From positions 434,001-498,000 of the forward strand of contig NZ_CP047602.1 in the NCBI RefSeq assembly GCF_009905255.1: a DNA stretch of 64,000 nucleotides, written 5' to 3'. This DNA comes from Thermoanaerobacterium aotearoense (GTDB taxonomy: Bacteria > Bacillota > Thermoanaerobacteria > Thermoanaerobacterales > Thermoanaerobacteraceae). The notes below the pieces were generated by a model. It was not told the DNA's origin and ran no database searches. It saw nothing but the letters and a program-made list of their open reading frames with translations. Below, piece by piece: positions 1 to 64,000 of this stretch (positions within the stretch are counted from its first letter, which is position 1; the number at the start of each line of letters is the position of its first letter). The position numbers and the translations under genes were made by a program.

Positions 1-542
1 AAGAAGCTGGAAAGCTTATGAGACAGTCTACAGGAGGCAAAGCTAATATAGCTGTTATCATGAGCAATGATGTAGGAAATGACACAACAAGCCAGAACTT
101 AAAACTGAATGGATTCTTAAGCATTATAAACAGTGTACCAGGTATGAAAGTTTCAAAAGTATATACGTCACAGTTAGGTGCTTTAAGTGCAGAAGAAATA
201 ACTCAGTCCATCATAAACAGCAACGATGGTATAAATGCTTTGTACATTACAGATTCTGTGGATACAATTGGTGCCTCACAAGTGGTGGTGGATTTCAGCA
301 AGGTAGGTGAAATATCTATAGTTGGATATGGAGATACGCCTGATATATTAAGGTACGTTGACAAAGGCATAATTTATGGTACAGTGGTGAGCGATCCATA
401 TAAGATGGGTTATGAAAGCATTAAAGCCTTGATTGAGATCAAAAAAAATAACGATGTTTCTACTTTTATAGACACAGGCGTAAATATAATAACTAAAAGC
501 AATGTAAAAGAGTATGAGGATAAGACAAAACAAAAAGATTAG
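1..542 (+). CDS. Periplasmic sugar-binding-like protein, C-terminal part (5' end outside window)
   Basis: The frame is open from the window edge (codons readable from base 3), so only about the last 180 residues are present; the ATG at 18 is probably internal. The segment has the alternating beta/alpha pattern of the second lobe of type 1 periplasmic-binding proteins (LacI/ribose-binding fold): a beta strand near ANIAVIMS, a domain centre near GINALYITDS, and VGYGDTPDILRYVDKG close to the hinge, which resembles the IVGFDD...I..G region of the family. It ends 8 bases before a LytS-type kinase, which suggests it is an extracytoplasmic sensor partner of that kinase rather than a transport protein. 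No membrane anchor can be judged because the N-terminus is missing. The ligand is unknown; a sugar is inferred from the downstream xylose genes. Confidence 0.8.
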   Translation, partial: EAGKLMRQSTGGKANIAVIMSNDVGNDTTSQNLKLNGFLSIINSVPGMKVSKVYTSQLGALSAEEITQSIINSNDGINALYITDSVDTIGASQVVVDFSKVGEISIVGYGDTPDILRYVDKGIIYGTVVSDPYKMGYESIKALIEIKKNNDVSTFIDTGVNIITKSNVKEYEDKTKQKD

Positions 543-550
543 TAGGTGTT

Positions 551-2059
551 ATGGTGAATAAGAGTTTATTTCAGTTTAAAGGAATAAGAAGAAAAATATT
601 TGCACATCTTTTGATAACTACACTTATTATGGGGATTACAAGCATATACTCTTATTATAATGCGAAAATTGTAATAGACAGGTTAAAGTCTATTTTTACT
701 GATTATGTCTACTTAAATAGCCTTAACAACGACATAAATTCTCTGGAGACAGAAGTTGAAAAATATCTTTCTACAAAATCTTCCGATTCGCTTCTAAATT
801 ATTACACCATTAGCAACAAGCTAAACAATAGTGCTGAAGACATGATAAGCATAACAACGTATGATAATGACAGCCTCATGCAAAAGGACATTGGCAATAT
901 GATAATAAGCCTTCTATCTGAGACAGATAAAGCTGTAAATGCCAAGAGGGGCAGAATAAGCAGCGAATATATAGAGTATTTCACAAGAGCAAATAAAATA
1001 AATGATTATATAAAATTATACATCAATAATTTAATGTACAATAAACTTCAAGAAGGTACAATAAAGTACAACAAGATATCTAAGAATATGGTTTTTATAA
1101 GCTTTTTAAATATTTTTCTGATAGTTATATCTGTGGTTTTAAATATCGTGTTAGCGATTATATACACATATAGGATAACAAAGCCAATTTCAGAGTTATC
1201 TGACACAGCAATGAGGATTTCAAAAGGAGATTTTGACATAGATCCAATTAAAATTAAGACAGACGATGAAGTTAATATCTTGGCTGATGCTTTTAACAAT
1301 ATGGTTACTAATATTAAAAATTATATAGATGAGATAAAAATGCAGGCTAAAGTAGAAAAGCGTCTTAAAGAGCAAGAGATGCAGAACCTTAAGATGAAAA
1401 ATATCTTGAGAGAATCGGAGTTGAAGGCACTCCAGTCCCAGATAAATCCACATTTTTTATTTAATACTTTAAATGCCGCATCACAAATCGCTATGATGGA
1501 AGGCGCAGAAAAATCATCTGAATTTATAGAAAAGGTGGCGGATCTTTTCAGGTACAATCTTAGAAAACTTGATAAACCAGTTACGCTGAAAGAAGAAATA
1601 GACAATGTGTTTAATTACATGTACATTCTAAAGACAAGATTTGGCGATAAAGTGGAGTTCCAGGCGAACATAGATGAGAAACTTTTAGATGTAAAGGTGC
1701 CTTGTACAATTGTTCAGCCTGTTGTTGAAAATGCATTCATTCATGGTATAGAAGACATGGATAGAGATGGTCATATAAAGATAGAGATTAAAAGAGTAGG
1801 AGAAAGTATTCATATTGATGTCATAGATGACGGTATGGGAATGACTAAGGAAAGTATTGAGAAGATTCTGGCTGCGGATGATCCTGACAACGATGAGAAT
1901 AAGCATGTCACAGGCATTGGAATGCACAATGTGATAAACCGTTTAAGGCTATACTACAACAAGCCCAATATAAGTGATGTCATAGAGATAGAAAGCCGCA
2001 TAGGATATGGAACAAGGGTGACTTTAAAAATTCCTGATGGAAGGGGTAGTGCAGCATGA
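551..2059 (+). CDS. LytS/YesM-type sensor histidine kinase
   Basis: 502 residues. Two membrane segments (about residues 17-36 and 178-207) flank an extracytoplasmic domain of about 140 residues. A HAMP domain (about 209-262) and a short coiled coil follow. The phospho-acceptor region QINPHFLFNTLN has His301, typical of the His_kinase (LytS/YesM) family. The ATPase domain shows an N box (VVENAFIHG), a G1 box (DDGMGM) and a G2 box (GIGMHNVINRL). The ATGA overlap with the next gene indicates translational coupling. In Clostridium beijerinckii a LytS kinase pairs with the xylose-binding protein XylFII to switch on xylFGH. The same gene types lie here beside xylFGH, so xylose sensing is the likely job. 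Start at ATG 551, with GTG 554 an alternative; the SD (TAGGTG) is weak. Confidence 0.9.
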   Translation: MVNKSLFQFKGIRRKIFAHLLITTLIMGITSIYSYYNAKIVIDRLKSIFTDYVYLNSLNNDINSLETEVEKYLSTKSSDSLLNYYTISNKLNNSAEDMISITTYDNDSLMQKDIGNMIISLLSETDKAVNAKRGRISSEYIEYFTRANKINDYIKLYINNLMYNKLQEGTIKYNKISKNMVFISFLNIFLIVISVVLNIVLAIIYTYRITKPISELSDTAMRISKGDFDIDPIKIKTDDEVNILADAFNNMVTNIKNYIDEIKMQAKVEKRLKEQEMQNLKMKNILRESELKALQSQINPHFLFNTLNAASQIAMMEGAEKSSEFIEKVADLFRYNLRKLDKPVTLKEEIDNVFNYMYILKTRFGDKVEFQANIDEKLLDVKVPCTIVQPVVENAFIHGIEDMDRDGHIKIEIKRVGESIHIDVIDDGMGMTKESIEKILAADDPDNDENKHVTGIGMHNVINRLRLYYNKPNISDVIEIESRIGYGTRVTLKIPDGRGSAA

Positions 2060-3651
2060 TAAAAATACTTATAGCAGATGATGAGCAGATAGTGGTGGAT
2101 TCTGTAAAATTTATCATTGATAATAACTGTGAAGACGTGGAAGTTGTAGGTTTTGCAAAATCGGGAAGAGAAGCCATAGAAAAAGCTCACATGTTAAAGC
2201 CTGATGTTGTATTCATGGACATAAGAATGCCTGGTATAGATGGCATAGAGGCAATTAAGAGAATTAAGGAAAGTCACAATGATATAGAGTTTGTCATAAT
2301 CACAGCTTATGATTACTTCAACTATGCGAAAGAGGCAATAAACTTAGATGTAGTAGACTACCTTTTAAAACCGCTAAATAAAAACAAGGTCATAGATACT
2401 GTCAAAAAAGTCGAAAGATTGATAGAAAAAAAGCGCCAAGATATGGAAAAAGAATTGGAAATGAAGGAAAAAATGACAGCGATACTGCCTTATATTGAAA
2501 ATGAAATGATATATTCCTTGTCATCGTCTAATTTTAAGCAGGAAGATATTGATTTTTATGGAAATATATTTAATATTAAATTAGATATGGGCTTTGCCGT
2601 AGTCGTCTTGCTTGATAAAGACAGCACAGATTCGGATATTTTTATGGGAAATGTTAAAGTGCACGAAAATCTGATGTACCTTAAAGAATATATAAAAAGT
2701 TTAAAAGATTGCCTTGCAACTATTTTGCTTGACAGGATAATAGTCTATGTACCTACAGTAGCTTATGATGATCTATATATAATTAAAAATGATTCAATTA
2801 GCTTTTGTGAAATGATTTTAAAAGAGATGAGAAACCTCGAGATAGGAGTCAGAATAGGCATAGGCAGACCATATGAGACAGCTTATTTTTCGAAGTCATA
2901 TGATGAAGCTTTATTTGCCATAAAGACAGGTTCTGACGCTATAACACATTTTGACGACATTAAGCTATCTGAAGCAAAAGAACTTGGTTTAAATTATGAT
3001 ACGGCTGAGCTTGTAGAAAATATCATATCCAATAGCATTGACGGAGCTTTAATTAATGTCAACAGTATTTTTCAAAAATTGCAACATAACTATAAAGATA
3101 GTATAGAACTGATTAAATCGAAGGTCTTTAGCCTTCTTATTGAAGTTATGACTAAAATCAACACCTACTGTGATGTTACGTCAGTATTAGAAGAAAATTT
3201 GATTATCGATATTTTGAAGACCGACGAAATAGATAGCCTAAAAGATATGTTTTCAAAATTTATATCAAACGTTATAACGAAATTGCACAGAAATAGGGAG
3301 AAATACTACACGGGACTTATTGCAAAGGCTATTGATTATATAAATAAAAATTACCACAAGGAGGTAAAACTTTACGATGTGGCCCAGATGCTGAGCATAA
3401 GCTATCACTATTTCAGCAAGATGTTTAAAGAAGAGACAAAGTGCAATTTTGTTGATTACATCACTCGAGTAAGAATAGAAAAGGCGAAAGAGTTTTTGCA
3501 GGACGAAACTATAAGTGTAAAGGAGGTTTGCTTTAAGGTAGGGTACAATGATCCTAACTATTTTAGCAGGATATTTAGAAAGGAGACAGGCATGACTCCT
3601 ACGGATTACAAAAATAGAGTATCAAAAGGAGGTGTTGCGTTTGAAAATTAA
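2056..3651 (+). CDS. YesN-type response regulator with AraC DNA-binding domain
   Basis: 531 residues. The N-terminal receiver domain has the acidic pair in ADDEQ, the phospho-acceptor Asp55 in VFMDIRMPG, and the conserved Lys in LLKPLNK near 107. A coiled segment and a roughly 250-residue middle region of the YesN family follow. The C-terminal 100 residues form a double helix-turn-helix of AraC type, ending with the family signature (KVGYNDPNYFSRIFRKETGMTPTDYK). The start ATG overlaps the stop of the kinase gene by 4 bases, so the two form a two-component pair. By family knowledge it binds DNA after phosphorylation; the xylFGH promoter about 1.2 kb downstream is the obvious target, but this is inference. 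Confidence 0.92.
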   Translation: MIKILIADDEQIVVDSVKFIIDNNCEDVEVVGFAKSGREAIEKAHMLKPDVVFMDIRMPGIDGIEAIKRIKESHNDIEFVIITAYDYFNYAKEAINLDVVDYLLKPLNKNKVIDTVKKVERLIEKKRQDMEKELEMKEKMTAILPYIENEMIYSLSSSNFKQEDIDFYGNIFNIKLDMGFAVVVLLDKDSTDSDIFMGNVKVHENLMYLKEYIKSLKDCLATILLDRIIVYVPTVAYDDLYIIKNDSISFCEMILKEMRNLEIGVRIGIGRPYETAYFSKSYDEALFAIKTGSDAITHFDDIKLSEAKELGLNYDTAELVENIISNSIDGALINVNSIFQKLQHNYKDSIELIKSKVFSLLIEVMTKINTYCDVTSVLEENLIIDILKTDEIDSLKDMFSKFISNVITKLHRNREKYYTGLIAKAIDYINKNYHKEVKLYDVAQMLSISYHYFSKMFKEETKCNFVDYITRVRIEKAKEFLQDETISVKEVCFKVGYNDPNYFSRIFRKETGMTPTDYKNRVSKGGVAFEN

Positions 3652-4708
3652 ACTAAGAGATGTGGTATTAGTGCTGCTTACGTTGATATTGCTGGTTCTT
3701 CTGGTGTTATTAGGGAACAGGATTTACAAATATTATGAAGCTAGCAAATATGTTGACGATACAAGTGATAAAAATGTGATAAAGATAGGATTTTCCCTCG
3801 GTACTTTGAAAGAAGAAAGATGGGTAAAGGATCGGGATATATTCATGGCAAAAGCGAAAGAGTTGGGGGCAGAAGTTTTTGTGCAAAATGCAAACAATGA
3901 TGACGAGGATCAACTAAAGCAAGTGAAATATTTGCTGGACAAGAAGATTGACGTGCTTGTCATTGTTCCAAACGATCTTAAGAAAGCTTCTGCAGCGGTG
4001 GAGATGGCTAAAAAAGCAGGTGTCAAGGTTATTTCCTACGACAGACTTGTCTTAAATTCAAATGTAGATTTATATATTTCATTTGATAATGTAAAAGTCG
4101 GAAAGCTAATGGCAGAATACCTTATTAAAAGGTATCCAAAAGGCAATTATCTCATAATAAATGGTGCAACAAATGACAACAACACAAAGATGATTAAAGA
4201 AGGGTATGACAGCGTATTGCTTCCAAAGGTTAAAAGTGGAGACATACGCATATTAGGAGAGGAATGGACTCCAAACTGGATGTCAGAATACGCATTTCAG
4301 TCTACTGAAAAATATATACAGGAAAATTATAAGATAGATGCAATAATTGCAGGTGACGATGGATTGGCAAATGGCATAATTGAAGCATTGTCAGAACACA
4401 GGTTGGCAGGCAAGGTGGCTGTTGTAGCGCAGGATGCTGATCTTGCTGCATGTCAGAGAATAATAGAGGGTACTCAGCTTATGACTATATACAAGCCAAT
4501 TGATAAACTTGCTGGAGATGCGGCGAAGTTGGCAGTGAAATTGGCAAAAGGGGAGAAATTAAACGTAGGCAATACGATTTACGATGGGAAGTACAATGTT
4601 CCATATTACAAGCTGGAGCCAATAGCGGTTGACAAGACTAACATAGACGATACTGTGATTAAAGATGGCTTTCATAGCCGCGACGATGTTTACAGATATA
4701 CCAATTGA
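3641..4708 (+). CDS. Membrane-anchored xylose-binding sensor protein, XylFII-like
   Basis: 355 residues from TTG 3641, chosen because AAAGGAGG at 3625-3632 is 8 bases upstream; the in-frame GTG at 3632 would overlap that site. The gene overlaps the end of the regulator gene by 11 bases. A single hydrophobic helix (about residues 4-27) has no lipobox Cys and no clear cleavage site, so it is probably an uncleaved anchor. The rest is a type 1 periplasmic-binding fold closely resembling the following xylF (shared VLVIVP, KVISYDRL, a GA..DNN-type strand, and AQD near the hinge). This fits XylFII, the sugar receptor of the LytS kinase, rather than the transporter-feeding binding protein. A terminator follows, separating it from xylFGH. 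Confidence 0.82.
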   Translation: MKIKLRDVVLVLLTLILLVLLVLLGNRIYKYYEASKYVDDTSDKNVIKIGFSLGTLKEERWVKDRDIFMAKAKELGAEVFVQNANNDDEDQLKQVKYLLDKKIDVLVIVPNDLKKASAAVEMAKKAGVKVISYDRLVLNSNVDLYISFDNVKVGKLMAEYLIKRYPKGNYLIINGATNDNNTKMIKEGYDSVLLPKVKSGDIRILGEEWTPNWMSEYAFQSTEKYIQENYKIDAIIAGDDGLANGIIEALSEHRLAGKVAVVAQDADLAACQRIIEGTQLMTIYKPIDKLAGDAAKLAVKLAKGEKLNVGNTIYDGKYNVPYYKLEPIAVDKTNIDDTVIKDGFHSRDDVYRYTN

Positions 4709-4715
4709 TTTTTTT

Positions 4716-4739
4716 AAGGCTTAAAGCCTTTATTTTTTT
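4716..4739 (+). terminator. Rho-independent terminator of the sensor operon
   Basis: AAGGCT / AGCCTT stem (4716-4721 with 4725-4730), three-base loop, followed by TATTTTTTT. It ends the kinase-regulator-XylFII operon, so xylFGH probably has its own promoter in 4740-4870. Confidence 0.75.
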
Positions 4740-4886
4740 GTCATAAAATAATCCAGATAAAATTTCAAATAAAATTATTTAAAGCAAAAAAATGAACGAA
4801 AACAAAAAATGGTTTAGAGGCGAAATAAAGATGTTTGTAGAATATATATAAGCGAAAATATAAACAACAGAAAGGAGATAGTATTT

Positions 4887-6062
4887 ATGAAAACATTTAG
4901 GTTATGGCTTGTAGTTGCTTTGATGATTTTCGCAACTTTTGCATTTGCAGGTTGTGGCAACAGCACAAATTCAAGCAGCACAAGCTCAAACAATACAAGC
5001 TCAAGTAATACGAGTTCAAGCAATACAAGCTCAAATAGTGCAGGTAAGTATTCAAATGTTGGCATAGTGCTTCCAACAAAAGCTGAATCAAGATGGCCAA
5101 TGGCACAGAAGCAATTTGAACAAGCATTGCCAGGCGCGACGATTCTTTATAGTAACGGAGATACCGCTACTGAAAAGACAAACGTTGAAAGTCTCATATC
5201 TAAAGGTGTAAAGGTTCTTGTTATCGTTCCGCAGGATGCAACTGCAGCAGCGGCTGAAGTAAACGAGGCTCATAGTAAAGGTATCAAAGTTATTTCTTAT
5301 GACAGACTTATAATGAATACACCAAATGTTGACTACTATGTAACATTTGACAGCGTAGCTGTTGGTGCAGCTCAAGCTCAATATTTGGTTGACAATGCTA
5401 AAGGTACAGGTAATCACTTGTATTTATATGCAGGTGCTCCTTCAGACAACAATGCATTCTTGTTCTTCCAAGGTGCTTGGAGTGTTCTTCAACCAAAGAT
5501 TGCTGATGGTACATTTGTAATAGAAAATTCAAGTATTGCTGATTCATTAAAGAACACAGCAACACTTTCCCACAGTCAATTAGCTCAAATTATAGGTCAG
5601 ATTACAACAAACTGGGATCCAGCAACTGCTAAGACATTAGCACAAGCTAACTTGGCAAAAGCAAAGGCAGATCAGAAGGGCGTTGTTTATGTTCTTGCTC
5701 CAAATGATGATACATCACGTGCTATAACAGATACATTCAGAGCAGACAAAGATGTTACTCAGATTTACTCAACAGGTCAGGACTTTACACAGGCTTCGTT
5801 GCAGTACATTTTGGATGGCAAACAGAGCATGACAATTTGGAAATCAGATGCAAAACTTGTTGCTGACGTTAAAGATATAGTTGATTCTATCAACAATAAC
5901 GCAAAGCCATCATGTATCGTAACAACTTACAACAATGGCAGTGCAGATGTTCCTGCAACAAAAGCTCCTTTGACTATCGTTACAAAGGATAACGCTGAAA
6001 GCATTATTAATTCTTCAGGATTGTATAAAGTGGATAACGGTAAAGTTAGTCCAGTACAATAA
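4887..6062 (+). CDS. xylF: D-xylose ABC transporter, substrate-binding lipoprotein
   Basis: 391 residues with a signal peptide and lipobox FAGC (Cys about residue 23), then a Ser/Asn/Thr-rich linker of about 25 residues made of near-repeats, then the binding domain. Family features: QFEQALPGATILY, VLVIVPQDATAAA, KVISYDRLIMNTPNVDYYVTFD, YAGAPSDNNAF, STGQDFT and MTIWK, which match D-xylose-binding proteins. The strong SD AAAGGAGAT lies before ATG 4887. It delivers xylose to the XylG/XylH membrane complex. A hairpin after the gene separates it from xylG, as expected where more binding protein than permease is made. Confidence 0.93.
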   Translation: MKTFRLWLVVALMIFATFAFAGCGNSTNSSSTSSNNTSSSNTSSSNTSSNSAGKYSNVGIVLPTKAESRWPMAQKQFEQALPGATILYSNGDTATEKTNVESLISKGVKVLVIVPQDATAAAAEVNEAHSKGIKVISYDRLIMNTPNVDYYVTFDSVAVGAAQAQYLVDNAKGTGNHLYLYAGAPSDNNAFLFFQGAWSVLQPKIADGTFVIENSSIADSLKNTATLSHSQLAQIIGQITTNWDPATAKTLAQANLAKAKADQKGVVYVLAPNDDTSRAITDTFRADKDVTQIYSTGQDFTQASLQYILDGKQSMTIWKSDAKLVADVKDIVDSINNNAKPSCIVTTYNNGSADVPATKAPLTIVTKDNAESIINSSGLYKVDNGKVSPVQ

Positions 6063-6094
6063 TCGACTGTTAATTATTACGCTGTACAATTTTA

Positions 6095-6130
6095 GAAGGG
6101 TAGGATAAACTTTTGCTTATCATACCCTTC
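6095..6130 (+). other. Intercistronic hairpin between xylF and xylG
   Basis: GAAGGGTA (6095-6102) pairs with TACCCTTC (6123-6130). After one mismatch, GATAA/TTATC extends the stem around a short loop. There is no proper T-run, so it is more likely an mRNA-protecting or partial-attenuation hairpin that keeps xylF message more abundant than xylGH. Confidence 0.6.
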
Positions 6131-6156
6131 GACTTTAATTTAGGAGGTGCAAACTC

Positions 6157-7683
6157 TTGAAAGACGCTGAATATATTCTTGAAATGGATAATATCGGGAA
6201 AACATTTCCTGGTGTTAAAGCACTTGATGGCGTAAACTTTAAGGTTAAGCGAGGAGAAATTCATTGTTTGGTTGGTGAAAATGGTGCAGGGAAATCAACG
6301 TTGATGAAGATTCTCTCAGGTGTTTACCCATCAGGTACATTTACTGGAAGAATTATTTTAAATTCTACTGAACAACATTTTAGAAGCATTGAGGATAGTG
6401 AAAGAGCAGGAATTGCCATAATACATCAGGAGCTTGCTTTAATACCGGAACTTACAATTTATGAAAACATATTTTTGGGACACGAAATCAAAAAAGGCCC
6501 GTTTATAGATTGGAATGAAACGATTATTAAAGCCAAAGAAGTGCTTAAAAGAATTCGCGTAAATATTAATCCTGAAACTAAAGTTAAGGATGTTGGAGTT
6601 GGAGTCCAGCAGCTTGTTGAAATAGGTAAAGCCTTAAGTAAAGATGTTAAACTTTTGATTTTAGACGAACCTACAGCAGCACTCAGTGAAGTTGATTGCG
6701 AGAATTTGCTGCAAATTTTAAGAGAATTAAAGAAACAAGGCATAACCTGTATAATGATCTCGCATAAATTAAAAGAAGTTATCTCTATTGCTGATACAAT
6801 CACGGTTTTAAGAGATGGAAAGACAATTACGTCAATTGATGCTACTAAGCGCAAAGTTGAGGAAAAAGAAATAATTAAGTATATGGTTGGCAGAGAGATA
6901 GAAGATATTTATCCAAAGAGGGAAGGCGTTAAATATGGAGATGTATGTTTTGAATTGAAAAACTGGACAGCTTTTGACCCAAGCAAAGGACGTGAAATTC
7001 TCCATAATATTAATTTTAAAGTCCACAAAGGTGAAATTGTTGGAATTGCAGGGCTTATGGGCGCAGGGCGTACCGAAATGGCTCTAAGTATTTTTGGCAA
7101 TACAAAACATTATATTATAAAAGGCGAATTATATGTTAATGGAGTCAAAAAGCATTTAAGCTCTCCTGAGAAAGCTATTAAAGAGAAAATTGTATATGTT
7201 ACAGAGGATAGAAAAGGAAATGGACTTGTATTGATTCAAGATATAAAATTTAATATACCTCTTTCCAATCTCAAGCAATTACTGAAAGGGCTTTTTATTG
7301 ATCAACATGAAGAAGTAAATGCTGCCAATAAGTTCTTTAATGAGCTAAATATTAAAGCGCGTTCTATCGAGCAAGTTGTTGGGACTTTGTCTGGTGGAAA
7401 TCAGCAAAAGGTTTCTGTAGCGAAAGGACTTTTTACTTTGCCAGACTTGCTGATTTTGGATGAACCAACTCGAGGAATTGATGTTGGAGCTAAGTTCGAA
7501 ATATATACAATTATGAATGAACTTGTTAAGAGGGGTATGAGCATCATAATGATTTCCTCTGAGTTACCTGAAATATTGGGTATGAGCGACAGGATATATG
7601 TTATGTCTAATGGTACTATGACCGGTGTTATAGACGCTAAGGATGCAACAGAGGAAAAAATCATGGAAATGGCTACGGCCTGA
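6157..7683 (+). CDS. xylG: D-xylose ABC transporter, ATP-binding protein (double ATPase domain)
   Basis: 508 residues, starting at TTG 6157 with AGGAGG 9 bases upstream. It has two ABC modules in tandem, as in RbsA/XylG. The first has Walker A GENGAGKST, signature-like VGVGVQQLVEIGKAL, and Walker B LLILDEPTAAL. The second has a degenerate Walker A (GLMGAGRTE), signature LSGGNQQKVSVAKGL, and Walker B LLILDEPTRGID. A weakened second Walker A is normal for this family. It energises xylose import with XylH and XylF. Confidence 0.93.
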   Translation: MKDAEYILEMDNIGKTFPGVKALDGVNFKVKRGEIHCLVGENGAGKSTLMKILSGVYPSGTFTGRIILNSTEQHFRSIEDSERAGIAIIHQELALIPELTIYENIFLGHEIKKGPFIDWNETIIKAKEVLKRIRVNINPETKVKDVGVGVQQLVEIGKALSKDVKLLILDEPTAALSEVDCENLLQILRELKKQGITCIMISHKLKEVISIADTITVLRDGKTITSIDATKRKVEEKEIIKYMVGREIEDIYPKREGVKYGDVCFELKNWTAFDPSKGREILHNINFKVHKGEIVGIAGLMGAGRTEMALSIFGNTKHYIIKGELYVNGVKKHLSSPEKAIKEKIVYVTEDRKGNGLVLIQDIKFNIPLSNLKQLLKGLFIDQHEEVNAANKFFNELNIKARSIEQVVGTLSGGNQQKVSVAKGLFTLPDLLILDEPTRGIDVGAKFEIYTIMNELVKRGMSIIMISSELPEILGMSDRIYVMSNGTMTGVIDAKDATEEKIMEMATA

Positions 7684-7702
7684 TATTTTGAGGAGGGATA
7701 TT

Positions 7703-8875
7703 ATGAAAGAACTAGGTGTAATTCTCAGAAAGAACATACGTGATTATGGTATGTTTATTGCATTAGCTGTGATTTTCGTTTTATTTACTATTTTAACTAA
7801 TGGTACGTTTATTTCTCCATATAATATATCAAGTTTGATAAATCAAACAGGTTATATAGCAGTATTAGCTACTGGCATGACGCTTGTAATTATTGTTAGG
7901 CAAATTGACTTGTCAGTCGGTTTCCTTTCAGGCTTTTTAGGAGCTATAGCTGCAATATTGATGATGAATTATCATGTTCCAGCTATTCTCGCAATACTTA
8001 TTGTACTAGCTTTAGGTGCGGTTATTGGTTTATTCTTTGGTGTACTGATTGCAAAGGTTGGTATACCTGCATTTGTTGTAACTCTTGCGGGTATGATATC
8101 TTTCCATGGATTATTGCTATTCGCTACTCAGGCAGGCGGTACAATCAACATTACTGATAAATTCTTCAATGAAATAGGCAATGGTTTTATACCAAGTTTT
8201 GGGAAAATTGGCGGATTTGCAGTGTCAACTCTTGTGATTGGTCTAATTGGTATAGTGTTGTTTATTTATTTTCAGTTTAAGGCTCGGAATACAAAGAAAA
8301 AATACAATTTTGAAGTTCTACCTATGCCTTTCTTTATTGCTAAAATCGCATTTGTTGTTGCGTTGATTGCAGCATTAATACTTATTTTAGCAATGAATAA
8401 TGGTATTTCTTGGACATTTGTTATTGTTTTTGTAGTTGTTTCTATATTTACGGTGATATTAAATAAAACAGCTTTTGGACGCCATATTTATGCTGTTGGT
8501 GGTAACCCTGAAGCAGCTGAACTTTCTGGTATCAATGTGGCAAATGTTTTAATTTATACATTTGTTATTATGGAAACTTTGACTGCACTTTCAGGAATAC
8601 TTTTTGCATCAAGAATGCAAAGTGCTTCACCAACAGCAGGCACAGGTTTTGAGCTTTTGGCAATTGCCGGTGCATTTATCGGCGGATGCTCTGCAAACGG
8701 CGGTGTTGGTAAAGTTACAGGCTCATTAATTGGTGCTTTAGTTATGGTATCACTAACTAATGGTATGGACTTAATGGGACTTGGAAGTTCTATTCAATAC
8801 GTAATACAAGGTATAATACTTGTTTTAGCTGTCGTATTTGACATTCTTACACGTCGTTCTCAAGCTGTTGGCTAA
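7703..8875 (+). CDS. xylH: D-xylose ABC transporter, permease
   Basis: 390 residues from ATG 7703 (AGGAGGG at 7691-7697). About ten hydrophobic segments. The region TLVIIVRQIDLSVGF is typical of the EAA-like loop in BPD_transp_2 sugar permeases (RbsC/XylH), and HIYAVGGNPEAAELSGINV is the conserved cytoplasmic loop. The XylH-type length (about 390 rather than about 320 in RbsC) with an extra charged insert near residue 200 (KARNTKKKYN) supports xylose specificity. It is the last gene of xylFGH; a terminator follows 23 bases later. Confidence 0.93.
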   Translation: MKELGVILRKNIRDYGMFIALAVIFVLFTILTNGTFISPYNISSLINQTGYIAVLATGMTLVIIVRQIDLSVGFLSGFLGAIAAILMMNYHVPAILAILIVLALGAVIGLFFGVLIAKVGIPAFVVTLAGMISFHGLLLFATQAGGTINITDKFFNEIGNGFIPSFGKIGGFAVSTLVIGLIGIVLFIYFQFKARNTKKKYNFEVLPMPFFIAKIAFVVALIAALILILAMNNGISWTFVIVFVVVSIFTVILNKTAFGRHIYAVGGNPEAAELSGINVANVLIYTFVIMETLTALSGILFASRMQSASPTAGTGFELLAIAGAFIGGCSANGGVGKVTGSLIGALVMVSLTNGMDLMGLGSSIQYVIQGIILVLAVVFDILTRRSQAVG

Positions 8876-8898
8876 TAAGGGTGCCTATAAAGGTGCCT

Positions 8899-8924
8899 GG
8901 CGGGTTTATCCCGCTTTTTTATTT
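8899..8924 (+). terminator. Terminator after xylFGH
   Basis: GCGGG / CCCGC stem (8900-8904, 8910-8914) with a TTTAT loop and a TTTTTTATTTT tail. Confidence 0.85.
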
Positions 8925-9004
8925 TGCAGAAATTGTGATGCTTTAAATTGATGAAATTGTGTTATAATTGAATCAAGAGTCTTTATTGAAAGTGGGGGAG
9001 TGTA

Positions 9005-10171
9005 GTGGATTTCGAAGATAGAGTTTCAAGGCGTGCAAAATCTATAGAGATATCTACAATAAGGTATTTTTTTAATATGGCAAAAGAAGTGCCTGGCGCC
9101 ATATCGCTGACCATTGGAGAACCGGATTTTGTCACTCCAAGGCACATAATAGATGCGGCGTATGCCTCATTATTAGAAGGAAAAACTGGATATACGGTAA
9201 ATGCCGGACTTATAGAGTTACGGCAAGAGATATCAAAATATCTCAAAAGAAGTTGCGATGTAGAGTATAAGCCTGATGGAGAGATACTTGTCACAATTGG
9301 TGCTACAGAGGCTATTTACATAGCACTTAATACGCTTTTAGATGAAGGAGACGAAGTTTTAATACCTGAGCCGTCATTTGTGGCTTACGATCCATGCACA
9401 AAATTGGCTGGTGGCAAATCTGTTTTTGTTCCTACATATGAGAAAGATAACTTTGTCTTAAAAGCAGATGTATTAGAGAAATATGTGACGGAGAGATCAA
9501 AGGTTTTGATTTTGCCATACCCCAATAATCCGACAGGTGCAGTCATGCCTTATGAGGAAATGGTGAAATTGGCTGAGGTAGTATTAAAGCATGATTTGCT
9601 GGTTGTGACGGATGAGATATACTCTGAACTGGTATATGATGGTTTCAAACATGTAAGCATTGCATCGCTGCCTGGAATGTGGGAAAGGACTGTTTTGATA
9701 AATGGCTTTTCCAAGTCTTATGCCATGACAGGATGGAGGCTTGGCTACATAGCGGCGCCGGAGTATTTTGTAAAGCACATGACAAAGATACATCAGTATG
9801 ATGTCACATCAGCATCAACACAATCGCAATACGCAGGTTTGGAGGCTTTAAGAAACGGCGATGGTGATGTGAAATTCATGCGAGAAAAATACGATGAAAG
9901 AAGGAAATTTTTGTACGCAAGCTTGATTGATATGGGATTTAAGTGTTTTGAGCCTAAAGGTGCGTTTTACATATTTCCATCGATTAAAGAGACTGGACTT
10001 ACGTCGTTGGAATTCGCCAAGAAGCTTTTATATGAAGCGAAAGTCGCTGCAGTGCCAGGAAGTGCTTTTGGCGAGCATGGCGAAGGATACATAAGAATGT
10101 CTTATGCTACATCGATGGAAAATCTAAAAGAGGCAGTAAAAAGGATAAAGGTGTTTATGAAGGAATTTTAG
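9005..10171 (+). CDS. Class I/II PLP-dependent aminotransferase
   Basis: 388 residues, GTG start with GGGGGAG upstream. It is an aminotransferase of fold type I, aspartate/aromatic aminotransferase branch (AspC/PatA-like). Visible motifs: SLTIGEPDFVTP (N-terminal substrate region), PNNPTGAVM, VTDEIYSELVYDG, the PLP lysine in NGFSKSYAMTGWRLGY, and the C-terminal Arg in GEGYIRMSYA that holds the alpha-carboxylate. The amino donor cannot be told from sequence alone. It stands alone between two terminators. The length is normal for the family. Confidence 0.88.
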   Translation: MDFEDRVSRRAKSIEISTIRYFFNMAKEVPGAISLTIGEPDFVTPRHIIDAAYASLLEGKTGYTVNAGLIELRQEISKYLKRSCDVEYKPDGEILVTIGATEAIYIALNTLLDEGDEVLIPEPSFVAYDPCTKLAGGKSVFVPTYEKDNFVLKADVLEKYVTERSKVLILPYPNNPTGAVMPYEEMVKLAEVVLKHDLLVVTDEIYSELVYDGFKHVSIASLPGMWERTVLINGFSKSYAMTGWRLGYIAAPEYFVKHMTKIHQYDVTSASTQSQYAGLEALRNGDGDVKFMREKYDERRKFLYASLIDMGFKCFEPKGAFYIFPSIKETGLTSLEFAKKLLYEAKVAAVPGSAFGEHGEGYIRMSYATSMENLKEAVKRIKVFMKEF

Positions 10172-10175
10172 GAAG

Positions 10176-10213
10176 AACCCATGGATATAAGTCCATGGGT
10201 TTTAAAATTTTTG
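10176..10213 (+). terminator. Terminator after the aminotransferase gene
   Basis: Perfect 9-bp stem ACCCATGGA/TCCATGGGT (10177-10185, 10192-10200) followed by TTTTAAAATTTTT. The 290 bases after it (to 10506) are AT-rich and show no gene. Confidence 0.85.
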
Positions 10214-10506
10214 CCATAGTAAAGAAAACATTTAAAATTATCCAATAATTTGTCAAAGATGAGATATACATTAACATACTAAATTGAATGTTTCATACAG
10301 AAAGAACTGCAAAGACACAAGGGAATTAACTATTTATGATATTACATGAATATCCAAAATAATATAAATTTGGTATGTGTGTCATGTAACAATATAATCA
10401 TTTTGTTACTTATTACAACATATTCTCTTATTCGACAAAAAAATCTAAAATCCTGCATAATATAGAAAAATTTTAAAGATTTTATTACAAAATTTTTACT
10501 TTTTGC

Positions 10507-10884
10507 TTAAAACTGAACCAAAGTATATAATTCATCTTTTTGCTCTTGATTTACGCCAATATATCTTAAAGTGATTTTCTGAGAACTATGATTAAAAGTA
10601 TCCATTATTAAGCCTATATTATAACGTGATGTCTTGTAACTCCAATATCCCCAAGTTTTTCTCAAACTATGAGTACCAAAATTCTCGACACCAACAGTTT
10701 CAGCGGCTTCTTTCAAGATTCTGTAACTTTGGATTCTTCCTATATGTCCGCCTTTATTGCTTGGAAATAAATAATCATCATATTTTAGACATCTTAATTT
10801 TATATATTTATCAATTTCCTTTTTTAATGATTCATTAATTTTGATTTTTTTTTCTTTTTCGGTTTTTTTCTCTTTAATAGATTT
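10507..10884 (-). pseudogene. Tyrosine recombinase (phage-type integrase), C-terminal remnant
   Basis: On the reverse strand the frame is open from 10884 down to the stop at 10507, without a credible ribosome site or start codon. The translation ends with the catalytic part of a phage-type integrase: YDDYLFPSNKGG, then HSLRKT (His and second Arg of the R-H-R-H/W-Y set), FNHSS, and LRYIG carrying the nucleophilic Tyr. The first catalytic Arg and the whole N-terminal DNA-binding part are missing. Just upstream, in another frame, a stretch reading LLFTSYGIK resembles the missing part but is cut by stops, which points to internal deletion and frame damage. It is a remnant of a lost mobile element. 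Confidence 0.72.
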
Positions 10885-11476
10885 TTAAATGATTATTTTA
10901 CTTAATGCCGTAGGAGGTAAATAATAAATCCAGTAACTCCTAAATTATTAAGTTATATCGAAAAATTCAAATCAAATGAAACATGTAAAAAAGATATAGA
11001 TATATCTAAAAAATATTAAATTAATCATTTTAAATGCTAATGTATCAAGTATATTATGAACTTATTAAATGTAACAAAATGATGGAGAATTTTAAGTCAT
11101 TTGATTTATTGAAAAGAGCAAACTTATCGAAAGATAAGGACGCGGATTTTGCCAAGACAGCCGGGTTGCCAGCTTACTAGTTGGAATGGGGCAACCGTGT
11201 GGTTATCCTATTTTTTATTTGTAAATCAGTTGTAATTAAAGAGAAGGTGGTGCATCAAAATTATATGAATATCATTGTAAAGTTTAACGAAATTTTAAAT
11301 ATTGTTTAAGATGGAGTTGAAAGTATGAAATGGGCATTTATGATTCAGTAATGGGACTGCATGACAGAAAATATGTTGAAAAAAGGCTAAGTGAACAAAA
11401 TGCATAGGGACATTAAAAGTTTTGTATGATTTGCTTTGTAAACTTTGTTTAAATATTTTTTTGGAGGGAATTTGGT
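10885..11476. other. Gene-free stretch with degraded coding fragments and an RNA leader
   Basis: About 590 bases with no intact gene. A short open piece after an AGGAGG at 10912 (LLSYIEKFKSNE..., ending near 11017) has no start codon. Two tiny open pieces after the riboswitch-like structure, near 11250-11410, look like decayed coding sequence. The only convincing element is the structured RNA at 11116-11217. Confidence 0.5.
11116..11217 (+). promoter_or_regulatory. Candidate cyclic di-GMP-I (GEMM) riboswitch before the chemotaxis operon
   Basis: GCAAAC (11118-11123) leads into the hairpin CTTATC-GAAA-GATAAG with a GAAA tetraloop. Then comes GGACGC, and then GACAGCCGGGTTGCC, the hallmark 3' part of the c-di-GMP-I class, whose GGTTGC can pair back to GCAAAC. 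The region between GACGC and GACAGCC is only about 15 bases, far shorter than usual, so the second helix may be truncated. GGTTGCC (11164-11170) can alternatively pair with GGCAACC (11190-11196), followed by TATTTTTTATTT, a believable expression platform. It lies about 260 bases before cheW, and control of motility by c-di-GMP makes functional sense. Confidence 0.55.
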
Positions 11477-11911
11477 TTGAATGAATTGTTAGATTATCAA
11501 TATGTTGTATATGAATTGTGTGGAGAAAAATATGCAATAAAAATAAATGAAGTGTATGAAATTATAAGATTAAAAAAAATTACTTATCTATATAACAGCA
11601 AATCATATTTAGAAGGTATTATAAATTTGCGCGGAAAAATTGTACCAGTCATTAATATACATAGGATATTGGGACTTGAAAATTATTCTGATACTAAATC
11701 AACACGTATTGTAATATTAAGATTTAATGATGAATTAATTGGTACAATCGTTGATAGAGTAATTCAGGTCGCAAAGTTTTCTGATATTCAACCGACTCCA
11801 GAAACAGTAGATGAAATAGATGGAAATTATTTTGAAGGGTTGGGTATTACACAGGATGGTGAAGTTATTGCGATAATGAAAGTTGATAAATTGTTAAATG
11901 CAGAATATTGA
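11477..11911 (+). CDS. cheW: Chemotaxis coupling protein CheW
   Basis: 144 residues, TTG start with GGAGGG 9 bases upstream. It is a single CheW domain (two SH3-like five-stranded barrels): YVVYELCGEKYAIKINEVYEIIR, the conserved GIINLRGKIVPVINIHRILGL, and GTIVDRVIQVAKF. It links chemoreceptors to the CheA kinase in the array. It is the first gene of the chemotaxis operon, 20 bases before cheA. Confidence 0.95.
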   Translation: MNELLDYQYVVYELCGEKYAIKINEVYEIIRLKKITYLYNSKSYLEGIINLRGKIVPVINIHRILGLENYSDTKSTRIVILRFNDELIGTIVDRVIQVAKFSDIQPTPETVDEIDGNYFEGLGITQDGEVIAIMKVDKLLNAEY

Positions 11912-11931
11912 CAGATAAGGGGGTGTGTAAA

Positions 11932-13971
11932 TTGTATGATAGTCCGGAATTTATCAGAGCTTTTCTTGACGAAGTTGATGAGCAACTGGAACTTTTCGAA
12001 AAAAATATTTTGAATTTGGAACGTGATCCAAATGATGAGATAATAAGAGCTTTATTTAGAATAGCACACACACTGAAAGGATCGTCCGCGGCAGTTGGAT
12101 TTGAAAAAATGAAAACCTTGACCCATAAAATGGAAGACGTATTAGATAGGATACGAACTGGTAAAATCAAAGTGACAAAACCATTGATAGATGTCCTTTT
12201 TAGATGTTTAGATGAGTTGAAAACTCTTAAAGAGGAATTTTCTTCAAAAGGTAATAACATAAAAACGGATATAACTTTAACATTATCGGAACTGCACAAA
12301 TATATATCAGGTGATCAGTTGTTGAAAAAAACTGTAGGTGCAGAAATAAATAAAGAGTTCAAACTTGATTTAGAACAACAAATTCAAATACAACAAGCTG
12401 TAGCATCTGGTTTAAATGTATTTGTATGTGAAGTGAAAATAAAAAAAGATTGTGTTATGAAAGCTGTCCGTGCTTTTTTAATTTTAAATTTTTTAAATCA
12501 ATTGGGTACCGTTATTAAAAGTGAACCAGATATGACAGACATGAATGACAATATTGATGTAGAAAGCATTTCGTATTTGTTAATTACTGAATTTGATAAA
12601 GAACAGCTAAAAGTTAAAGTATTAGATAGAATGTTGGAGATTGAAAGTTTTAATGCAGATTTATTTGATTTAAGTTTAATACAGAGCCAATCAGACAATG
12701 GGTGTAATGTGACAAAAGATAGTGGTTATGAAAAACAAAATACAAATGAGATAAGGAATAAGACAAATCAAACAGTTAGAGTTGATATAGGCAGATTAGA
12801 AAAAATGATGGAGATGGTTGGGGAACTTGTGATTGAAAAATCAAGAATTAGTCAAATTGTTAGTTTATTGCATGAGAGGTATAGTTCAGACAATTCTTTT
12901 GAAGATTTAGAGGAAATTTCGAATCAAATATCAAGGATAACAAATGAGCTTCAAGAATTGGTATTAAAAGTTCGTATGTTGCCGATCAAACAATTATTTA
13001 GCAGGATACCACGCTTAGTAAGAGATTTAGCAGATTCTCTGCATAAAGAAATTGAGTTAGTTATAGAAGGCGAAGATACAGAATTAGATAAAACCATAAT
13101 TGAAGATTTAGCAGATCCATTAGTTCATTTGATCAGAAATGCTGCTGACCACGGGATAGAAGCACCTGATGAACGTTTAAAAGCGGGTAAAAATCCTAAG
13201 GGTACTATAAGAGTTAATGCGTATCATCAAGAAAATCAGTTTATTCTTGTAGTACAAGATGATGGGCGTGGAATTAATTTGAATAAAGTTAAAGAAGTTG
13301 CATTAAAAAAAGGAATAATTTCACGTCAGGAGTCAGACTTATTAAATGATAAAGAAGTTTTAGAGCTAATTTTCAAGCCAGGATTTTCTACTTCTCAAAG
13401 TATTAGTGATATTTCTGGACGTGGAGTAGGGATGGATATTGTTCGCAACAATATTAATAAGCTTAATGGAGTTATAGAAGTTGAAACAAAAGAATGGGAA
13501 GGTACGAAATTTATAATAAAACTTCCTTTGACGTTGGCTATTTTAAATGGACTTTTGATACGAATAAACAATGAAATATATGCTATTCCAGTGAGTAATG
13601 TTATAGAAATTGTACGGTTAAATGAGAAAGAAATAAAAAAAATTAAAAATCAAGATGTTGTGATTATTAGAGAAAGAACAATTTCACTAATTTGGCTGCA
13701 TGATTATTTTAAAGTACGTAGAAATATAAGAAATAAAAATATTGTCATTGTAATATTAGGCATTGCTGAAAAGAGATTTGGACTGGTTGTTGATGAACTT
13801 ATTGGCAATCAAGAAATTGTAGTTAAAAATTTTGGTTCGTATATAGGAAAACTCGATATTTTCTCTGGAGCAACTATTTTAGGTGATGGAAATGTAGCAT
13901 GTATTTTAGATGTTGCTGGAATTGTGAAAACAACTGCGTTCAAAAAAAGCTATGATAAGGAATTTGCATAA
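11932..13971 (+). CDS. cheA: Chemotaxis histidine kinase CheA
   Basis: 679 residues from TTG 11932, preferred because AAGGGGG at 11917-11923 is 8 bases upstream; an upstream TTG at 11908 would overlap cheW. Domains in order: HPt/P1 with phospho-acceptor His46 in RIAHTLKGSSAAVGF; a ferredoxin-like P2 region (about 140-225, VFVCEVKIKKDCVMKAVRAF); P3 dimerisation helices (RLEKMMEMVGELVIEKSRI); a P4 ATPase with HLIRNAADHGIE, DDGRGI and GRGVGMDIVRNNI; and a C-terminal CheW-like P5. All parts are complete. It phosphorylates CheY and CheB; no cheY is in this operon. Confidence 0.95.
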   Translation: MYDSPEFIRAFLDEVDEQLELFEKNILNLERDPNDEIIRALFRIAHTLKGSSAAVGFEKMKTLTHKMEDVLDRIRTGKIKVTKPLIDVLFRCLDELKTLKEEFSSKGNNIKTDITLTLSELHKYISGDQLLKKTVGAEINKEFKLDLEQQIQIQQAVASGLNVFVCEVKIKKDCVMKAVRAFLILNFLNQLGTVIKSEPDMTDMNDNIDVESISYLLITEFDKEQLKVKVLDRMLEIESFNADLFDLSLIQSQSDNGCNVTKDSGYEKQNTNEIRNKTNQTVRVDIGRLEKMMEMVGELVIEKSRISQIVSLLHERYSSDNSFEDLEEISNQISRITNELQELVLKVRMLPIKQLFSRIPRLVRDLADSLHKEIELVIEGEDTELDKTIIEDLADPLVHLIRNAADHGIEAPDERLKAGKNPKGTIRVNAYHQENQFILVVQDDGRGINLNKVKEVALKKGIISRQESDLLNDKEVLELIFKPGFSTSQSISDISGRGVGMDIVRNNINKLNGVIEVETKEWEGTKFIIKLPLTLAILNGLLIRINNEIYAIPVSNVIEIVRLNEKEIKKIKNQDVVIIRERTISLIWLHDYFKVRRNIRNKNIVIVILGIAEKRFGLVVDELIGNQEIVVKNFGSYIGKLDIFSGATILGDGNVACILDVAGIVKTTAFKKSYDKEFA

Positions 13972-14002
13972 GACATTAAATAAAATTTGAGGAGGTATAA
14001 TA

Positions 14003-16414
14003 ATGAGTTTTAAGGAGAATATTGCAAAAAAATTGATAAAAGGTACGACATATCATGAAAATTTAAGGAGAGCGATTTATGCCGCAGATAATATTGATAA
14101 TAAACTGAGGAAATTTCTGGATATAACCAATAGGGCACTTAATGGACTAAAAGAACAGTCAACGACAATAGAATCAACTGAAATAAGTGCTGAAGAATTA
14201 ATGGTACTGATCAATGATATAGAGAAAAGTTTAGATGAATTAGCGAAGTTTGTAGATAAAGCTAATAATTCTTTAGAAAAATTATACGGTATCACTGATC
14301 AAGTAGCAGGAAACAGCGAAAGCACAGCAAGCTCAGTGGAACAGATATCGGCGTCGATAGAACAGATAAGCAAATCGATAAAAGGAGTAGCAGGCAATGC
14401 AGAAAGCTTGTCGGCGTCGGCAGAAGAAACATCAGCAGCGATAGAGGAAATGGTAGCGTCAATAAATCAAGTAGCAGGAAACAGCGAAAGCACAGCAAGC
14501 TCAGTAGAACAGATATCGGCGTCGATAGAACAGATAAGCAAATCGATAAAAGGAGTAGCAGGCAATGCAGAAAGCTTGTCGGCGTCGGCAGAAGAAACAT
14601 CAGCAGCGATAGAGGAAATGGTAGCGTCAATAAATCAAGTAGCAGGAAACAGCGAAAGCACAGCAAGCTCAGTAGAACAGATATCGGCGTCGATAGAACA
14701 GATAAGCAAATCGATAAAAGGAGTAGCAGGCAATGCAGAAAGCTTGTCAGCGTCAGCAGAAGAAACATCAGCGACGATAGAGGAAATGGTAGCGTCAATA
14801 AATCAAGTAGCGGGAAACAGCGAAAGTACAGCAAGTTCAGTAGAACAGATATCGGCGTCGATAGAGCAGATAAGCAAATCGATAAAAGGAGTAGCAGGTA
14901 ATGCAGAAAGCTTGTCGGCGTCGGCAGAAGAAACATCAGCAGCGATAGAGGAAATGGTAGCCTCAATAAATCAAGTAGCTAACAGCACTGAAAATATTAA
15001 AAGATTCAGCGATTCGCTAAAAAGTGAAGCACAAAATGGCAGAAAATCAGTAGAAGAAACATTGTCTTCTATTAAAGATATTACTGATGCAATTTATCTA
15101 ACAGGAAACGTAATAAATAATTTAGGGGAAAGCTCTGAGAAGATAGGAAGTATTACGGAAGTTATTGATGATATTGCAGAACAGACTAATTTGTTAGCCC
15201 TTAATGCAGCGATAGAAGCTGCAAGAGCTGGCGAACATGGGAAAGGATTCGCAGTAGTAGCAGATGAAGTTAGAAAGCTTGCCGAAAGAACAGCTACAGC
15301 TACAAAAGAAATAGCCGCACTTATAAAGAGTGTGCAAAAAGAAACAGAACAAGCAGTAAAAGCAATTGAGGTAGGACAAGATAAAGCTAAGCGTGGGACT
15401 GAATTAAGCAATGATATGAGAATAGCGATAGAAAGAATTGTTGAGGGCATAGAAAAAATAAATAATGAGATTAACGAAGTTACATTAGCCGCCGAGGAGC
15501 AGAGAAATCAAGGGCAAAACATAGTAGAAGCGGTAGAAAATATAACAAATCAAGCAGCACAGGTAAGTCAAGCGACAAAAGAGCAAGCAAAAGGAGTGGA
15601 AGAGATAGTACAAGGAGTAAATAACGCCAGAGAACAAGTGAGGCAAATAGCGGCGGCAGCGAAAGAGCAGAGAAATCAAGGGCAGAACATAGTAGAAGCA
15701 GTAGAAAATATAACAAACCAAGCAGCACAGGTAAGTCAAGCGACAAAAGAGCAAGCAAAAGGAGTGGAAGAGATAGTACAAGGAGTAAATAACGCCAGAG
15801 AACAAGTGAGGCAAATAGCGGCGGCAGCGAAAGAGCAGAGAAATCAAGGGCAGAACATAGTAGAAGCGGTAGAAAATATAACAAATCAAGCAGCACAGGT
15901 AAGTCAAGCGACAAAAGAGCAAGCAAAAGGAGTGGAAGAGATAGTACAAGGAGTAAATAACGCCAGAGAACAAGTGAGGCAAATAGCGGCAGCAGCGAAA
16001 GAGCAGAGAAATCAAGGGCAGAACATAGTAGAAGCGGTAGAAAATATAACAAATCAAGCAGCACAGGTAAGCCAAGCGACAAAAGAGCAAGCAAAAGGAG
16101 TGGAAGAGATAGTACAAGGAGTAAATAATGCGAGAGAACAAGCGAAGCGAATAACGACAGCCGTAAAAGAAATAAATGTAAATATCGGAGAAGAAATAAA
16201 TAATTCAAATGTTGTAGATAAACATGCAAAACAAATTGGAGAGTTAATTAAAAAACAAATTTCGGAATTTAAACGAGTTATGATGCTTGTAAAGGAATTT
16301 AGCAGTTTATTAAGCTTAAATGGCAAAGATATTGAAAAATCCATTGATACTACTGAGGAACTTCTTAGCAATGTGGAACAAATAAAAAATATGTTAAGAG
16401 AGTTTGAAATATAA
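14003..16414 (+). CDS. Soluble methyl-accepting chemotaxis protein with symmetric arm repeats
   Basis: 803 residues, ATG 14003 with GGAGG upstream. No membrane helix and no recognised sensor domain: about 100 helical residues, then a very long coiled coil. The signalling tip is canonical ([41 protein letters not shown], split across residues 390-427). Residues 100-323 are four copies of a 56-residue unit containing [20 protein letters not shown]. Residues 499-722 are four copies of a different 56-residue unit containing [18 protein letters not shown]. Both blocks are 672 bases, and their ends are equidistant from residue 411 at the tip, so the copies face each other in the antiparallel hairpin. 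56 residues equal eight heptads. It probably forms cytoplasmic CheA/CheW arrays. Confidence 0.93.
14300..14971 (+). repeat. Four tandem 168-bp repeats, N-terminal arm of the chemoreceptor
   Basis: Units start at 14300, 14468, 14636 and 14804, each exactly 168 bases (56 codons, eight heptads). Copies differ at only a few positions by eye, including silent changes and one Ala-to-Thr, so the expansion is recent or kept uniform by recombination. Confidence 0.97.
15497..16168 (+). repeat. Four tandem 168-bp repeats, C-terminal arm of the chemoreceptor
   Basis: Units start at 15497, 15665, 15833 and 16001, each exactly 168 bases and nearly identical. The last unit diverges over its final 10 codons. 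The sequence is unrelated to the N-arm repeat but has the same period and copy number. Confidence 0.97.
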
Positions 16415-16425
16415 TAATATACTAT

Positions 16426-16470
16426 GTACTACTGAAGAAGTTCCATTCTTCAGTAGTACAATTTTTGTTT
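16426..16470 (+). terminator. Strong terminator-like hairpin between mcp and cheR
   Basis: A perfect 14-bp stem (16426-16439 with 16446-16459) with loop GTTCCA, followed by AATTTTTGTTT. It lies inside the apparent operon, only 16 bases before cheR, so it may reduce cheR/cheB relative to cheW/cheA/mcp. Confidence 0.8.
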
Positions 16471-16485
16471 AGGGGATGGCAAAAT

Positions 16486-17298
16486 ATGATAGCAAATGGA
16501 AAGAATTATTTAGAGGATTTAGCAAATTATATATACGATTTTTGCGGAATTGATTATAAAAATAATTTAAACAATCTTAAGATGAAAATTGAAGCAAGGA
16601 TTAAAGAATTAGGATTATCTATTTGGGAATATTTCGGATATATAAAAATGGAACCAGAAGAATTGGATGTTTTAATAGAATTAATAACTGTTAATGAAAC
16701 GTACTTTTTTAGAGAAGAAAATTTGCTAGAAGAATTTAAAAATTCAATTTTGCCTGAATATATTAATTCTGCAGGTAATAATGTGCGTATATGGTCTGCT
16801 GCTTGTTCGACGGGTGAGGAGCCGTATACAATCGGCATGTTAATTGAAGATAGTGGTTTGTTTAATGGCCGCGAAGTTCAAATTATAGCAACAGACATTA
16901 ATAAAAAAGTATTAGAGAAAGCCCAAAAAGGTCTTTATAAGAAAAATTCATTATCTTTTAGGAGAACTCCTAAAGATATATACGATAAATTTTTTATAGA
17001 TCATGGAGAATATTATAAGGTTAGAGATGAAATTATCAAGATGGTGGAATTCAAAAGAATAAATCTCTTGGATAACGAGCTTGAAATGAAAATAGGGAAA
17101 TGTGATATTATATTTTGTAGGAATGTGTTGATATATTTTGATGAACTTGCAATTCGGAAAATAATTAATGATTTTTATAGAATTTTAAATCCAGGCGGTT
17201 ATTTGTTGCTTGGCCATGCTGAGTCAATAACTGGTGTGCATAGTGGATTTGAAGTAATCCACAAGCCTTCCGTTTTCTATTATAGAAGAAAGGGATGA
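16486..17298 (+). CDS. cheR: Chemotaxis methyltransferase CheR
   Basis: 270 residues from ATG 16486 (AGGGGAT at 16471). A small N-terminal helical domain is followed by a SAM-dependent methyltransferase domain. Visible: NETYFFREENLLEEF, the SAM-binding WSAACSTGEEPYTIGML, ATDIN, DIIFCRNVLIYFD and GGYLLLGHAESI. It methylates glutamates on chemoreceptors, here most simply the soluble receptor of the same operon. That receptor has no obvious C-terminal tethering pentapeptide. Confidence 0.95.
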   Translation: MIANGKNYLEDLANYIYDFCGIDYKNNLNNLKMKIEARIKELGLSIWEYFGYIKMEPEELDVLIELITVNETYFFREENLLEEFKNSILPEYINSAGNNVRIWSAACSTGEEPYTIGMLIEDSGLFNGREVQIIATDINKKVLEKAQKGLYKKNSLSFRRTPKDIYDKFFIDHGEYYKVRDEIIKMVEFKRINLLDNELEMKIGKCDIIFCRNVLIYFDELAIRKIINDFYRILNPGGYLLLGHAESITGVHSGFEVIHKPSVFYYRRKG

Positions 17299-17299
17299 C

Positions 17300-18358
17300 A
17301 TGATGGAAAAGTTTGGTGTTTTAGTTGTGGATGATTCGTCTTTTATGAGAAAGTGTATTACTAAAATCATAGAAAAGAATCCTAAACTTTATGTTGTAGG
17401 AATCGCCAGAGATGGATATGAAGCGATAGAAAAAGTTCAAAATCTTAATCCTGATGTAGTAACTATGGATATTGAAATGCCTAATATGAACGGCATTATG
17501 GCTCTTAAAAAGATTAAAGAATTGCATGATATACCTATTGTGATGCTGAGCAATTATACGGAGGAAGGTGCTAAACCCACTATAGAAGCGTTGGAGGCAG
17601 GCGCAGAAGATTTTTTTCTAAAAAGCGAGTTAATCAAGCAAGATGTTGATGATAAGGTTATCGATTATTTTATAAATAAATTGATAAATATTGTAGAAAG
17701 CAAGAAAGTGCAAAAGCAATGTTTAAAAATCAACATGGATGAAATGGTTAATAAGAGAGTTCTTAACAATGATAAACCAAATGCAAAGACAAATATAATT
17801 ATTATAGGCACATCTACAGGAGGACCAGCCGCTTTACAATCTATACTGCCCAATTTCCCAGCAGATTTATCCGTTCCCGTACTTGTCCTCCAACATATGC
17901 CGCCAGGTTTTACTAAGTCTTTAGCTGAAAGATTTGATACATTCTGCCAACTTCATGTAAAAGAAGCAGAGGATGATGAAGTTTTGCAAAGTGGCAACAT
18001 TTATATAGCTCCATCGGGATTTCAAACTACTTTGCATTTAAGAAGTGATAATAGAGTTTCTTTCAAAATCACAGACAGTTCAAATGATAACAATTTATAT
18101 AAACCATCAATTGATGTTACGTTAAATTCTGCAGCACCGATATATAAAGACCATTTATTAGTTGCCATACTTACTGGTATGGGCAATGATGGAGTTGTCG
18201 GATGCAAATCAGTAAAAGAGAATGGGGGCCATGTTATTATTGAATCTGAAAATACATGTGTTGTTTATGGAATGCCAAAGGCTGTTTTTGAAGCTAAACT
18301 ATACGATGTTCAAGTGCCGTTGCAGGATGTTTTAAAGGAAATATTGACGTATGTGTGA
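17300..18358 (+). CDS. cheB: Chemotaxis response regulator / protein-glutamate methylesterase CheB
   Basis: 352 residues; ATG 17300 (or ATG 17303), 1 base after the cheR stop. The receiver domain has VDDSSFMRK and phospho-acceptor Asp57 in VTMDIEMPNMNG. After a linker, the methylesterase domain carries the catalytic triad region: Ser in GTSTGGPAAL, His in LQHMPPGFT, and Asp in GMGNDGVVG. It removes or deamidates receptor methyl-glutamate sites when phosphorylated by CheA. The operon closes here without cheY, cheC, cheD or flagellar genes. Confidence 0.95.
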   Translation: MMEKFGVLVVDDSSFMRKCITKIIEKNPKLYVVGIARDGYEAIEKVQNLNPDVVTMDIEMPNMNGIMALKKIKELHDIPIVMLSNYTEEGAKPTIEALEAGAEDFFLKSELIKQDVDDKVIDYFINKLINIVESKKVQKQCLKINMDEMVNKRVLNNDKPNAKTNIIIIGTSTGGPAALQSILPNFPADLSVPVLVLQHMPPGFTKSLAERFDTFCQLHVKEAEDDEVLQSGNIYIAPSGFQTTLHLRSDNRVSFKITDSSNDNNLYKPSIDVTLNSAAPIYKDHLLVAILTGMGNDGVVGCKSVKENGGHVIIESENTCVVYGMPKAVFEAKLYDVQVPLQDVLKEILTYV

Positions 18359-18486
18359 TAATGCCTTATGTCAGCTATGGGTTTTTAATTATTTTTTAAT
18401 AATTTCGACATTTGTCTGAAAATAAAATATGATATAATATGATATGGTATAATATTAGTATTAAAATTTTTTTGAGGGGATATGTT

Positions 18487-21060
18487 ATGGAGAATAATAC
18501 ACAACTTAGGCGTAGTGATAGAAATAAAAAGAAAAAAAGCAAACAAAGCGCCTTTAAGAAAGTCTTCAATGTTGTGCTGTGGGGTGTCATTATATTGCTG
18601 TTGGCAGGCGTTGGCGCTGTTGGCGGTAAAGTTTTAGCTATAATAAAAAACACGCCTCCACTGTCGCAGGATGCCTTGACAAAGATGAAACAATCGTCAA
18701 TAGTATATGTTAAAAACAGCGATGGAAGCTGGAGCCAAGCTGCAATTTTACATGGTTCTGATAACAGACTTTGGGTTTCTATAGATAAGATTCCTGAAAA
18801 CCTGCAAAATGCCGTTGTGGCCATAGAAGATCAGAGGTTTTACAAGAATAATTTAGGCATTGATCCAAAGAGGATAATTGGTGCACTTTTGGTTGACATA
18901 AAGGCTGGTGGCAAACCTGTGGAAGGTGCCAGCACCATAACGCAGCAGCTTGTCAAAAATACTATGCTTACGGATGAAAAGACATTGACGAGAAAGATTC
19001 AAGAGGCTGTATTAGCATGGCAATTAGAACAGAAGTACACGAAAAAGCAGATACTTGAAGCGTATCTTAACACCATTTATTTAGGTGGCCCACATATAAA
19101 TGCGTATGGTGTTCAAGCAGCAGCCCTTCAGTATTTTGGCAAGGATGTAAGCCAGTTGGATCTTGCAGAATGTGCTATGATTGCTGGCATTACCAACAAT
19201 CCTTCTATGTACTCGCCTGATTCCAATATACAGCAAGCGACGGAGAGACAGCACCTTGTTTTGAGTGAAATGCTGAAACAAGGCTTCATCACTCAAGAAC
19301 AGTACAATGCTGCCATAAATGAAAAGCTGCATTTTGTCTTTAAAAACCTTAATTTGTCTACCTACAGTCACGGTTATTTCATAGATCAAGTCATAAATGA
19401 TGCTACAGATGCTCTTGTCAAAAAGCTTGGTATAACTAAATCTGAAGCATTAAACGAGATATATAATGGCGGACTTAGGATATATTCTACAATGGATCCA
19501 AATATACAGACAATAATGGAAAATGCGTTTAAAAATCCGAAGCTTTTCCCTGTAGATCCGACTACAAAAGAGGCTGTACAGGGCGCTATGGTAGTTATAG
19601 ATTGGAAGACCGGAGAAATCAAGGGCATTGTAGGCGGTAGAAATACAAATGACTTTAAATATGTCACAAGAGGTATAAGCTTTGCCGACTCAAAGAGGCA
19701 GCCAGGCTCGTCGATAAAGCCTTTGACTGTATATGGGCCTGCATTGCAAAGCGGTCTTACCGCTGCTACAGTTGTAGATGACGTTCCTACAACATTTACG
19801 CTTCCCGGTGCAAAGCCTTATACACCTCACAACTATGAAAGCAATTATTACCATGGGTTAGTGACTTTAAGGGAAGCAATTACAGATTCGCTGAATGTGC
19901 CTGCTGTTCAGGTTGTCAACAAGATAGGCATAAATGTCTCTGCAAGTTACGGGAAAAAATTTGGCCTTGACATCACTAAAAATGATATGTACCTTCCAGC
20001 GTTGGCGTTAGGCGGTTTAAGCCAAGGTATCACGCCTATACAAGAAGCGGCTGCTTACGGGGCAATAGCCAATAAAGGCATGTATATAAGTCCGATTACT
20101 TTTACAAAGATTACAGATTCAACAGGAAAAGTGTTGGTAGACAATAAACCGGAAGAGCATGTGGTGCTAAGTGAGCAAAATGCTTATATATTGAGAAGCA
20201 TGATGATGGACGTTGTAGATCATGGAACAGGTACTGCCGCAAAGCTTTCTAATATGGATGTAGCAGATAAGACAGGAACATCTGAGAATTCAGGCAACAT
20301 TTGGTTCTCAGGTTTTACGCCTTACTACGTTGGCACTGTGTGGATGGGCTATCCATCATCAAATAACCCTGTGAAAAATTACGGTGTGTCGCAGGTAGGT
20401 GGTACTTTCCCAGCTCAGATGTGGAGGACTGTCATGGCACAAATACATCAAAATCTTCCACCAACACATTTTACAGATAAACCATCTGGAATAGTATATG
20501 AGACGGTCTGCAAAGATTCCGGAGAATTGCCGACCGATTTGTGCAGACAAGATCCGAGAGGGGACAGGACGTATACTGAGATGTTTGCTGCAGGCACACA
20601 GCCTACAGAGTACTGCACTGTTCACGTGTCAGCCCAGATAGACACATTGACAGGAAAACTGGCATCTTCCTGGACGCCGCCTTTCTTGGTGAAACAAGAA
20701 GTGTTTATCAATCCGCCAGGCAGGACGCCGGAGCAAAATGCGTACGCTGCTGATGGCAAATACGTGTTGCCTACACAGTCAGACAGTGGAAGCGATGTAT
20801 TGCCGGGAAATAATCAGAACGACAATGGCTCACAAAATGGAAACTCACCGACAAATGGTGGTGATACTACTGCTCCTACAAATGGAACGGAACCGGGAAA
20901 TACAAACACTGAAAGCACCGGACAAAGCAGCACATCCAGCAATGGCGGGCAAAGCAGCAGCGGCACAAATAGCACTAATACTAATAGCAGTGGACAAGGA
21001 AATTCTACTACGAATCAAAAAGGCATTGGAAATATAATAAATTCTATACTTGGGCACTAA
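18487..21060 (+). CDS. Class A penicillin-binding protein (peptidoglycan glycosyltransferase/transpeptidase)
   Basis: 857 residues from ATG 18487 (GAGGGGA at 18474-18480). A short basic cytoplasmic tail and one membrane helix (about residues 25-50) are followed by a GT51 glycosyltransferase (catalytic Glu in AIEDQRFYKN, GASTITQQLVKN). The transpeptidase has SxxK in PGSSIKPLTVY, SxN in DSLNVPAV and KTG in ADKTGTSE. The last 110 residues are a low-complexity Gly/Ser/Asn/Thr tail, common in Bacillota PonA proteins and probably threading the wall. TATAAT boxes at 18433 and 18448 suggest its own promoter but lack a good -35. It synthesises and crosslinks cell wall. Confidence 0.93.
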   Translation: MENNTQLRRSDRNKKKKSKQSAFKKVFNVVLWGVIILLLAGVGAVGGKVLAIIKNTPPLSQDALTKMKQSSIVYVKNSDGSWSQAAILHGSDNRLWVSIDKIPENLQNAVVAIEDQRFYKNNLGIDPKRIIGALLVDIKAGGKPVEGASTITQQLVKNTMLTDEKTLTRKIQEAVLAWQLEQKYTKKQILEAYLNTIYLGGPHINAYGVQAAALQYFGKDVSQLDLAECAMIAGITNNPSMYSPDSNIQQATERQHLVLSEMLKQGFITQEQYNAAINEKLHFVFKNLNLSTYSHGYFIDQVINDATDALVKKLGITKSEALNEIYNGGLRIYSTMDPNIQTIMENAFKNPKLFPVDPTTKEAVQGAMVVIDWKTGEIKGIVGGRNTNDFKYVTRGISFADSKRQPGSSIKPLTVYGPALQSGLTAATVVDDVPTTFTLPGAKPYTPHNYESNYYHGLVTLREAITDSLNVPAVQVVNKIGINVSASYGKKFGLDITKNDMYLPALALGGLSQGITPIQEAAAYGAIANKGMYISPITFTKITDSTGKVLVDNKPEEHVVLSEQNAYILRSMMMDVVDHGTGTAAKLSNMDVADKTGTSENSGNIWFSGFTPYYVGTVWMGYPSSNNPVKNYGVSQVGGTFPAQMWRTVMAQIHQNLPPTHFTDKPSGIVYETVCKDSGELPTDLCRQDPRGDRTYTEMFAAGTQPTEYCTVHVSAQIDTLTGKLASSWTPPFLVKQEVFINPPGRTPEQNAYAADGKYVLPTQSDSGSDVLPGNNQNDNGSQNGNSPTNGGDTTAPTNGTEPGNTNTESTGQSSTSSNGGQSSSGTNSTNTNSSGQGNSTTNQKGIGNIINSILGH

Positions 21061-21061
21061 C

Positions 21062-21092
21062 AAAAACCATCCGCATAGCGGGTGGTTTTTTG
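21062..21092 (+). terminator. Terminator after the penicillin-binding protein gene
   Basis: AACCATCCGC / GCGGGTGGTT stem (one G-T pair) with an ATA loop and a TTTTTT tail. Confidence 0.85.
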
Positions 21093-21214
21093 CTTCGCTT
21101 CCTTTGTGAGCTTAACTAATCTTGCTATTGTGAATAATGTATCATCTCATAGGAAAAAATTATTGAAGGAATATTGAGATGTCTGTAGAAATATATAGTT
21201 AGGGGGCGAATATT

Positions 21215-22408
21215 ATGAAAAGTATGGATTACTTAAAAGAGCTTTCAAGGTTTGAACACCGTGGTTCAGCCACAAAAAATGAAAGAAAGGCAGCAGATTA
21301 CATCGCAGAAAAGCTTAAAAGTTTAGGCTATGATGTGGGTGTACAGGAATTTAAAACGACCCGAGACAATCTTTACATTTTGCCTCTTCAATTTGGTATC
21401 CTTCTTTTCCTCATGGGAGCCGCGTCGCTCGTATACGATAAATTTTTAAATGTTGTGGAGCTTTTAATTTCCATTATTGCAGTACTTTTGCTGGTTTTAG
21501 AGTTAAGCGGCAGGTCTTTTGAAACAAGCATAATGCCTAAGCACAGATCTAAAAACGTATTCACAAGATTCGAAAAAGATGGCAAAAGGAAAATAGTCAT
21601 ATCTGCCCACATCGATACGCAAAAGGGTAGTTTGATGTTCAGCCCAAAGATTGTTGGTAGATTAAAAATGATTTTCAATGTTGGGTATGTTGGATTTGCC
21701 CTTATACCATTGGGTATCGCACTTAAAGTGATGAACATTTCTTTTGTATCAAATGCTTTATTGGGATTAGGCATACTTATAACTTTTGCAATGATTGTAT
21801 TTTTGCTTATATGCCAGTTAGGCGGGAAGTACACAAATGGCGCTAATGACAATGGTTCTGGCGTATCTTTGGCATTAGCAATTGCAGATCACTATGCAAA
21901 CAACAAAGATAAATTTCCTGATGATGTGCAACTGGTTTTCCTCTTTACAGGCAGCGAAGAGACTGGCGAAAGGGGAATGAAATATTTCTTAAAAAAGCAT
22001 AGAAGGCTTTTAAATAGTGATACGCAGTTTGTAATACTGGATAATCTTGGAGCAGGAAAGTTGACATACCTTGAAGGAGAAGGCATGTTAATATACAGGA
22101 AAGCGGGCAAAATGCTTTTAGACGTTGCAGATCTTATGGCAAAAGAGTATCCAAAAAATACGGTTCAGAGAAGGAGAAACCTGCTTTTGCCTACAGATGC
22201 ACTGCCTGTTTTAGCAAGTGGATTCGACGCTATAGCCTTTTTATCCATGGATGAAGACGGATCTATAAAAAATTATCATTGGTTTACAGATACTATAGAA
22301 AACGTGGATTCGAAGCTTTTAAGATATGAAGAAAGCTTTTTGATAGAGTACATCTTAAGGGTGTCAAATAAAATTAGCAATTTAAAAAACGTTGAAGCAA
22401 TTGAGTAG
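21215..22408 (+). CDS. Membrane-embedded M28-family zinc peptidase
   Basis: 397 residues, ATG 21215 with AGGGGG upstream. The peptidase M28 ligands are visible in order: HID in VISAHIDTQ, Asp in NGANDNGSGV, the Glu pair in FTGSEETGERG, Asp in VILDNLGAG and a late His in NYHWFTDT, so it should bind two zinc ions and act as an aminopeptidase. Unusually for the family, two hydrophobic hairpins (about residues 55-105 and 150-195) interrupt the fold and would anchor it in the membrane with the active site beside the bilayer. The substrate is unknown. It is monocistronic, convergent with the next gene. Confidence 0.85.
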   Translation: MKSMDYLKELSRFEHRGSATKNERKAADYIAEKLKSLGYDVGVQEFKTTRDNLYILPLQFGILLFLMGAASLVYDKFLNVVELLISIIAVLLLVLELSGRSFETSIMPKHRSKNVFTRFEKDGKRKIVISAHIDTQKGSLMFSPKIVGRLKMIFNVGYVGFALIPLGIALKVMNISFVSNALLGLGILITFAMIVFLLICQLGGKYTNGANDNGSGVSLALAIADHYANNKDKFPDDVQLVFLFTGSEETGERGMKYFLKKHRRLLNSDTQFVILDNLGAGKLTYLEGEGMLIYRKAGKMLLDVADLMAKEYPKNTVQRRRNLLLPTDALPVLASGFDAIAFLSMDEDGSIKNYHWFTDTIENVDSKLLRYEESFLIEYILRVSNKISNLKNVEAIE

Positions 22409-22436
22409 GAGTAGGGATATACCACCTACTCCTTTG
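22408..22436. terminator. Bidirectional terminator between convergent genes
   Basis: GGAGTAGG / CCTACTCC stem (22408-22415, 22425-22432) with TTTGATTT on the plus side. It overlaps the ends of both genes. Confidence 0.6.
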
Positions 22437-22938
22437 ATTTATTGAAATAGCCTGTCAGGATGAATATTAAAAAGATGGATAGTATTCCACCGATTATAGC
22501 AGTAGCTAACTGCGGGAATGTAAAGGCTGCTGCAATTTTTTGCGGGACTTTGATGCCAAACATTACGAGGATGTACTTTACGGAAGCTGCAAGCCATAAA
22601 AATTTTACAACTGCACCTACTATCATGCCTATGATGTTGTTTTTAATAGCCGAGAAAAGCACTACGTACAGTGCATTTCCAATCATTATAAACGGTATAA
22701 GTATTGGAAAGCCCATAAGTCCTACTAAAAACGCGATAATTGGCGTCAAAAGCCCTATTGTGATGCCAGACCAGATTCCTACGAAATAAGCCGATACAAT
22801 AAGCATCGCATTTACGATTGAACCTGTTACAAGCTGCGGCATCTTGATGAATTGTATGATTATAGTCAATGCCAGTAAAATAGCGGTTCTTGTTATAAAT
22901 TTTGCGTCAAATTTTTTGGGTGATGTACTGTTTACCAT
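22426..22938 (-). CDS. ECF transporter S-component (substrate unknown)
   Basis: 170 residues with a GGAGGTGAT ribosome site before ATG. Five or six hydrophobic segments cover most of the protein, with short loops. The N-terminal pattern (RTAILLALTIIIQFIKMPQ...GSIVNAMLIVSAYFVG) is typical of substrate-binding S-components of energy-coupling-factor vitamin/metal importers (the group including FolT/HmpT-like proteins). No EcfA/EcfT genes are nearby, so it probably shares a central module encoded elsewhere. The substrate cannot be read from sequence. A 12-bp palindrome lies upstream. Confidence 0.75.
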   Translation of the reverse strand: MVNSTSPKKFDAKFITRTAILLALTIIIQFIKMPQLVTGSIVNAMLIVSAYFVGIWSGITIGLLTPIIAFLVGLMGFPILIPFIMIGNALYVVLFSAIKNNIIGMIVGAVVKFLWLAASVKYILVMFGIKVPQKIAAAFTFPQLATAIIGGILSIFLIFILTGYFNKSKE

Positions 22939-22977
22939 GATATCACCTCCAATATCAATCTATTTAACTATATTTTA

Positions 22978-22989
22978 ACACTATAGTGT
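22978..22989 (-). promoter_or_regulatory. Palindrome upstream of the S-component gene, possible operator
   Basis: ACACTATAGTGT is a perfect 12-bp palindrome about 40 bases before the gene. TATAGT within it could serve as the -10 box, so a repressor there would block transcription. No known regulator consensus was matched. Confidence 0.4.
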
Positions 22990-23058
22990 AATGTTGTTAA
23001 GCAATTATCAATAAAGTATTAAAAATATTAATTATGTATTAAATCTATCTTAGAGTCA

Positions 23059-23088
23059 TTGACGAAAGGCACTGGGCAAGGTTATCAT
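23059..23088 (+). promoter_or_regulatory. Sigma-A promoter of the DUF4309 gene
   Basis: TTGACG (23059-23064), an 18-base spacer, then TATCAT (23083-23088), 40 bases before the start codon. Confidence 0.6.
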
Positions 23089-23127
23089 TTGTGTGGGGGA
23101 GTAAATAAAAAAATTGGAGGCTTGATG

Positions 23128-23832
23128 ATGAGAAAATACAGTTTATTGATAGCACTTGTTGTTATCGCATCGGTTTTTACTGGCTACCTGCTTTATAGCA
23201 ATTTCAATACAAAGCAAAGGGAAAATCAACAATCGCAAAGCCAAAAAACCGCAACAAATGATATTTCTGCTTCTGATAATAATACAAATGATGTGGAAAA
23301 TAGCAGCAACGACAGCAATAATGATAATGGCAGCAAACAAGATGAGAATTCTGTTTCGGAAAATCGCAACGGTGATCTGATAAATCAAATAGTAAGCCTT
23401 GCAAAAGAAGGTAAAGTAATAAACTGCGATTTTGTCACAGGCAAAACTACTATAGATGACATAGAAAAGGTGTATGGAAACCCTGACAAGCAAGAGTACA
23501 TTTCGTCTGCAAAAGGAACTTATACAACTTTTACCAAAAAGGATCTTGTATTTGGATTTAATAAAGGAATGCAGGTTTTTGAAACCAGATCATTTGATCC
23601 AAGATTACAAGCTATTTCAAGAAGCGATATTGAAAATGTATTGGGGAAAGCTCCGTATAAAGCTACTGTAAGCGGCACTCCAAATCAAACTGTTTTAGGA
23701 TATACGATGAATTCTGACTACAAGCTTGAATTTGTCATATCAGATACGACGAATCTTGTTGATCATGTAAATGTGCTGTATCCTGATGCAACAGTTAATT
23801 CAATGGCAGACGATCCAGGACGCAAATGGTAA
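23128..23832 (+). CDS. Secreted/anchored DUF4309 (YjgB-like) protein
   Basis: 234 residues from ATG 23128 (TTGGAGG at 23114-23120; ATG 23125 is an alternative). An N-terminal membrane helix (residues 4-24), a 55-residue Asn/Ser/Asp/Gln-rich linker, then a globular domain with the DUF4309 pattern: IDDIEKVYGNPDKQEYI, FGFNKGMQVFETRSFD, IENVLGKAP and HVNVLYPDA. Bacillus YjgB is the namesake; its function is not known to me. It lies between the divergent S-component gene and the leuS leader, with no terminator of its own visible. Confidence 0.78.
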   Translation: MRKYSLLIALVVIASVFTGYLLYSNFNTKQRENQQSQSQKTATNDISASDNNTNDVENSSNDSNNDNGSKQDENSVSENRNGDLINQIVSLAKEGKVINCDFVTGKTTIDDIEKVYGNPDKQEYISSAKGTYTTFTKKDLVFGFNKGMQVFETRSFDPRLQAISRSDIENVLGKAPYKATVSGTPNQTVLGYTMNSDYKLEFVISDTTNLVDHVNVLYPDATVNSMADDPGRKW

Positions 23833-23894
23833 TCTATCTTGTTGCATTTTAAGAGCATTTGTAATAAAATATTGGTAAATATATATTGTTAATG

Positions 23895-24100
23895 CAATGA
23901 TGTGGAGTAGTAAGCTAAGACTTTTTCAGAGAGCCTTGTGACGGTGAGAAAAGGCATTGTGTTAGCTGAACTCGCCATTGAGCATGCATATTAAAAGTAT
24001 GCACGGTTGTACCGTTATATGGAACAAGTGGGCTTGCGTCAAAAAGAGTGGTACCACGGAAGCGATGCTTTCGTCTCTTTATGATGTGAAGCCTTTTTTA
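23895..24100 (+). promoter_or_regulatory. T-box leader (tRNA-Leu sensing) of leuS
   Basis: The T-box core AGAGTGGTACCACGG is at 24045-24059, and a CGGAAGC-GAT-GCTTTCG hairpin with CTCTTT follows. Upstream, a stem-I-like region contains GAACTCGCC; CTC (23971-23973) would be the leucine specifier codon. By family knowledge, uncharged tRNA-Leu pairs with the specifier and the T-box bulge, allowing read-through into leuS. The T-run at 24093-24098 completes the terminator side. Confidence 0.88.
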
Positions 24101-24128
24101 TGCAAAAAATATTAATAGGAGTGAGAAG

Positions 24129-26573
24129 ATGGCTTATTCAAGGGATATTGATAAAAAATGGCAAAAAAAGTGGGAAGATACAAAACTATACAAATTTAAT
24201 CCGGATAACATCGACAAAAAATTGTACTGCCTTGAGATGTTTTCATATCCGTCAGGCGCTAAGCTTCACGCAGGGCATTGGTATAACTACGGGCCTGCTG
24301 ATTCATGGGCAAGGATGAAAAGGATGCAAGGATATGAAGTCTTTCATCCAATGGGTTTTGACGCGTTTGGATTGCCGGCAGAAAACTACGCCATAAAGAC
24401 AGGCATACATCCACAGGATTCCACGCTTCAAAACATAAAGACGATGGAAAGACAGTTAAGAGAGATGGGCGCCACATTTGATTGGGATTATGAGGTTATA
24501 ACCTGTTTGCCAGATTACTACAAATGGACACAGTGGGTTTTCTTGCAACTGTATAAAAAAGGGTTGGCTTACAGGAAAAAGGCTCCTGTCAATTGGTGTC
24601 CAAGCTGCAAGACAGTCCTTGCAAATGAGCAAGTTGTAGAAGGCACTTGTGAAAGATGCGGTTCTGAAGTGACTAAAAAGGATTTGACTCAGTGGTTTTT
24701 GAAAATAACTGAATATGCAGAAGAACTTTTAGATAAGCTTGATGAGCTGGACTGGCCTGAAAAGACGAAAATGATGCAGAGAAACTGGATAGGAAAATCT
24801 GACGGTGCTGAGATAGAATTTAAAGTCGACGGAAAAGACATATCGTTTAAAGTTTTTACAACAAGAGCTGACACGCTATACGGTGTTACATATGTGGTCT
24901 TGGCTCCAGAAAATGAAATAGTAGATCTCATAACGACAGATGAACACAGGAGAAATGTAGAGGATTATAAAGAATACGCCAAAAAGCAAAGCGAGATAGA
25001 GAGGCTTTCGACGGAAAAAGAGAAGACAGGTGTATTTACAGGAGCGTATGCTATCCATCCTATCACAGGCGAAAGAGTGCCTATATGGATATCCGATTAC
25101 GTTCTTGCCACATACGGGACAGGCTGTGTAATGGCTGTACCTGCCCATGATGAGAGAGATTATGCATTTGCAAAGAAATACGACTTGCCAATAAAGAGAG
25201 TCATCAAGGGGAATGATGGGGTAGATGACTCACTGCCATTTGTTGAATACGGTATTCTTGTAGACAGTGGCGACTTTACAGGAAGCAAATCAGAAGATGC
25301 AAGGATAGAAATAGTGAAGACGCTTGAGAAAGAAGGCAAAGGAGCTCTTAAGGTAAACTACAGGTTAAGGGATTGGCTTGTATCAAGGCAAAGATATTGG
25401 GGAGCGCCTATACCAATAATACATTGCGAGAAATGCGGTTTGGTACCAGTGCCCGAAGAAGATCTGCCGGTGTTATTACCTTACAATGTGGAGTTTTCTC
25501 CAGATGGGGAATCACCCCTTAAAAAATCTGAGGAGTTTATGAATACTACATGCCCTAAATGCGGTGGCAAAGCATTGAGAGACCCTGATACACTTGATAC
25601 ATTCGTCGATTCATCGTGGTACTTCTTAAGGTATCCTGACAACAAAAACGAGAAAGAGCCTTTCAACAAAGAGCTCATTGATAAGATGCTTCCGGTTGAC
25701 AAATATATAGGCGGTGCTGAGCATGCATGTATGCATCTTTTGTACGCCAGATTCGTCACTAAGGCATTGAGAGACTTAGGATATCTTGATTTCGATGAAC
25801 CTTTTAAATCTCTCATACATCAGGGAATAATTTTAGGGCCTGATGGAAACAAGATGAGCAAATCAAGAGGCAATACAATATCACCTGATGAATACATTAA
25901 TGAATATGGATCGGACGTATTTAGAATGTACTTGATGTTTGGATTTGCCTTTACTGAAGGGGGCCCGTGGAATGATGACGGTATAAAAGCTATGTCACGC
26001 TTCATACAGAGAATTGAAAGGCTTGTAGACAAATTCATAGAGGATAAAGGCAAAGAAAGTAAAGATGAGATTTCAAAAGATGAGAAGGAACTTAACTATG
26101 TGAGAAATTATACGATAAAGAGCGTAACAGAAGATGCCGAAAAGTTCCAGTTTAATACTGCTATAGCAAGGATAATGGAGCTTGTAAATGCCCTTTATAA
26201 ATACGATGCTGACGTGGAAATCAAAAACACAAGATTGTACGAGGAAACTGTAGCAGATCTTATAAGGCTTTTGGCACCTTTTGCGCCACATTTTGCAGAA
26301 GAGATGTGGGAGAAAATAGGATACGGCTATTCTGTTTTTAATCAAAAATGGCCAAAATACGATGAAAAAGCGTTAGTGAAAGATGCCATTGAGATAGCTG
26401 TGCAGGTCAATGGGAAGGTAAGAGGAAGACTTGAAATTTCTCCAGATGCAAGCGAAAAAGAAATTCAGGATACGGCGCTTTCAGCAGAAAGCATAAAACA
26501 ATACATTGATGGTAAAGAAATAGTTAAAATCGTTGTTGTAAAAGGCAGGCTTGTGAATATAGTCGTAAAATAG
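24129..26573 (+). CDS. leuS: Leucyl-tRNA synthetase
   Basis: 814 residues, full length for bacterial LeuRS. A class I catalytic core with the HIGH-type motif as HAGH in [15 protein letters not shown], zinc-type Cys pairs (CPSCKT...CERCGS), the CP1 editing domain with the Thr-rich TTRADTLYG and the [15 protein letters not shown] region, and KMSKS at residues 575-579 ([11 protein letters not shown]). The C-terminal anticodon-binding and docking domain ends at [11 protein letters not shown]. It charges tRNA-Leu. It is controlled by the T-box directly upstream, and the start has AGGAGTGAG spacing. Confidence 0.97.
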
Positions 26574-26597
26574 GCAGTTATACACTGCCTATTTTTA
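26571..26597. terminator. Bidirectional terminator between leuS and tlp
   Basis: TAGGCAGT / ACTGCCTA stem (26571-26578, 26584-26591) followed by TTTTTAAT. It overlaps the leuS stop codon and serves both converging genes. Confidence 0.85.
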
Positions 26598-26864
26598 ATC
26601 TTTTTTGTCTACGCCATTTCCGGCTTCTACTTCGTCTACGATTTCATCTCTCATACCATGGATGCTTTCAAGTCTATGGCGATTTTTTTCTTTGATTCTT
26701 GCGATTTCTTCTGGAGAAAGTTCTTCAGCATGCAATTTCAAGTAATCTTCAGCTTCTCTGTAATTTTCTATTGTATCGTGAATCATATCCTGCAATTTTC
26801 CCACGTTATCAGAACGGTCATCGGGCTTTGGAGGATTTTTGTAACGCCCTTTTTCCTCAGCCAT
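26595..26864 (-). CDS. tlp: Small acid-soluble spore protein Tlp
   Basis: 89 residues from ATG (26864 on the reverse strand), 10 bases from TAGGAG. The charged, helical sequence has the Tlp hallmark KPDDRSDNVGKLQDMIHDTIEN, followed by an acidic helix and KEKNRHRLESI. Tlp is a thioredoxin-like-named small spore protein found in endospore-formers, and its presence supports a sporulating host. Sporulation sigma control is expected but no promoter could be assigned. Confidence 0.9.
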   Translation of the reverse strand: MAEEKGRYKNPPKPDDRSDNVGKLQDMIHDTIENYREAEDYLKLHAEELSPEEIARIKEKNRHRLESIHGMRDEIVDEVEAGNGVDKKD

Positions 26865-27003
26865 CTCTATCACACTCCTAAAAGTATTTTTTCAAAATTA
26901 TTTTTAACTTTTATATTTAATATATGTATTGAAAAAATTAGAAAAGCTTAGGGTGATTATAGTATAATAGGTTTTAGACAAAATAATAAAAGAGGTGTTG
27001 GAA

Positions 27004-27870
27004 ATGTATAAAGTGGAAAAATATATGGATAAATTTGAAACATACAGGCTTTGTGATTTAGAAAATTATTCCTTCTTTGAAGTTGTGCCAGAGCGGGGAG
27101 GAGCTATAACGAAATTTGTATATAATGGAAACGAGATTTTATACCTTGACAAAGAAACGCTGTACGATACGATGAAGAATTTAAGAGGAGGAATACCGAT
27201 ACTTTTTCCTATTTGCGGGTATCTAAAAGATGAGAAATATACGATAGATGGCAGAGAGTACAACATGAAACAGCATGGTGTTGCAAGGCTTCATAAATGG
27301 GACGTAGTCAAGACAAGTGCTGATGATTCTGCATCAATAACATTGAAGTTTACAAGCAGCAGCGAGACGAGGAAAATATACCCTTTTGATTTTGAACTTA
27401 TTTTTACATATATTCTCAAAAACGGAATGCTGATATTAGAGCAACAATATGTAAATAAGTCAGAGAAAAATATGATGTTTTACTCTGGATTTCACCCATA
27501 TTTTTATATTGAAAATAAGTGCGATGCCTTGATATCAGTTGATTCAGATGTATGCTATGATGCAATAGATAAAAAGCAGATTGTTTTCGATGGAGAGATT
27601 GACTTTAAAAAGACGGAAGTAAATCATATTTTTGAGCCTAAATCAAATGAGTGCTTTATATTAGATAAGAAAAGAGGTATGAAAATTATTCTTGAATGGG
27701 ATGAAGCTTTTAAATACGTAGTTGTATGGGCACTACACGATAAAGAATTTATATGTGTCGAGCCTTGGATGGCTAAGCCTGACTCCATGAATACAAAGGA
27801 AGATGTTGAAGTTTTAAAGCCTGGTGATGAGCTAAAAGCAGTGTTTAGCATAAGAGTGTCTATGGAATAA
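27004..27870 (+). CDS. Aldose 1-epimerase / mutarotase family protein
   Basis: 288 residues from ATG 27004 (AAGAGGTG upstream; GTG 26995 overlaps that site). A beta-rich galactose-mutarotase fold: VVPERGGAITKFVYNGNEILYL at the start, GGIPILFPICGYL, the catalytic-type His in KQHGVARLHKW, and a second His in SGFHPYFYI. The closest style is the short-form YeaD/LacX-like epimerases rather than GalM. It would interconvert sugar anomers; the exact sugar is unknown. It is monocistronic, with a TATAAT at 26963. Confidence 0.8.
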   Translation: MYKVEKYMDKFETYRLCDLENYSFFEVVPERGGAITKFVYNGNEILYLDKETLYDTMKNLRGGIPILFPICGYLKDEKYTIDGREYNMKQHGVARLHKWDVVKTSADDSASITLKFTSSSETRKIYPFDFELIFTYILKNGMLILEQQYVNKSEKNMMFYSGFHPYFYIENKCDALISVDSDVCYDAIDKKQIVFDGEIDFKKTEVNHIFEPKSNECFILDKKRGMKIILEWDEAFKYVVVWALHDKEFICVEPWMAKPDSMNTKEDVEVLKPGDELKAVFSIRVSME

Positions 27871-27880
27871 TATTTATGGT

Positions 27881-27930
27881 TATGGTACATTAACGTTTTG
27901 ATTCATTTGCACATAATATAATGTACCATA
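27881..27930 (+). promoter_or_regulatory. Inverted repeat upstream of the phosphate permease
   Basis: TATGGTACATTA (27881-27892) and its exact reverse complement TAATGTACCATA (27919-27930), 26 bases apart and 23 bases before the ATG. There is no T-run, so it is more likely an operator pair or a 5'-leader structure than a terminator. Confidence 0.45.
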
Positions 27931-27952
27931 GGAAATGTATTGAGGTGTCAAA

Positions 27953-28951
27953 ATGGATTTACACTATATTTTAATAGCTTTCATATTGGTGTACATCTTT
28001 ATTACGGGATTCCATGATGAGGGGAATCTCATAGCTACGATTATTTCGTCAAGATCTATTGGCATAAGAAGCGCCTTTATAACGGCATCTTTAGCTCAAT
28101 TTATCGGCACAGCTACTTTAAGTACTACAGTCGCATCTACCATAAGCAAAGACGTGCTTAAGCTTAAATACCTTACAATTGCTGGCAATGATCTTGAAAC
28201 GATGATATTTGCAGGTTTGCTTGGTGCTGTTGTTTGGAATCTTGTCACGTGGTATATAGGTATGCCTTCCAGCTCCTCCCATGCATTAGTGGGAGGTATG
28301 ATAGGGCCTTTTATAATTAAATATGGAATTGGTTCTATTAACATCTATGGAATATTGCTAAAAGTCATAGTTCCGCTTTTTTTATCTCCGGTTTTTGGCT
28401 TTTTGATAGGGTATCTGGTGATGTATTTGACAAGCCGTATTTTAAGGAGGGCTGGAGTAAAAGTCAATATTGTCTTAAAAAAGCTTCAATATTTGACTCT
28501 CTTTATTTTAAATGCTGGTCAAGGTGCTAATGATGCTCAAAAGGGAATGGGACTTATATATATATTGACGATAGGAAGCAGTCTATCAAAAAGCAGTGAA
28601 TTTCATAATACGATTAAGATTTTGTCGGCTTTTATGATATCTTTTGGGCTTCTTTTTGGCGGTCTTAGAATGATTAAAAGCGTTGGAACCAGGATATACA
28701 GAGTTAAGCCTTTTCACTCTTTTAATGCGCAGGTATCGTCGCTGTTTATAGTTATAGCTGCTGCAGTATTTGGACTTCCCACAAGTGGTACGCAGATAAT
28801 CAATTCTTCTGTGCTTGGAGTTGGTGCAAAAGAAAGGCCTACTGCTGTAAGGTGGCAGTTTGCGAGAGGTATGTTTGCATCTTGGATTATTACAATACCT
28901 GCATCTTTTGCTATATCTTCGATTTTGTTTTTGATTTCTAAAACTATATGA
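27953..28951 (+). CDS. PiT-family inorganic phosphate permease
   Basis: 332 residues, about ten membrane segments in two inverted halves. The family signature repeats are visible: GFHDEGNLIAT in the first half (in place of the usual GANDxxN) and GQGANDAQKGMG in the second, plus PSSSSHALVGGM and PTSGTQIINSSVLGVG. It takes up phosphate with a cation. It is followed 13 bases later by a PhoU-like DUF47 gene, the usual pairing. The altered first signature (HDEGN) is common among Clostridia PiT proteins as far as I recall. Confidence 0.9.
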   Translation: MDLHYILIAFILVYIFITGFHDEGNLIATIISSRSIGIRSAFITASLAQFIGTATLSTTVASTISKDVLKLKYLTIAGNDLETMIFAGLLGAVVWNLVTWYIGMPSSSSHALVGGMIGPFIIKYGIGSINIYGILLKVIVPLFLSPVFGFLIGYLVMYLTSRILRRAGVKVNIVLKKLQYLTLFILNAGQGANDAQKGMGLIYILTIGSSLSKSSEFHNTIKILSAFMISFGLLFGGLRMIKSVGTRIYRVKPFHSFNAQVSSLFIVIAAAVFGLPTSGTQIINSSVLGVGAKERPTAVRWQFARGMFASWIITIPASFAISSILFLISKTI

Positions 28952-28964
28952 AGGTGTGATACGA

Positions 28965-29579
28965 ATGGGATTGTTTAATTGGCTATTTTCAAAAGGCGTG
29001 GATTTTTACAAATTGCTGCAGGAGCACTCTAACTTGGCTTTAAAAGGTGTTCAGGCATTGGCTCTCTACATGACAACCGGCAAAGATGACGACGGTGAAA
29101 AAGTGATAAGTATAGAAAAAGAGGCTGACAATAAGAGAAAAGAGCTTATTGATGAGCTTGATAGCACATTTATTACACCTATTGAAAGAGAAGATATATA
29201 TGAGCTATCCAGTGCCATTGACAATATACTGGATTATTGTGAGACGACAGTAAAAGAAATGGAGATATATGAGCTTGCTCCGACAGAGGAGCTTAGGGAA
29301 ATGGTGGATGTCATATTGAGGGGTACAGAGCTTATAGCAAGAAGCGTTTATAACCTTGATAAGGATAAGAAAGTAGCGATGGACTGTGCATTAAAAGCCA
29401 AAAAACTTGAAAATGAGATGGAGTCATATTACAGAAAGCATTTAGCCAAGCTTATAAAAAGCGATGATATAAAGTACATCTTGAAGATGAGAGAAATATA
29501 CAGGCACTTAAATAACTGTGCTGATAAGATGGATTTGGCTGGAGAAATATTAGGCCATATCCTTGTGAAGGAAATATGA
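28965..29579 (+). CDS. DUF47 / PhoU-like regulator of the PiT transporter
   Basis: 204 residues from ATG 28965 (AAGGTG at 28951). All-helical, with the two E/D-rich triads of PhoU-like proteins (DNKRKELIDELDSTFITPIEREDIYELSSAIDNILD and LENEMESYYRKHLAKL). DUF47 proteins (YkaA/Pit accessory proteins) are regularly encoded with PiT permeases and are thought to modulate uptake. The start is nearly contiguous with the permease stop. Confidence 0.9.
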   Translation: MGLFNWLFSKGVDFYKLLQEHSNLALKGVQALALYMTTGKDDDGEKVISIEKEADNKRKELIDELDSTFITPIEREDIYELSSAIDNILDYCETTVKEMEIYELAPTEELREMVDVILRGTELIARSVYNLDKDKKVAMDCALKAKKLENEMESYYRKHLAKLIKSDDIKYILKMREIYRHLNNCADKMDLAGEILGHILVKEI

Positions 29580-29590
29580 ATATTTATACT

Positions 29591-29628
29591 AAAAGGCATT
29601 CCACATTGTGTAATGCCTTTTACTTAAG
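29591..29628. terminator. Bidirectional terminator between DUF47 and permease genes
   Basis: AAAAGGCATT / AATGCCTTTT perfect 10-bp stem (29591-29600, 29612-29621), overlapping the stop of the converging reverse-strand gene. Confidence 0.8.
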
Positions 29629-31008
29629 TTTTTTTTCGTAATTTCTGTATATTAAGAAGCCTATTATCAAAAAAAGAAGTGTTCCTCCGACTAATTTGAC
29701 TTCATACCAGAGAAGGCTTCCTAAATTCATGCCTGCTGGTGGAATGATAGAAAGGATTATTGAGAACAACACTACTAAGAAGCCTATTCCACCTACAAGC
29801 CAAGCTCCGAGATTTCCAAATGGAACCTTATAAAGCCTTTTGACATCAGGTTTTTTATACCTTAGGACGATCAGCGCAGAAAACATCACAAGGTATGGTA
29901 TGAAGTATAGTATCGAAGTCATGGCTGACAAAAGCCAATACGCTGACTCTACAGTAGGAGTCGAGAAAGCCATGAGTATAAGAAGGCTTACGATGACTGC
30001 CTGTGTAATCATGGCATTTACAGGCGTACCATATTTATCATGGGATTTTGTAAAGAATTTAGGCATGATGCCTTTTGAGCTTGTGAAGATCATGTTTATT
30101 GGGCCTATTATCCATGCATTTATACCGCCAATGCCTCCGATGAATATCAAAAATGCAGCGACGCCTATCAAATATTTTAAACCCATCTTATTGAAAATAA
30201 TTTGTATTGCTTGCATTATCCCAGTTGCCAAGCCTATTTCCTTTTGAGGAACTATGAAAGTTATGGAGATAGTGCCAAGGATGTACAACGCTGGTATGAT
30301 GAAAGCAGATAGAACTATTGCTTTCGGGAAAGTCCTCTCAGGATTTTGCGTTCTTTCTGCCAGTGTCGGTGCTAATTCAAGCCCCGCATAGGCAAATATC
30401 ATGGATGAAAAGAACACGATATTGCTTAAACTTGATAGATTAGGGAAAAGCGATGAAACTGTGTATGTGGCTTGAATTTTCTGATGAAGCCCAGTAACCC
30501 AGTATATAGAAAAACCGATAAGCAGTATTCCTGGTATTATTGTTCCAAAGAGACCGCCTGCATTTGAAAGCCATTTGCTTAAGCTAAGACCATTGACATT
30601 TACAAGCGTTATTATCCAAAAAAGTACAAAAATGAATATCGATACAAATCGGTCATTATCAGCAAGCTTAGGGTTCACCATATAAGCAGCAGTACTGGCA
30701 ATGTATATAAGCATAGACGGGTAGTACACCACATTTGTAAGCCAATATGACCATGACGTTAAAAAGCCGTATTTGTCGCCAAATGCTTCCTTTGACCATA
30801 CATACAAGCCGCCTTCATAAGGCCATCCTGTAGAGAGCTCAGCTACTGCAAGTCCTTGAGGTATGAAGAACAAAATAGAAGCTAAGATCCACAGCATTAC
30901 AGAAGATGCTCCGTATTTTGCGGCAAGTGGAAGCCATCTTAAACCTATGATTGCCACTACATTCATAAGAACGATGTCACGCACTTTAAGAATCTTTTCT
31001 TTTTCCAC
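29620..31008 (-). CDS. APC-superfamily amino acid permease
   Basis: 462 residues, about 12 hydrophobic segments. The N-terminal region VVAIIGLRWLPLAAKYG corresponds to the G-rich unwound helix 1 of APC transporters. PEGGLY-like PYEGGLYVWSKEAFG, FAYAGLELAPTLAERTQNPERTFPKAI and the late KKPDVKRLYKVPFG are conserved loops. It resembles the glutamate/GABA antiporter or AGT branch more than the YfnA branch, but the substrate cannot be assigned. An SD (AAGGAGG) lies before ATG. It is divergent from the LevR-type gene. Confidence 0.85.
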   Translation of the reverse strand: MEKEKILKVRDIVLMNVVAIIGLRWLPLAAKYGASSVMLWILASILFFIPQGLAVAELSTGWPYEGGLYVWSKEAFGDKYGFLTSWSYWLTNVVYYPSMLIYIASTAAYMVNPKLADNDRFVSIFIFVLFWIITLVNVNGLSLSKWLSNAGGLFGTIIPGILLIGFSIYWVTGLHQKIQATYTVSSLFPNLSSLSNIVFFSSMIFAYAGLELAPTLAERTQNPERTFPKAIVLSAFIIPALYILGTISITFIVPQKEIGLATGIMQAIQIIFNKMGLKYLIGVAAFLIFIGGIGGINAWIIGPINMIFTSSKGIMPKFFTKSHDKYGTPVNAMITQAVIVSLLILMAFSTPTVESAYWLLSAMTSILYFIPYLVMFSALIVLRYKKPDVKRLYKVPFGNLGAWLVGGIGFLVVLFSIILSIIPPAGMNLGSLLWYEVKLVGGTLLFLIIGFLIYRNYEKKLK

Positions 31009-31128
31009 AGTTTTGCCTCCTTAAAATTTTTTAATTAGCAAAATAATTTTATCATAGAAATATATCTATGTATATATTCTGCAAAAAAAAGAATCTTATA
31101 AATTTGATTTAGACATCGAAAAAAGTGT

Positions 31129-31156
31129 TTTGATGTGTATTGCAATATGGTATAAT
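31129..31156 (+). promoter_or_regulatory. Sigma-A promoter of the LevR-type regulator
   Basis: TTGATG-like -35 (31130-31135), a 15-base spacer, and an extended -10 TGGTATAAT (31148-31156), 24 bases before the start. Confidence 0.5.
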
Positions 31157-31179
31157 AGCCTTGTAGGAGGTATTTTTTT

Positions 31180-33882
31180 ATGAAGAGAATTGATAAAGTT
31201 TACGAAAAACTTAAAGAGATATGCCTAAGACAGCTAAAAAATGAGGGCGTGATAACAGGATGCTCTGCAATTGATTTATCTAATGAGCTTAATATCCATA
31301 GAGCAAATGTGTCAAGCGATCTAAATAAAATGTACAAGGATGGCAAAATAGATAAAATCGAAGGGAAACCAGTTTTGTTCAGCATAAAACAAGCTGAATT
31401 AGCTAAAAACCTTAATACGGTAGAAGAAGACGCTTTTAGAAAAATAATTGGTTCAAATCTAAGCCTTAAAAATGCGGTCCAACAGGCAAAAGCGGCCATC
31501 ATGTATCCACCACACGGACTCCATACATTAATATTAGGTGAGACGGGTACAGGTAAGTCGATGTTTGCGGAGACAATGTACGAATACGCCAAAGAAATAG
31601 GCAGGATTAAGACGAATGCGCCATTTGTAGCCTTTAATTGTGCTGATTACGCCAACAATCCGCAGCTTCTCATGGCGCAGCTATTTGGAGTGAAGAAAGG
31701 TGCGTACACAGGTGCAGATAAAGACAAGATAGGGATAGTGGAGAAAGCGGACAAAGGTATACTATTTCTCGACGAAGTCCACAGACTGCCACCAGAAGGA
31801 CAAGAGATGCTTTTTTATCTTATAGATAAAGGCATGTTTAGGCACTTAGGTGAAACAGACGCACAGCATAAAGTAGATGTCCTTATAATATGTGCGACTA
31901 CAGAAAATGTGGAATCAATACTACTTAAGACTTTTACGCGGCGAATTCCAATGGTGATAAATTTGCCATCATTAAAAGAAAGGACTTATGAAGAAAGATT
32001 TGAAATAATAAAAAATTTTATGATTGATGAAGCATCTATAATCAAAAATGACATATCTATCACATCAAACGCATTGAAGGCATTTCTGCTTTATGATTGT
32101 CCAAACAACATAGGGCAGCTAAAAAGCGATATAAAGCTTTGTGCGGCAAAGGCATACCTTGGATTCATGATGAATAGAGACAAAGAAGTTGTAATACACA
32201 CAGAAGATCTTCCACAGTATATAAAGAGAGGGCTTTTCAAATACAAAGAGGAAAAAGATAAAATCGATAAATTTGTAAAAGACGATAAAATAATGTTTTC
32301 GATAGACAAAATGGACATCATCGCATCTGAAGATAATAAATCATTCAACTTTTACGAAGCGCTGGAGGAGAAGCGCAAATCTCTGGAGAAAAAGGGCATA
32401 AATGAAGATGATATAAAACTCATAATGAACCTGGATATAGAAACTTATCTAAAAAGATATATTGATGAAGCCAAAAGGTATAATTTAGAGGAACTTTATA
32501 AAGTTGTCGACAAGAGAATTGTTGATATTGTGGATAATTTTCTGAATCATGCAGGAAAAATGTTAAAAAGAGAGTTTAGTGAAAAGACACTTTATGGACT
32601 CTCTATGCATGTTGCCAGCTCAATCGAAAGAATATCAAGCGGCAAGAAAATCGAAAACCACCAATTAGACGATATAAAGAGGATATATAAGGATGAATTT
32701 GAGGTTTCCAAAGAGCTTAAAAAATTGATAGAGAGAGAATTTGACATAGAGGTTCCAGAAGATGAAGTAGGCTTTATAACAATGTTTTTGTGCCTTGACA
32801 TAAAACAAGAAAAAGACGAAGAAAAGGTTAGCGTTATAGTCGCGATGCACGGCGAGTCTACGGCTACATCAATAGCAGATGTGTCAAATAGATTGCTGGG
32901 AGAAAATTTTGTCGTAGGGTACAATATGCCTCTTGACCAGAAGCCTGAAATCGCCCTTAATAACCTGTGTGACCTGATTAAAAAGACGAATAAAGGAAAA
33001 GGCGTATTGCTTCTTGTAGACATGGGTTCATTAGTTTTCTTTGGTGATATGGTGTACGAGAAGACAGGCATTCCGGTAAAGACGGTCGAGATGGCATCAA
33101 CACCTATGGTATTGGAAGCAGGAAGAAAAGCATTATTAAATGCATCACTCGATGAAGTTTACGACTCTGCGCTTAATTTAAGTCCTTATATAGGAAGGAT
33201 ATATAAGGATAACTTTGAAATGCAAAACGGATTTAAAAATGACGTAATAATAACTGCATGCATCACAGGTGAAGGTACAGCATTGAAATTAAAATCCATC
33301 TTAGAGAAAAAACTCGATCTGAAATCAAGTGGAATTGACATTATACCTTTAAATATAGAAGATAAAAGAGAATTTAAGCGTAAACTGCAGAATATAAAGA
33401 GGGAGAAAAACGTATTAGCCGTAGTAAGCGCTTTTGACCCAGACGATGATACAGTTAAATACATTTCAACTACAGATGTGTTTGACAATCGGAAACTAAG
33501 TTCTTTAAAGACTATGATTGACTCAAGAGATGCACTTGAAACAATAGACAACATGAAAGAGATAGTCGCAGAAAATGTAGATATTGATGCAGAAAAATAC
33601 ATCGATGCGTTTAAAGAATTTTACCTAAATATAGCGGAAAACAACGTGACTCTCGACAACGACAAAATAATCGGTTTAATACTTCATCTTGCTTGTGCAA
33701 TAGAACGTGTATTGAACGGCGGCGAATTAATACGGATCAAAAACTGTAAATCAATCATAGAAAAAAACACATCAAAATACGAAATGATAAAAACTGCCGT
33801 AAAACCAGTGAACGAGGCCTTTAACATGGCTTTATCAGACGATGAATATGTAAGCATAATGAAAATAATTTATTCACTTTAA
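31180..33882 (+). CDS. LevR/ManR-type sigma-54 activator with PRD and PTS domains
   Basis: 900 residues. An N-terminal winged HTH (ELNIHRANVSSDLNKM) is followed by a sigma-54 AAA+ domain: Walker A GETGTGKS, the sigma-contact loop GAYTGA, and Walker B GILFLDEVHRLPP. Then come a PRD, an EIIA-Man-like domain (VSVIVAMHGESTATSIADVSNRLL, phospho-His in MHG), an EIIB-like stretch (VIITACITGEGTA with Cys) and a second PRD near the C-terminus (LILHLACAIERVL). Such proteins switch on PTS operons and are tuned by PTS phosphorylation. A near-perfect sigma-54 promoter lies directly downstream before the PTS genes. Confidence 0.93.
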   Translation: MKRIDKVYEKLKEICLRQLKNEGVITGCSAIDLSNELNIHRANVSSDLNKMYKDGKIDKIEGKPVLFSIKQAELAKNLNTVEEDAFRKIIGSNLSLKNAVQQAKAAIMYPPHGLHTLILGETGTGKSMFAETMYEYAKEIGRIKTNAPFVAFNCADYANNPQLLMAQLFGVKKGAYTGADKDKIGIVEKADKGILFLDEVHRLPPEGQEMLFYLIDKGMFRHLGETDAQHKVDVLIICATTENVESILLKTFTRRIPMVINLPSLKERTYEERFEIIKNFMIDEASIIKNDISITSNALKAFLLYDCPNNIGQLKSDIKLCAAKAYLGFMMNRDKEVVIHTEDLPQYIKRGLFKYKEEKDKIDKFVKDDKIMFSIDKMDIIASEDNKSFNFYEALEEKRKSLEKKGINEDDIKLIMNLDIETYLKRYIDEAKRYNLEELYKVVDKRIVDIVDNFLNHAGKMLKREFSEKTLYGLSMHVASSIERISSGKKIENHQLDDIKRIYKDEFEVSKELKKLIEREFDIEVPEDEVGFITMFLCLDIKQEKDEEKVSVIVAMHGESTATSIADVSNRLLGENFVVGYNMPLDQKPEIALNNLCDLIKKTNKGKGVLLLVDMGSLVFFGDMVYEKTGIPVKTVEMASTPMVLEAGRKALLNASLDEVYDSALNLSPYIGRIYKDNFEMQNGFKNDVIITACITGEGTALKLKSILEKKLDLKSSGIDIIPLNIEDKREFKRKLQNIKREKNVLAVVSAFDPDDDTVKYISTTDVFDNRKLSSLKTMIDSRDALETIDNMKEIVAENVDIDAEKYIDAFKEFYLNIAENNVTLDNDKIIGLILHLACAIERVLNGGELIRIKNCKSIIEKNTSKYEMIKTAVKPVNEAFNMALSDDEYVSIMKIIYSL

Positions 33883-33883
33883 T

Positions 33884-33895
33884 ACACATATGTGT
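33884..33895 (+). promoter_or_regulatory. Palindrome, possible enhancer site for the LevR-type activator
   Basis: ACACATATGTGT, a perfect 12-bp palindrome 93 bases before the -24 element, a normal distance for a sigma-54 activator site. Confidence 0.45.
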
Positions 33896-33988
33896 GTTGA
33901 TTACGGTTACAAATAATACAGATTAATACAAGTATTTTAACGACATGAGAAGCTGCGAAATTTAAGCTTTTGCTATTCGAAATTACTT

Positions 33989-34004
33989 TGGCACGGTATT
34001 TGCA
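33989..34004 (+). promoter_or_regulatory. Sigma-54 (-24/-12) promoter of the PTS operon
   Basis: TGGCACGGTATTTGCA matches the sigma-54 consensus TGGCAC-N5-TTGC[AT] without a mismatch. It is 45 bases before the IIB gene and right after the activator gene. Confidence 0.92.
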
Positions 34005-34048
34005 TTATCTATAATCAGAAAATTAAATTGGAGGTGAAACAAAATTAG

Positions 34049-34354
34049 ATGAAAATAGTTTTGGTTTGTTCAGCAGGGATGTCAACAAGTTTACTTGTAA
34101 AAAAGATGAAAGATGCAGCAGTCAAAAAAGGTGTAGAAGTTGAGATTGAAGCATATGCCGAAGCTGATTTGAAGCGTAACTTAGAAAATGTAGACGTTAT
34201 ATTGATTGGACCGCAAGTGAGATATTTGCTTGAAAAAATCAAGCAAATCGCTGAACCAAAAGGTATTGCTGTAGATGTAATTGAATCGAAGCTTTACGGT
34301 AAAGTTGACGGCGAAGGAGTTTTGAATAAAGCTTTAAGCATCTTAAAAAAGTAA
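34049..34354 (+). CDS. PTS lactose/cellobiose-family IIB component
   Basis: 101 residues, ATG 34049. The short Rossmann-like IIB of the Lac/Cel family carries the phospho-acceptor Cys7 in VLVCSAGMSTSLLV; IGPQVRYLLEKI is typical. It passes phosphate from IIA to the sugar during import through IIC. It is the first gene after the sigma-54 promoter. Confidence 0.93.
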   Translation: MKIVLVCSAGMSTSLLVKKMKDAAVKKGVEVEIEAYAEADLKRNLENVDVILIGPQVRYLLEKIKQIAEPKGIAVDVIESKLYGKVDGEGVLNKALSILKK

Positions 34355-34392
34355 AGAACTAATTTAATATTTATAAGCAGGAGGAGTGTAAT

Positions 34393-35706
34393 GTGAAAAA
34401 AATTATGAGTTTTTTGGAAAAGTATTTTGTTCCTGTTGCTGCAAAGTTTGGGTCAGAAAGACATTTAGTTGCCATTCGTGATGGATTTGCAATGATAATG
34501 CCTCTTATACTTGCTGGTGCATTTGCAGTTTTGATAAACAATTTGCCAATACAAGCATATCAGAATTTTATGGTTGGAATTTTTGGTAAATCGTGGACAA
34601 CTTTTGGTGGAAACTTGTGGAATGGTACCTTTGCAGTAATGTCGATTATACTTGTTGTATCAATAAGTTATAATTTGGCTCTGTCATATGAGTCAAATGG
34701 AATAGGTGCTGGGTTAGTGTCATTCGCATCTTTATTGATGTTGTATACACCATCAGCCAAAGATTGGGCAATACCGTATGCTTTTTTAGGAGCTCAGGGT
34801 TTATTCGTATCGATAATTGTCGCTCTCATATCTACAGAAATATTTGTGCGCTTATTAGGGAACCCCAAATTAGTTATTAAAATGCCTGAAGGAGTGCCAC
34901 CTGCTGTTGCAAAGTCATTTGCTGCATTATTGCCATCCTTGATTGTATTATCTATTTGGGCTTTGTTTAAATCAATAACTGTAGCTTTAGGGTTAACAGA
35001 CATTCATCAGGCTATATTTAATGCAATTCAAGCTCCATTAACTGGCTTAGCTGATACATTAGGTTCTGCAATTGTAGTTGCATTTCTTATACATTTTTTA
35101 TGGTTCTTCGGATTACATGGTACAAATATATTAGGACCGATATTAAATGCAGTTTACTTGCCTGCTATAAATGACAATATAGCTGCTTTAAAGGCAGGTA
35201 AAGCTATTCCACATATAGTGACAATGCCATTTTTTGATGCATTCGTTCATTTAGGTGGCGCTGGCACAACTATTGGATTAATTGTAGCTATCTACATTGC
35301 ATCAAGAAGGAAGAAAAAGAGAAATGAGATGCAGAATATAGCCAATTTAGCTATTGCACCTGGAATATTCAATATTAATGAACCGATGATTTTTGGTATG
35401 CCGTTAGTCTTAAATCCGATATTTTTCATACCATTTATCTTAACACCAATTATTCTCACAATTATTAGTTATTTCGCTATAGCATTGGGGATAGTACCAA
35501 GGACTATTGCTATGATGCCTTGGACAACACCGCCGATAATAGGAGGATTTTTGGTAACAGGTTCGATCAGAGGTGCCATACTTGCATTAGTAAATCTAAT
35601 TATAAGTGTTGTAATATATTTACCTTTCGTATTGGCGGCAGAAAAAATTGAAGAAAAATCTAACAAAACAAATGAAGAAACATTAGTGGAAGAAAAAGTT
35701 AGATAG
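34393..35706 (+). CDS. PTS lactose/cellobiose-family IIC permease
   Basis: 437 residues, GTG 34393 with GGAGGAG 6 bases upstream (an ATG two bases earlier is out of frame). About ten membrane segments. EIIC signatures of the CelB family: HLVAIRDGFAMIMPLILAGAF, FFGLHGTNILGPI and INEPMIFGMPLVLNP. It transports a disaccharide or beta-glycoside, releasing it as a 6-phosphate. The operon partner IIA lies beyond an IS insertion at 37537. Confidence 0.93.
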   Translation: MKKIMSFLEKYFVPVAAKFGSERHLVAIRDGFAMIMPLILAGAFAVLINNLPIQAYQNFMVGIFGKSWTTFGGNLWNGTFAVMSIILVVSISYNLALSYESNGIGAGLVSFASLLMLYTPSAKDWAIPYAFLGAQGLFVSIIVALISTEIFVRLLGNPKLVIKMPEGVPPAVAKSFAALLPSLIVLSIWALFKSITVALGLTDIHQAIFNAIQAPLTGLADTLGSAIVVAFLIHFLWFFGLHGTNILGPILNAVYLPAINDNIAALKAGKAIPHIVTMPFFDAFVHLGGAGTTIGLIVAIYIASRRKKKRNEMQNIANLAIAPGIFNINEPMIFGMPLVLNPIFFIPFILTPIILTIISYFAIALGIVPRTIAMMPWTTPPIIGGFLVTGSIRGAILALVNLIISVVIYLPFVLAAEKIEEKSNKTNEETLVEEKVR

Positions 35707-35779
35707 ATATTAATGTCTGTATAATGGGGTTAAATCCCTCAGCTTAAGCTGAAACCTTTAGGTCAATAAAATAAATAAT

Positions 35780-35808
35780 CACTTCTAGTAAAAAATAAAC
35801 TAGAGGTG
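35780..35808 (+). promoter_or_regulatory. Hairpin sequestering the tnpA ribosome site
   Basis: CACTTCTAGT (35780-35789) pairs with ACTAGAGGTG (35799-35808) over 10 bp with one T-G pair; the second arm contains the tnpA SD AGAGGTG. In IS200 a similar leader hairpin represses transposase translation. Confidence 0.65.
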
Positions 35809-35814
35809 ATAAAT

Positions 35815-36255
35815 ATGCAAAATTATAGAAAGTCGTCACATGCAACGTATGATCTAAAATATCATATAGTATGGATAACAAAATACAGAAAACCGATATT
35901 AGTTGGGAAAATAGCAGAAAGAACAAGGGAACTAATAAGAATGGTATGCAAAAATAATGAAGTAGAAATATTATCAGGACATGTATCAAAAGATCATATA
36001 CATATACTAGTGTCGGCACCACCACATTTGTCAGTAAGTAAGCTGGTGCAATATATAAAGGGATATAGTTCGAGAAAGTTGCTAATGGAGAATAAGGAGC
36101 TTAACAAACAATTTTGGGGACAACATTTATGGGCACGAGGATATTTTGCAGCAAGTAGTGGCAATGTAACAGATGAAGTGATTATTGAATATATACAAAA
36201 TCAAGACATAGAAGAAAATCAAAAGAATGATAATTTTACTTTAGGCGAGTTTTAA
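35815..36255 (+). CDS. tnpA: IS200/IS605-family transposase TnpA (Y1 HUH)
   Basis: 146 residues from ATG 35815. The complete small HUH transposase: YHIVWITKYRKP at the N-terminus, the metal-binding HUH motif as HIHILVSAPP, SVSKLVQYIKGYSSRKL, LWARGYFAASSGNVTDEVI, and the nucleophile Tyr in IIEYIQNQ. It catalyses single-strand peel-and-paste transposition. It appears intact, so the element may be active. The forward orientation matches the host operon. Confidence 0.92.
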   Translation: MQNYRKSSHATYDLKYHIVWITKYRKPILVGKIAERTRELIRMVCKNNEVEILSGHVSKDHIHILVSAPPHLSVSKLVQYIKGYSSRKLLMENKELNKQFWGQHLWARGYFAASSGNVTDEVIIEYIQNQDIEENQKNDNFTLGEF

Positions 36256-36321
36256 GCTGCTTAAGCGGCATATCCAACCCACCTGCTAAAGCAGGTGGTG
36301 GTTGAGTTGCGATTTTATAAT

Positions 36322-36379
36322 GGCGTGATAAGCAATAAATCTGCTTATTGACCTAATTAAAGATTTTGCTTATCATGCC
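36322..36379 (+). other. Hairpin before the first MupG-like gene
   Basis: GGCGTGATAAGCA (36322-36334) pairs with TGCTTATCATGCC (36367-36379), 13 bp with one G-T pair and a 32-base loop. It may process or protect the mRNA of the distal operon; no T-run follows. Confidence 0.5.
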
Positions 36380-36419
36380 ACTATTAATAATTATTTTATT
36401 GAAATTGAGGTGTATTATA

Positions 36420-37511
36420 TTGAAAAGATTAGGTATTTCAGTTTATTTGAATAGCAATAGTTTGCAAGATAATATGCAATATATTAATTTAGCATCAAAA
36501 TACGGGTTTGAAATAGTGTTTACGACTTTGATCTCTATAAATAATAGCAATTTTGATAAATATTACAATGATTTTATTAGCTTAGTAAAATATTCTAACG
36601 ATATTGGAATGAAAGTAATTGCGGATGTTGAACCTGAAATATTAAAAAAGTTAAACATTTCTTATACAAATTTAACAAAATTATCTGAAATTGGACTTTA
36701 CGGAGTAAGGCTCGATTTAGGATACAGCGGATTGGAAGAGTCAATAATGACATTTAATAATCATGGACTAAAAATTGTCTTAAATATGAGTAATGGAACA
36801 GATTATTTAGAAAATATTTTATCATATAGCCCGAATATATACAACATTATTGGATGTCATAATTTTTATCCTCATAGGTACATAGGTTTAAGTTATGAAC
36901 ATTTTTATAAATGCAGCCGTAAATTTAAAGAATTTGGGGTAAGGACTGCTGCATTTGTGAGTTCAAATGATGCAAACTTTGGACCATGGCCTATTTCAGA
37001 AGGGCTTTGCACTTTGGAAATGCATAGAGATCTTCCTGTTGATATTCAGGCAAAACATTTATTTGCTACTGGATTAATAGATGATGTGATTATTGGTAAT
37101 GCATTTGCATCTGAAAGTGAACTAAAAAAGCTTAGCCAAATAAATAAAGATATAATAGAATTTAGAGTAAACTTAGTTGACAACATTACGCCTATAGATA
37201 GAAAAATAGTATTGGAAGAATTTCACTTTGTTAGAGGAGATATTTCTGAATACTTATTGAGATCTACTCAAAGCAGAGTTAAATATAAAGACCATAAATT
37301 TTTACCATACAATGTAACAGATATTAAAAGAGGAGATATATTAATAGACACATATTTATATCAAAATTATGCGGGAGAATTACAAATAGCGTTAAAAGAT
37401 ATTAAAAATACAGGTAAAACAAATGTTGTGGGTAGAATAGATGAAAAAGAAATATTTTTATTAGATTATCTAAAACCATGGTCAAAATTTAGTTTTATAG
37501 AAAGCAAATAG
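36420..37511 (+). CDS. DUF871/MupG-like phosphoglycosidase, copy 1
   Basis: 363 residues from TTG 36420 (GAGG at 36407). An N-terminal TIM-barrel followed by a small C-terminal cyclophilin-like beta domain, the DUF871 layout. Family motifs shared with copy 2: LGISVYLN, CHNFYPHRYIGLSYEHF, LCTLEMHRDL and IGNAFASE. In Staphylococcus aureus MupG of this family is a 6-phospho-N-acetylmuramidase splitting MurNAc-6-P-GlcNAc. Here it sits inside a Lac-type PTS operon next to a GH4 enzyme, so its substrate may differ. Identity to copy 2 is clearly partial, so they are old paralogues. Its transcription has to pass through the IS element. Confidence 0.82.
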   Translation: MKRLGISVYLNSNSLQDNMQYINLASKYGFEIVFTTLISINNSNFDKYYNDFISLVKYSNDIGMKVIADVEPEILKKLNISYTNLTKLSEIGLYGVRLDLGYSGLEESIMTFNNHGLKIVLNMSNGTDYLENILSYSPNIYNIIGCHNFYPHRYIGLSYEHFYKCSRKFKEFGVRTAAFVSSNDANFGPWPISEGLCTLEMHRDLPVDIQAKHLFATGLIDDVIIGNAFASESELKKLSQINKDIIEFRVNLVDNITPIDRKIVLEEFHFVRGDISEYLLRSTQSRVKYKDHKFLPYNVTDIKRGDILIDTYLYQNYAGELQIALKDIKNTGKTNVVGRIDEKEIFLLDYLKPWSKFSFIESK

Positions 37512-37536
37512 TCATTATAGTTTAGGAGGCAAAACA

Positions 37537-37860
37537 ATGGAATTAGAAGAAATTGTATTTCAAATTATATTAAATGCGGGTAATGCTAAAAGCAACTGTT
37601 TTGATGCGCTGAAAAGTGCCAAAGAAGGTGATTTTAAGTCAGCAGAAAATTATATTAGTAAAGCCGAAGAAGAGATTATTAAAGCTCATAATATACAAAC
37701 AAGTATGCTTCAAAAAGAAGCAAATGGTGATCATCAAATAGTTACACTTCTATTAATGCATGCAGAGGATCATATGATGTCTGCAATCTTGGCAAAGGAT
37801 TTGATTACTGAAATGATCGATTTGTATAAATTGATTTATTCTGGGAAAGGTGTAAAATAA
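37537..37860 (+). CDS. PTS lactose/cellobiose-family IIA component
   Basis: 107 residues, AGGAGG then ATG 37537. A helical-bundle IIA of the Lac family: EEIVFQIILNAGNAKS at the start, KAHNIQTSMLQKEANG, and the active-site region LLMHAEDHMMSA with the phosphorylated His (His75 or His79). It provides the subunit missing from the IIB-IIC pair 1.8 kb upstream, showing that the IS lies inside one operon. Confidence 0.93.
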   Translation: MELEEIVFQIILNAGNAKSNCFDALKSAKEGDFKSAENYISKAEEEIIKAHNIQTSMLQKEANGDHQIVTLLLMHAEDHMMSAILAKDLITEMIDLYKLIYSGKGVK

Positions 37861-37901
37861 CCGTAGGATCAAAAATAACTACGGGAAGGAGAGTTCTTTA
37901 A

Positions 37902-39212
37902 ATGTCTAAAAGAGGTTTGAAAATAGCCACCATAGGAGGAGGTTCAAGCTATACGCCTGAATTGGTGGAAGGCTTTATAAAAAGGTATGATGAGCTGCCT
38001 GTAAAAGATTTATATCTTGTGGATATCGAGGAAGGGAAAGAAAAATTAGAGATTGTAGGAAATCTCGCAAAGCGAATGGTTGAAAAAGCTGGTGTGGATA
38101 TAAATATTCATCTAACTTTAGACAGGCGTGAGGCAATAAAAGATGCAGACTTTGTGACGACGCAGTTTAGAGTTGGACTTTTAGATGCTCGAATCAGGGA
38201 TGAGAAAATACCTTTAAGATATGATGTGATAGGACAGGAGACGACAGGTCCTGGTGGATTTGCAAAAGCTCAAAGGACGATACCGGTGATACTCGATATA
38301 TGCAAAGACATAGAGGAATTATCTCCAAATGCTTGGCTAATAAACTTTACAAATCCTTCTGGAATCATTACAGAAACAGTTTTAAAGCATACAAAGGTGA
38401 AAGTGATAGGCCTATGTAATGTTCCAATAGGTATGGTATATGGTGTTGCAGAAATGCTTGATGTAGATGTAAAGCGGGTGTCAATAGATTTTGCAGGGCT
38501 TAACCATCTTGTTTGGGGTACACACGTGTATTTAGATGGTGAAGACATAACAGAAAGGCTAATAGACAGTTTCGCAGGTGGTAAATCTATGTCAATGAAA
38601 AACGTGCCTGACTTACCGTGGGAAGCAGAGTTTATAAAATCTCTTGGAATGTATCCATGCCCATATCACAGGTATTATTATCTTACAGATAAAATGCTGG
38701 AGGAAGAAAAGAAAGATGCTGAAACGATAGGAACAAGGGGTGAACAAGTCAAAAAGCTTGAAAAAGAGCTGTTTGAATTGTATAAAGACCCAAATCTCAA
38801 TGTAAAACCGCCACAACTGGAGAAAAGGGGGGGAGCCCATTATTCCGACGCAGCATGTTCATTGATAAATTCAATATACAATGACAAAAAGGACATTCAC
38901 GTGGTTAATGTTAAAAATAATGGGACAATTTTAGATCTGCCAAATGATGTGGTTATCGAGACAAATGCCGTAATAGACAGAAACGGTGCACATCCAATAA
39001 ATATAGGGCATGTACCGACAAAGATAAGAGGTTTGATGCAATCAGTGAAAGCTTATGAGGAATTGACAATAGAAGCTGGTGTTACAGGCAATTACTATAC
39101 AGCACTTCAAGCTTTAACGATACATCCGCTTGTACCATCGTCAACAGTAGCTAAAAAAATTTTGGACGATATTATTAGAGAAAACATAGATTACTTGCCG
39201 CAGTACAAATAA
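37902..39212 (+). CDS. GH4 6-phospho-beta-glycosidase
   Basis: 436 residues, AAGGAGAG before ATG. A glycoside hydrolase family 4 enzyme, which uses NAD+ and Mn2+ in a redox-assisted cleavage. The N-terminal dinucleotide loop is IGGGSSYTPELVEG. NFTNPSG and the metal Cys172 in CNVPIGM mark the 6-phospho-beta-glucosidase branch (LicH/CelF) rather than the alpha-glucosidases. NHLVW is the conserved His/metal region. It hydrolyses the phosphorylated disaccharide brought in by the PTS. Last gene of the sigma-54 operon, closed by a terminator. Confidence 0.9.
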   Translation: MSKRGLKIATIGGGSSYTPELVEGFIKRYDELPVKDLYLVDIEEGKEKLEIVGNLAKRMVEKAGVDINIHLTLDRREAIKDADFVTTQFRVGLLDARIRDEKIPLRYDVIGQETTGPGGFAKAQRTIPVILDICKDIEELSPNAWLINFTNPSGIITETVLKHTKVKVIGLCNVPIGMVYGVAEMLDVDVKRVSIDFAGLNHLVWGTHVYLDGEDITERLIDSFAGGKSMSMKNVPDLPWEAEFIKSLGMYPCPYHRYYYLTDKMLEEEKKDAETIGTRGEQVKKLEKELFELYKDPNLNVKPPQLEKRGGAHYSDAACSLINSIYNDKKDIHVVNVKNNGTILDLPNDVVIETNAVIDRNGAHPINIGHVPTKIRGLMQSVKAYEELTIEAGVTGNYYTALQALTIHPLVPSSTVAKKILDDIIRENIDYLPQYK

Positions 39213-39225
39213 AATAAGTAGCTTT

Positions 39226-39250
39226 AAGCCGGATTTTCCGGCTTTTTTCT
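39226..39250 (+). terminator. Terminator of the Lac-type PTS operon
   Basis: AAGCCGGA / TCCGGCTT stem (39226-39233, 39237-39244) with a TTT loop and TTTT tail. Confidence 0.88.
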
Positions 39251-39305
39251 TCAGCTTTAATTGGAATATTTTTTCGAAACAAAATTACAAAACAGCAAAA
39301 AATAC

Positions 39306-39334
39306 TTGAAATTTCATTTCATATATAATATAAT
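39306..39334 (+). promoter_or_regulatory. Promoter with overlapping dyad before murR
   Basis: TTGAAA (39306-39311), a 17-base spacer and TATAAT (39329-39334). A perfect dyad TGAAAT-TTC-ATTTCA (39307-39321) overlaps the -35 and spacer. RpiR-type repressors commonly bind such dyads, so this may be the MurR operator (autoregulation). Confidence 0.65.
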
Positions 39335-39363
39335 TAAATATAGAAAGAGGTGAAAACATTAAC

Positions 39364-40206
39364 ATGCCAGGAGATATAGAAAAAATTAAAGCAGTTATAA
39401 ATAATTTAAAGCCTTCAGAAAAGAAAATTGCAGAGTATATAATAGAAAATGCTGATAAAATTTCAGAACTATCTATAGGTGAACTTTCAAAAAATAGCGG
39501 CACAAGCGAGGCAAGTGTTGTAAGATTTTGCAAAAATCTTGGATACAAAGGTTATCAAGATCTTAAAATAAAGATTTCAGCAGATTATACGTATAAGACA
39601 AAAAGCATTCAAGGTTTTGCAAATATAAACGATGATATAAATTCTATTGTTGTTAAAATATCAAAAAATAACATGCAGTCAATAGAAAAGACAATGGATA
39701 TGCTGGATAGAGATGAACTGCAAAAAGCTGCTGATGCCATATTAAATGCCAATAAAATAGATATTTATGGTGTTGGAGCATCTGCTATTGTTGCGCAAGA
39801 TATGTTACAGAAATTTATGAGAATAAATAAATCATGCACAGCTTACAGCGATTCTCACATGCAACTTGCATCTGCTGCAAATCTAAGCAATGGGGATGTT
39901 GCGGTAGGAATATCTTATTCCGGTGAGACAATGGATACTGTAGATGCCTTGAAAATAGCGAAAAATTCAGGTGCTACGACAATTTGCATCACGAGATTTG
40001 GTAATTCATCCATAACTAATGTTTCAGACATCAAACTTTTCGTATATTCTACAGAAGCGATTTTTAGAAGTGGTGCAATGGCATCACGTATAGCACAATT
40101 AAATGTCATAGATATACTGTTTTCTATAATTGCTTGTAGAAAATATGAAGATATAATTAAGTATTTGGAAAATACAAGTGAAGCTGTTTCGTCTAGAAAA
40201 TATTGA
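39364..40206 (+). CDS. murR: RpiR-family transcriptional regulator (MurR-like)
   Basis: 280 residues. An N-terminal HTH_6 domain (KIAEYIIENADKISELSIGELSKNSGTSEASVVRFCKNLGYKGYQDLK) and a C-terminal SIS sugar-phosphate-binding domain (YGVGASAIVAQDMLQKF, VGISYSGETMDTVDAL). In its operon it precedes EIIA, EIIBC, mupG and murQ, so MurNAc-6-phosphate is the likely effector. Start at ATG 39364 with AAGAGGTG 11 bases upstream. Confidence 0.85.
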   Translation: MPGDIEKIKAVINNLKPSEKKIAEYIIENADKISELSIGELSKNSGTSEASVVRFCKNLGYKGYQDLKIKISADYTYKTKSIQGFANINDDINSIVVKISKNNMQSIEKTMDMLDRDELQKAADAILNANKIDIYGVGASAIVAQDMLQKFMRINKSCTAYSDSHMQLASAANLSNGDVAVGISYSGETMDTVDALKIAKNSGATTICITRFGNSSITNVSDIKLFVYSTEAIFRSGAMASRIAQLNVIDILFSIIACRKYEDIIKYLENTSEAVSSRKY

Positions 40207-40217
40207 AGGAGGATTTT

Positions 40218-40700
40218 ATGTTAAATATATTCAGAAAAAGTTGTAAAAGGTTATTGATAAAAGCACCAGTTGATGGAGAGATAGTAGATATAGTGAAAGT
40301 TCCTGATGAAGTATTTGCTCAGAAGCTTGTAGGTGATGGAGTTGCGGTAAATCCTAAATCGGATATTTTTGTATCACCAGTTGATGGTATTATAACAACT
40401 GTGTTTCCGACAAAGCACGCAATAGGCATCAAGACAATAGAAGGAATTGAGATAATGATACATGTTGGTGTGGATACTGTAAAATTAAACGGAGAAGGGT
40501 TTACGACATTTATAAATGAAGGCGATAAAGTAAAAGTCGGAGATAAATTATTGCAAATAAATAAATTGATTTTAGAATCAAAAGCAAAATCTCTCATATC
40601 GCCAATCATCATAACAAACATAGAACGAATCAAAGAGATGAATAAAATTGTTGGTACTGTAACTGCTGGAGAGACAGATATCATAGAAGCAGTTATTTAA
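40218..40700 (+). CDS. PTS glucose-type EIIA (Crr-like)
   Basis: 160 residues from ATG 40218 (AAGGAGG at 40206). A small beta-barrel EIIA-Glc: KAPVDGEIVDI, FVSPVDGIITTVFPTKHAIGI with one active-site His, and GIEIMIHVGVDTVKLNGEGF with the phospho-accepting His82. It supplies phosphate to the following EIIBC, which has no IIA domain of its own. 11 bases after murR. Confidence 0.93.
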   Translation: MLNIFRKSCKRLLIKAPVDGEIVDIVKVPDEVFAQKLVGDGVAVNPKSDIFVSPVDGIITTVFPTKHAIGIKTIEGIEIMIHVGVDTVKLNGEGFTTFINEGDKVKVGDKLLQINKLILESKAKSLISPIIITNIERIKEMNKIVGTVTAGETDIIEAVI

Positions 40701-40820
40701 TTGCTTAAGTGTGAATTAAATTTTCATAAATATAATTTATTTATGAAATAATGCAACATGAAAGGGGGATAGAAAAGTATATCAAGCTTTCAAAGATAAA
40801 AAAGAAAAGGAGGATGAAAA

Positions 40821-42194
40821 ATGTCAAGAGAAAAAGACATAGCTGAAAGCATCATCAGGGAATTGGGTGGCAAAGAAAATGTCGTATCAATCACTAATTG
40901 TATGACAAGATTAAGAGTGTTGGCAAAGGATTATGACAAAATCAATTATGAAGCACTTAAAAAAGTCGATGGCGTCATTAAAGTCAACGAAGAAGGAGGA
41001 GAGTTACAGATTATTTTGGGACCAGGATTAGTGTCAAAAGTAGCAGGCGAGGCGTCTAAAAAAATAGGAATTAAATTGGGAGATGCACAAGAAATCAAAG
41101 CCGCAATAAATGAAAAAAACAAAACCCCCTTTAAACTTCTTTTAAGAAGAATCGCCAGCATATTTATTCCTTTGATTCCGGGATTAATAGGTGGCGGATT
41201 AATACTTGGCATAACCAATGTTGCTACAAAGTTTAATTGGATAGCTGATAAAAATTTGCTGGCTATGCTAAGTTTGTTTGGAAGCACAATTTTTACTTAT
41301 ATGGGTATCATGATAGGAATGAATACTGCTAAAGAATTTGGAGGTTCACCGACGCTTGGTGGTATACTTGCAGGTATCATCTATAATCCTGTTTTGGCAG
41401 ATATCAAAATTGGCGGTAGTGCACTTGTTGTCGGTAGAGGTGGAATTATTTCGGTATTAATTGCAGCTGCATTTGCAAGTTGGCTTGAAAAAAATATTAG
41501 GAAAAGAATGCCAAACAGTATAGAATTACTTGCGACACCTCTATTGACAATTTTGATAGCAGGCTTTGCAACGCTTTACGTATTGCAGCCACTTGGTGGT
41601 TTTATAGCTGATGCCATAGGCAAAGCTGTGACAGTTGCGATTGCCGGTAAAGCTGGTGTGTTTACAGGATTTATACTTGCTGGTACTTTCTTACCGTTGG
41701 TTATGACAGGCTTACATCAGGGGCTTACGCCTATACACATGCAGCTTATTCAATCTACAGGTGTTACAATATTGCTTCCAATTTTAGCAATGGCAGGTGC
41801 TGGGCAAGTTGGTGCAGCAATTGCAGTATATGTCAAAACAAAAAGCAAACAGCTTAAAAAGATTATAGAAGGTTCAATACTTGTTGGAATTTTAGGTATT
41901 GGTGAACCACTTATTTACGGTGTTACTTTACCTCTTGGACGACCATTTATAGGAGCATGTATTGGGGCAGCTTTCGGAGGTGCATTTGAAGCATTAAAAG
42001 TTGTAGGCGCAAGAGGATTAGGAATATCTGGTATACCTCTTGCTGCTTTAATAGAACCAAATAAAATAATTTATTATATCATCGGTTTAATTATATCATA
42101 TATTGCAGGATTTATAGCAACTTATTTGTTGGGATTTGAAGATCCAGTAGATGAAGAGATAAAAGATACTCAACCATTTAGTTTTGATGCATAA
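40821..42194 (+). CDS. murP: PTS EIIBC, MurNAc/sucrose type (MurP-like)
   Basis: 457 residues. The N-terminal EIIB-Glc domain has Cys27 in ITNCMTRLRVLAKD. The EIIC-Glc part has about ten membrane segments (IFIPLIPGLIGGGLILG, TGLHQGLTPIHMQLIQ, GIGEPLIYGVTLPLG). Without its own IIA it matches MurP/TreB-type permeases, and the neighbouring mupG and murQ argue for N-acetylmuramate or MurNAc-GlcNAc import. SD AAGGAGGATG. Specificity is inferred from context. Confidence 0.87.
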   Translation: MSREKDIAESIIRELGGKENVVSITNCMTRLRVLAKDYDKINYEALKKVDGVIKVNEEGGELQIILGPGLVSKVAGEASKKIGIKLGDAQEIKAAINEKNKTPFKLLLRRIASIFIPLIPGLIGGGLILGITNVATKFNWIADKNLLAMLSLFGSTIFTYMGIMIGMNTAKEFGGSPTLGGILAGIIYNPVLADIKIGGSALVVGRGGIISVLIAAAFASWLEKNIRKRMPNSIELLATPLLTILIAGFATLYVLQPLGGFIADAIGKAVTVAIAGKAGVFTGFILAGTFLPLVMTGLHQGLTPIHMQLIQSTGVTILLPILAMAGAGQVGAAIAVYVKTKSKQLKKIIEGSILVGILGIGEPLIYGVTLPLGRPFIGACIGAAFGGAFEALKVVGARGLGISGIPLAALIEPNKIIYYIIGLIISYIAGFIATYLLGFEDPVDEEIKDTQPFSFDA

Positions 42195-42215
42195 AAAGGG
42201 GCGTTTTGCCCCTTT
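42195..42215 (+). other. Intercistronic hairpin after murP
   Basis: AAAGGGGC / GCCCCTTT perfect 8-bp stem with a five-base loop. There is no T-run (AAGGAG follows and serves the next gene), so it probably stabilises mRNA rather than terminating it. Confidence 0.6.
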
Positions 42216-42229
42216 AAGGAGTTGATTGT

Positions 42230-43312
42230 ATGGCATTTGGCGTATCTGTTTATACTACGGATGACTTTTCAAGTCAAAAAAATAAAGAGTATATTAAAAT
42301 GGCAAAAGATTTAGGTATATGTTCTGTATTTACATCAATGCATATTCCGGAGATAGAATATGAAAGAAAAATAAATGAGATTAAAGATTTAGTGGAGTAT
42401 ATTAAATTATTAGACATGAAACTTACAATAGATATTTCACCTGTTACTATGAATATATTAGGTTCTTCATCAAACAACCTTAAATCATTTTATGAATTAG
42501 GAATAGATTGTTTGAGACTTGATTATGGGTTTACAATAGATGAAATTGCGGAAATGACTAAAAATAAATACGGCATAAAAATCGAATTAAATGCAAGCAC
42601 GATAACAAAACAACAAATAAATGATTTGATATATAGGAATGCCGATTTGAGAAATTTAAGTGCTTGTCACAACTTTTATCCTAAACCATATACAGGACTT
42701 TCCTATGAATTTTTTAGAGAAAAAACTTTGATGATAAAAAGTTATGGACTTAAAGTTTCAGCATTTATTCCATCTCAGAAAGGCAAACGAGGTCCAATAT
42801 ATGAAGGATTGCCTACTCTTGAAGTTCATAGAAATATGAAGCCAGATATATCAGCAAGACATTTAATCTATTCAGGAATTGATGATGTATATTTTGGAGA
42901 TGCATATGCATCTTTTGATGAGATAAGTGATGTTACGTCAGTCGATAAAGATGTGATTGAATTAAAAATTGATTTAGTTAATGACGTTACAGATTGTGAA
43001 AAAGATTTGATTTTTAATTGTATCCATACAAATAGAATTGACTCATCGGAATATATTGTAAGATCGGAAGAATCCAGAGGATATGCAAAGATCGGCAAGG
43101 AAATAAAGGCCCATAACTGTATTGATAGAAAAAAATACAGTGTAACAATAGATAATGAAAATTTTAAAAGATATTCTGGAGAGCTAAATATCTGCTTGAT
43201 TGATTTACCTAAAGATGAAAGGGTAAATGTAGTAGGGCATATAGTTGAAGAAGAGTGTATTCTGGCCGATTTAGTCAAACCAGGCGTGAAATTCAGATTT
43301 AGAAAGGGCTGA
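42230..43312 (+). CDS. mupG: 6-phospho-N-acetylmuramidase-like DUF871 protein, copy 2
   Basis: 360 residues, AAGGAG then ATG 42230. DUF871 family with a TIM barrel and a C-terminal beta domain. Motifs: [51 protein letters not shown]. The gene set (MurR, EIIA, MurP, this protein, MurQ) parallels the S. aureus mupG-murR-murQ-murP cluster. There MupG cleaves MurNAc-6-P-GlcNAc to MurNAc-6-P and GlcNAc. This is therefore the better candidate for true MupG of the two paralogues in the window. Confidence 0.87.
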
Positions 43313-43316
43313 TATT

Positions 43317-44243
43317 ATGAACTTAGAAGCATTAATGACAGAAGGTAGAAATCCAAATACGGTTGATATAGATAGGTTAAGTACAGAGGATATGCTAAGA
43401 AAAATAAACGAGGAAGACAAAAAAGTTCCGACGGCTGTAGAAAAAGAAATATCAAATATTGCGAAGGCTATAGATATCGCAGCGGAAAGATTAAAAAAAG
43501 GCGGCAGGCTTATATATATTGGCGCTGGTACAAGTGGCAGGCTTGGAATACTTGATGCTTCTGAATGCCCTCCTACATTTGGCGTATCTCCAGAAATGGT
43601 GCAGGGAATTATCGCAGGTGGAGATACGGCTATAAGAAAAGCTGTTGAAGGTGCAGAAGATAATATAGAACTTGGTAGATTGGACTTGATTGAAAGAAAT
43701 TTATCCAACAATGATGTTGTGGTAGGAATTGCGGCGAGTGGAAGAACGCCTTATGTTTTAGGAGCACTTCATTATGCTAAAGAAATTGGAGCAGCGACAA
43801 TAGGCATATCGTGTAATCCAAACTCTGAGATGAAAAATTTAGTTGATGTAATGATAGCACCTGTTGTTGGACCTGAAGTTATTATGGGTTCCACTCGAAT
43901 GAAAGCAGGAACTGCTCAGAAGCTTGTATTAAATATGATTTCTACTGGCGTCATGATAAAGATTGGTAAGGTGTACAGCAATTTGATGGTTGATGTACAG
44001 GCGACGAACGAGAAATTAATTCACAGGGCAAAGCGAATAGTTAAACTTGCAACAGGAGCTGATGACGTTGCTATTGAGAAGATATTAGATGAGACAGATT
44101 ATGATGTTAAATTAACTATACTAATGATACTTACAGGCCTTGAAAAATCTGAAGCTCAGGAACTTTTGGAAAAGGCAGGAGGTCATATAGAAAAAGCGTT
44201 GAAAGAAAATAGAACGAAAAGAAATTCTACTATCAATGCATAG
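43317..44243 (+). CDS. murQ: N-acetylmuramic acid 6-phosphate etherase
   Basis: 308 residues, 4 bases after the mupG stop. A SIS-domain etherase with MurQ signatures: [47 protein letters not shown] (catalytic Glu in SEC), [33 protein letters not shown]. It removes the lactyl ether of MurNAc-6-P to give GlcNAc-6-P and D-lactate. Full length. Closes the MurNAc operon before a terminator. Confidence 0.96.
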
Positions 44244-44273
44244 TGGAAATATGATGTATAGCGTTGTTTTTTG

Positions 44274-44300
44274 GCTGAAGAAAATTTTTCTTCAGCTTTT
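44274..44300 (+). terminator. Terminator of the MurNAc operon
   Basis: GCTGAAGAAAA with TTTTCTTCAGC, followed by TTTTAT. Confidence 0.82.
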
Positions 44301-44301
44301 A

Positions 44302-44706
44302 TAATTCATAGCAAATTGGAATAATTTTTTAATATTGAGAGGATTTTTAAGATACATGTACATAAATTTTGGATAAAGGCAAATTTTGGAGTTTGTAATT
44401 GTTTTAGTAAAGATATAAAATTATATTAAAGTTGTCTGACATCTGATATATTACAATTAAATATTTAACACAAATTCAAGCTTTACATGATTTTAACACA
44501 CACTTAATAATCACTTTATAATAGTCTGTTATATTAATCTTGTGAGAAGTTGCACCAATCATCAATGCAGCTAAAATTTCATTGACTTTAGGTTAACGCG
44601 CATCTGATTTATTCCATGCATCAGTGTTTAAACGAATATGACATAAGGGGGGATTGTGTTTATACTCAAAAATATTTCAAATAATAAGATAAGTAGGAGG
44701 GTTTAT
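44302..44706 (+). promoter_or_regulatory. Long leader region with a promoter before the double nucleotidase gene
   Basis: About 400 bases without a gene. TTAACA (44493-44498), an 18-base spacer and TATAAT (44517-44522) make a fair sigma-A promoter. This leaves an untranslated leader of about 125 bases to GTG 44656, or 180 to ATG 44707. A small CTGAT/ATCAG hairpin lies near 44605-44627. No known riboswitch class was recognised. Confidence 0.5.
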
Positions 44707-47700
44707 ATGTTTAAAGGTAGAGGCAAAGTTTTAAGTATCATTTTGACATTTGTGATGGTATTTGGCATGGCATTTTCAAGTATGCCTCAGATATCATATG
44801 CAGCTACGTCAAAAACATTTGACTTTGTGGAAGTCACTGATTTCCATGGATATCTGCAAGCATCAGGCAAATTAAGCGATGGAACGCCTATTACTCAAGA
44901 GAGAGGATCGGTACTGGCAAAAAGGATAAAGGACATAAAGGCAGCAAATCCTGATACTGTCGTACTATCGGGCGGAGATATGTTCCAGGGTACGCCTCTT
45001 TCAAACGTTTTAAAAGGTCAGCCTGTTATCGACATGATGAAAAGCATAGGTTTTGATGCCATGGCATTAGGAAATCACGAGTACGACTGGGGCATTAATT
45101 CTGTCATCGATACAAGCAGCGCAGTCTTAAAAGGTTCTACAATACCTGTTTTAGCAGCTAATGTATACGACAAAACTACAGGCAAACCTGTAAGCTATAC
45201 GAAACCGTGCGTTGTAATTGAAAGAGATGGAGTAAAGATCGGCATTATCGGCATTGTTGATAACAAAGAATTTCCGTCTATAATTTTGCCATCTCTCATA
45301 AGCAATGTAGATTTTAAAGATCCTGTGCCAATTGTAAATAATCTTGCACAGCAGTTGAGAAATGATGGTGCACAGATTGTAGTCGTCTTGGCACACATGG
45401 GAGCTACGACTGATAAGAATACAGGTGAGACAACAGGCAATCTCATTGATTTTGCAAAGAGCGTAAAAGGCGTAGACGCCATATTTGGCGGACATACCCA
45501 TACGATCGTCACAACCAGAGTGAATGGAATACCTGTAGGTGTTGCAAATAATGCAGGTATGGGCTTTATCGATCTTAAGATAACAGTAAATAGTGATGGC
45601 ACTGTAAATACAGGAGATATGGTTTACAATGATGATTACAGCTATTACAATACGAAAACACCGATAGTTGATGAAGATGTTCAAAGTATAGTCGATAAAG
45701 CCATACAAGATGCTGGACCACTATTTAGCCAAGTAATCGGCACTGCAGATGTAGATTTGACGAGAACTCAAAGTGCAAATCCTTTTGGAGATTCGATTTT
45801 AGGAAATTGGACGTCAGAAGTCGTTAAAGATGCTGTAAATGCAGATTTTGCTTTTGGAAACAATGGTGGACTTAGAACTGACGTATTAAAAGGCGATATC
45901 ACTGTTGGAACAATGTATACGTTGATGCCATTTGACAATACCATTGTCACAGTAAGCATGACGGGTGCAGAGATTAAGAAGGTGTTGGAACAAGCTGTTC
46001 AGGATGGTGGCAAAGGGATTCAGGTCGCAGGTCTTTCATTTAAGTATGATCCGAATAAGCCATCTATGAATAGAGTATTTGACATGAAGAAATCTGATGG
46101 AACACCGATAGACATGAATGCAAGATATCTTGTAGCAACGAATAATTTCATGGGAACTGGCGGAGATGGTTTTACAGAATTTACTGATCCCGATGTGCAG
46201 AAATCTTACATAGATACGCAGAAATTGGTGAGAGATGCATTTATCGATGCTGTAAAAGCACAAGGTCATATAACAGCAAAGATAGACAATAGGATATCTC
46301 CAGCCACAATGATAGCTTCTAATGAGACGACTATAACAGTTTTAGCCACATCCGATGTGCATGGGAATTTGGTGCCATGGGATTACAGCAGTGCAAAAGA
46401 AGCTAATCAGGGCCTTGCGAAGGTAGCAGGTTATGTTGACAAAGTAAGATCTGAAAATCCCAATGTCGTATTAGTAGACAATGGCGATACGATTCAAGGT
46501 ACGCCACTTTCATACTACTATGATAAAATTGACACGAAGTCTGAATATCCGATGGCAAAAGCCATGGGTGCTATGCACTACGATACGTGGACGTTAGGCA
46601 ACCACGAATTCAATTATGGTTTGGATGTCTTAGACAGGGTAATCGCTGATATGGAAAAAGAAAATATCCATGTCTTGTCTGCAAACACTTATAAAGATGA
46701 TGGCACCAACTTTGTAGAGCCGTACTACATCAAGACGATAACTACTCCTATGGGCGATGTGAAAGTAGGCATATTAGGACTTACTACAAAAGAAATCCCT
46801 TCATGGGAAGACAAGGCACATTATGCAGGGCTTAAATTTAATGATCTTGTAGAAGAAGCAAATAAATGGGTGCCTAAAGTGAGAGCCGCAGGAGCAGATA
46901 TAGTTGTCGTTGCTATGCACTCTGGTGAGGAAAGCCCATCAGATACTATACCGGAAAATCAGGTAAAAGCTGTAGCTCAAGGCGTAAATGGTATAGATGC
47001 GATAATAGCTGGCCATACACATGCTGTAATACAAATGGATACATTTAAAAATCCGGAAGGCAAAGATGTGATAGTGACAGAGCCTGGCAAATGGGGGCAA
47101 TACGTTTCAAGGATAGATTTCAACTTATCTAAAGATGAAAACGGAAAATGGGTAATCGACAGCAAGACAAGCAAAGCTGTTGCGATGGACAGTTCAGTAC
47201 AACCTGATGAAAACATAATGCAGCTTGCAGAGCCATATCAAGAAGCTACTCTTAAATACGTAGGAACAAAGATAGGTACAGCTTCTGGTGACTTCTTAGG
47301 AAAAGATCAATTGACAAAGGAAACGGCTTTGATGGATCTTATAAACAAGGTGCAAAAATACTATGCAAAGACAGATCTTTCAATTGCCGCGCCGTTAAGC
47401 AGCACTGCACAGATATTAAAAGGCGATGTTACAATACAAGACATGATGAGCGTATATGTGTATGAAAATTATTTGTACGGAATAAAGATGACTGGCAAAC
47501 AGTTAAAGGATTGGATGGAATGGTCTGCCCGTTATTATCAGCAGGTTAAATCTCCAGATGATCCTATAACAAAAGATAAGACCCTCAATATACCGGATTA
47601 CAACCTTGATCAGCTTTATGGAGCAAGTTACACGATAGACCTTACACAGCCTGTTGGAAACAGGATAAAGAATCTTACGGTAAATGGCAAACCAGTAAAA

Positions 47701-48333
47701 GACGACGATGTATTTACGGTTGCAATAAATAACTACAGATTTAATGGCGGCGGAGGTTTCATGAAGGCAGCAGGCATAACAAATCCTGTTGTAGTCTTTG
47801 ATTCGGCTAAAGCTTATGGTGATGATGGACAGGTAAGAAACTTGATGATAAGTTATATAAAGATGAAAGGCACTATAGATCCTGTTGTTGATAACTACTG
47901 GACAATATCTAAGACACCAGTTTCAGAAGGAAATATTGCAAGCAAAGGTATTGTCACAGCGTCAGCTTTAAATGTGCGTTTAGGCGCTGGAACAAATTAT
48001 AAAGTGATAGGCATATTAAGGGCTGGTCAATCCATTGATATAGTAGGGGAAAATAATGGATGGTACAAGATTGACTACAATGGAAAGACGGGTTATGTAT
48101 ACAGTAAGTATGTAGCTTCGTCCCCAGATTTATCAAATGTATCCGTATTGAAAGTGGTGAAGGTGACTGCTAAAGACGGGCTTAATGTCAGAGTGAACAA
48201 TTCCATAAATGCGTTAAAAATAGGAGCAATACCGTATGGATATGAATTAAAAGTAGTCGGCGAATACGACGGATGGTATAAAGTCCAGTATAACGGCGCA
48301 TACGGATTTGTTTACGCAAAGTACACAAAATAG
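44707..48333 (+). CDS. Secreted double 2',3'-cyclic-nucleotide phosphodiesterase/5'-nucleotidase with SH3 repeats
   Basis: 1208 residues from ATG 44707 (AGGAGGG). A signal peptide ends near ISYAA. There are two complete metallophosphatase plus 5'-nucleotidase modules. Module 1 (about 35-550) has DFHGYL, GNHEYDWG and GHTHT, then a C-terminal nucleotide-binding part with NNGGLR and GTGGDGF. Module 2 (about 555-1080) has TSDVHGNL, GNHEFNYG, GHTHAVI and GGGGF. Two bacterial SH3 domains (ALNVRLGAG..., GLNVRVNNS...) end the protein and probably hold it to the wall. It would scavenge phosphate and nucleosides from extracellular nucleotides. An in-frame GTG at 44656 with its own strong SD could give a 17-residue longer start. 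Confidence 0.93.
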   Translation: MFKGRGKVLSIILTFVMVFGMAFSSMPQISYAATSKTFDFVEVTDFHGYLQASGKLSDGTPITQERGSVLAKRIKDIKAANPDTVVLSGGDMFQGTPLSNVLKGQPVIDMMKSIGFDAMALGNHEYDWGINSVIDTSSAVLKGSTIPVLAANVYDKTTGKPVSYTKPCVVIERDGVKIGIIGIVDNKEFPSIILPSLISNVDFKDPVPIVNNLAQQLRNDGAQIVVVLAHMGATTDKNTGETTGNLIDFAKSVKGVDAIFGGHTHTIVTTRVNGIPVGVANNAGMGFIDLKITVNSDGTVNTGDMVYNDDYSYYNTKTPIVDEDVQSIVDKAIQDAGPLFSQVIGTADVDLTRTQSANPFGDSILGNWTSEVVKDAVNADFAFGNNGGLRTDVLKGDITVGTMYTLMPFDNTIVTVSMTGAEIKKVLEQAVQDGGKGIQVAGLSFKYDPNKPSMNRVFDMKKSDGTPIDMNARYLVATNNFMGTGGDGFTEFTDPDVQKSYIDTQKLVRDAFIDAVKAQGHITAKIDNRISPATMIASNETTITVLATSDVHGNLVPWDYSSAKEANQGLAKVAGYVDKVRSENPNVVLVDNGDTIQGTPLSYYYDKIDTKSEYPMAKAMGAMHYDTWTLGNHEFNYGLDVLDRVIADMEKENIHVLSANTYKDDGTNFVEPYYIKTITTPMGDVKVGILGLTTKEIPSWEDKAHYAGLKFNDLVEEANKWVPKVRAAGADIVVVAMHSGEESPSDTIPENQVKAVAQGVNGIDAIIAGHTHAVIQMDTFKNPEGKDVIVTEPGKWGQYVSRIDFNLSKDENGKWVIDSKTSKAVAMDSSVQPDENIMQLAEPYQEATLKYVGTKIGTASGDFLGKDQLTKETALMDLINKVQKYYAKTDLSIAAPLSSTAQILKGDVTIQDMMSVYVYENYLYGIKMTGKQLKDWMEWSARYYQQVKSPDDPITKDKTLNIPDYNLDQLYGASYTIDLTQPVGNRIKNLTVNGKPVKDDDVFTVAINNYRFNGGGGFMKAAGITNPVVVFDSAKAYGDDGQVRNLMISYIKMKGTIDPVVDNYWTISKTPVSEGNIASKGIVTASALNVRLGAGTNYKVIGILRAGQSIDIVGENNGWYKIDYNGKTGYVYSKYVASSPDLSNVSVLKVVKVTAKDGLNVRVNNSINALKIGAIPYGYELKVVGEYDGWYKVQYNGAYGFVYAKYTK

Positions 48334-48349
48334 AAAAATAAAGTTAATG

Positions 48350-48386
48350 AAAGGGAAGGCTGTATGATGGCAGCTTTCCCTTTTGT
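48350..48386 (+). terminator. Terminator after the nucleotidase gene
   Basis: AAAGGGAAGGCTG pairs with CAGCTTTCCCTTT (one G-T pair), loop TATGATGG, tail TTGTC. Confidence 0.75.
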
Positions 48387-48474
48387 CATACATAAATGGT
48401 ATAAAAGGCAGTTGGATAGAGATAAATATAATGATAGAATATAGATGATTTATTATAGCGATTATAAGAAGGGA

Positions 48475-49449
48475 ATGAAAAGGAAGTTGTACATAGGAGA
48501 TGTAAAGATCAAAAACAATGTTTTTTTGGCACCTATGGCAGGTGTTACAGATAAGCCTTATAGGCGTATATGCAGTGAGATGGGATGTGGATTTGCATAC
48601 ACAGAAATGGTCAGTGCTAAAGGCCTTTACTATGGAAGCGAGAATACAGAATTCCTTACAGACATAGATGATGATGAAAATGTGGCATTGCAGATATTTG
48701 GTTCTGATCCTTATATAATGGGTGAGATTGCAAAGAGATTAAATGCGTCAAATGCAAAGACAATAGACATAAACATGGGATGTCCTACGCCTAAAATAGT
48801 AAAAAACGGCGATGGCTCAGCTTTAATGCTTAAACCAGAATTGGCAGAAAGTGTAATTAAAGCCGTGGTAAAAAATTTGTCAAAGCCTGTAACTGTAAAG
48901 ATAAGAAAAGGATGGGATGATGCTCATGTAAATGCTGTTGAGATTGCTAAGATGGCTGAAAATTGCGGTGTAAAAGCTGTGGCTGTTCACGGTAGGACGA
49001 GAGAGCAATTTTACTCAGGTCGTGCTGATTGGGATATAATAAAGAAAGTGAAGGATAATTTAAAAATACCCGTAATAGGAAATGGAGATGTCTTTTCGCC
49101 GGAGGACGCAAAAAGGATGATAGACGAGACAGGCTGTGACGCAGTAATGGTTGGCAGGGGCGCAGAAGGAAATCCGTGGATTTTCAAAAGAATACATCAT
49201 TATCTAAGCACAGGCGAAATTTTGCCAGAGCCGACTGTAAGTGAAAAGATTGACATGATTTTAAAGCACCTTGACATGATGATAGAATACAAAGGTGAAC
49301 AAATAGGAATATTGGAGATGAGAAAGCATATAGCATGGTATCTTAAAGGTATCCGCGGTGCATCTAAAATAAAACAGATGGTATTTACCATGTCTTACTA
49401 TAAAGAAGTCAAAGAGCTTTTGATTAGCATTAAAAGACAATTTGAATAA
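48475..49449 (+). CDS. dusB: tRNA-dihydrouridine synthase
   Basis: 324 residues from ATG 48475. A longer in-frame ATG at 48445 lacks a ribosome site, while AGAAGGG lies very close to 48475, so the start is uncertain. FMN-binding TIM barrel of the Dus family: VFLAPMAGVTDKPYR, the catalytic Cys in INMGCPTPKIVKNGDGSALM, VKIRKGWDD, VHGRTREQFYSG, IGNGDVFSPEDA, MVGRGAEGNPWIF. Reduces uridines in the tRNA D-loop. The DusB branch is typical of Bacillota. Confidence 0.93.
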   Translation: MKRKLYIGDVKIKNNVFLAPMAGVTDKPYRRICSEMGCGFAYTEMVSAKGLYYGSENTEFLTDIDDDENVALQIFGSDPYIMGEIAKRLNASNAKTIDINMGCPTPKIVKNGDGSALMLKPELAESVIKAVVKNLSKPVTVKIRKGWDDAHVNAVEIAKMAENCGVKAVAVHGRTREQFYSGRADWDIIKKVKDNLKIPVIGNGDVFSPEDAKRMIDETGCDAVMVGRGAEGNPWIFKRIHHYLSTGEILPEPTVSEKIDMILKHLDMMIEYKGEQIGILEMRKHIAWYLKGIRGASKIKQMVFTMSYYKEVKELLISIKRQFE

Positions 49450-49514
49450 TGTAAAAAATACATGCACAAAACCCTTCTATAATAGCATAGACTAAAAAGA
49501 AGGGGGATTTGGAA

Positions 49515-50297
49515 ATGCTCATATTGCCTAACAATAAACACCTATCAAGTAACAATGAATTGCAAAAACAAGTTGAAATATCTGGCGTTAGCATTGAGGA
49601 GTTTAATTTCAAGGAAAATTTGAAGAAAAAAAGCCTCTTTAAAAAAGAGGACTTTTATAAAAGATTTCTCACTTTAAATGGAGCCATTATGATATCAAAA
49701 CCGTTTGAAGCTGGAGAAGTAAATAAATTCTATGTAAGTTTATACGATTTAATTAAAAACATCAATTCAGAAGAAGTATTTGGCGTCAAGTTTCCTTCGA
49801 GAAGCAGTGAAAAGACAGTCTATAAAAACAGCATATCATTTGACAAGTTTACGATAGGAGACATAATAGTAGCAACAAGCCAGGGTTTTCACGTGCAAGG
49901 TGCGATAAGACATGCTGCGATATTTGACAGCAGGAGATATTATGGAAGCATCGATGATAAATGCCTATTGACAGCGGAACCAGACCAAGGTGTGATTTAT
50001 GAGACAATAAGATTTTATAGAGAAAATTTCAGTGAGGCGTGGGGGCTGACAGTCCCAAAGGCTACAATAGAAGAAAGAGTAAAAGCTGTTGATGAAGTAT
50101 CCAAGTTTGTCGGAAAACCTTACAGTTGGAGGGCTGACAAAAACGATGATGAAAACTGGTATTGCTCAAAAGTCCCATGGGCCGCATACAAAAAATCATC
50201 AGGAATAGACATAGACGGAAATGGAGGCTTTTGGGTGCTGCCAATTGACATCTTTATATCAAAAGAAACAGAAGTATTTGAGTATTCTAATTCATAA
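49515..50297 (+). CDS. YiiX-like (permuted NlpC/P60 papain-fold) protein
   Basis: 260 residues from ATG 49515 (AAGGGGG 8 bases upstream). No signal peptide. The middle has GDIIVATSQGFHVQGAIRHAAIFDS, with the His of a circularly permuted NlpC/P60 fold. The C-terminal part has YSWRADKNDDENWYCSKVPWAAYKK, with the catalytic-type Cys. This His-before-Cys order is what YiiX-like families show. It may be a peptidase or amidase, but whether it acts on cell wall is unknown. A CCCTTCT/AGAAGGG inverted repeat (49472-49478, 49498-49504) overlaps the -10-like TATAAT and the ribosome site. Confidence 0.72.
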   Translation: MLILPNNKHLSSNNELQKQVEISGVSIEEFNFKENLKKKSLFKKEDFYKRFLTLNGAIMISKPFEAGEVNKFYVSLYDLIKNINSEEVFGVKFPSRSSEKTVYKNSISFDKFTIGDIIVATSQGFHVQGAIRHAAIFDSRRYYGSIDDKCLLTAEPDQGVIYETIRFYRENFSEAWGLTVPKATIEERVKAVDEVSKFVGKPYSWRADKNDDENWYCSKVPWAAYKKSSGIDIDGNGGFWVLPIDIFISKETEVFEYSNS

Positions 50298-50322
50298 GGC
50301 AGGATTTTAACCTGCCTTTTAA
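50296..50322 (+). terminator. Terminator after the YiiX-like gene
   Basis: AAGGCAGG / CCTGCCTT stem with a seven-base loop and TTAAAA after it. Confidence 0.75.
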
Positions 50323-50405
50323 AATGCAATTGAATGTTATAAGTTTGTAATGTATAATTTAGGAAATCGTAATTTTATTTTATTGTTGTAATAGGGGGAT
50401 GTTTA

Positions 50406-50594
50406 ATGGATCGCGATAAGTGGAAATTCAGGATCGGTGGAGCGCTTTTAATATTGGTGGGACTATGGAATGTGTTTGGGTTTGTGATTACAATAGAATT
50501 TGGCAAATTTTCTTTTGGCATAAATGATATAGGAGATATCATTATCACCATATTGATGCTATATTTAGGATATATAATGGTGAGATACAGTTGA
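50406..50594 (+). CDS. Small two-helix membrane protein
   Basis: 62 residues, AGGGGGATG context before ATG 50406. Two hydrophobic segments (about 10-30 and 42-58) separated by a short loop, basic ends, and a C-terminus GYIMVRYS. A protein with the same size, layout and ending (GYIFLRYSQ) is encoded at 58433, so they look like distant paralogues. Function unknown. Confidence 0.6.
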   Translation: MDRDKWKFRIGGALLILVGLWNVFGFVITIEFGKFSFGINDIGDIIITILMLYLGYIMVRYS

Positions 50595-50686
50595 TTAATT
50601 TCCAGCATCATTATAAAAAGTAATAAAACGGGAATAATAGTTATTATCAATTGATTTTGAAATTCAATACTTTAAATCAAAAATTA

Positions 50687-50715
50687 TTGCATATTATTAG
50701 CCATTAAGCTATAAT
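50687..50715 (+). promoter_or_regulatory. Sigma-A promoter of the CDF transporter gene
   Basis: TTGCAT (50687-50692), a 17-base spacer, TATAAT (50710-50715), 43 bases before the start. Confidence 0.6.
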
Positions 50716-50758
50716 ATATACCAATAATAAAGTTTCAATTGATAATATGGAGGATATC

Positions 50759-51616
50759 ATGAATAAACAAAACTCAGCTTTGCTTTCAGTGATTTCTAAT
50801 AGTGCATTAATAGTTATAAAATTATTGGCAGGAATACTAATGCATTCAGTAAGTGTAATTTCTGAAGCCATACATTCTTCTATTGATTTAATTGCCAGTT
50901 TAATTGCCTTTCTGTCTATACGAGTAGCAGTAAAACCGGCAGATGAAGATCATCCTTTTGGACACAGCAAATATGAGAATATATCTGGTTTTGTGGAAGC
51001 TATCTTAATTTTTTTTGCAGCTATATTTATCATATATGAGGCAGTGCGAAGAATAGTTATGGGTACTTTTGTAGAAAATTTAGGAACTGGAATTATTGTG
51101 ATGCTTTTTGCATCTTTTGTAAATGCAGTAGTATCGTATTTTTTATTCAAAGTATCAAAAAAAGAAGATTCTATTGCTTTAAAGGCAGATGCAATGCATC
51201 TTTTGACTGACGTATTTACATCTTTAGGAGTTACAATAGGACTTGTTGTTATAAAAATTACTAAATTGGGCATTTTAGATCCAATCATAGCTATCTTTGT
51301 TGCATTGCTTATTATAAAAGCGTCAATTGGACTGACAAAAGAAGCATTAAAAGATTTAACAGATACCAGTCTTCCAGAAAAGGAAGTCAAAGAAATAGAG
51401 AATATTATAAAATCAAATTTTGAAATTATAAGTTTTCATAAATTAAGAACGAGAAAATCAGGGCCTCGAAGAGAGATAGACGTTCATTTACGAGTAGACA
51501 AAGATTACAGCATAGTAGAAGCTCATGAACTGTCACACAAAGTTTCAAAGCAGATAGTAGACAAATTTCCGGATTCCCATGTGATAATTCACATAGAGCC
51601 TGAAGAGAAAAAATAA
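50759..51616 (+). CDS. Cation diffusion facilitator (CDF) metal efflux protein
   Basis: 285 residues from ATG 50759 (TGGAGG). Six membrane helices and a C-terminal cytoplasmic ferredoxin-like domain. The transport-site residues are seen as HPFGHSKYE in the second helix region and KADAMHLLTDVFTS in the fifth. The C-terminal domain has FHKLRTRKSGPRREIDVHLRVD and ends HVIIHIEPEEKK. Exports a divalent metal (Zn, Mn, Co or Fe) by proton exchange; which one cannot be told by eye. Confidence 0.92.
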   Translation: MNKQNSALLSVISNSALIVIKLLAGILMHSVSVISEAIHSSIDLIASLIAFLSIRVAVKPADEDHPFGHSKYENISGFVEAILIFFAAIFIIYEAVRRIVMGTFVENLGTGIIVMLFASFVNAVVSYFLFKVSKKEDSIALKADAMHLLTDVFTSLGVTIGLVVIKITKLGILDPIIAIFVALLIIKASIGLTKEALKDLTDTSLPEKEVKEIENIIKSNFEIISFHKLRTRKSGPRREIDVHLRVDKDYSIVEAHELSHKVSKQIVDKFPDSHVIIHIEPEEKK

Positions 51617-51625
51617 ATAAAAACA

Positions 51626-51652
51626 AAAAAGCAGGTTGAATCCCTGCTTTTT
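51626..51652 (+). terminator. Terminator after the CDF gene
   Basis: AAAAAGCAGG / CCTGCTTTTT stem. A second small hairpin AGCCT-TAAT-AGGCT with TTTTTATTTT follows at 51674-51692. Confidence 0.8.
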
Positions 51653-51671
51653 AAAATGCAATTGAATGTTA
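51649..51671 (+). repeat. 23-bp repeat, second copy (first at 50317-50339)
   Basis: An identical 23-base sequence containing TGCAATTGAATG occurs just after the terminators of the YiiX-like and CDF genes. Confidence 0.85.
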
Positions 51672-51699
51672 ATAGCCTTAATAGGCTTTTTTATTTTAA

Positions 51700-51765
51700 A
51701 AAATTTTTTATAAAAAACTGTAACAAATTCCTTAAAAAATTTGTCTTGTATTGTGAGAGAGTAAT
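51700..51765 (+). repeat. Promoter-like repeat, copy 1 (copy 2 at 53884-53951)
   Basis: Both copies run from a T-rich tract through TGTAACAAATTCCTTAAAAAA, then TTGTCTT and TGTGAGAG, with a few differences. Each lies directly upstream of a gene (51817 and 53974), so they may be duplicated promoters. Confidence 0.6.
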
Positions 51766-51816
51766 TTGCAGGATAAATTTGGTCAAATTTATAAGTATTG
51801 CAAACATGGAAAGGAT

Positions 51817-52677
51817 GTGATTGCAATAAAAAAGACAATATCAATATTTGTAATTATCCTCATGAGCATAATAATCTTCATAGTTTTACTCAGTGTATTT
51901 CAATATTATAAAAGCTTTTATGGATTAAAAGGTGAAATCATGCTTATGGAAGGTGAAGCTCCATCATTTCCCGTTTTAATATACGATATTAAAAATAACA
52001 AAAAATATGAAATCAGGAATATATTTTACGATGTCCAGTATGATGCAAATAATGGAAATAACTTGATTGCTGTCATTAATAATAAAATTTATAAGATAAA
52101 TGAATATCAGCGTACAGATTTTGCAAACAGACAACTATTATATACAGGAGAAAATGTCCGTTATCCTAAATTTGTTCCAGATAAAAACGCTATTAGTTTT
52201 ACGCAAAAAGATAAATTGACTTATTATGATCTGGATGCAAAAAAATCAATTGTCATTGCAAAGCTTTTGCTTCCCGGATACGATTGGCTCGATTCAGATA
52301 CGGTTTTATTTACGGAGGTAGATAGTAGTGGGAGTTTAAATATTATGGCATATAAAATAAGCAATAACAAAACTTATGTTTTTAAAAAAGATGCAGCTTA
52401 TCCATCACTATCATATAATAAAAAGTTTTTAACGTATCAAAGAGGAAATGTCAGAAATGTAGTGTATATAGAAGAGATTAATGGAAGTCATCGCAAATCT
52501 GTAAGGGTAAATTCTATCGGTCTTCTTCCTTATAAGCCTTCATCTGATGGAAACTACTTGATAGGAGCAATGTACTATGCGGGTCATGCAGATGTCGTTA
52601 TTATAAATGTGACTAATAACAAAATCAGAAAGATCTTTCCCGGCATTTTTCCATCTGTTTTAGATTGGAAAGAATGA
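51817..52677 (+). CDS. Membrane-anchored beta-propeller-like (TolB/WD40-type) protein
   Basis: 286 residues from GTG 51817; the start is uncertain (TTG 51766 is also in frame). One N-terminal membrane helix (about residues 8-30), then short repeated beta units such as VRYPKFVPDKNAISFTQKDKLTYYDLDAKKSIV and YPSLSYNKKFLTYQRGNVRNVVYIEEI. This resembles WD40-like/TolB propeller repeats facing outside. Function unknown. Its stop overlaps the region before the next gene, so the two are probably co-transcribed. Confidence 0.6.
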   Translation: MIAIKKTISIFVIILMSIIIFIVLLSVFQYYKSFYGLKGEIMLMEGEAPSFPVLIYDIKNNKKYEIRNIFYDVQYDANNGNNLIAVINNKIYKINEYQRTDFANRQLLYTGENVRYPKFVPDKNAISFTQKDKLTYYDLDAKKSIVIAKLLLPGYDWLDSDTVLFTEVDSSGSLNIMAYKISNNKTYVFKKDAAYPSLSYNKKFLTYQRGNVRNVVYIEEINGSHRKSVRVNSIGLLPYKPSSDGNYLIGAMYYAGHADVVIINVTNNKIRKIFPGIFPSVLDWKE

Positions 52678-52679
52678 TA

Positions 52680-53264
52680 ATGGATTTAAATGGAAGACGG
52701 GTGATATTAGTGAATAGTTTAGTTCGAAATAATAAATACATTATTCATATAACTCTATTGGCTATTTATATTTTATGGATATTGAATTTAGATTACTTTT
52801 ATCCTTTTGTAAGATTTACGTCTTTGAAATTAAACGATATTTTTTCTTTGTGTATTCAGATAATTCCATTAATGCTGTTAATAAATGGCTTTAGATTTAA
52901 ACATATTTCTACAAAGATAGTGAATAGTGTGATTTCAATAATATTAATAGTGATAAGTACAACAATTGCAGCCATTATTTTATTTGCCACTATTACTCTT
53001 AATGTAAATGAGGCGTTTATGCCAATTCACAATATTAGGTTTGAATCAAGCTCCGTTATGGTTTATAGATCAAATTACGGTGCAACTATGGATTTTGGAA
53101 TAACAGTTAGACAGGAAAAAGAAGTCATAAAAGGTGTTTTGCTTGTTAAAAATTTATATAAGAAGCATCATGTTTATGATATAACAATAAAAAAATTAGA
53201 TAATAATGTTGTAGAAATAAATAGTAAAAAAATATATTTAAAGCGAAATGTGTACTTTCCATAA
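52680..53264 (+). CDS. Hypothetical membrane protein
   Basis: 194 residues from ATG 52680 (GGAAAG 7 bases upstream; GTG 52710 is another option). Three hydrophobic segments in the first 110 residues, then a soluble beta-rich tail of about 80 residues with VMVYRSNYGATMDFGITVRQ. No family recognised. It follows the propeller-like protein by 2 bases and may work with it in the envelope. Confidence 0.55.
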   Translation: MDLNGRRVILVNSLVRNNKYIIHITLLAIYILWILNLDYFYPFVRFTSLKLNDIFSLCIQIIPLMLLINGFRFKHISTKIVNSVISIILIVISTTIAAIILFATITLNVNEAFMPIHNIRFESSSVMVYRSNYGATMDFGITVRQEKEVIKGVLLVKNLYKKHHVYDITIKKLDNNVVEINSKKIYLKRNVYFP

Positions 53265-53314
53265 ATTTTTGTTAGATGATTGCCAAACCTGATCCAAAGT
53301 TTTCTTTTGGTATC

Positions 53315-53404
53315 TTTTATTATCCCAGTTAAAAACATAAAAGGAAGACATCGGCACGCTTTAAAAGCTGTACAGGCAAGTAAATTGAATTGATCGAACT
53401 TAAG
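53315..53404 (+). repeat. Duplicated segment, copy A (copy B at 56656-56745)
   Basis: About 90 bases, over 90% alike by eye, starting with the end of a small membrane-protein gene (reading FYYPS then stop). In copy A the preceding gene is decayed: only a short open piece ending SFGIFYYPS remains near 53281. In copy B it is intact (56497-56673). Confidence 0.8.
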
Positions 53405-53424
53405 AATATATTTTTATATAGAAT

Positions 53425-53745
53425 TTGTGCCTAAGCGAAGCGAAAGTAAGGGGTGTTATAATAAAAAATTCTAAATTATTGGTTATTAGTATAGTTATCA
53501 CTTTATCATCAATATTTTTTGATAAATTTAAAGATTATTCAAACTTTAAACATGGATTAGGATTACCCTTCAAATTTTTAGAGTACTACGATTATAATAT
53601 ACCAAAAAATAATTTAAAATTACTTTCTTTGGATAATATAACTAAAATAAACTTTAGGGTTGATATGTTCTTATTTTCTGTCTTAGCCATATTCGTAATT
53701 TTAAAATATTTTATTAAACTGTATTATAAAAAAGAAAAAAGGTAA
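53425..53745 (+). CDS. Hypothetical small membrane protein, uncertain start
   Basis: 106 codons from TTG 53425. The AAGGGG at 53448 is not followed by a usable in-frame start, so the N-terminus may be broken. Two hydrophobic helices (about residues 17-30 and 82-98) flank a loop with FFDKFKDYSNFKHGLGLPFKFLEY, which is repeated in the decayed copy at 56750-56823. Function unknown. Confidence 0.45.
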   Translation: MCLSEAKVRGVIIKNSKLLVISIVITLSSIFFDKFKDYSNFKHGLGLPFKFLEYYDYNIPKNNLKLLSLDNITKINFRVDMFLFSVLAIFVILKYFIKLYYKKEKR

Positions 53746-53883
53746 CTGTAATGATGTTAGTAGATCTTAACTCAAAAAACCGATCAAATTAATAATAAAG
53801 TGGGATGGTGGCGAAAAAGATTTATTACTTTAAGATATGGATATAAAAATTATTAATGGTCCTTTTTGGGCTTTTTTTATTTA

Positions 53884-53951
53884 AAAAAATTTTTTTATAA
53901 AAAATTGTAACAAATTCCTTAAAAAATTGTCTTATATGTGAGAGTAAATTT
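53884..53951 (+). repeat. Promoter-like repeat, copy 2 (copy 1 at 51700-51765)
   Basis: Matches copy 1 through TGTAACAAATTCCTTAAAAAA, TTGTCTTATA and TGTGAGAG. It ends 22 bases before the start codon of the regulator gene. Confidence 0.6.
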
Positions 53952-53973
53952 GAAAGTTTTACGGGGGATCTAT

Positions 53974-54756
53974 ATGGGAAATATGCAAATATATGATGAA
54001 ATACTCCATTCATATAAAAGATGCGTAGAAGCGGGGCTTACCAGTTCGATGACGGATCCTGCAATAATTTCAAGAGGAAATGATTTGCAAATCAGATTAA
54101 AGAAAAATATGACATTGATTAAGACATTTAAAAATGTTGTTGGCAATATTTTAAGGAGTTTAAATGGTAAGTACATATTTTTATTAACTGACGATGAAGG
54201 ATATCTTTTAGATACGATGTGTCATGAGAAAATCCTATGTTACATCAATTTTGACTGTTCAATTGGCATATCTTTTAAAGAAGAAGCCATAGGTACAAAT
54301 GCCATATCAATGGCGATGAAATTAAAAAGATTAGTATATTTAGAACCTCAGTATCATTATTGCGAAATTCTAAAAAAATGGCATTGCATTGCTGCTCCTA
54401 TAATTGTAGATGAAAAAATAATAGGATATTTAGATGTTTCAACGATAGAAAAAGACATGACAGAAGAAATGAATGTGGTTGTCGAATTGCTTTCAGATAA
54501 AATTGCTAATGAATATAAAAACTGTTTAAAGAATTCTGAACTAGTAAACAAAAATATAGATTTTACAGACAAACAAATAAAAATATTGATAATGCTTGCA
54601 AAAGGCTATAAAGAATTGACCATATCAAGAGAACTTGGGATTAAACCAGTTACCGTAAAATATCATAAGAAGAAAATAATTGAGAAACTATGTGTAAAAA
54701 GCATCCAAGAAGCAATAGTAAAGGCAACAAAGTTAAATTTAATAGATATTGATTAA
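53974..54756 (+). CDS. AcoR-type GAF sensor fused to a LuxR-type DNA-binding domain
   Basis: 260 residues from ATG 53974 (ACGGGGGA upstream). The first 180 residues resemble the N-terminal GAF region of AcoR/DhaR sigma-54 activators: HSYKRCVEAGL, FLLTDDEGYLLDTM, GISFKEEAIGTNAISMAM, CEILKKWHCIAAPIIV and GYLDVS. Instead of an AAA+ domain it ends in a LuxR/GerE helix-turn-helix (FTDKQIKILIMLAKGYKELTISRELGIKPVTVKYHKKKI). It probably senses a small molecule and regulates neighbours; the inverted repeat right after it and the secreted-protein gene at 54911 are candidate targets. A decayed copy lies at 56938. Confidence 0.82.
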   Translation: MGNMQIYDEILHSYKRCVEAGLTSSMTDPAIISRGNDLQIRLKKNMTLIKTFKNVVGNILRSLNGKYIFLLTDDEGYLLDTMCHEKILCYINFDCSIGISFKEEAIGTNAISMAMKLKRLVYLEPQYHYCEILKKWHCIAAPIIVDEKIIGYLDVSTIEKDMTEEMNVVVELLSDKIANEYKNCLKNSELVNKNIDFTDKQIKILIMLAKGYKELTISRELGIKPVTVKYHKKKIIEKLCVKSIQEAIVKATKLNLIDID

Positions 54757-54761
54757 ACCAG

Positions 54762-54817
54762 ACTATATCTTTGTATAGTTTTTTGGTTTTTATGTAAAAA
54801 CTATACAAAGATATAGT
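54762..54817 (+). repeat. Long inverted repeat with spacer, copy A orientation
   Basis: ACTATATCTTTGTATAG plus a T-tract and its reverse complement flank GGTTTTTATGT. Each arm also contains the dyad ACTATA-N6-TATAGT. It may act as terminator of the regulator gene and/or as operator before the gene at 54911. Compare 57309-57365. Confidence 0.8.
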
Positions 54818-54910
54818 AGACATTGGAAATTTATCATTGTAAAATGAAAATAAAGAAATCAATTCGTTAAAGAATTGATTAGGTATTAAATATTAGAGGG
54901 AGGAGAAATT

Positions 54911-55597
54911 ATGATTAAAAGGTTTTTAGTTTCACTTTTACTATGCTTGGCTTTAACTTTTTCGGCATCTGTTGGTATTGCTGCTCAGAACGATAGCTCT
55001 GTAATGAATGCTAATGGTGTTAATTCAAATAATATTATAAAACCGCAATTGACAGTACAAACGAAGATAGACATTAGTAATGTAAAATTAGGAGAAAGGA
55101 TAGTTTTGCCAGACGGATCAGTATTAACTCCAATATCTAAAGAGGAGTATATTTCTAAGTTAGCAAAAGAAAAAAATATATCACTTCAAGAAGCATATAA
55201 AATTGAATCAAATACTATTGCTGCGGGGAGTATATATTATTACAATTATACTAAAACTTTCTCATATCCTAAAAATTCAGGTTTTAAAGCAGAACTGGTT
55301 GCGACTCTCAAGTTATACAGTCAAGGTAGTTTTAGGCAGATTGAAGATGTGGTAGCTATAGGTAGCAAGGGAGTTAGTGGAACACATACTTTTAGATGGA
55401 TTCAAATATCAGCGTATTCAGATCCTCAAATGGGAAGTAGCAAATTTCCAACTACGAGTGTAACTCTTGGTGCGAATGGCTATTTTGAAGTCTTATCGCA
55501 AGATAGTATTAATACTTCTGTAGAATTGCCCGGTTTTTCTTTTAGTTATTCAACAGGTAACGAATATATATATATAATTCAGATCCTATGTTTATGA
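54911..55597 (+). CDS. Secreted protein of unknown function
   Basis: 228 residues, AGGGAGGAG before ATG. A clear signal peptide (residues 1-24, cleavage near GIAA). The mature part has a short helical region (ISKEEYISKLAKEKNISLQEAYKIES) and then a beta-rich domain with many Tyr, Ser and Thr. No family recognised. The C-terminal end reads through a (TA)6 tract at 55565-55576 and stops shortly after. A 2-base contraction there would give a different tail (NSDPMFMNTTLNIY) ending at 55620. It stands next to the GAF-LuxR regulator. Confidence 0.65.
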   Translation: MIKRFLVSLLLCLALTFSASVGIAAQNDSSVMNANGVNSNNIIKPQLTVQTKIDISNVKLGERIVLPDGSVLTPISKEEYISKLAKEKNISLQEAYKIESNTIAAGSIYYYNYTKTFSYPKNSGFKAELVATLKLYSQGSFRQIEDVVAIGSKGVSGTHTFRWIQISAYSDPQMGSSKFPTTSVTLGANGYFEVLSQDSINTSVELPGFSFSYSTGNEYIYIIQILCL

Positions 55598-55620
55598 ATA
55601 CTACATTAAATATATACTAA

Positions 55621-56037
55621 AACATGAAAAAATGATTATAATTTAGCAATGCAGTTAGTTTTCTATTTTAATACTAAAATTACATCTGATCTTATTGATA
55701 TTTTAAAATGCATAGATCAATTTTATTGAAATACTTAAGGGATAATCTAGTAAAATACTCGATTACTAGATTATCTCTCTGTTTTGTTATTTTCTACTTC
55801 GATTATTGTGGCGATTAAAAAAAGTCGATATAGAATGCAACCAAATATGTCAAAAGAAGAAAAAACAAAGAAAAAATTCTTACGATGTAAATAAAGATGT
55901 AAGTGAATTAGAAATCGAAAAATAATTTCAGAATGAAATTTTGGGGAATAAATTTAAAAATATATCTCTTGAAATTCAGTTATATCAGGCAGCAGAAGTT
56001 GCCGATAATACTCTTAAATAAAAAGGAGGCTTTTTTA
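55621..56037. other. Gene-free stretch with one hairpin and degraded coding pieces
   Basis: A strong hairpin GATAATCTAGTAA / TTACTAGATTATC (55741-55753, 55763-55775) followed by T-rich sequence is a likely terminator of the secreted-protein gene. The A-rich stretch 55800-55925 contains only short open pieces. Confidence 0.55.
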
Positions 56038-56460
56038 ATGAATAAACTATTTTTAAAAATTTTAATTGCCATTATGATAATAATTTCAATCTTTATGTTA
56101 AGTGCATGTACGCCGCAATATCCACCAGATACTTCAGTAAATTTAAAAGGTGCAAATCATTATTGGTTAGTATTTTTGACAATTTTTGTACCTCATTATA
56201 GTGAACTAATAATTCAACCATTTAATGAGGATTTTGTGATACCTGATGAAATCAATGTTGACATTGTTATTAACAATAAACGTTTATTTACTGGTAAGCT
56301 AAGATACATTCCTGATCCAAAGTTTAAATTTGGACAATACAAAATCGAATTAAAATCAGACGATTTTTATAAAAAATATAAAAAATCAAAATATACAGTG
56401 ATTATAAAATACGATAATAAAAGCAGTTCGGTGTTGCTAAATCAATGTGAAATATATTAA
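56038..56460 (+). CDS. Small lipoprotein of unknown function
   Basis: 140 residues from ATG 56038 (AAAGGAGGC). Signal peptide with lipobox LSAC, lipid-modified Cys about residue 24. The mature part is a compact beta-rich domain (ELIIQPFNEDFVIPDEINVDIVINNKRLFTGKLRYI...). No family recognised. It is followed 36 bases later by a small membrane-protein gene. Confidence 0.62.
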   Translation: MNKLFLKILIAIMIIISIFMLSACTPQYPPDTSVNLKGANHYWLVFLTIFVPHYSELIIQPFNEDFVIPDEINVDIVINNKRLFTGKLRYIPDPKFKFGQYKIELKSDDFYKKYKKSKYTVIIKYDNKSSSVLLNQCEIY

Positions 56461-56496
56461 TCCATTTTTATAGATAAATTTTAAGGAGCGTAATCC

Positions 56497-56673
56497 ATGA
56501 TCATTTTTAGAACTTTGATAAGTATAGCATTAATAGTATGCAATATTGCAATTTATGAATTGTATGTGCATCATAAAAAAGTTATAATGGTTTTACTAAG
56601 TATATGGTTCTTTATCATATTAAATGGTGTGTTGATATATCTTTTAGTCAGTACATTTTATTATCCCAGTTAA
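56497..56673 (+). CDS. Small two-helix membrane protein (58 residues)
   Basis: ATG 56497 with AAGGAGCG 8 bases upstream. Two hydrophobic helices (about residues 2-22 and 30-53) with a basic loop HHKK, ending FYYPS. The same ending survives upstream of copy A at 53315, so this gene was part of the duplicated unit. Function unknown. Confidence 0.6.
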   Translation: MIIFRTLISIALIVCNIAIYELYVHHKKVIMVLLSIWFFIILNGVLIYLLVSTFYYPS

Positions 56674-56730
56674 AAACATAAAAGGAAGACATCGGTACGT
56701 TTTAAAAGTTGTAAAGGCAAATAAATTGAA

Positions 56731-56931
56731 TTGATTGGACTTAAGACCATATTTTTTGACAAATTTAAAGATTATTCAAACTTTAGACACGGATTAGGAT
56801 TACCCTTCAAATTTTTAGAGTACGATGTTAGTAGATCTGCATTATTGACAAATATCTCCCAAGTTGGTACTGACGAAAGGAAAAAGATATTAGATGCACT
56901 CAAAAAACCAGTAAGTACATATTTTTATTAA
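56731..56931 (+). pseudogene. Chimeric remnant of the 53425-type membrane protein
   Basis: Open for 66 codons but built from pieces: FFDKFKDYSNFRHGLGLPFKFLEY from the duplicated gene, then SALLTNISQVGTDERKKILDAL, which has no match elsewhere in the window, then bases from inside the regulator gene read in another frame. No ribosome site. A deletion product. Confidence 0.7.
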
Positions 56932-56937
56932 CTGACG

Positions 56938-57303
56938 ATGAAGGATATCTTTTGTATACGATGTGTCATGAGAAAATGTTATGTATCAACAATAGAAAGA
57001 GACATGACAGAAGAAATGAATGTGGTTGTCGAATTGCTTTCAGACAAAATTGCTAATGAATATAAAAACTGTTTAAAGAATTCTGAACTAGTAAACAAAA
57101 ATATAGATTTTACAGACAAACAAATAAAAATATTGATAATGCTTGCAAAAGGCTATAAAGAATTGAAAATATCAGGAGAACTTGGGATTAAACCAGTTAC
57201 CGTAAAATATCATAAGAAGGAAATAACTGAGAAACTATGTGTAAAAAGCATTCAAGAAGCAATAGTAAAGGCAACAAAGTTAAATTTAATAGATATTGAT
57301 TAA
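56938..57303 (+). pseudogene. Truncated GAF-LuxR regulator, LuxR domain remnant
   Basis: 121 codons. It lacks the first roughly 75 residues and has an internal deletion of about 200 bases in the GAF domain compared with the gene at 53974. From STIERDMTEEMNVVVELL onward it is nearly identical, including the full LuxR helix-turn-helix (with SGE for SRE, and KKEITEKL). No proper ribosome site. It could at most make a DNA-binding domain without a sensor. Confidence 0.78.
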
Positions 57304-57308
57304 ACCAG

Positions 57309-57365
57309 ACTATATCTTTGTATAGTTTTTACATAAAAACCAAAAAAACTATACAAAGATATAGT
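57309..57365 (+). repeat. Long inverted repeat with spacer, flipped orientation (copy B)
   Basis: Same arms as 54762-54817, but the middle reads ACATAAAAACC, the exact reverse complement of the copy A middle apart from one extra A. The flanks on both sides remain in the same orientation in both copies. Confidence 0.85.
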
Positions 57366-57560
57366 AAACATTGGAAATTTATCATTATAAAATGAATTTA
57401 AAGAAATCAATTCGTTAAAAAATTGATTAAATATTAAATATCAAAGGGAGCATAGCTGACTTCTATTTTAGGTATGAAATTTTATTATTGCAATGAGAAA
57501 ATTGAAAAAAACGAAGATATAGTGAGAAAATGAAAGATAATAGAAGGAGGAGGCATGTAA

Positions 57561-58103
57561 ATGAATCGATTCATTATTTTCCTATTTTCAGTCATATTCT
57601 TGTTGAGTTTTACATCTTGCTCAAATGAAACTAAAAAACTTAATACTAATCCTGAACAGCAATTGAAACAATCCCAAAATACACCATTGAAACAAAACAT
57701 TCAAACCGATCTTTATCAAATATCAATTCCAAAAGAATGGACAGCAGAGAAATTAGATGGGAATATGCTTGCATTTAAGAAAGAAAACAAAAGGATAGGT
57801 GGATTAGATATTCTGGGATATTATCCAGAACAACCAATTTCGCAGCTTGAGCCAAACCATTCAGAAGTTATCGAATCAAAAACACTTGAAGGATTTTTTA
57901 CGGAAGTAGTGAAGGAAAAACTTAAAATTACACCTCCGGCTGCATCTGGTGAAACAACTGTAACCGAGCAGGTACATCTGTTTTTTATTATCAAGGAAAA
58001 AAAGATTGCTTATGATCTATATTTTAATACTGCCGATGTTGATGAACAAACCGCTTTAAACGTTGCAAAAAGTTTAAAATACAAAAATACAAATAATTGG
58101 TAA
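57561..58103 (+). CDS. Lipoprotein of unknown function
   Basis: 180 residues. AGAAGGAGGAGG lies before ATG 57561. Signal peptide and lipobox FTSC, lipid Cys about residue 20. After a Gln/Asn-rich linker comes a domain beginning YQISIPKEWTAEKLDGNMLAFKKENKRIGGLDILGY, resembling the DUF/PsbP-like 'exported protein with I-P-x-x-W' layout often found next to VanZ-like genes. Function unknown. The stop overlaps the start of the VanZ-like remnant. Confidence 0.65.
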   Translation: MNRFIIFLFSVIFLLSFTSCSNETKKLNTNPEQQLKQSQNTPLKQNIQTDLYQISIPKEWTAEKLDGNMLAFKKENKRIGGLDILGYYPEQPISQLEPNHSEVIESKTLEGFFTEVVKEKLKITPPAASGETTVTEQVHLFFIIKEKKIAYDLYFNTADVDEQTALNVAKSLKYKNTNNW

Positions 58104-58113
58104 TATATTACTT

Positions 58114-58392
58114 TTGATGCCTTTGGCATTTTTAATGCCTTTTATTAACTATAAGTATTTTTCATTTAGAAAAAATATATCTTTATGTGCAATAACATCT
58201 TTTTGTATTGAAATAATACAATTGCTTGTTTCATTAATATACGGTTTTGCATATAAAATTTGTGATATAAATGATTTTATATTAAACGTATTTGGAGCAT
58301 TAGTTGGCTATATCTCTTTCAAAATTTTGCTACCTATATTCAAAAAAGATAGTCATTTATTTTGTGAATCGCCACAGCATAACATTGAATAA
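58114..58392 (+). pseudogene. VanZ-like family protein, N-terminally truncated
   Basis: About 92 codons with the VanZ pattern NILLLMPLAFLMPF (open from 58078), SFCIEIIQLLVSL and FDxxD-like CDINDFILNVFGALVGY. Full VanZ proteins are about 150-200 residues with an extra N-terminal helix, missing here. There is no ribosome site, as the reading frame emerges from the end of the lipoprotein gene. Probably a fragment left by a deletion fusing the two genes. Confidence 0.62.
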
Positions 58393-58432
58393 TTATTGAT
58401 ATTAATGTTTTTTAGTTAGGAGGTTTTAGAAG

Positions 58433-58630
58433 TTGGAATTAAAAAAGAGATTGTTAAAAATTGTCGGGATATTATTTATCATCATTGACTTATTTTGCAT
58501 TATCGCCATCATTAAATCTATTGTATCTATGGACATAGAGCTTTTTGCAAATATATCTAATATAATAGATGTAATTGCTACTTTATTGTTTTTGTATGTG
58601 GGATATATTTTTTTAAGATATAGCCAATAG
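58433..58630 (+). CDS. Small two-helix membrane protein, relative of the 50406 gene
   Basis: 65 residues, TTG 58433 with AGGAGG 9 bases upstream. Two hydrophobic segments (about 8-30 and 42-60), ending GYIFLRYSQ. Same length, layout and ending as the protein at 50406. Function unknown. Confidence 0.6.
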   Translation: MELKKRLLKIVGILFIIIDLFCIIAIIKSIVSMDIELFANISNIIDVIATLLFLYVGYIFLRYSQ

Positions 58631-58645
58631 AGAAAGGCTTAAACG

Positions 58646-58674
58646 AAAAAAGCAGGTTAGTTACCTGCTTTTTT
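58646..58674. terminator. Bidirectional terminator before the Zn-transport operon end
   Basis: AAAAAAGCAGGT / ACCTGCTTTTTT perfect 12-bp stem with a five-base loop. It serves the plus-strand small gene and the reverse-strand znuB. Confidence 0.9.
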
Positions 58675-59457
58675 TATACTTGCTAAACCCATGATTATGA
58701 GAGAAACTATTACAATGCTGCCGCCGGGTGAGAGATTGAGATAAAAAGACAGTATTATGCCTGCAAATACAGATATAAAGGAAAACAGTATGGCATAAAG
58801 AATTGTCTGTCTGAAGTTTTTAGCTATTTTAAGGCTTGCCGCTGAAGGTATTACCATCAATGCTGATACCAGCAAAGCTCCTACTATTCTCATGGACACT
58901 GCTACGGTTATGGCCACAATCATGGTAAATATTATATTTACCATATTGACAGGAATTCCGGATATTAAAGCGGCTTCTTCGTCAAATGTGATGTACAAAA
59001 GCTCCTTGTAGAAGATATAAATTACTGCTATTATAGCAATGCTAAGTATGAATGAAATCAAAACGTCGGTGTTGTTAATTGATATTATGCTTCCAAAGAG
59101 ATAATTCATTATGTTTGCTGGGCTTCCGCTGGATAAACTTAGAAGTATTACTGCGATTGCCATTCCTGCAGACATGACAACTGCAATAGATATTTCCGAG
59201 TATCTAAAGTAAGATTTTCTCAAACGCTCAATACCAAAAGATGACAGTACAACAAAAATTATAGAGCCGATTGTAGGATTTATGCCTATGAGAAAACCTG
59301 CTGCTACACCTGCCAACGCTACGTGAGATAATGTATCACCCATCTGTGATAGCCTTCTTAATACTAAGAAACTTCCTACCAATGGTGCTATTATTGATAT
59401 AAATCCGCCTGCCAAAAATGCCCTGATCATAAAGTCGTATGTAAAAATATTAAGCAT
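58657..59457 (-). CDS. znuB: Zinc/manganese-type ABC transporter permease
   Basis: 266 residues, about eight hydrophobic segments, ABC-3 permease family: FIRAFLAGGFISIIAPLVGSFLVLRRLSQMGDTLSHVALAGVAAGF at the start is diagnostic; GALLVSALMVIPSAASL follows later. Partner of the ATPase and binding protein directly upstream. Last gene of the zur-znuA-znuC-znuB operon. Zinc rather than manganese is inferred from the Zur-like regulator. Confidence 0.9.
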   Translation of the reverse strand: MLNIFTYDFMIRAFLAGGFISIIAPLVGSFLVLRRLSQMGDTLSHVALAGVAAGFLIGINPTIGSIIFVVLSSFGIERLRKSYFRYSEISIAVVMSAGMAIAVILLSLSSGSPANIMNYLFGSIISINNTDVLISFILSIAIIAVIYIFYKELLYITFDEEAALISGIPVNMVNIIFTMIVAITVAVSMRIVGALLVSALMVIPSAASLKIAKNFRQTILYAILFSFISVFAGIILSFYLNLSPGGSIVIVSLIIMGLASIKKAGN

Positions 59458-59471
59458 TATAACACCTCAAT

Positions 59472-60245
59472 CTAAAGTCGATTATTGACATTTTCACTTT
59501 GATGATGGTGCATATCCAGTTTGACAGGGTATCCGTATATTTCTGCTAATTCTTTTTTTGAGAAGTCTAAAGTGTCGCATCTATCATATAGTCTGCCATT
59601 TCCCATGCATACGATTCGAGATACCTTGTCGGATATGGCCCATACATCATGAGTGACCATGATAATCGTTATTTTGTTTTGCTTATTTAAGCTATCCAGT
59701 ATTTTGTAAAGCGTGTCTTCTGATTTTGCATCTATGCCTGTTGTAGGCTCATCCAAAAATAAAATCTTAGGATCGCTGACAAGCGCTCTTGCTATAAACA
59801 CCCTCTGCTGTTGGCCTCCAGACAGATTTCCGATAAGCCTGTCTTTGTAATCAATCATGTCGACAGTCTTTAAAGCGTTATTTACAATTTCCCAGTCATT
59901 TTTAGAAAGCTTCTTAAATAGCCCTAATTTTCCATAAAGCCCCATCGATACGACTTCTTTCACGCTTGCTGGAAATGAAGCGTTGAATGAATAAGATTTT
60001 TGAGGGACATATCCGATTATGGATCTTTTTTTTATGTCTTTTACGTTCATTCCATTTATGAGGACTTCGCCAGATGATGGCGTAAGATCTCCTATCATGA
60101 TCTTTACAAGAGTGCTTTTCCCTGATCCATTGGGCCCGATAAGGCCAACAAATTCGCCGTCATCGATAGTTAGATTGATATTGTTAAGCACCTTTTTATC
60201 AGCATAAGAAAAACTGACATCTTTAAGTTCAACAATTTTACCCAT
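59472..60245 (-). CDS. znuC: Zinc-type ABC transporter ATP-binding protein
   Basis: 257 residues. Walker A GPNGSGKST, Q-loop YVPQKSY, signature LSGGQQQRVFIARAL, Walker B ILFLDEPTTGID and the H-loop in VTHD, all intact. The C-terminus is His-rich (MHHHQS), frequent in metal-transport ATPases. 14 bases before znuB. Confidence 0.92.
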   Translation of the reverse strand: MGKIVELKDVSFSYADKKVLNNINLTIDDGEFVGLIGPNGSGKSTLVKIMIGDLTPSSGEVLINGMNVKDIKKRSIIGYVPQKSYSFNASFPASVKEVVSMGLYGKLGLFKKLSKNDWEIVNNALKTVDMIDYKDRLIGNLSGGQQQRVFIARALVSDPKILFLDEPTTGIDAKSEDTLYKILDSLNKQNKITIIMVTHDVWAISDKVSRIVCMGNGRLYDRCDTLDFSKKELAEIYGYPVKLDMHHHQSENVNNRL

Positions 60246-60265
60246 AAAAAAACCCTTTCGTTAAT

Positions 60266-61147
60266 CTAATTTAATGCTTTCTGAAGATTATCTAAATTTT
60301 GCTGCATCAATTTTATATAATCATATTCTTTCTTCATCTCATCTTTAGTAAGCCCCTCAATAGTATTTAGCGGAAGTACTTTTGCGCCTGTTTCACTGGC
60401 TATTGATTGAATAGGCTTGGGTGATGTCAATGGCTCTGTAAAGACGTACTTGATGTTTTCTTTTTTTATAAGCTGTATGACTTCAGCGACTTTAGCAGGA
60501 CTTGCTTCAGCTTCTTCACTCATACCGACAATAGATACTTGGTTTAAGCCGTAATCTCTTGCTACGTAATCAAAAGCGCTGTGGTATACTATAAAAGTTT
60601 TTGTCTTAGTGTTTTTAAGTTTTTCAGTGTATTCGCTGTCTAACTGCTTTAATGCGTTTGACAAAGCTTTATAGTTATCTTCGTAGTATTTTGCGTTTTT
60701 ACTGTCAGCACTTACTAAAGCACCTTCTATATTTTTTGCCAATATTTGTGCTTCTTTTGGAGACAACCATACGTGTGGATTTACGGCATTTCCAACTTTT
60801 ATCGCATCAATGCCATTTGACACTTCTACAAATTTGGGCCCTGATACAGATGATTCTACTTTGCTTATCCATGAATCCATGCCAAGTCCTAAATACAAAA
60901 CGAGAGAAGCTCCTTCTATGTCTGCTATCTGTTTTGTCGTAGGTTCCCAGTCGTGAGGCTCAACGCCTGGCGGTATTATGTTTTGGACTGTGGCTTTATC
61001 ACCAGCTATTTTTTTTGTAAGATCGTACAAAGGATAAAAAGTTGCATATACAGCTAATTTGCTGGGCTTTTTTGAAATTTTCGCATTGCATGACGTCAAG
61101 CTAAACACTATCAAAAGTATCAAAAAGATTGAAATAAGTCGCTTCAT
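60266..61147 (-). CDS. znuA: Zinc-type ABC transporter substrate-binding lipoprotein
   Basis: 293 residues from ATG at 61147 (GAGGAGG upstream). Signal peptide with lipobox LTSC. Cluster 9 (ZnuA/PsaA/TroA) fold with the metal ligands visible: His in GVEPHDWEPT, His in NPHVWLSP, His in VYHSAFDYVARDYG and an acidic residue near the end. There is no long His-rich loop, so zinc versus manganese is not certain from this protein alone. Its ATG overlaps the zur stop as ATGA, indicating translational coupling. Confidence 0.9.
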   Translation of the reverse strand: MKRLISIFLILLIVFSLTSCNAKISKKPSKLAVYATFYPLYDLTKKIAGDKATVQNIIPPGVEPHDWEPTTKQIADIEGASLVLYLGLGMDSWISKVESSVSGPKFVEVSNGIDAIKVGNAVNPHVWLSPKEAQILAKNIEGALVSADSKNAKYYEDNYKALSNALKQLDSEYTEKLKNTKTKTFIVYHSAFDYVARDYGLNQVSIVGMSEEAEASPAKVAEVIQLIKKENIKYVFTEPLTSPKPIQSIASETGAKVLPLNTIEGLTKDEMKKEYDYIKLMQQNLDNLQKALN

Positions 61148-61569
61148 TTTCCATCCTCCTCGTGATTTTTGCAATTTTTGCAGTATCCAGTGATCTCGAT
61201 TTTGTGGTCTACAACTTCAAAACCATCCAGTTTATTTCGGCAAAGATCTATGGGGCATATATTAAGTTCAAAGATTTTGCCGCATTTTAGACATTTCATT
61301 ATGTGTTCATGCATGTCTTTGTGAATTTCATACATAATATTGTTGCCTATAGTTGTCTCGCTTAATACATTTATATCCTTAAGAAGGCTTAAATTTCTGT
61401 AGACAGTATCTAAACTTACTTGCGGAAATGAACTTTTTACTTTCTCGTAGATTTCCCTTACTGATAAGTAACCACGAGAATTTAACATTATGTTTATGAT
61501 AAGTTCCCTTTGAGGTGTTATCTTAAAGTTATTGGATTTTATAGTTTTTAAAATCTCTTCCTTTGTCAT
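61144..61569 (-). CDS. zur: Fur-family regulator, Zur-like
   Basis: 141 residues. The winged-helix DNA-binding part ends at VSLDTVYRNLSLLKD. The dimerisation part has HEHIMKCLKCGKIFEL, and CKNC near the end forms the structural zinc site with the first CxxC. Located first in the znuACB operon, it most likely represses it when zinc is plentiful. PerR or Fur identity is less likely given the neighbours. Confidence 0.87.
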   Translation of the reverse strand: MTKEEILKTIKSNNFKITPQRELIINIMLNSRGYLSVREIYEKVKSSFPQVSLDTVYRNLSLLKDINVLSETTIGNNIMYEIHKDMHEHIMKCLKCGKIFELNICPIDLCRNKLDGFEVVDHKIEITGYCKNCKNHEEDGK

Positions 61570-61584
61570 TGTTCCTCATTCCTT

Positions 61585-61640
61585 CTAAATAAGAATATTT
61601 TACTATTTAGGATTATATAATTGTTTGTTGCTTTTGTCAA
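61585..61640 (-). promoter_or_regulatory. Promoter and putative Zur operator of the zur-znu operon
   Basis: Reverse strand: TTGACA (61640-61635), a 17-base spacer and TATAAT (61617-61612), all consensus. A dyad CTAAATA-N12-TATTTAG (61585-61610) covers the transcription start, where a repressor would act. Confidence 0.75.
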
Positions 61641-61720
61641 GAAATTTTAATTATTTTTTAATCTGCATCTAATTTTATTTTAAGAATTGAAGGTTAAAAT
61701 CTTAATACGAGGTGATTAAA

Positions 61721-62272
61721 ATGAATTATGCTATTTTTAAAGTTATCAATGGATTTGCAGGTCATTACACTGTATTAGATAAGGTGATGATATTTATTGC
61801 TTTGTATTCTCCTATTATATATGGGCTGCTGATGGTTATTCAATGGTTTATTGGAGGAGATGATGGGAAAAAGGTATCAATGGAGGAGTTCTTTGCTGCA
61901 GTCATAGCATTGAGCGCGAATTTTATCATTTCAAGATTTTACTTTGAACCAAGGCCTTTTGTCACACATAAAGTAAATTTGCTTGTTAAACATCCAAGTG
62001 ATGCGTCTTTTCCAAGTGATCATCTATCGGGAGGATCAGCCATTGCATTTACGCAGCTAAAAGGAAATAAGCTTATTGGTGCTATCATGATGGTTTTGAC
62101 GGTTTTACTGCTTATAGCGAGAGTATATATTGGGGTTCACTATCCTGTGGATGTTGTGGCTGGATTTGTCATAGGATTCTTAAGCAGCAAGCTTGTGAGA
62201 TATTTAAAGGGTATATTTGACCCTCTTGAGAATCATATTCTTAAGATATGGCATAGATTTATAAAGATATGA
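61721..62272 (+). CDS. PAP2-family membrane phosphatase
   Basis: 183 residues from ATG 61721 (CGAGGTG). Five or six membrane helices with the three PAP2 phosphatase motifs: the basic/RP motif near RFYFEPRPF, PSDHLSGG, and RVYIGVHYPVDVVAG with the catalytic His. Small PAP2 proteins of this type often act as undecaprenyl-diphosphate phosphatases (BcrC-like) or lipid phosphatases; which one is not decided here. Confidence 0.88.
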   Translation: MNYAIFKVINGFAGHYTVLDKVMIFIALYSPIIYGLLMVIQWFIGGDDGKKVSMEEFFAAVIALSANFIISRFYFEPRPFVTHKVNLLVKHPSDASFPSDHLSGGSAIAFTQLKGNKLIGAIMMVLTVLLLIARVYIGVHYPVDVVAGFVIGFLSSKLVRYLKGIFDPLENHILKIWHRFIKI

Positions 62273-62294
62273 TAAATCTTATTTTAATAATTTA

Positions 62295-62350
62295 TTGACA
62301 TGAAGGGAAATATATAGTATCATAGAATCAGGAATTGAGAATGATTATCA
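62295..62350 (+). promoter_or_regulatory. Promoter and Fur box of feoAB
   Basis: TTGACA (62295-62300), a 17-base spacer and TATCAT (62318-62323). TGAGAATGATTATCA (62336-62350) matches the Fur 7-1-7 motif TGATAAT-N-ATTATCA with one mismatch and lies just downstream of the start point. Confidence 0.85.
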
Positions 62351-62364
62351 ATTAAGGGGTGATA

Positions 62365-62595
62365 ATGATGAGCGTGTGTGATTTGAAACCTGGCCAAAAG
62401 GCTTTAGTAAGCGGTCTTTTAGGTGATGAAAGATTAGCGAGAAGGCTAAGGGCTTTAGGCGCTATTGAAGGGACCGAAGTAAAAGTCAAGAGAGTTGCGC
62501 CTTTGGGAGATCCTATAATAATAAATTTTATGGGATTTGATTTGGCGATTAGAAAAAAAGATGCAAAAAATATCGTGGTGAAAGATGTCGTTTAA
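62365..62595 (+). CDS. feoA: Ferrous iron transport protein A
   Basis: 76 residues from ATG 62365 (ATG 62368 also possible; AAGGGG upstream). SH3-like FeoA fold: CDLKPGQKALVSGLLGDERLARRLRALGAIEGTEVKVKRVAPLGDPIIINFMGFDLAIRK (read in pieces) is characteristic. Helps FeoB import Fe2+. 19 bases before feoB, under the Fur box. Confidence 0.93.
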   Translation: MMSVCDLKPGQKALVSGLLGDERLARRLRALGAIEGTEVKVKRVAPLGDPIIINFMGFDLAIRKKDAKNIVVKDVV

Positions 62596-62614
62596 GATGT
62601 AAAGGAGGTGTCGT

Positions 62615-64000
62615 ATGGTAGTTTCGGATGCAAAACGGATGATAACTGCTGCTTTGATTGGCAATCCCAATGTTGGCAAGACAACTCTTTTTAATTTGCT
62701 TACGAGATTAAACCAGCATGTGGGTAATTGGCCTGGTGTCACTGTTGAAAAAAAGGAAGGTTTTATAAATGACAATGTAAAAATCGTCGATTTGCCGGGC
62801 ATTTATGCAATGGATACTTACTCCAACGAAGAAAAAATCTCCAAGTCTTTTCTGGAAAATGGCAATGTGGATTTGATATTGAATATAGTAGATGCTTCAA
62901 ATCTTAAGAGAAATTTGTACTTAACTATGCAACTTAAAGAATTCAACATACCTATTGTACTGATACTAAACATGGTGGATGTTGCTGAAAATAAGGGCAT
63001 AAAAATTGATTATGAAAAATTGTCTAGATTGCTTGATGTCATGGTTGTTCCGATTGTGGCTTCGAAAGGAAAAGGTGTAGACAAGCTGGAGGAACTTTTG
63101 CTAAACGACATTTTTTCTAAGACAAAATATGATAATGATAATCAATATCGTAATAAATTGCATTTTAAAAGCGAAGCCGAAACGTATAAATATATAGAAG
63201 GCGTTTTATCACAATGTGTTGCACATACATCTGAAAATACGGTTACTATCACAGAGAGATTGGACAAAATCCTCATAAACAAATTTTTGGCATATCCGAT
63301 TTTGGTAGCTATCGCATATTTTATTTTTCAGTTTACTTTTAGTTGGGTTGGTCAGCCTTTAGCTGATTTGTTAGATACTTTCGTCAATGATTGGTTTGCT
63401 CCGCATGTTGATATATTGTTATCTGGCACAAGCAGCTGGTTTAAGTCGCTTATTGTAGATGGCATCATTGGCGGTGTAGGCTCAGTTATAGTATTTCTTC
63501 CTGTGATATTATCATTATTTTTGTGCATATCTTTTTTAGAAGACAGCGGGTATATGGCGAGAGTAGCATTTTTGATGGATAAGATAATCCGAAAGATGGG
63601 CTTATCTGGAAAGGCATTCATTCCGCTTATAATTAGCTTTGGGTGCAATGTCCCAGGTTTGATGTCTACGAGGACTTTAGAGAGTGAGAAGGACAGAAAG
63701 TTGACGGCTCTTCTTTTGCCGTTCATGTCTTGCAATGCCAGATTGCCTATTTATCTGGTCATGGCTGGCGCTTTGTTTAGAGGTCACGAAGCCTTGATTG
63801 TGGCATCATTATACGCATTAGGTGTAGTTGTGGCGTTTTTTGTAGGCATACTTTTCAAGAATACCATATTTAAGAAAGATGATGAACTTTTTATAATAGA
63901 GCTTCCTGAGTATAAGCTGCCTGAACTTAAGTCGTTGGCAGTGCATACGTGGGAAAAAGGCAAGGGATTCTTAAAAAAAGCAGGTACTATAATCTTTTCT
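62615..64000 (+). CDS. feoB: Ferrous iron transporter B (runs off the window)
   Basis: ATG 62615 after AAAGGAGGTG; 462 codons are present and the frame is open to the window end. The N-terminal G domain has G1 GNPNVGKTT, the switch region NWPGVTVE, G3 DLPGIYAM, G4 NMVD and a G5-like SKGKG. A helical spacer follows, then the membrane domain with Gate motifs FGCNVPG and SCNARLP. It moves Fe2+ across the membrane with GTP-dependent control. The C-terminal part, about 150-200 residues, is missing here. Confidence 0.95.
   Translation, partial: MVVSDAKRMITAALIGNPNVGKTTLFNLLTRLNQHVGNWPGVTVEKKEGFINDNVKIVDLPGIYAMDTYSNEEKISKSFLENGNVDLILNIVDASNLKRNLYLTMQLKEFNIPIVLILNMVDVAENKGIKIDYEKLSRLLDVMVVPIVASKGKGVDKLEELLLNDIFSKTKYDNDNQYRNKLHFKSEAETYKYIEGVLSQCVAHTSENTVTITERLDKILINKFLAYPILVAIAYFIFQFTFSWVGQPLADLLDTFVNDWFAPHVDILLSGTSSWFKSLIVDGIIGGVGSVIVFLPVILSLFLCISFLEDSGYMARVAFLMDKIIRKMGLSGKAFIPLIISFGCNVPGLMSTRTLESEKDRKLTALLLPFMSCNARLPIYLVMAGALFRGHEALIVASLYALGVVVAFFVGILFKNTIFKKDDELFIIELPEYKLPELKSLAVHTWEKGKGFLKKAGTIIFS

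Follow-up and report, generated by a model that had tools for sequence, protein, structure and literature searches.

The present study describes a soluble chemoreceptor of Thermoanaerobacterium aotearoense that carries two different tandem repeat arrays, one in each arm of its predicted helical hairpin, and a family of related receptors in which the two arms are mostly kept at the same number of units. The gene lies in a stretch of 64,000 nucleotides (contig NZ_CP047602.1, positions 434,001 to 498,000), which is called the window here. The account that we consider probable is that the methylation (adaptation) helices of the receptor have been amplified in tandem, in 56-residue units equal in number on both arms of the hairpin, that copy number changes in single arms, and that an unpaired surplus is disfavoured. 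Slippage or unequal recombination between near-identical units would alter one arm at a time. An unpaired surplus would spoil the helical bundle, so that lineages with equal arms would persist. The outcome would be a helical rod without interruption, of an estimated 60 nm in this protein and as much as 110 nm in its relatives, with an unchanged kinase-binding tip and many candidate methylatable glutamates spread along it. The receptor would be served by its own CheW, CheA, CheR and CheB, probably in a separate cytoplasmic array. This account builds on the repeats, the matched arm lengths, the gene order, the motif enrichment and a single-arm deletion, all of which were observed by computation.

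The receptor gene and its operon

The window genome is a single contig of 2.67 Mb. The receptor gene is part of an operon in the order cheW-cheA-mcp-cheR-cheB, with cheR and cheB directly downstream of mcp:

11477..11911 (+): cheW, coupling protein, gene 1 of the operon (Pfam CheW, E=4e-33)
11908..13971 (+): cheA, chemotaxis histidine kinase with Hpt, P2, dimerisation, ATPase and CheW-like domains (Pfam)
14003..16414 (+): mcp, soluble chemoreceptor of 803 aa, proline-free and without a membrane span (Pfam MCPsignal, residues 337-516)
16465..17298 (+): cheR, receptor methyltransferase, 3' of mcp (Pfam CheR, E=2e-56)
17300..18358 (+): cheB, receptor methylesterase with a receiver domain (Pfam CheB_methylest, E=1e-59; Response_reg, E=9e-25)

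The mcp product is beyond doubt a chemoreceptor (methyl-accepting chemotaxis protein). It matches PF00015 (MCPsignal) at E=3e-67, its highest 19-residue hydropathy is 0.72 and its proline count is zero. The gene order is conserved across most of the homologous loci with full flanks. The operon supplies the receptor's own CheA, CheW, CheR and CheB, as expected of a separate chemosensory system, and the genome encodes a second CheA elsewhere. No CheY ORF was found immediately upstream of the operon in the window genome; a CheY-like gene adjoins the operon in several Clostridium-type loci. By eye, the operon neighbours in some lineages resemble a CheY-like protein, a partner-switching kinase, GGDEF-EAL proteins and an HD-GYP phosphodiesterase, and those in the flanks of three Bacillus- or Clostridium-type loci (L043, L045 and L184) resemble GGDEF-EAL and HD-GYP proteins, an RsbW-like kinase and a phosphatase of the PP2C/SpoIIE type. 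Because of such neighbours (GGDEF-EAL, HD-GYP, RsbW-like), the operon may have an output besides or other than flagella.

The distribution of the gene is patchy, as it was present in 5 of the 9 species searched of the window's genus, and a plasmid search with the receptor protein gave no match at E<=1e-60. Upstream of the che operon a 69-aa ORF (10507-10716, minus strand) looks by eye like the C-terminal end of a tyrosine recombinase. This ORF may be what is left of the event by which the operon was acquired; within the genus the operon is patchy.

Two repeat arrays mirrored about the tip

Tandem Repeats Finder reported a period of 168 bp in both arms, with 4.1 copies and 97% matches at 14298-14979 (N-arm) and 3.9 copies and 97% matches at 15497-16153 (C-arm). 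The organization of the gene is as follows, the units being defined by repeat finder, autocorrelation and unit alignment:

14003..14299 (+): N-terminal helical cap, residues 1-99, outside the 168-bp period
14300..14467 (+): N-arm unit 1, outermost, residues 100-155
14468..14635 (+): N-arm unit 2, residues 156-211
14636..14803 (+): N-arm unit 3, residues 212-267
14804..14971 (+): N-arm unit 4, innermost, residues 268-323
14972..15496 (+): unrepeated core with the kinase-binding tip motif of 17 residues, residues 324-498 (invariant columns; predicted turn)
15233-15235 (+): mirror point, residue 411 (E411), midpoint of both arrays, in the conserved tip
15497..15664 (+): C-arm unit 1, innermost, residues 499-554
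15665..15832 (+): C-arm unit 2, residues 555-610
15833..16000 (+): C-arm unit 3, residues 611-666
16001..16168 (+): C-arm unit 4, outermost, residues 667-722, its end diverged (11-14/168 bp differences from the other three)
16169..16411 (+): C-terminal helical cap, residues 723-803, outside the 168-bp period

Autocorrelation at period 168 placed the array edges at residues ~99-326 and ~498-719, which mirror each other to within a few residues. It should be noted that the phase of a unit inside its array is arbitrary and that the limits 100-323 and 499-722 are one valid phase; in this phase the inner edges lie exactly at -88 and +88 from E411. Each unit corresponds to 8 heptads and contains a weaker half-repeat of 84 bp (28 aa). 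The N and C units differ in sequence. Their local alignment score is 97, whereas shuffles of the same composition scored 51 +/- 13 and reached at most 103, so that the similarity lies at the top of the shuffled range; a common recent origin of the two units was considered and found no support. Thus the sequence-only reading of this DNA, which had claimed four 168-bp (56-aa) units per arm, mirror placement about residue 411 and two units unlike in sequence, was borne out in each of these respects. Long antisense ORFs lie above the arrays on the minus strand (14292-14966, 15480-16229 and 15485-16141; 224, 249 and 218 aa). They are no evidence of genes, because a repeating stop-free 168-bp unit yields them.

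Tip, fold and size

The tip is highly conserved. A stretch of 16 residues is invariant in 17 aligned proteins and is surrounded by a long run of invariant columns, and an alignment of 15 homologues has no gap in the 400 residues about the tip. The model of a piece with two units per arm is a pair of long, unbroken helices that turn at residue 409 (pLDDT 83, pTM 0.37). The best structural matches of this model were chemoreceptor hairpins, with a TM score of 0.71 over 308 columns against McpB (itself from an integrative model), and it also matched Thermotoga receptor crystal structures. A full-length monomer model built from 17 sequences was folded back and was discarded as unreliable (pLDDT 57, pTM 0.26); this low-confidence model has its predicted turn at 409-412. 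The 8-heptad units, the gapless 400 columns and the partial model are in agreement with an unbroken heptad hairpin with equal arms, of 400 (N) and 403 (C) residues. With 1.5 A per residue, the arm of this receptor would measure ~60 nm and that of the longest relatives ~110 nm. Counting arms and caps, this amounts to ~57 paired heptads here and ~105 in the longest relatives.

Candidate methylation sites in the repeat unit

The consensus for receptor methylation sites, as quoted in PMC6829392, is [ASTG]-[ASTG]-X-X-[EQ]-[EQ]-X-X-[ASTG]-[ASTG]. It was found that the N-arm contains 12 strict matches, three per unit, where composition shuffles give an expectation of 0.2. The first Glu/Gln of the motifs falls at residues 113, 141 and 148 and then every 56 residues onward. 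Of the homologues, 18 were tested, and each shows enrichment of the consensus in its N-arm. The innermost motif pair lies 84-85 residues ahead of the first tip residue, which is the distance of the known Tsr site 297. Because the consensus is enriched in the N-arm unit, the repeat appears to be an amplified adaptation region with candidate methylation sites, a feature on which the sequence-only reading had not remarked, and methylation would take place at the repeated motifs. It counts against this account that the strict consensus is missing from the C-arm, which has 0 strict and 4 relaxed matches, one relaxed motif recurring in each unit.

A different emphasis is that length itself is selected, as a spacer for array height or for separation from other arrays, and that the motifs are passengers. 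Receptors of different length sort into separate arrays (cited in PMC6628036), the operon encodes a CheA and a CheW for this receptor, and the C-arm is without strict motifs, all of which would suit a spacer. However, a pure spacer would not need the N-arm motifs that are enriched in 18/18 homologues tested. We regard this possibility as a serious one that falls short of being probable, and it is compatible with amplification of the adaptation helices, not opposed to it.

A family of receptors on a 56-residue ladder

Species-representative genomes were scanned and more genomes searched, which gave 39 proteins with both arms measurable, from 39 species. They come from Thermoanaerobacterium and its family and from Caldicoprobacter, Clostridium, Bacillus-type, Paenibacillus, Saccharibacillus and Brevibacillus genomes. 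Neobacillus relatives, which have extra N-terminal sequence, and three loci cut by contig ends (L012, L177 and L186) were excluded from the arm statistics. When arm length was counted from the first residue of the tip motif, the C-arm was 403+56n within 4 residues in 38/38 scripted cases, and the N-arm of these was 400+56n within 10 residues. Copy numbers were equal in 33 of the 38, whereas 20,000 shuffles gave 5.9 on average and never more than 16, a test that takes no account of relatedness. One further protein with a diverged tip (L168) was placed by hand, with arms of 568 and 571 residues (7+7), and its addition brings the equal arms to 34/39. Matches occur at every rung from 4 to 10. This family of giant receptors, with up to 10 units per arm (10+10), is widespread and had gone unremarked in the sequence-only reading. 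Outside this matched family, an Armatimonadetes receptor (L104, with a 1078-aa open frame) carries repeats of 91 residues, about three in number and solely before the tip.

Unequal arms and turnover of the repeats

Unequal arms were found in 5 of the 39 proteins, all at tree tips:

L044: 3 N, 2 C (draft assembly)
L051: 1 N, 2 C (draft assembly)
L187, from the single-contig relative G012: 5 N, 6 C (copies 99-100% identical; in-frame TAA just before the tip)
L039: 7 N, 8 C (C-array younger than N-array)
L184: 6 N, 10 C (intact operon)

L044 and L051 have the fewest units of all, and repeat collapse in the draft assembly may explain both mismatches. L044 combines a young N-array (copies 96% identical) with an old C-array (68%). 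The gene of L187 may be decaying, a recent pseudogene, because of the in-frame stop before the tip. In L184, exactly 672 bp (four units) are missing from the N-arm alone as compared to L185, which is 95% identical; the N-arms have 6 and 10 units despite identical cores, and the deletion junction lies inside a 21-nt stretch common to both parental units. The five unequal proteins and the intact operon of L184 show that an arm mismatch is viable at least temporarily.

The repeats are also changing at the level of sequence. Alignment of the copies at DNA level showed that units of the same arm differ by 1-14/168 bp within the window genome and by 14-27 from those of the sister species, which is also 4+4. 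Since copies are closer within the genome than between species, both arrays have been homogenised or rebuilt since the sister split with the count kept, in line with the recent or ongoing change that had been proposed from the near identity of the copies. Of the 28 sites that vary in the N unit, 27 fall on the third base of a codon, a mark of constraint on the protein unit (purifying selection); the C unit is less tightly kept (22/33).

It was proposed earlier that the arms grow and shrink by paired duplication or contraction. If both arms were duplicated jointly by one mutational process, their equality would be mechanical and selection would not be needed. In agreement with this, the N and C arrays of the family members correlate in age (Spearman 0.83, to which general lineage divergence contributes), and the similarity among N units mirrors that among C units by position in many proteins, the effect being weak or absent in others. 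The mirroring is most significant in L183 (r=0.63, p=0.0002), where alternative registers are near zero. A first Mantel test had given r around 0.4-0.99, but part of this was driven by degenerate outer caps and the values were moderate after caps and unit means were removed; because of this drop, the positional correlation is kept as support only. Joint duplication is nevertheless improbable, as single-arm changes are observed (the deletion in L184; one-unit differences in L039, L044, L051 and L187), the unrepeated core between the arrays stays unduplicated, and N and C units are too dissimilar for inter-arm recombination. Paired duplication as the mutational mechanism is therefore not supported; gain or loss in a single arm followed by restored matching fits better with the one-arm mismatches and the one-arm deletion.

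The putative packing of each N unit against a C unit, which had also been suggested, has support from the partial model and from the correlation by position, which is moderate and uneven between clades. We put forward only tentatively a further reading, in which the adaptation module is multiplied along a 60-110 nm rod, N and C units pair one-to-one and co-evolve by position, and the arrays by far exceed in height all those described. If this is true, receptor length and the number of methylation sites would change together through repeat gain and loss in both arms.

Matched arms on the tree

A tree of 36 proteins was built from the unrepeated core only, and changes in unit number were counted by parsimony. 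It was found that 17 branches change, 13 of them in both arms and 11 of those by the same amount. Independent contrasts of the two copy numbers gave r=0.96 without L184 and 0.16 with it; the value falls because the cores of L184 and L185 are identical, and the near-zero branch inflates the weight of this pair. Matched arm length as an evolved rule, the central proposal of the sequence-only reading, is strongly supported by the equal arms in 34/39 species and the eleven same-sized joint changes. Related genomes with unequal arms, which had been named as what would speak against it, do exist (5/39), but they are few, lie at tips and in several cases look recent. These results point to a requirement for arms of equal length, and we infer selection against mismatch.

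Inheritance of equal arms from a few ancestors, or chance with neutral drift of the repeats, could account for the uniformity of some clades (Bacillus-type 8+8, Saccharibacillus-type mostly 9+9). Yet this is very unlikely in view of the eleven joint changes of the same size, the equality at every rung from 4 to 10 and shuffles that never exceed 16/38. Least likely of all is that the copy numbers are assembly artefacts: some congener assemblies (G002, G003 and G008, fragmented) do break within the arrays and some mismatches come from drafts (L044, L051), but the 4+4 count is shared by the window genome and a 92% identical congener (G006) as independent single contigs and so is unlikely to be an accident, large or single contigs show 10+10, 8+8 and 6+6 (L183, L043, L191, L178, L192), and diverged copies in several other genera are unlikely to be merged by assemblers.

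Relation to known systems

Length changes of the chemoreceptor hairpin come in matched heptads, and equal arms fit this principle. Heptad length classes of chemoreceptor cytoplasmic domains, with changes matched on both arms, were reportedly described by Alexander and Zhulin in 2007. The present receptors resemble these classes in their antiparallel helical hairpin, conserved tip and length changes by whole heptads. A matching of strand lengths is also needed in the arms of SMC, MukB and Rad50, where a single chain folds back on itself and its two strands make up a long antiparallel coiled coil. These proteins are unrelated to the chemoreceptor and gave weak structural matches to the partial model; to our knowledge their arms are not known as identical tandem repeats. 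Both by sequence and by modelled fold, a soluble Thermotoga maritima receptor (PDB 3g67) and a receptor cytoplasmic domain (PDB 2ch7) rank among the nearest relatives of the core with a solved structure, with 213 and 309 residues compared with 803 here, and we know of no tandem arrays reported for them.

In size the family departs from what has been described. Receptor classes as quoted in PMC6628036 span 12-32 paired heptads (126-336 A), and only 'a few rare' receptors are mentioned as longer. The coiled coils described here, at ~57 and up to ~105 heptads built from tandem 56-residue units, fall outside this range. Cytoplasmic arrays are known from Rhodobacter sphaeroides and Vibrio cholerae, with a baseplate spacing of about 27-35 nm (PMC3964821), and the R. 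sphaeroides cluster has its own CheA, CheR and CheB (PMC6829392). The present receptor is likewise soluble, but if it is straight and the receptors meet end to end, an array spacing of ~120 nm is predicted.

In the open literature no paper on tandem-repeat chemoreceptors was found; most subscription papers lay outside this search, so an earlier description is possible. As far as could be found, the tandem 56-residue growth in both arms, the size and the multiplied candidate methylation sites are new, as is the evidence for changes in single arms in a family where equal arms nonetheless predominate. In this family nature has varied the length of one signalling protein, up to 10 units per arm, while its tip and operon stayed constant. 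Two old questions thereby become directly testable, namely how a conformational signal is passed along a receptor that exceeds the studied ones severalfold in length, and whether extra methylation sites widen adaptation. The family is also a clear example of two unlike repeat arrays within a single gene that are kept equal in number, most simply by structural constraint. Elsewhere in the window, a 15-bp tandem repeat of 4.3 copies was observed at 4971-5034, within an ORF at 4887-6062.
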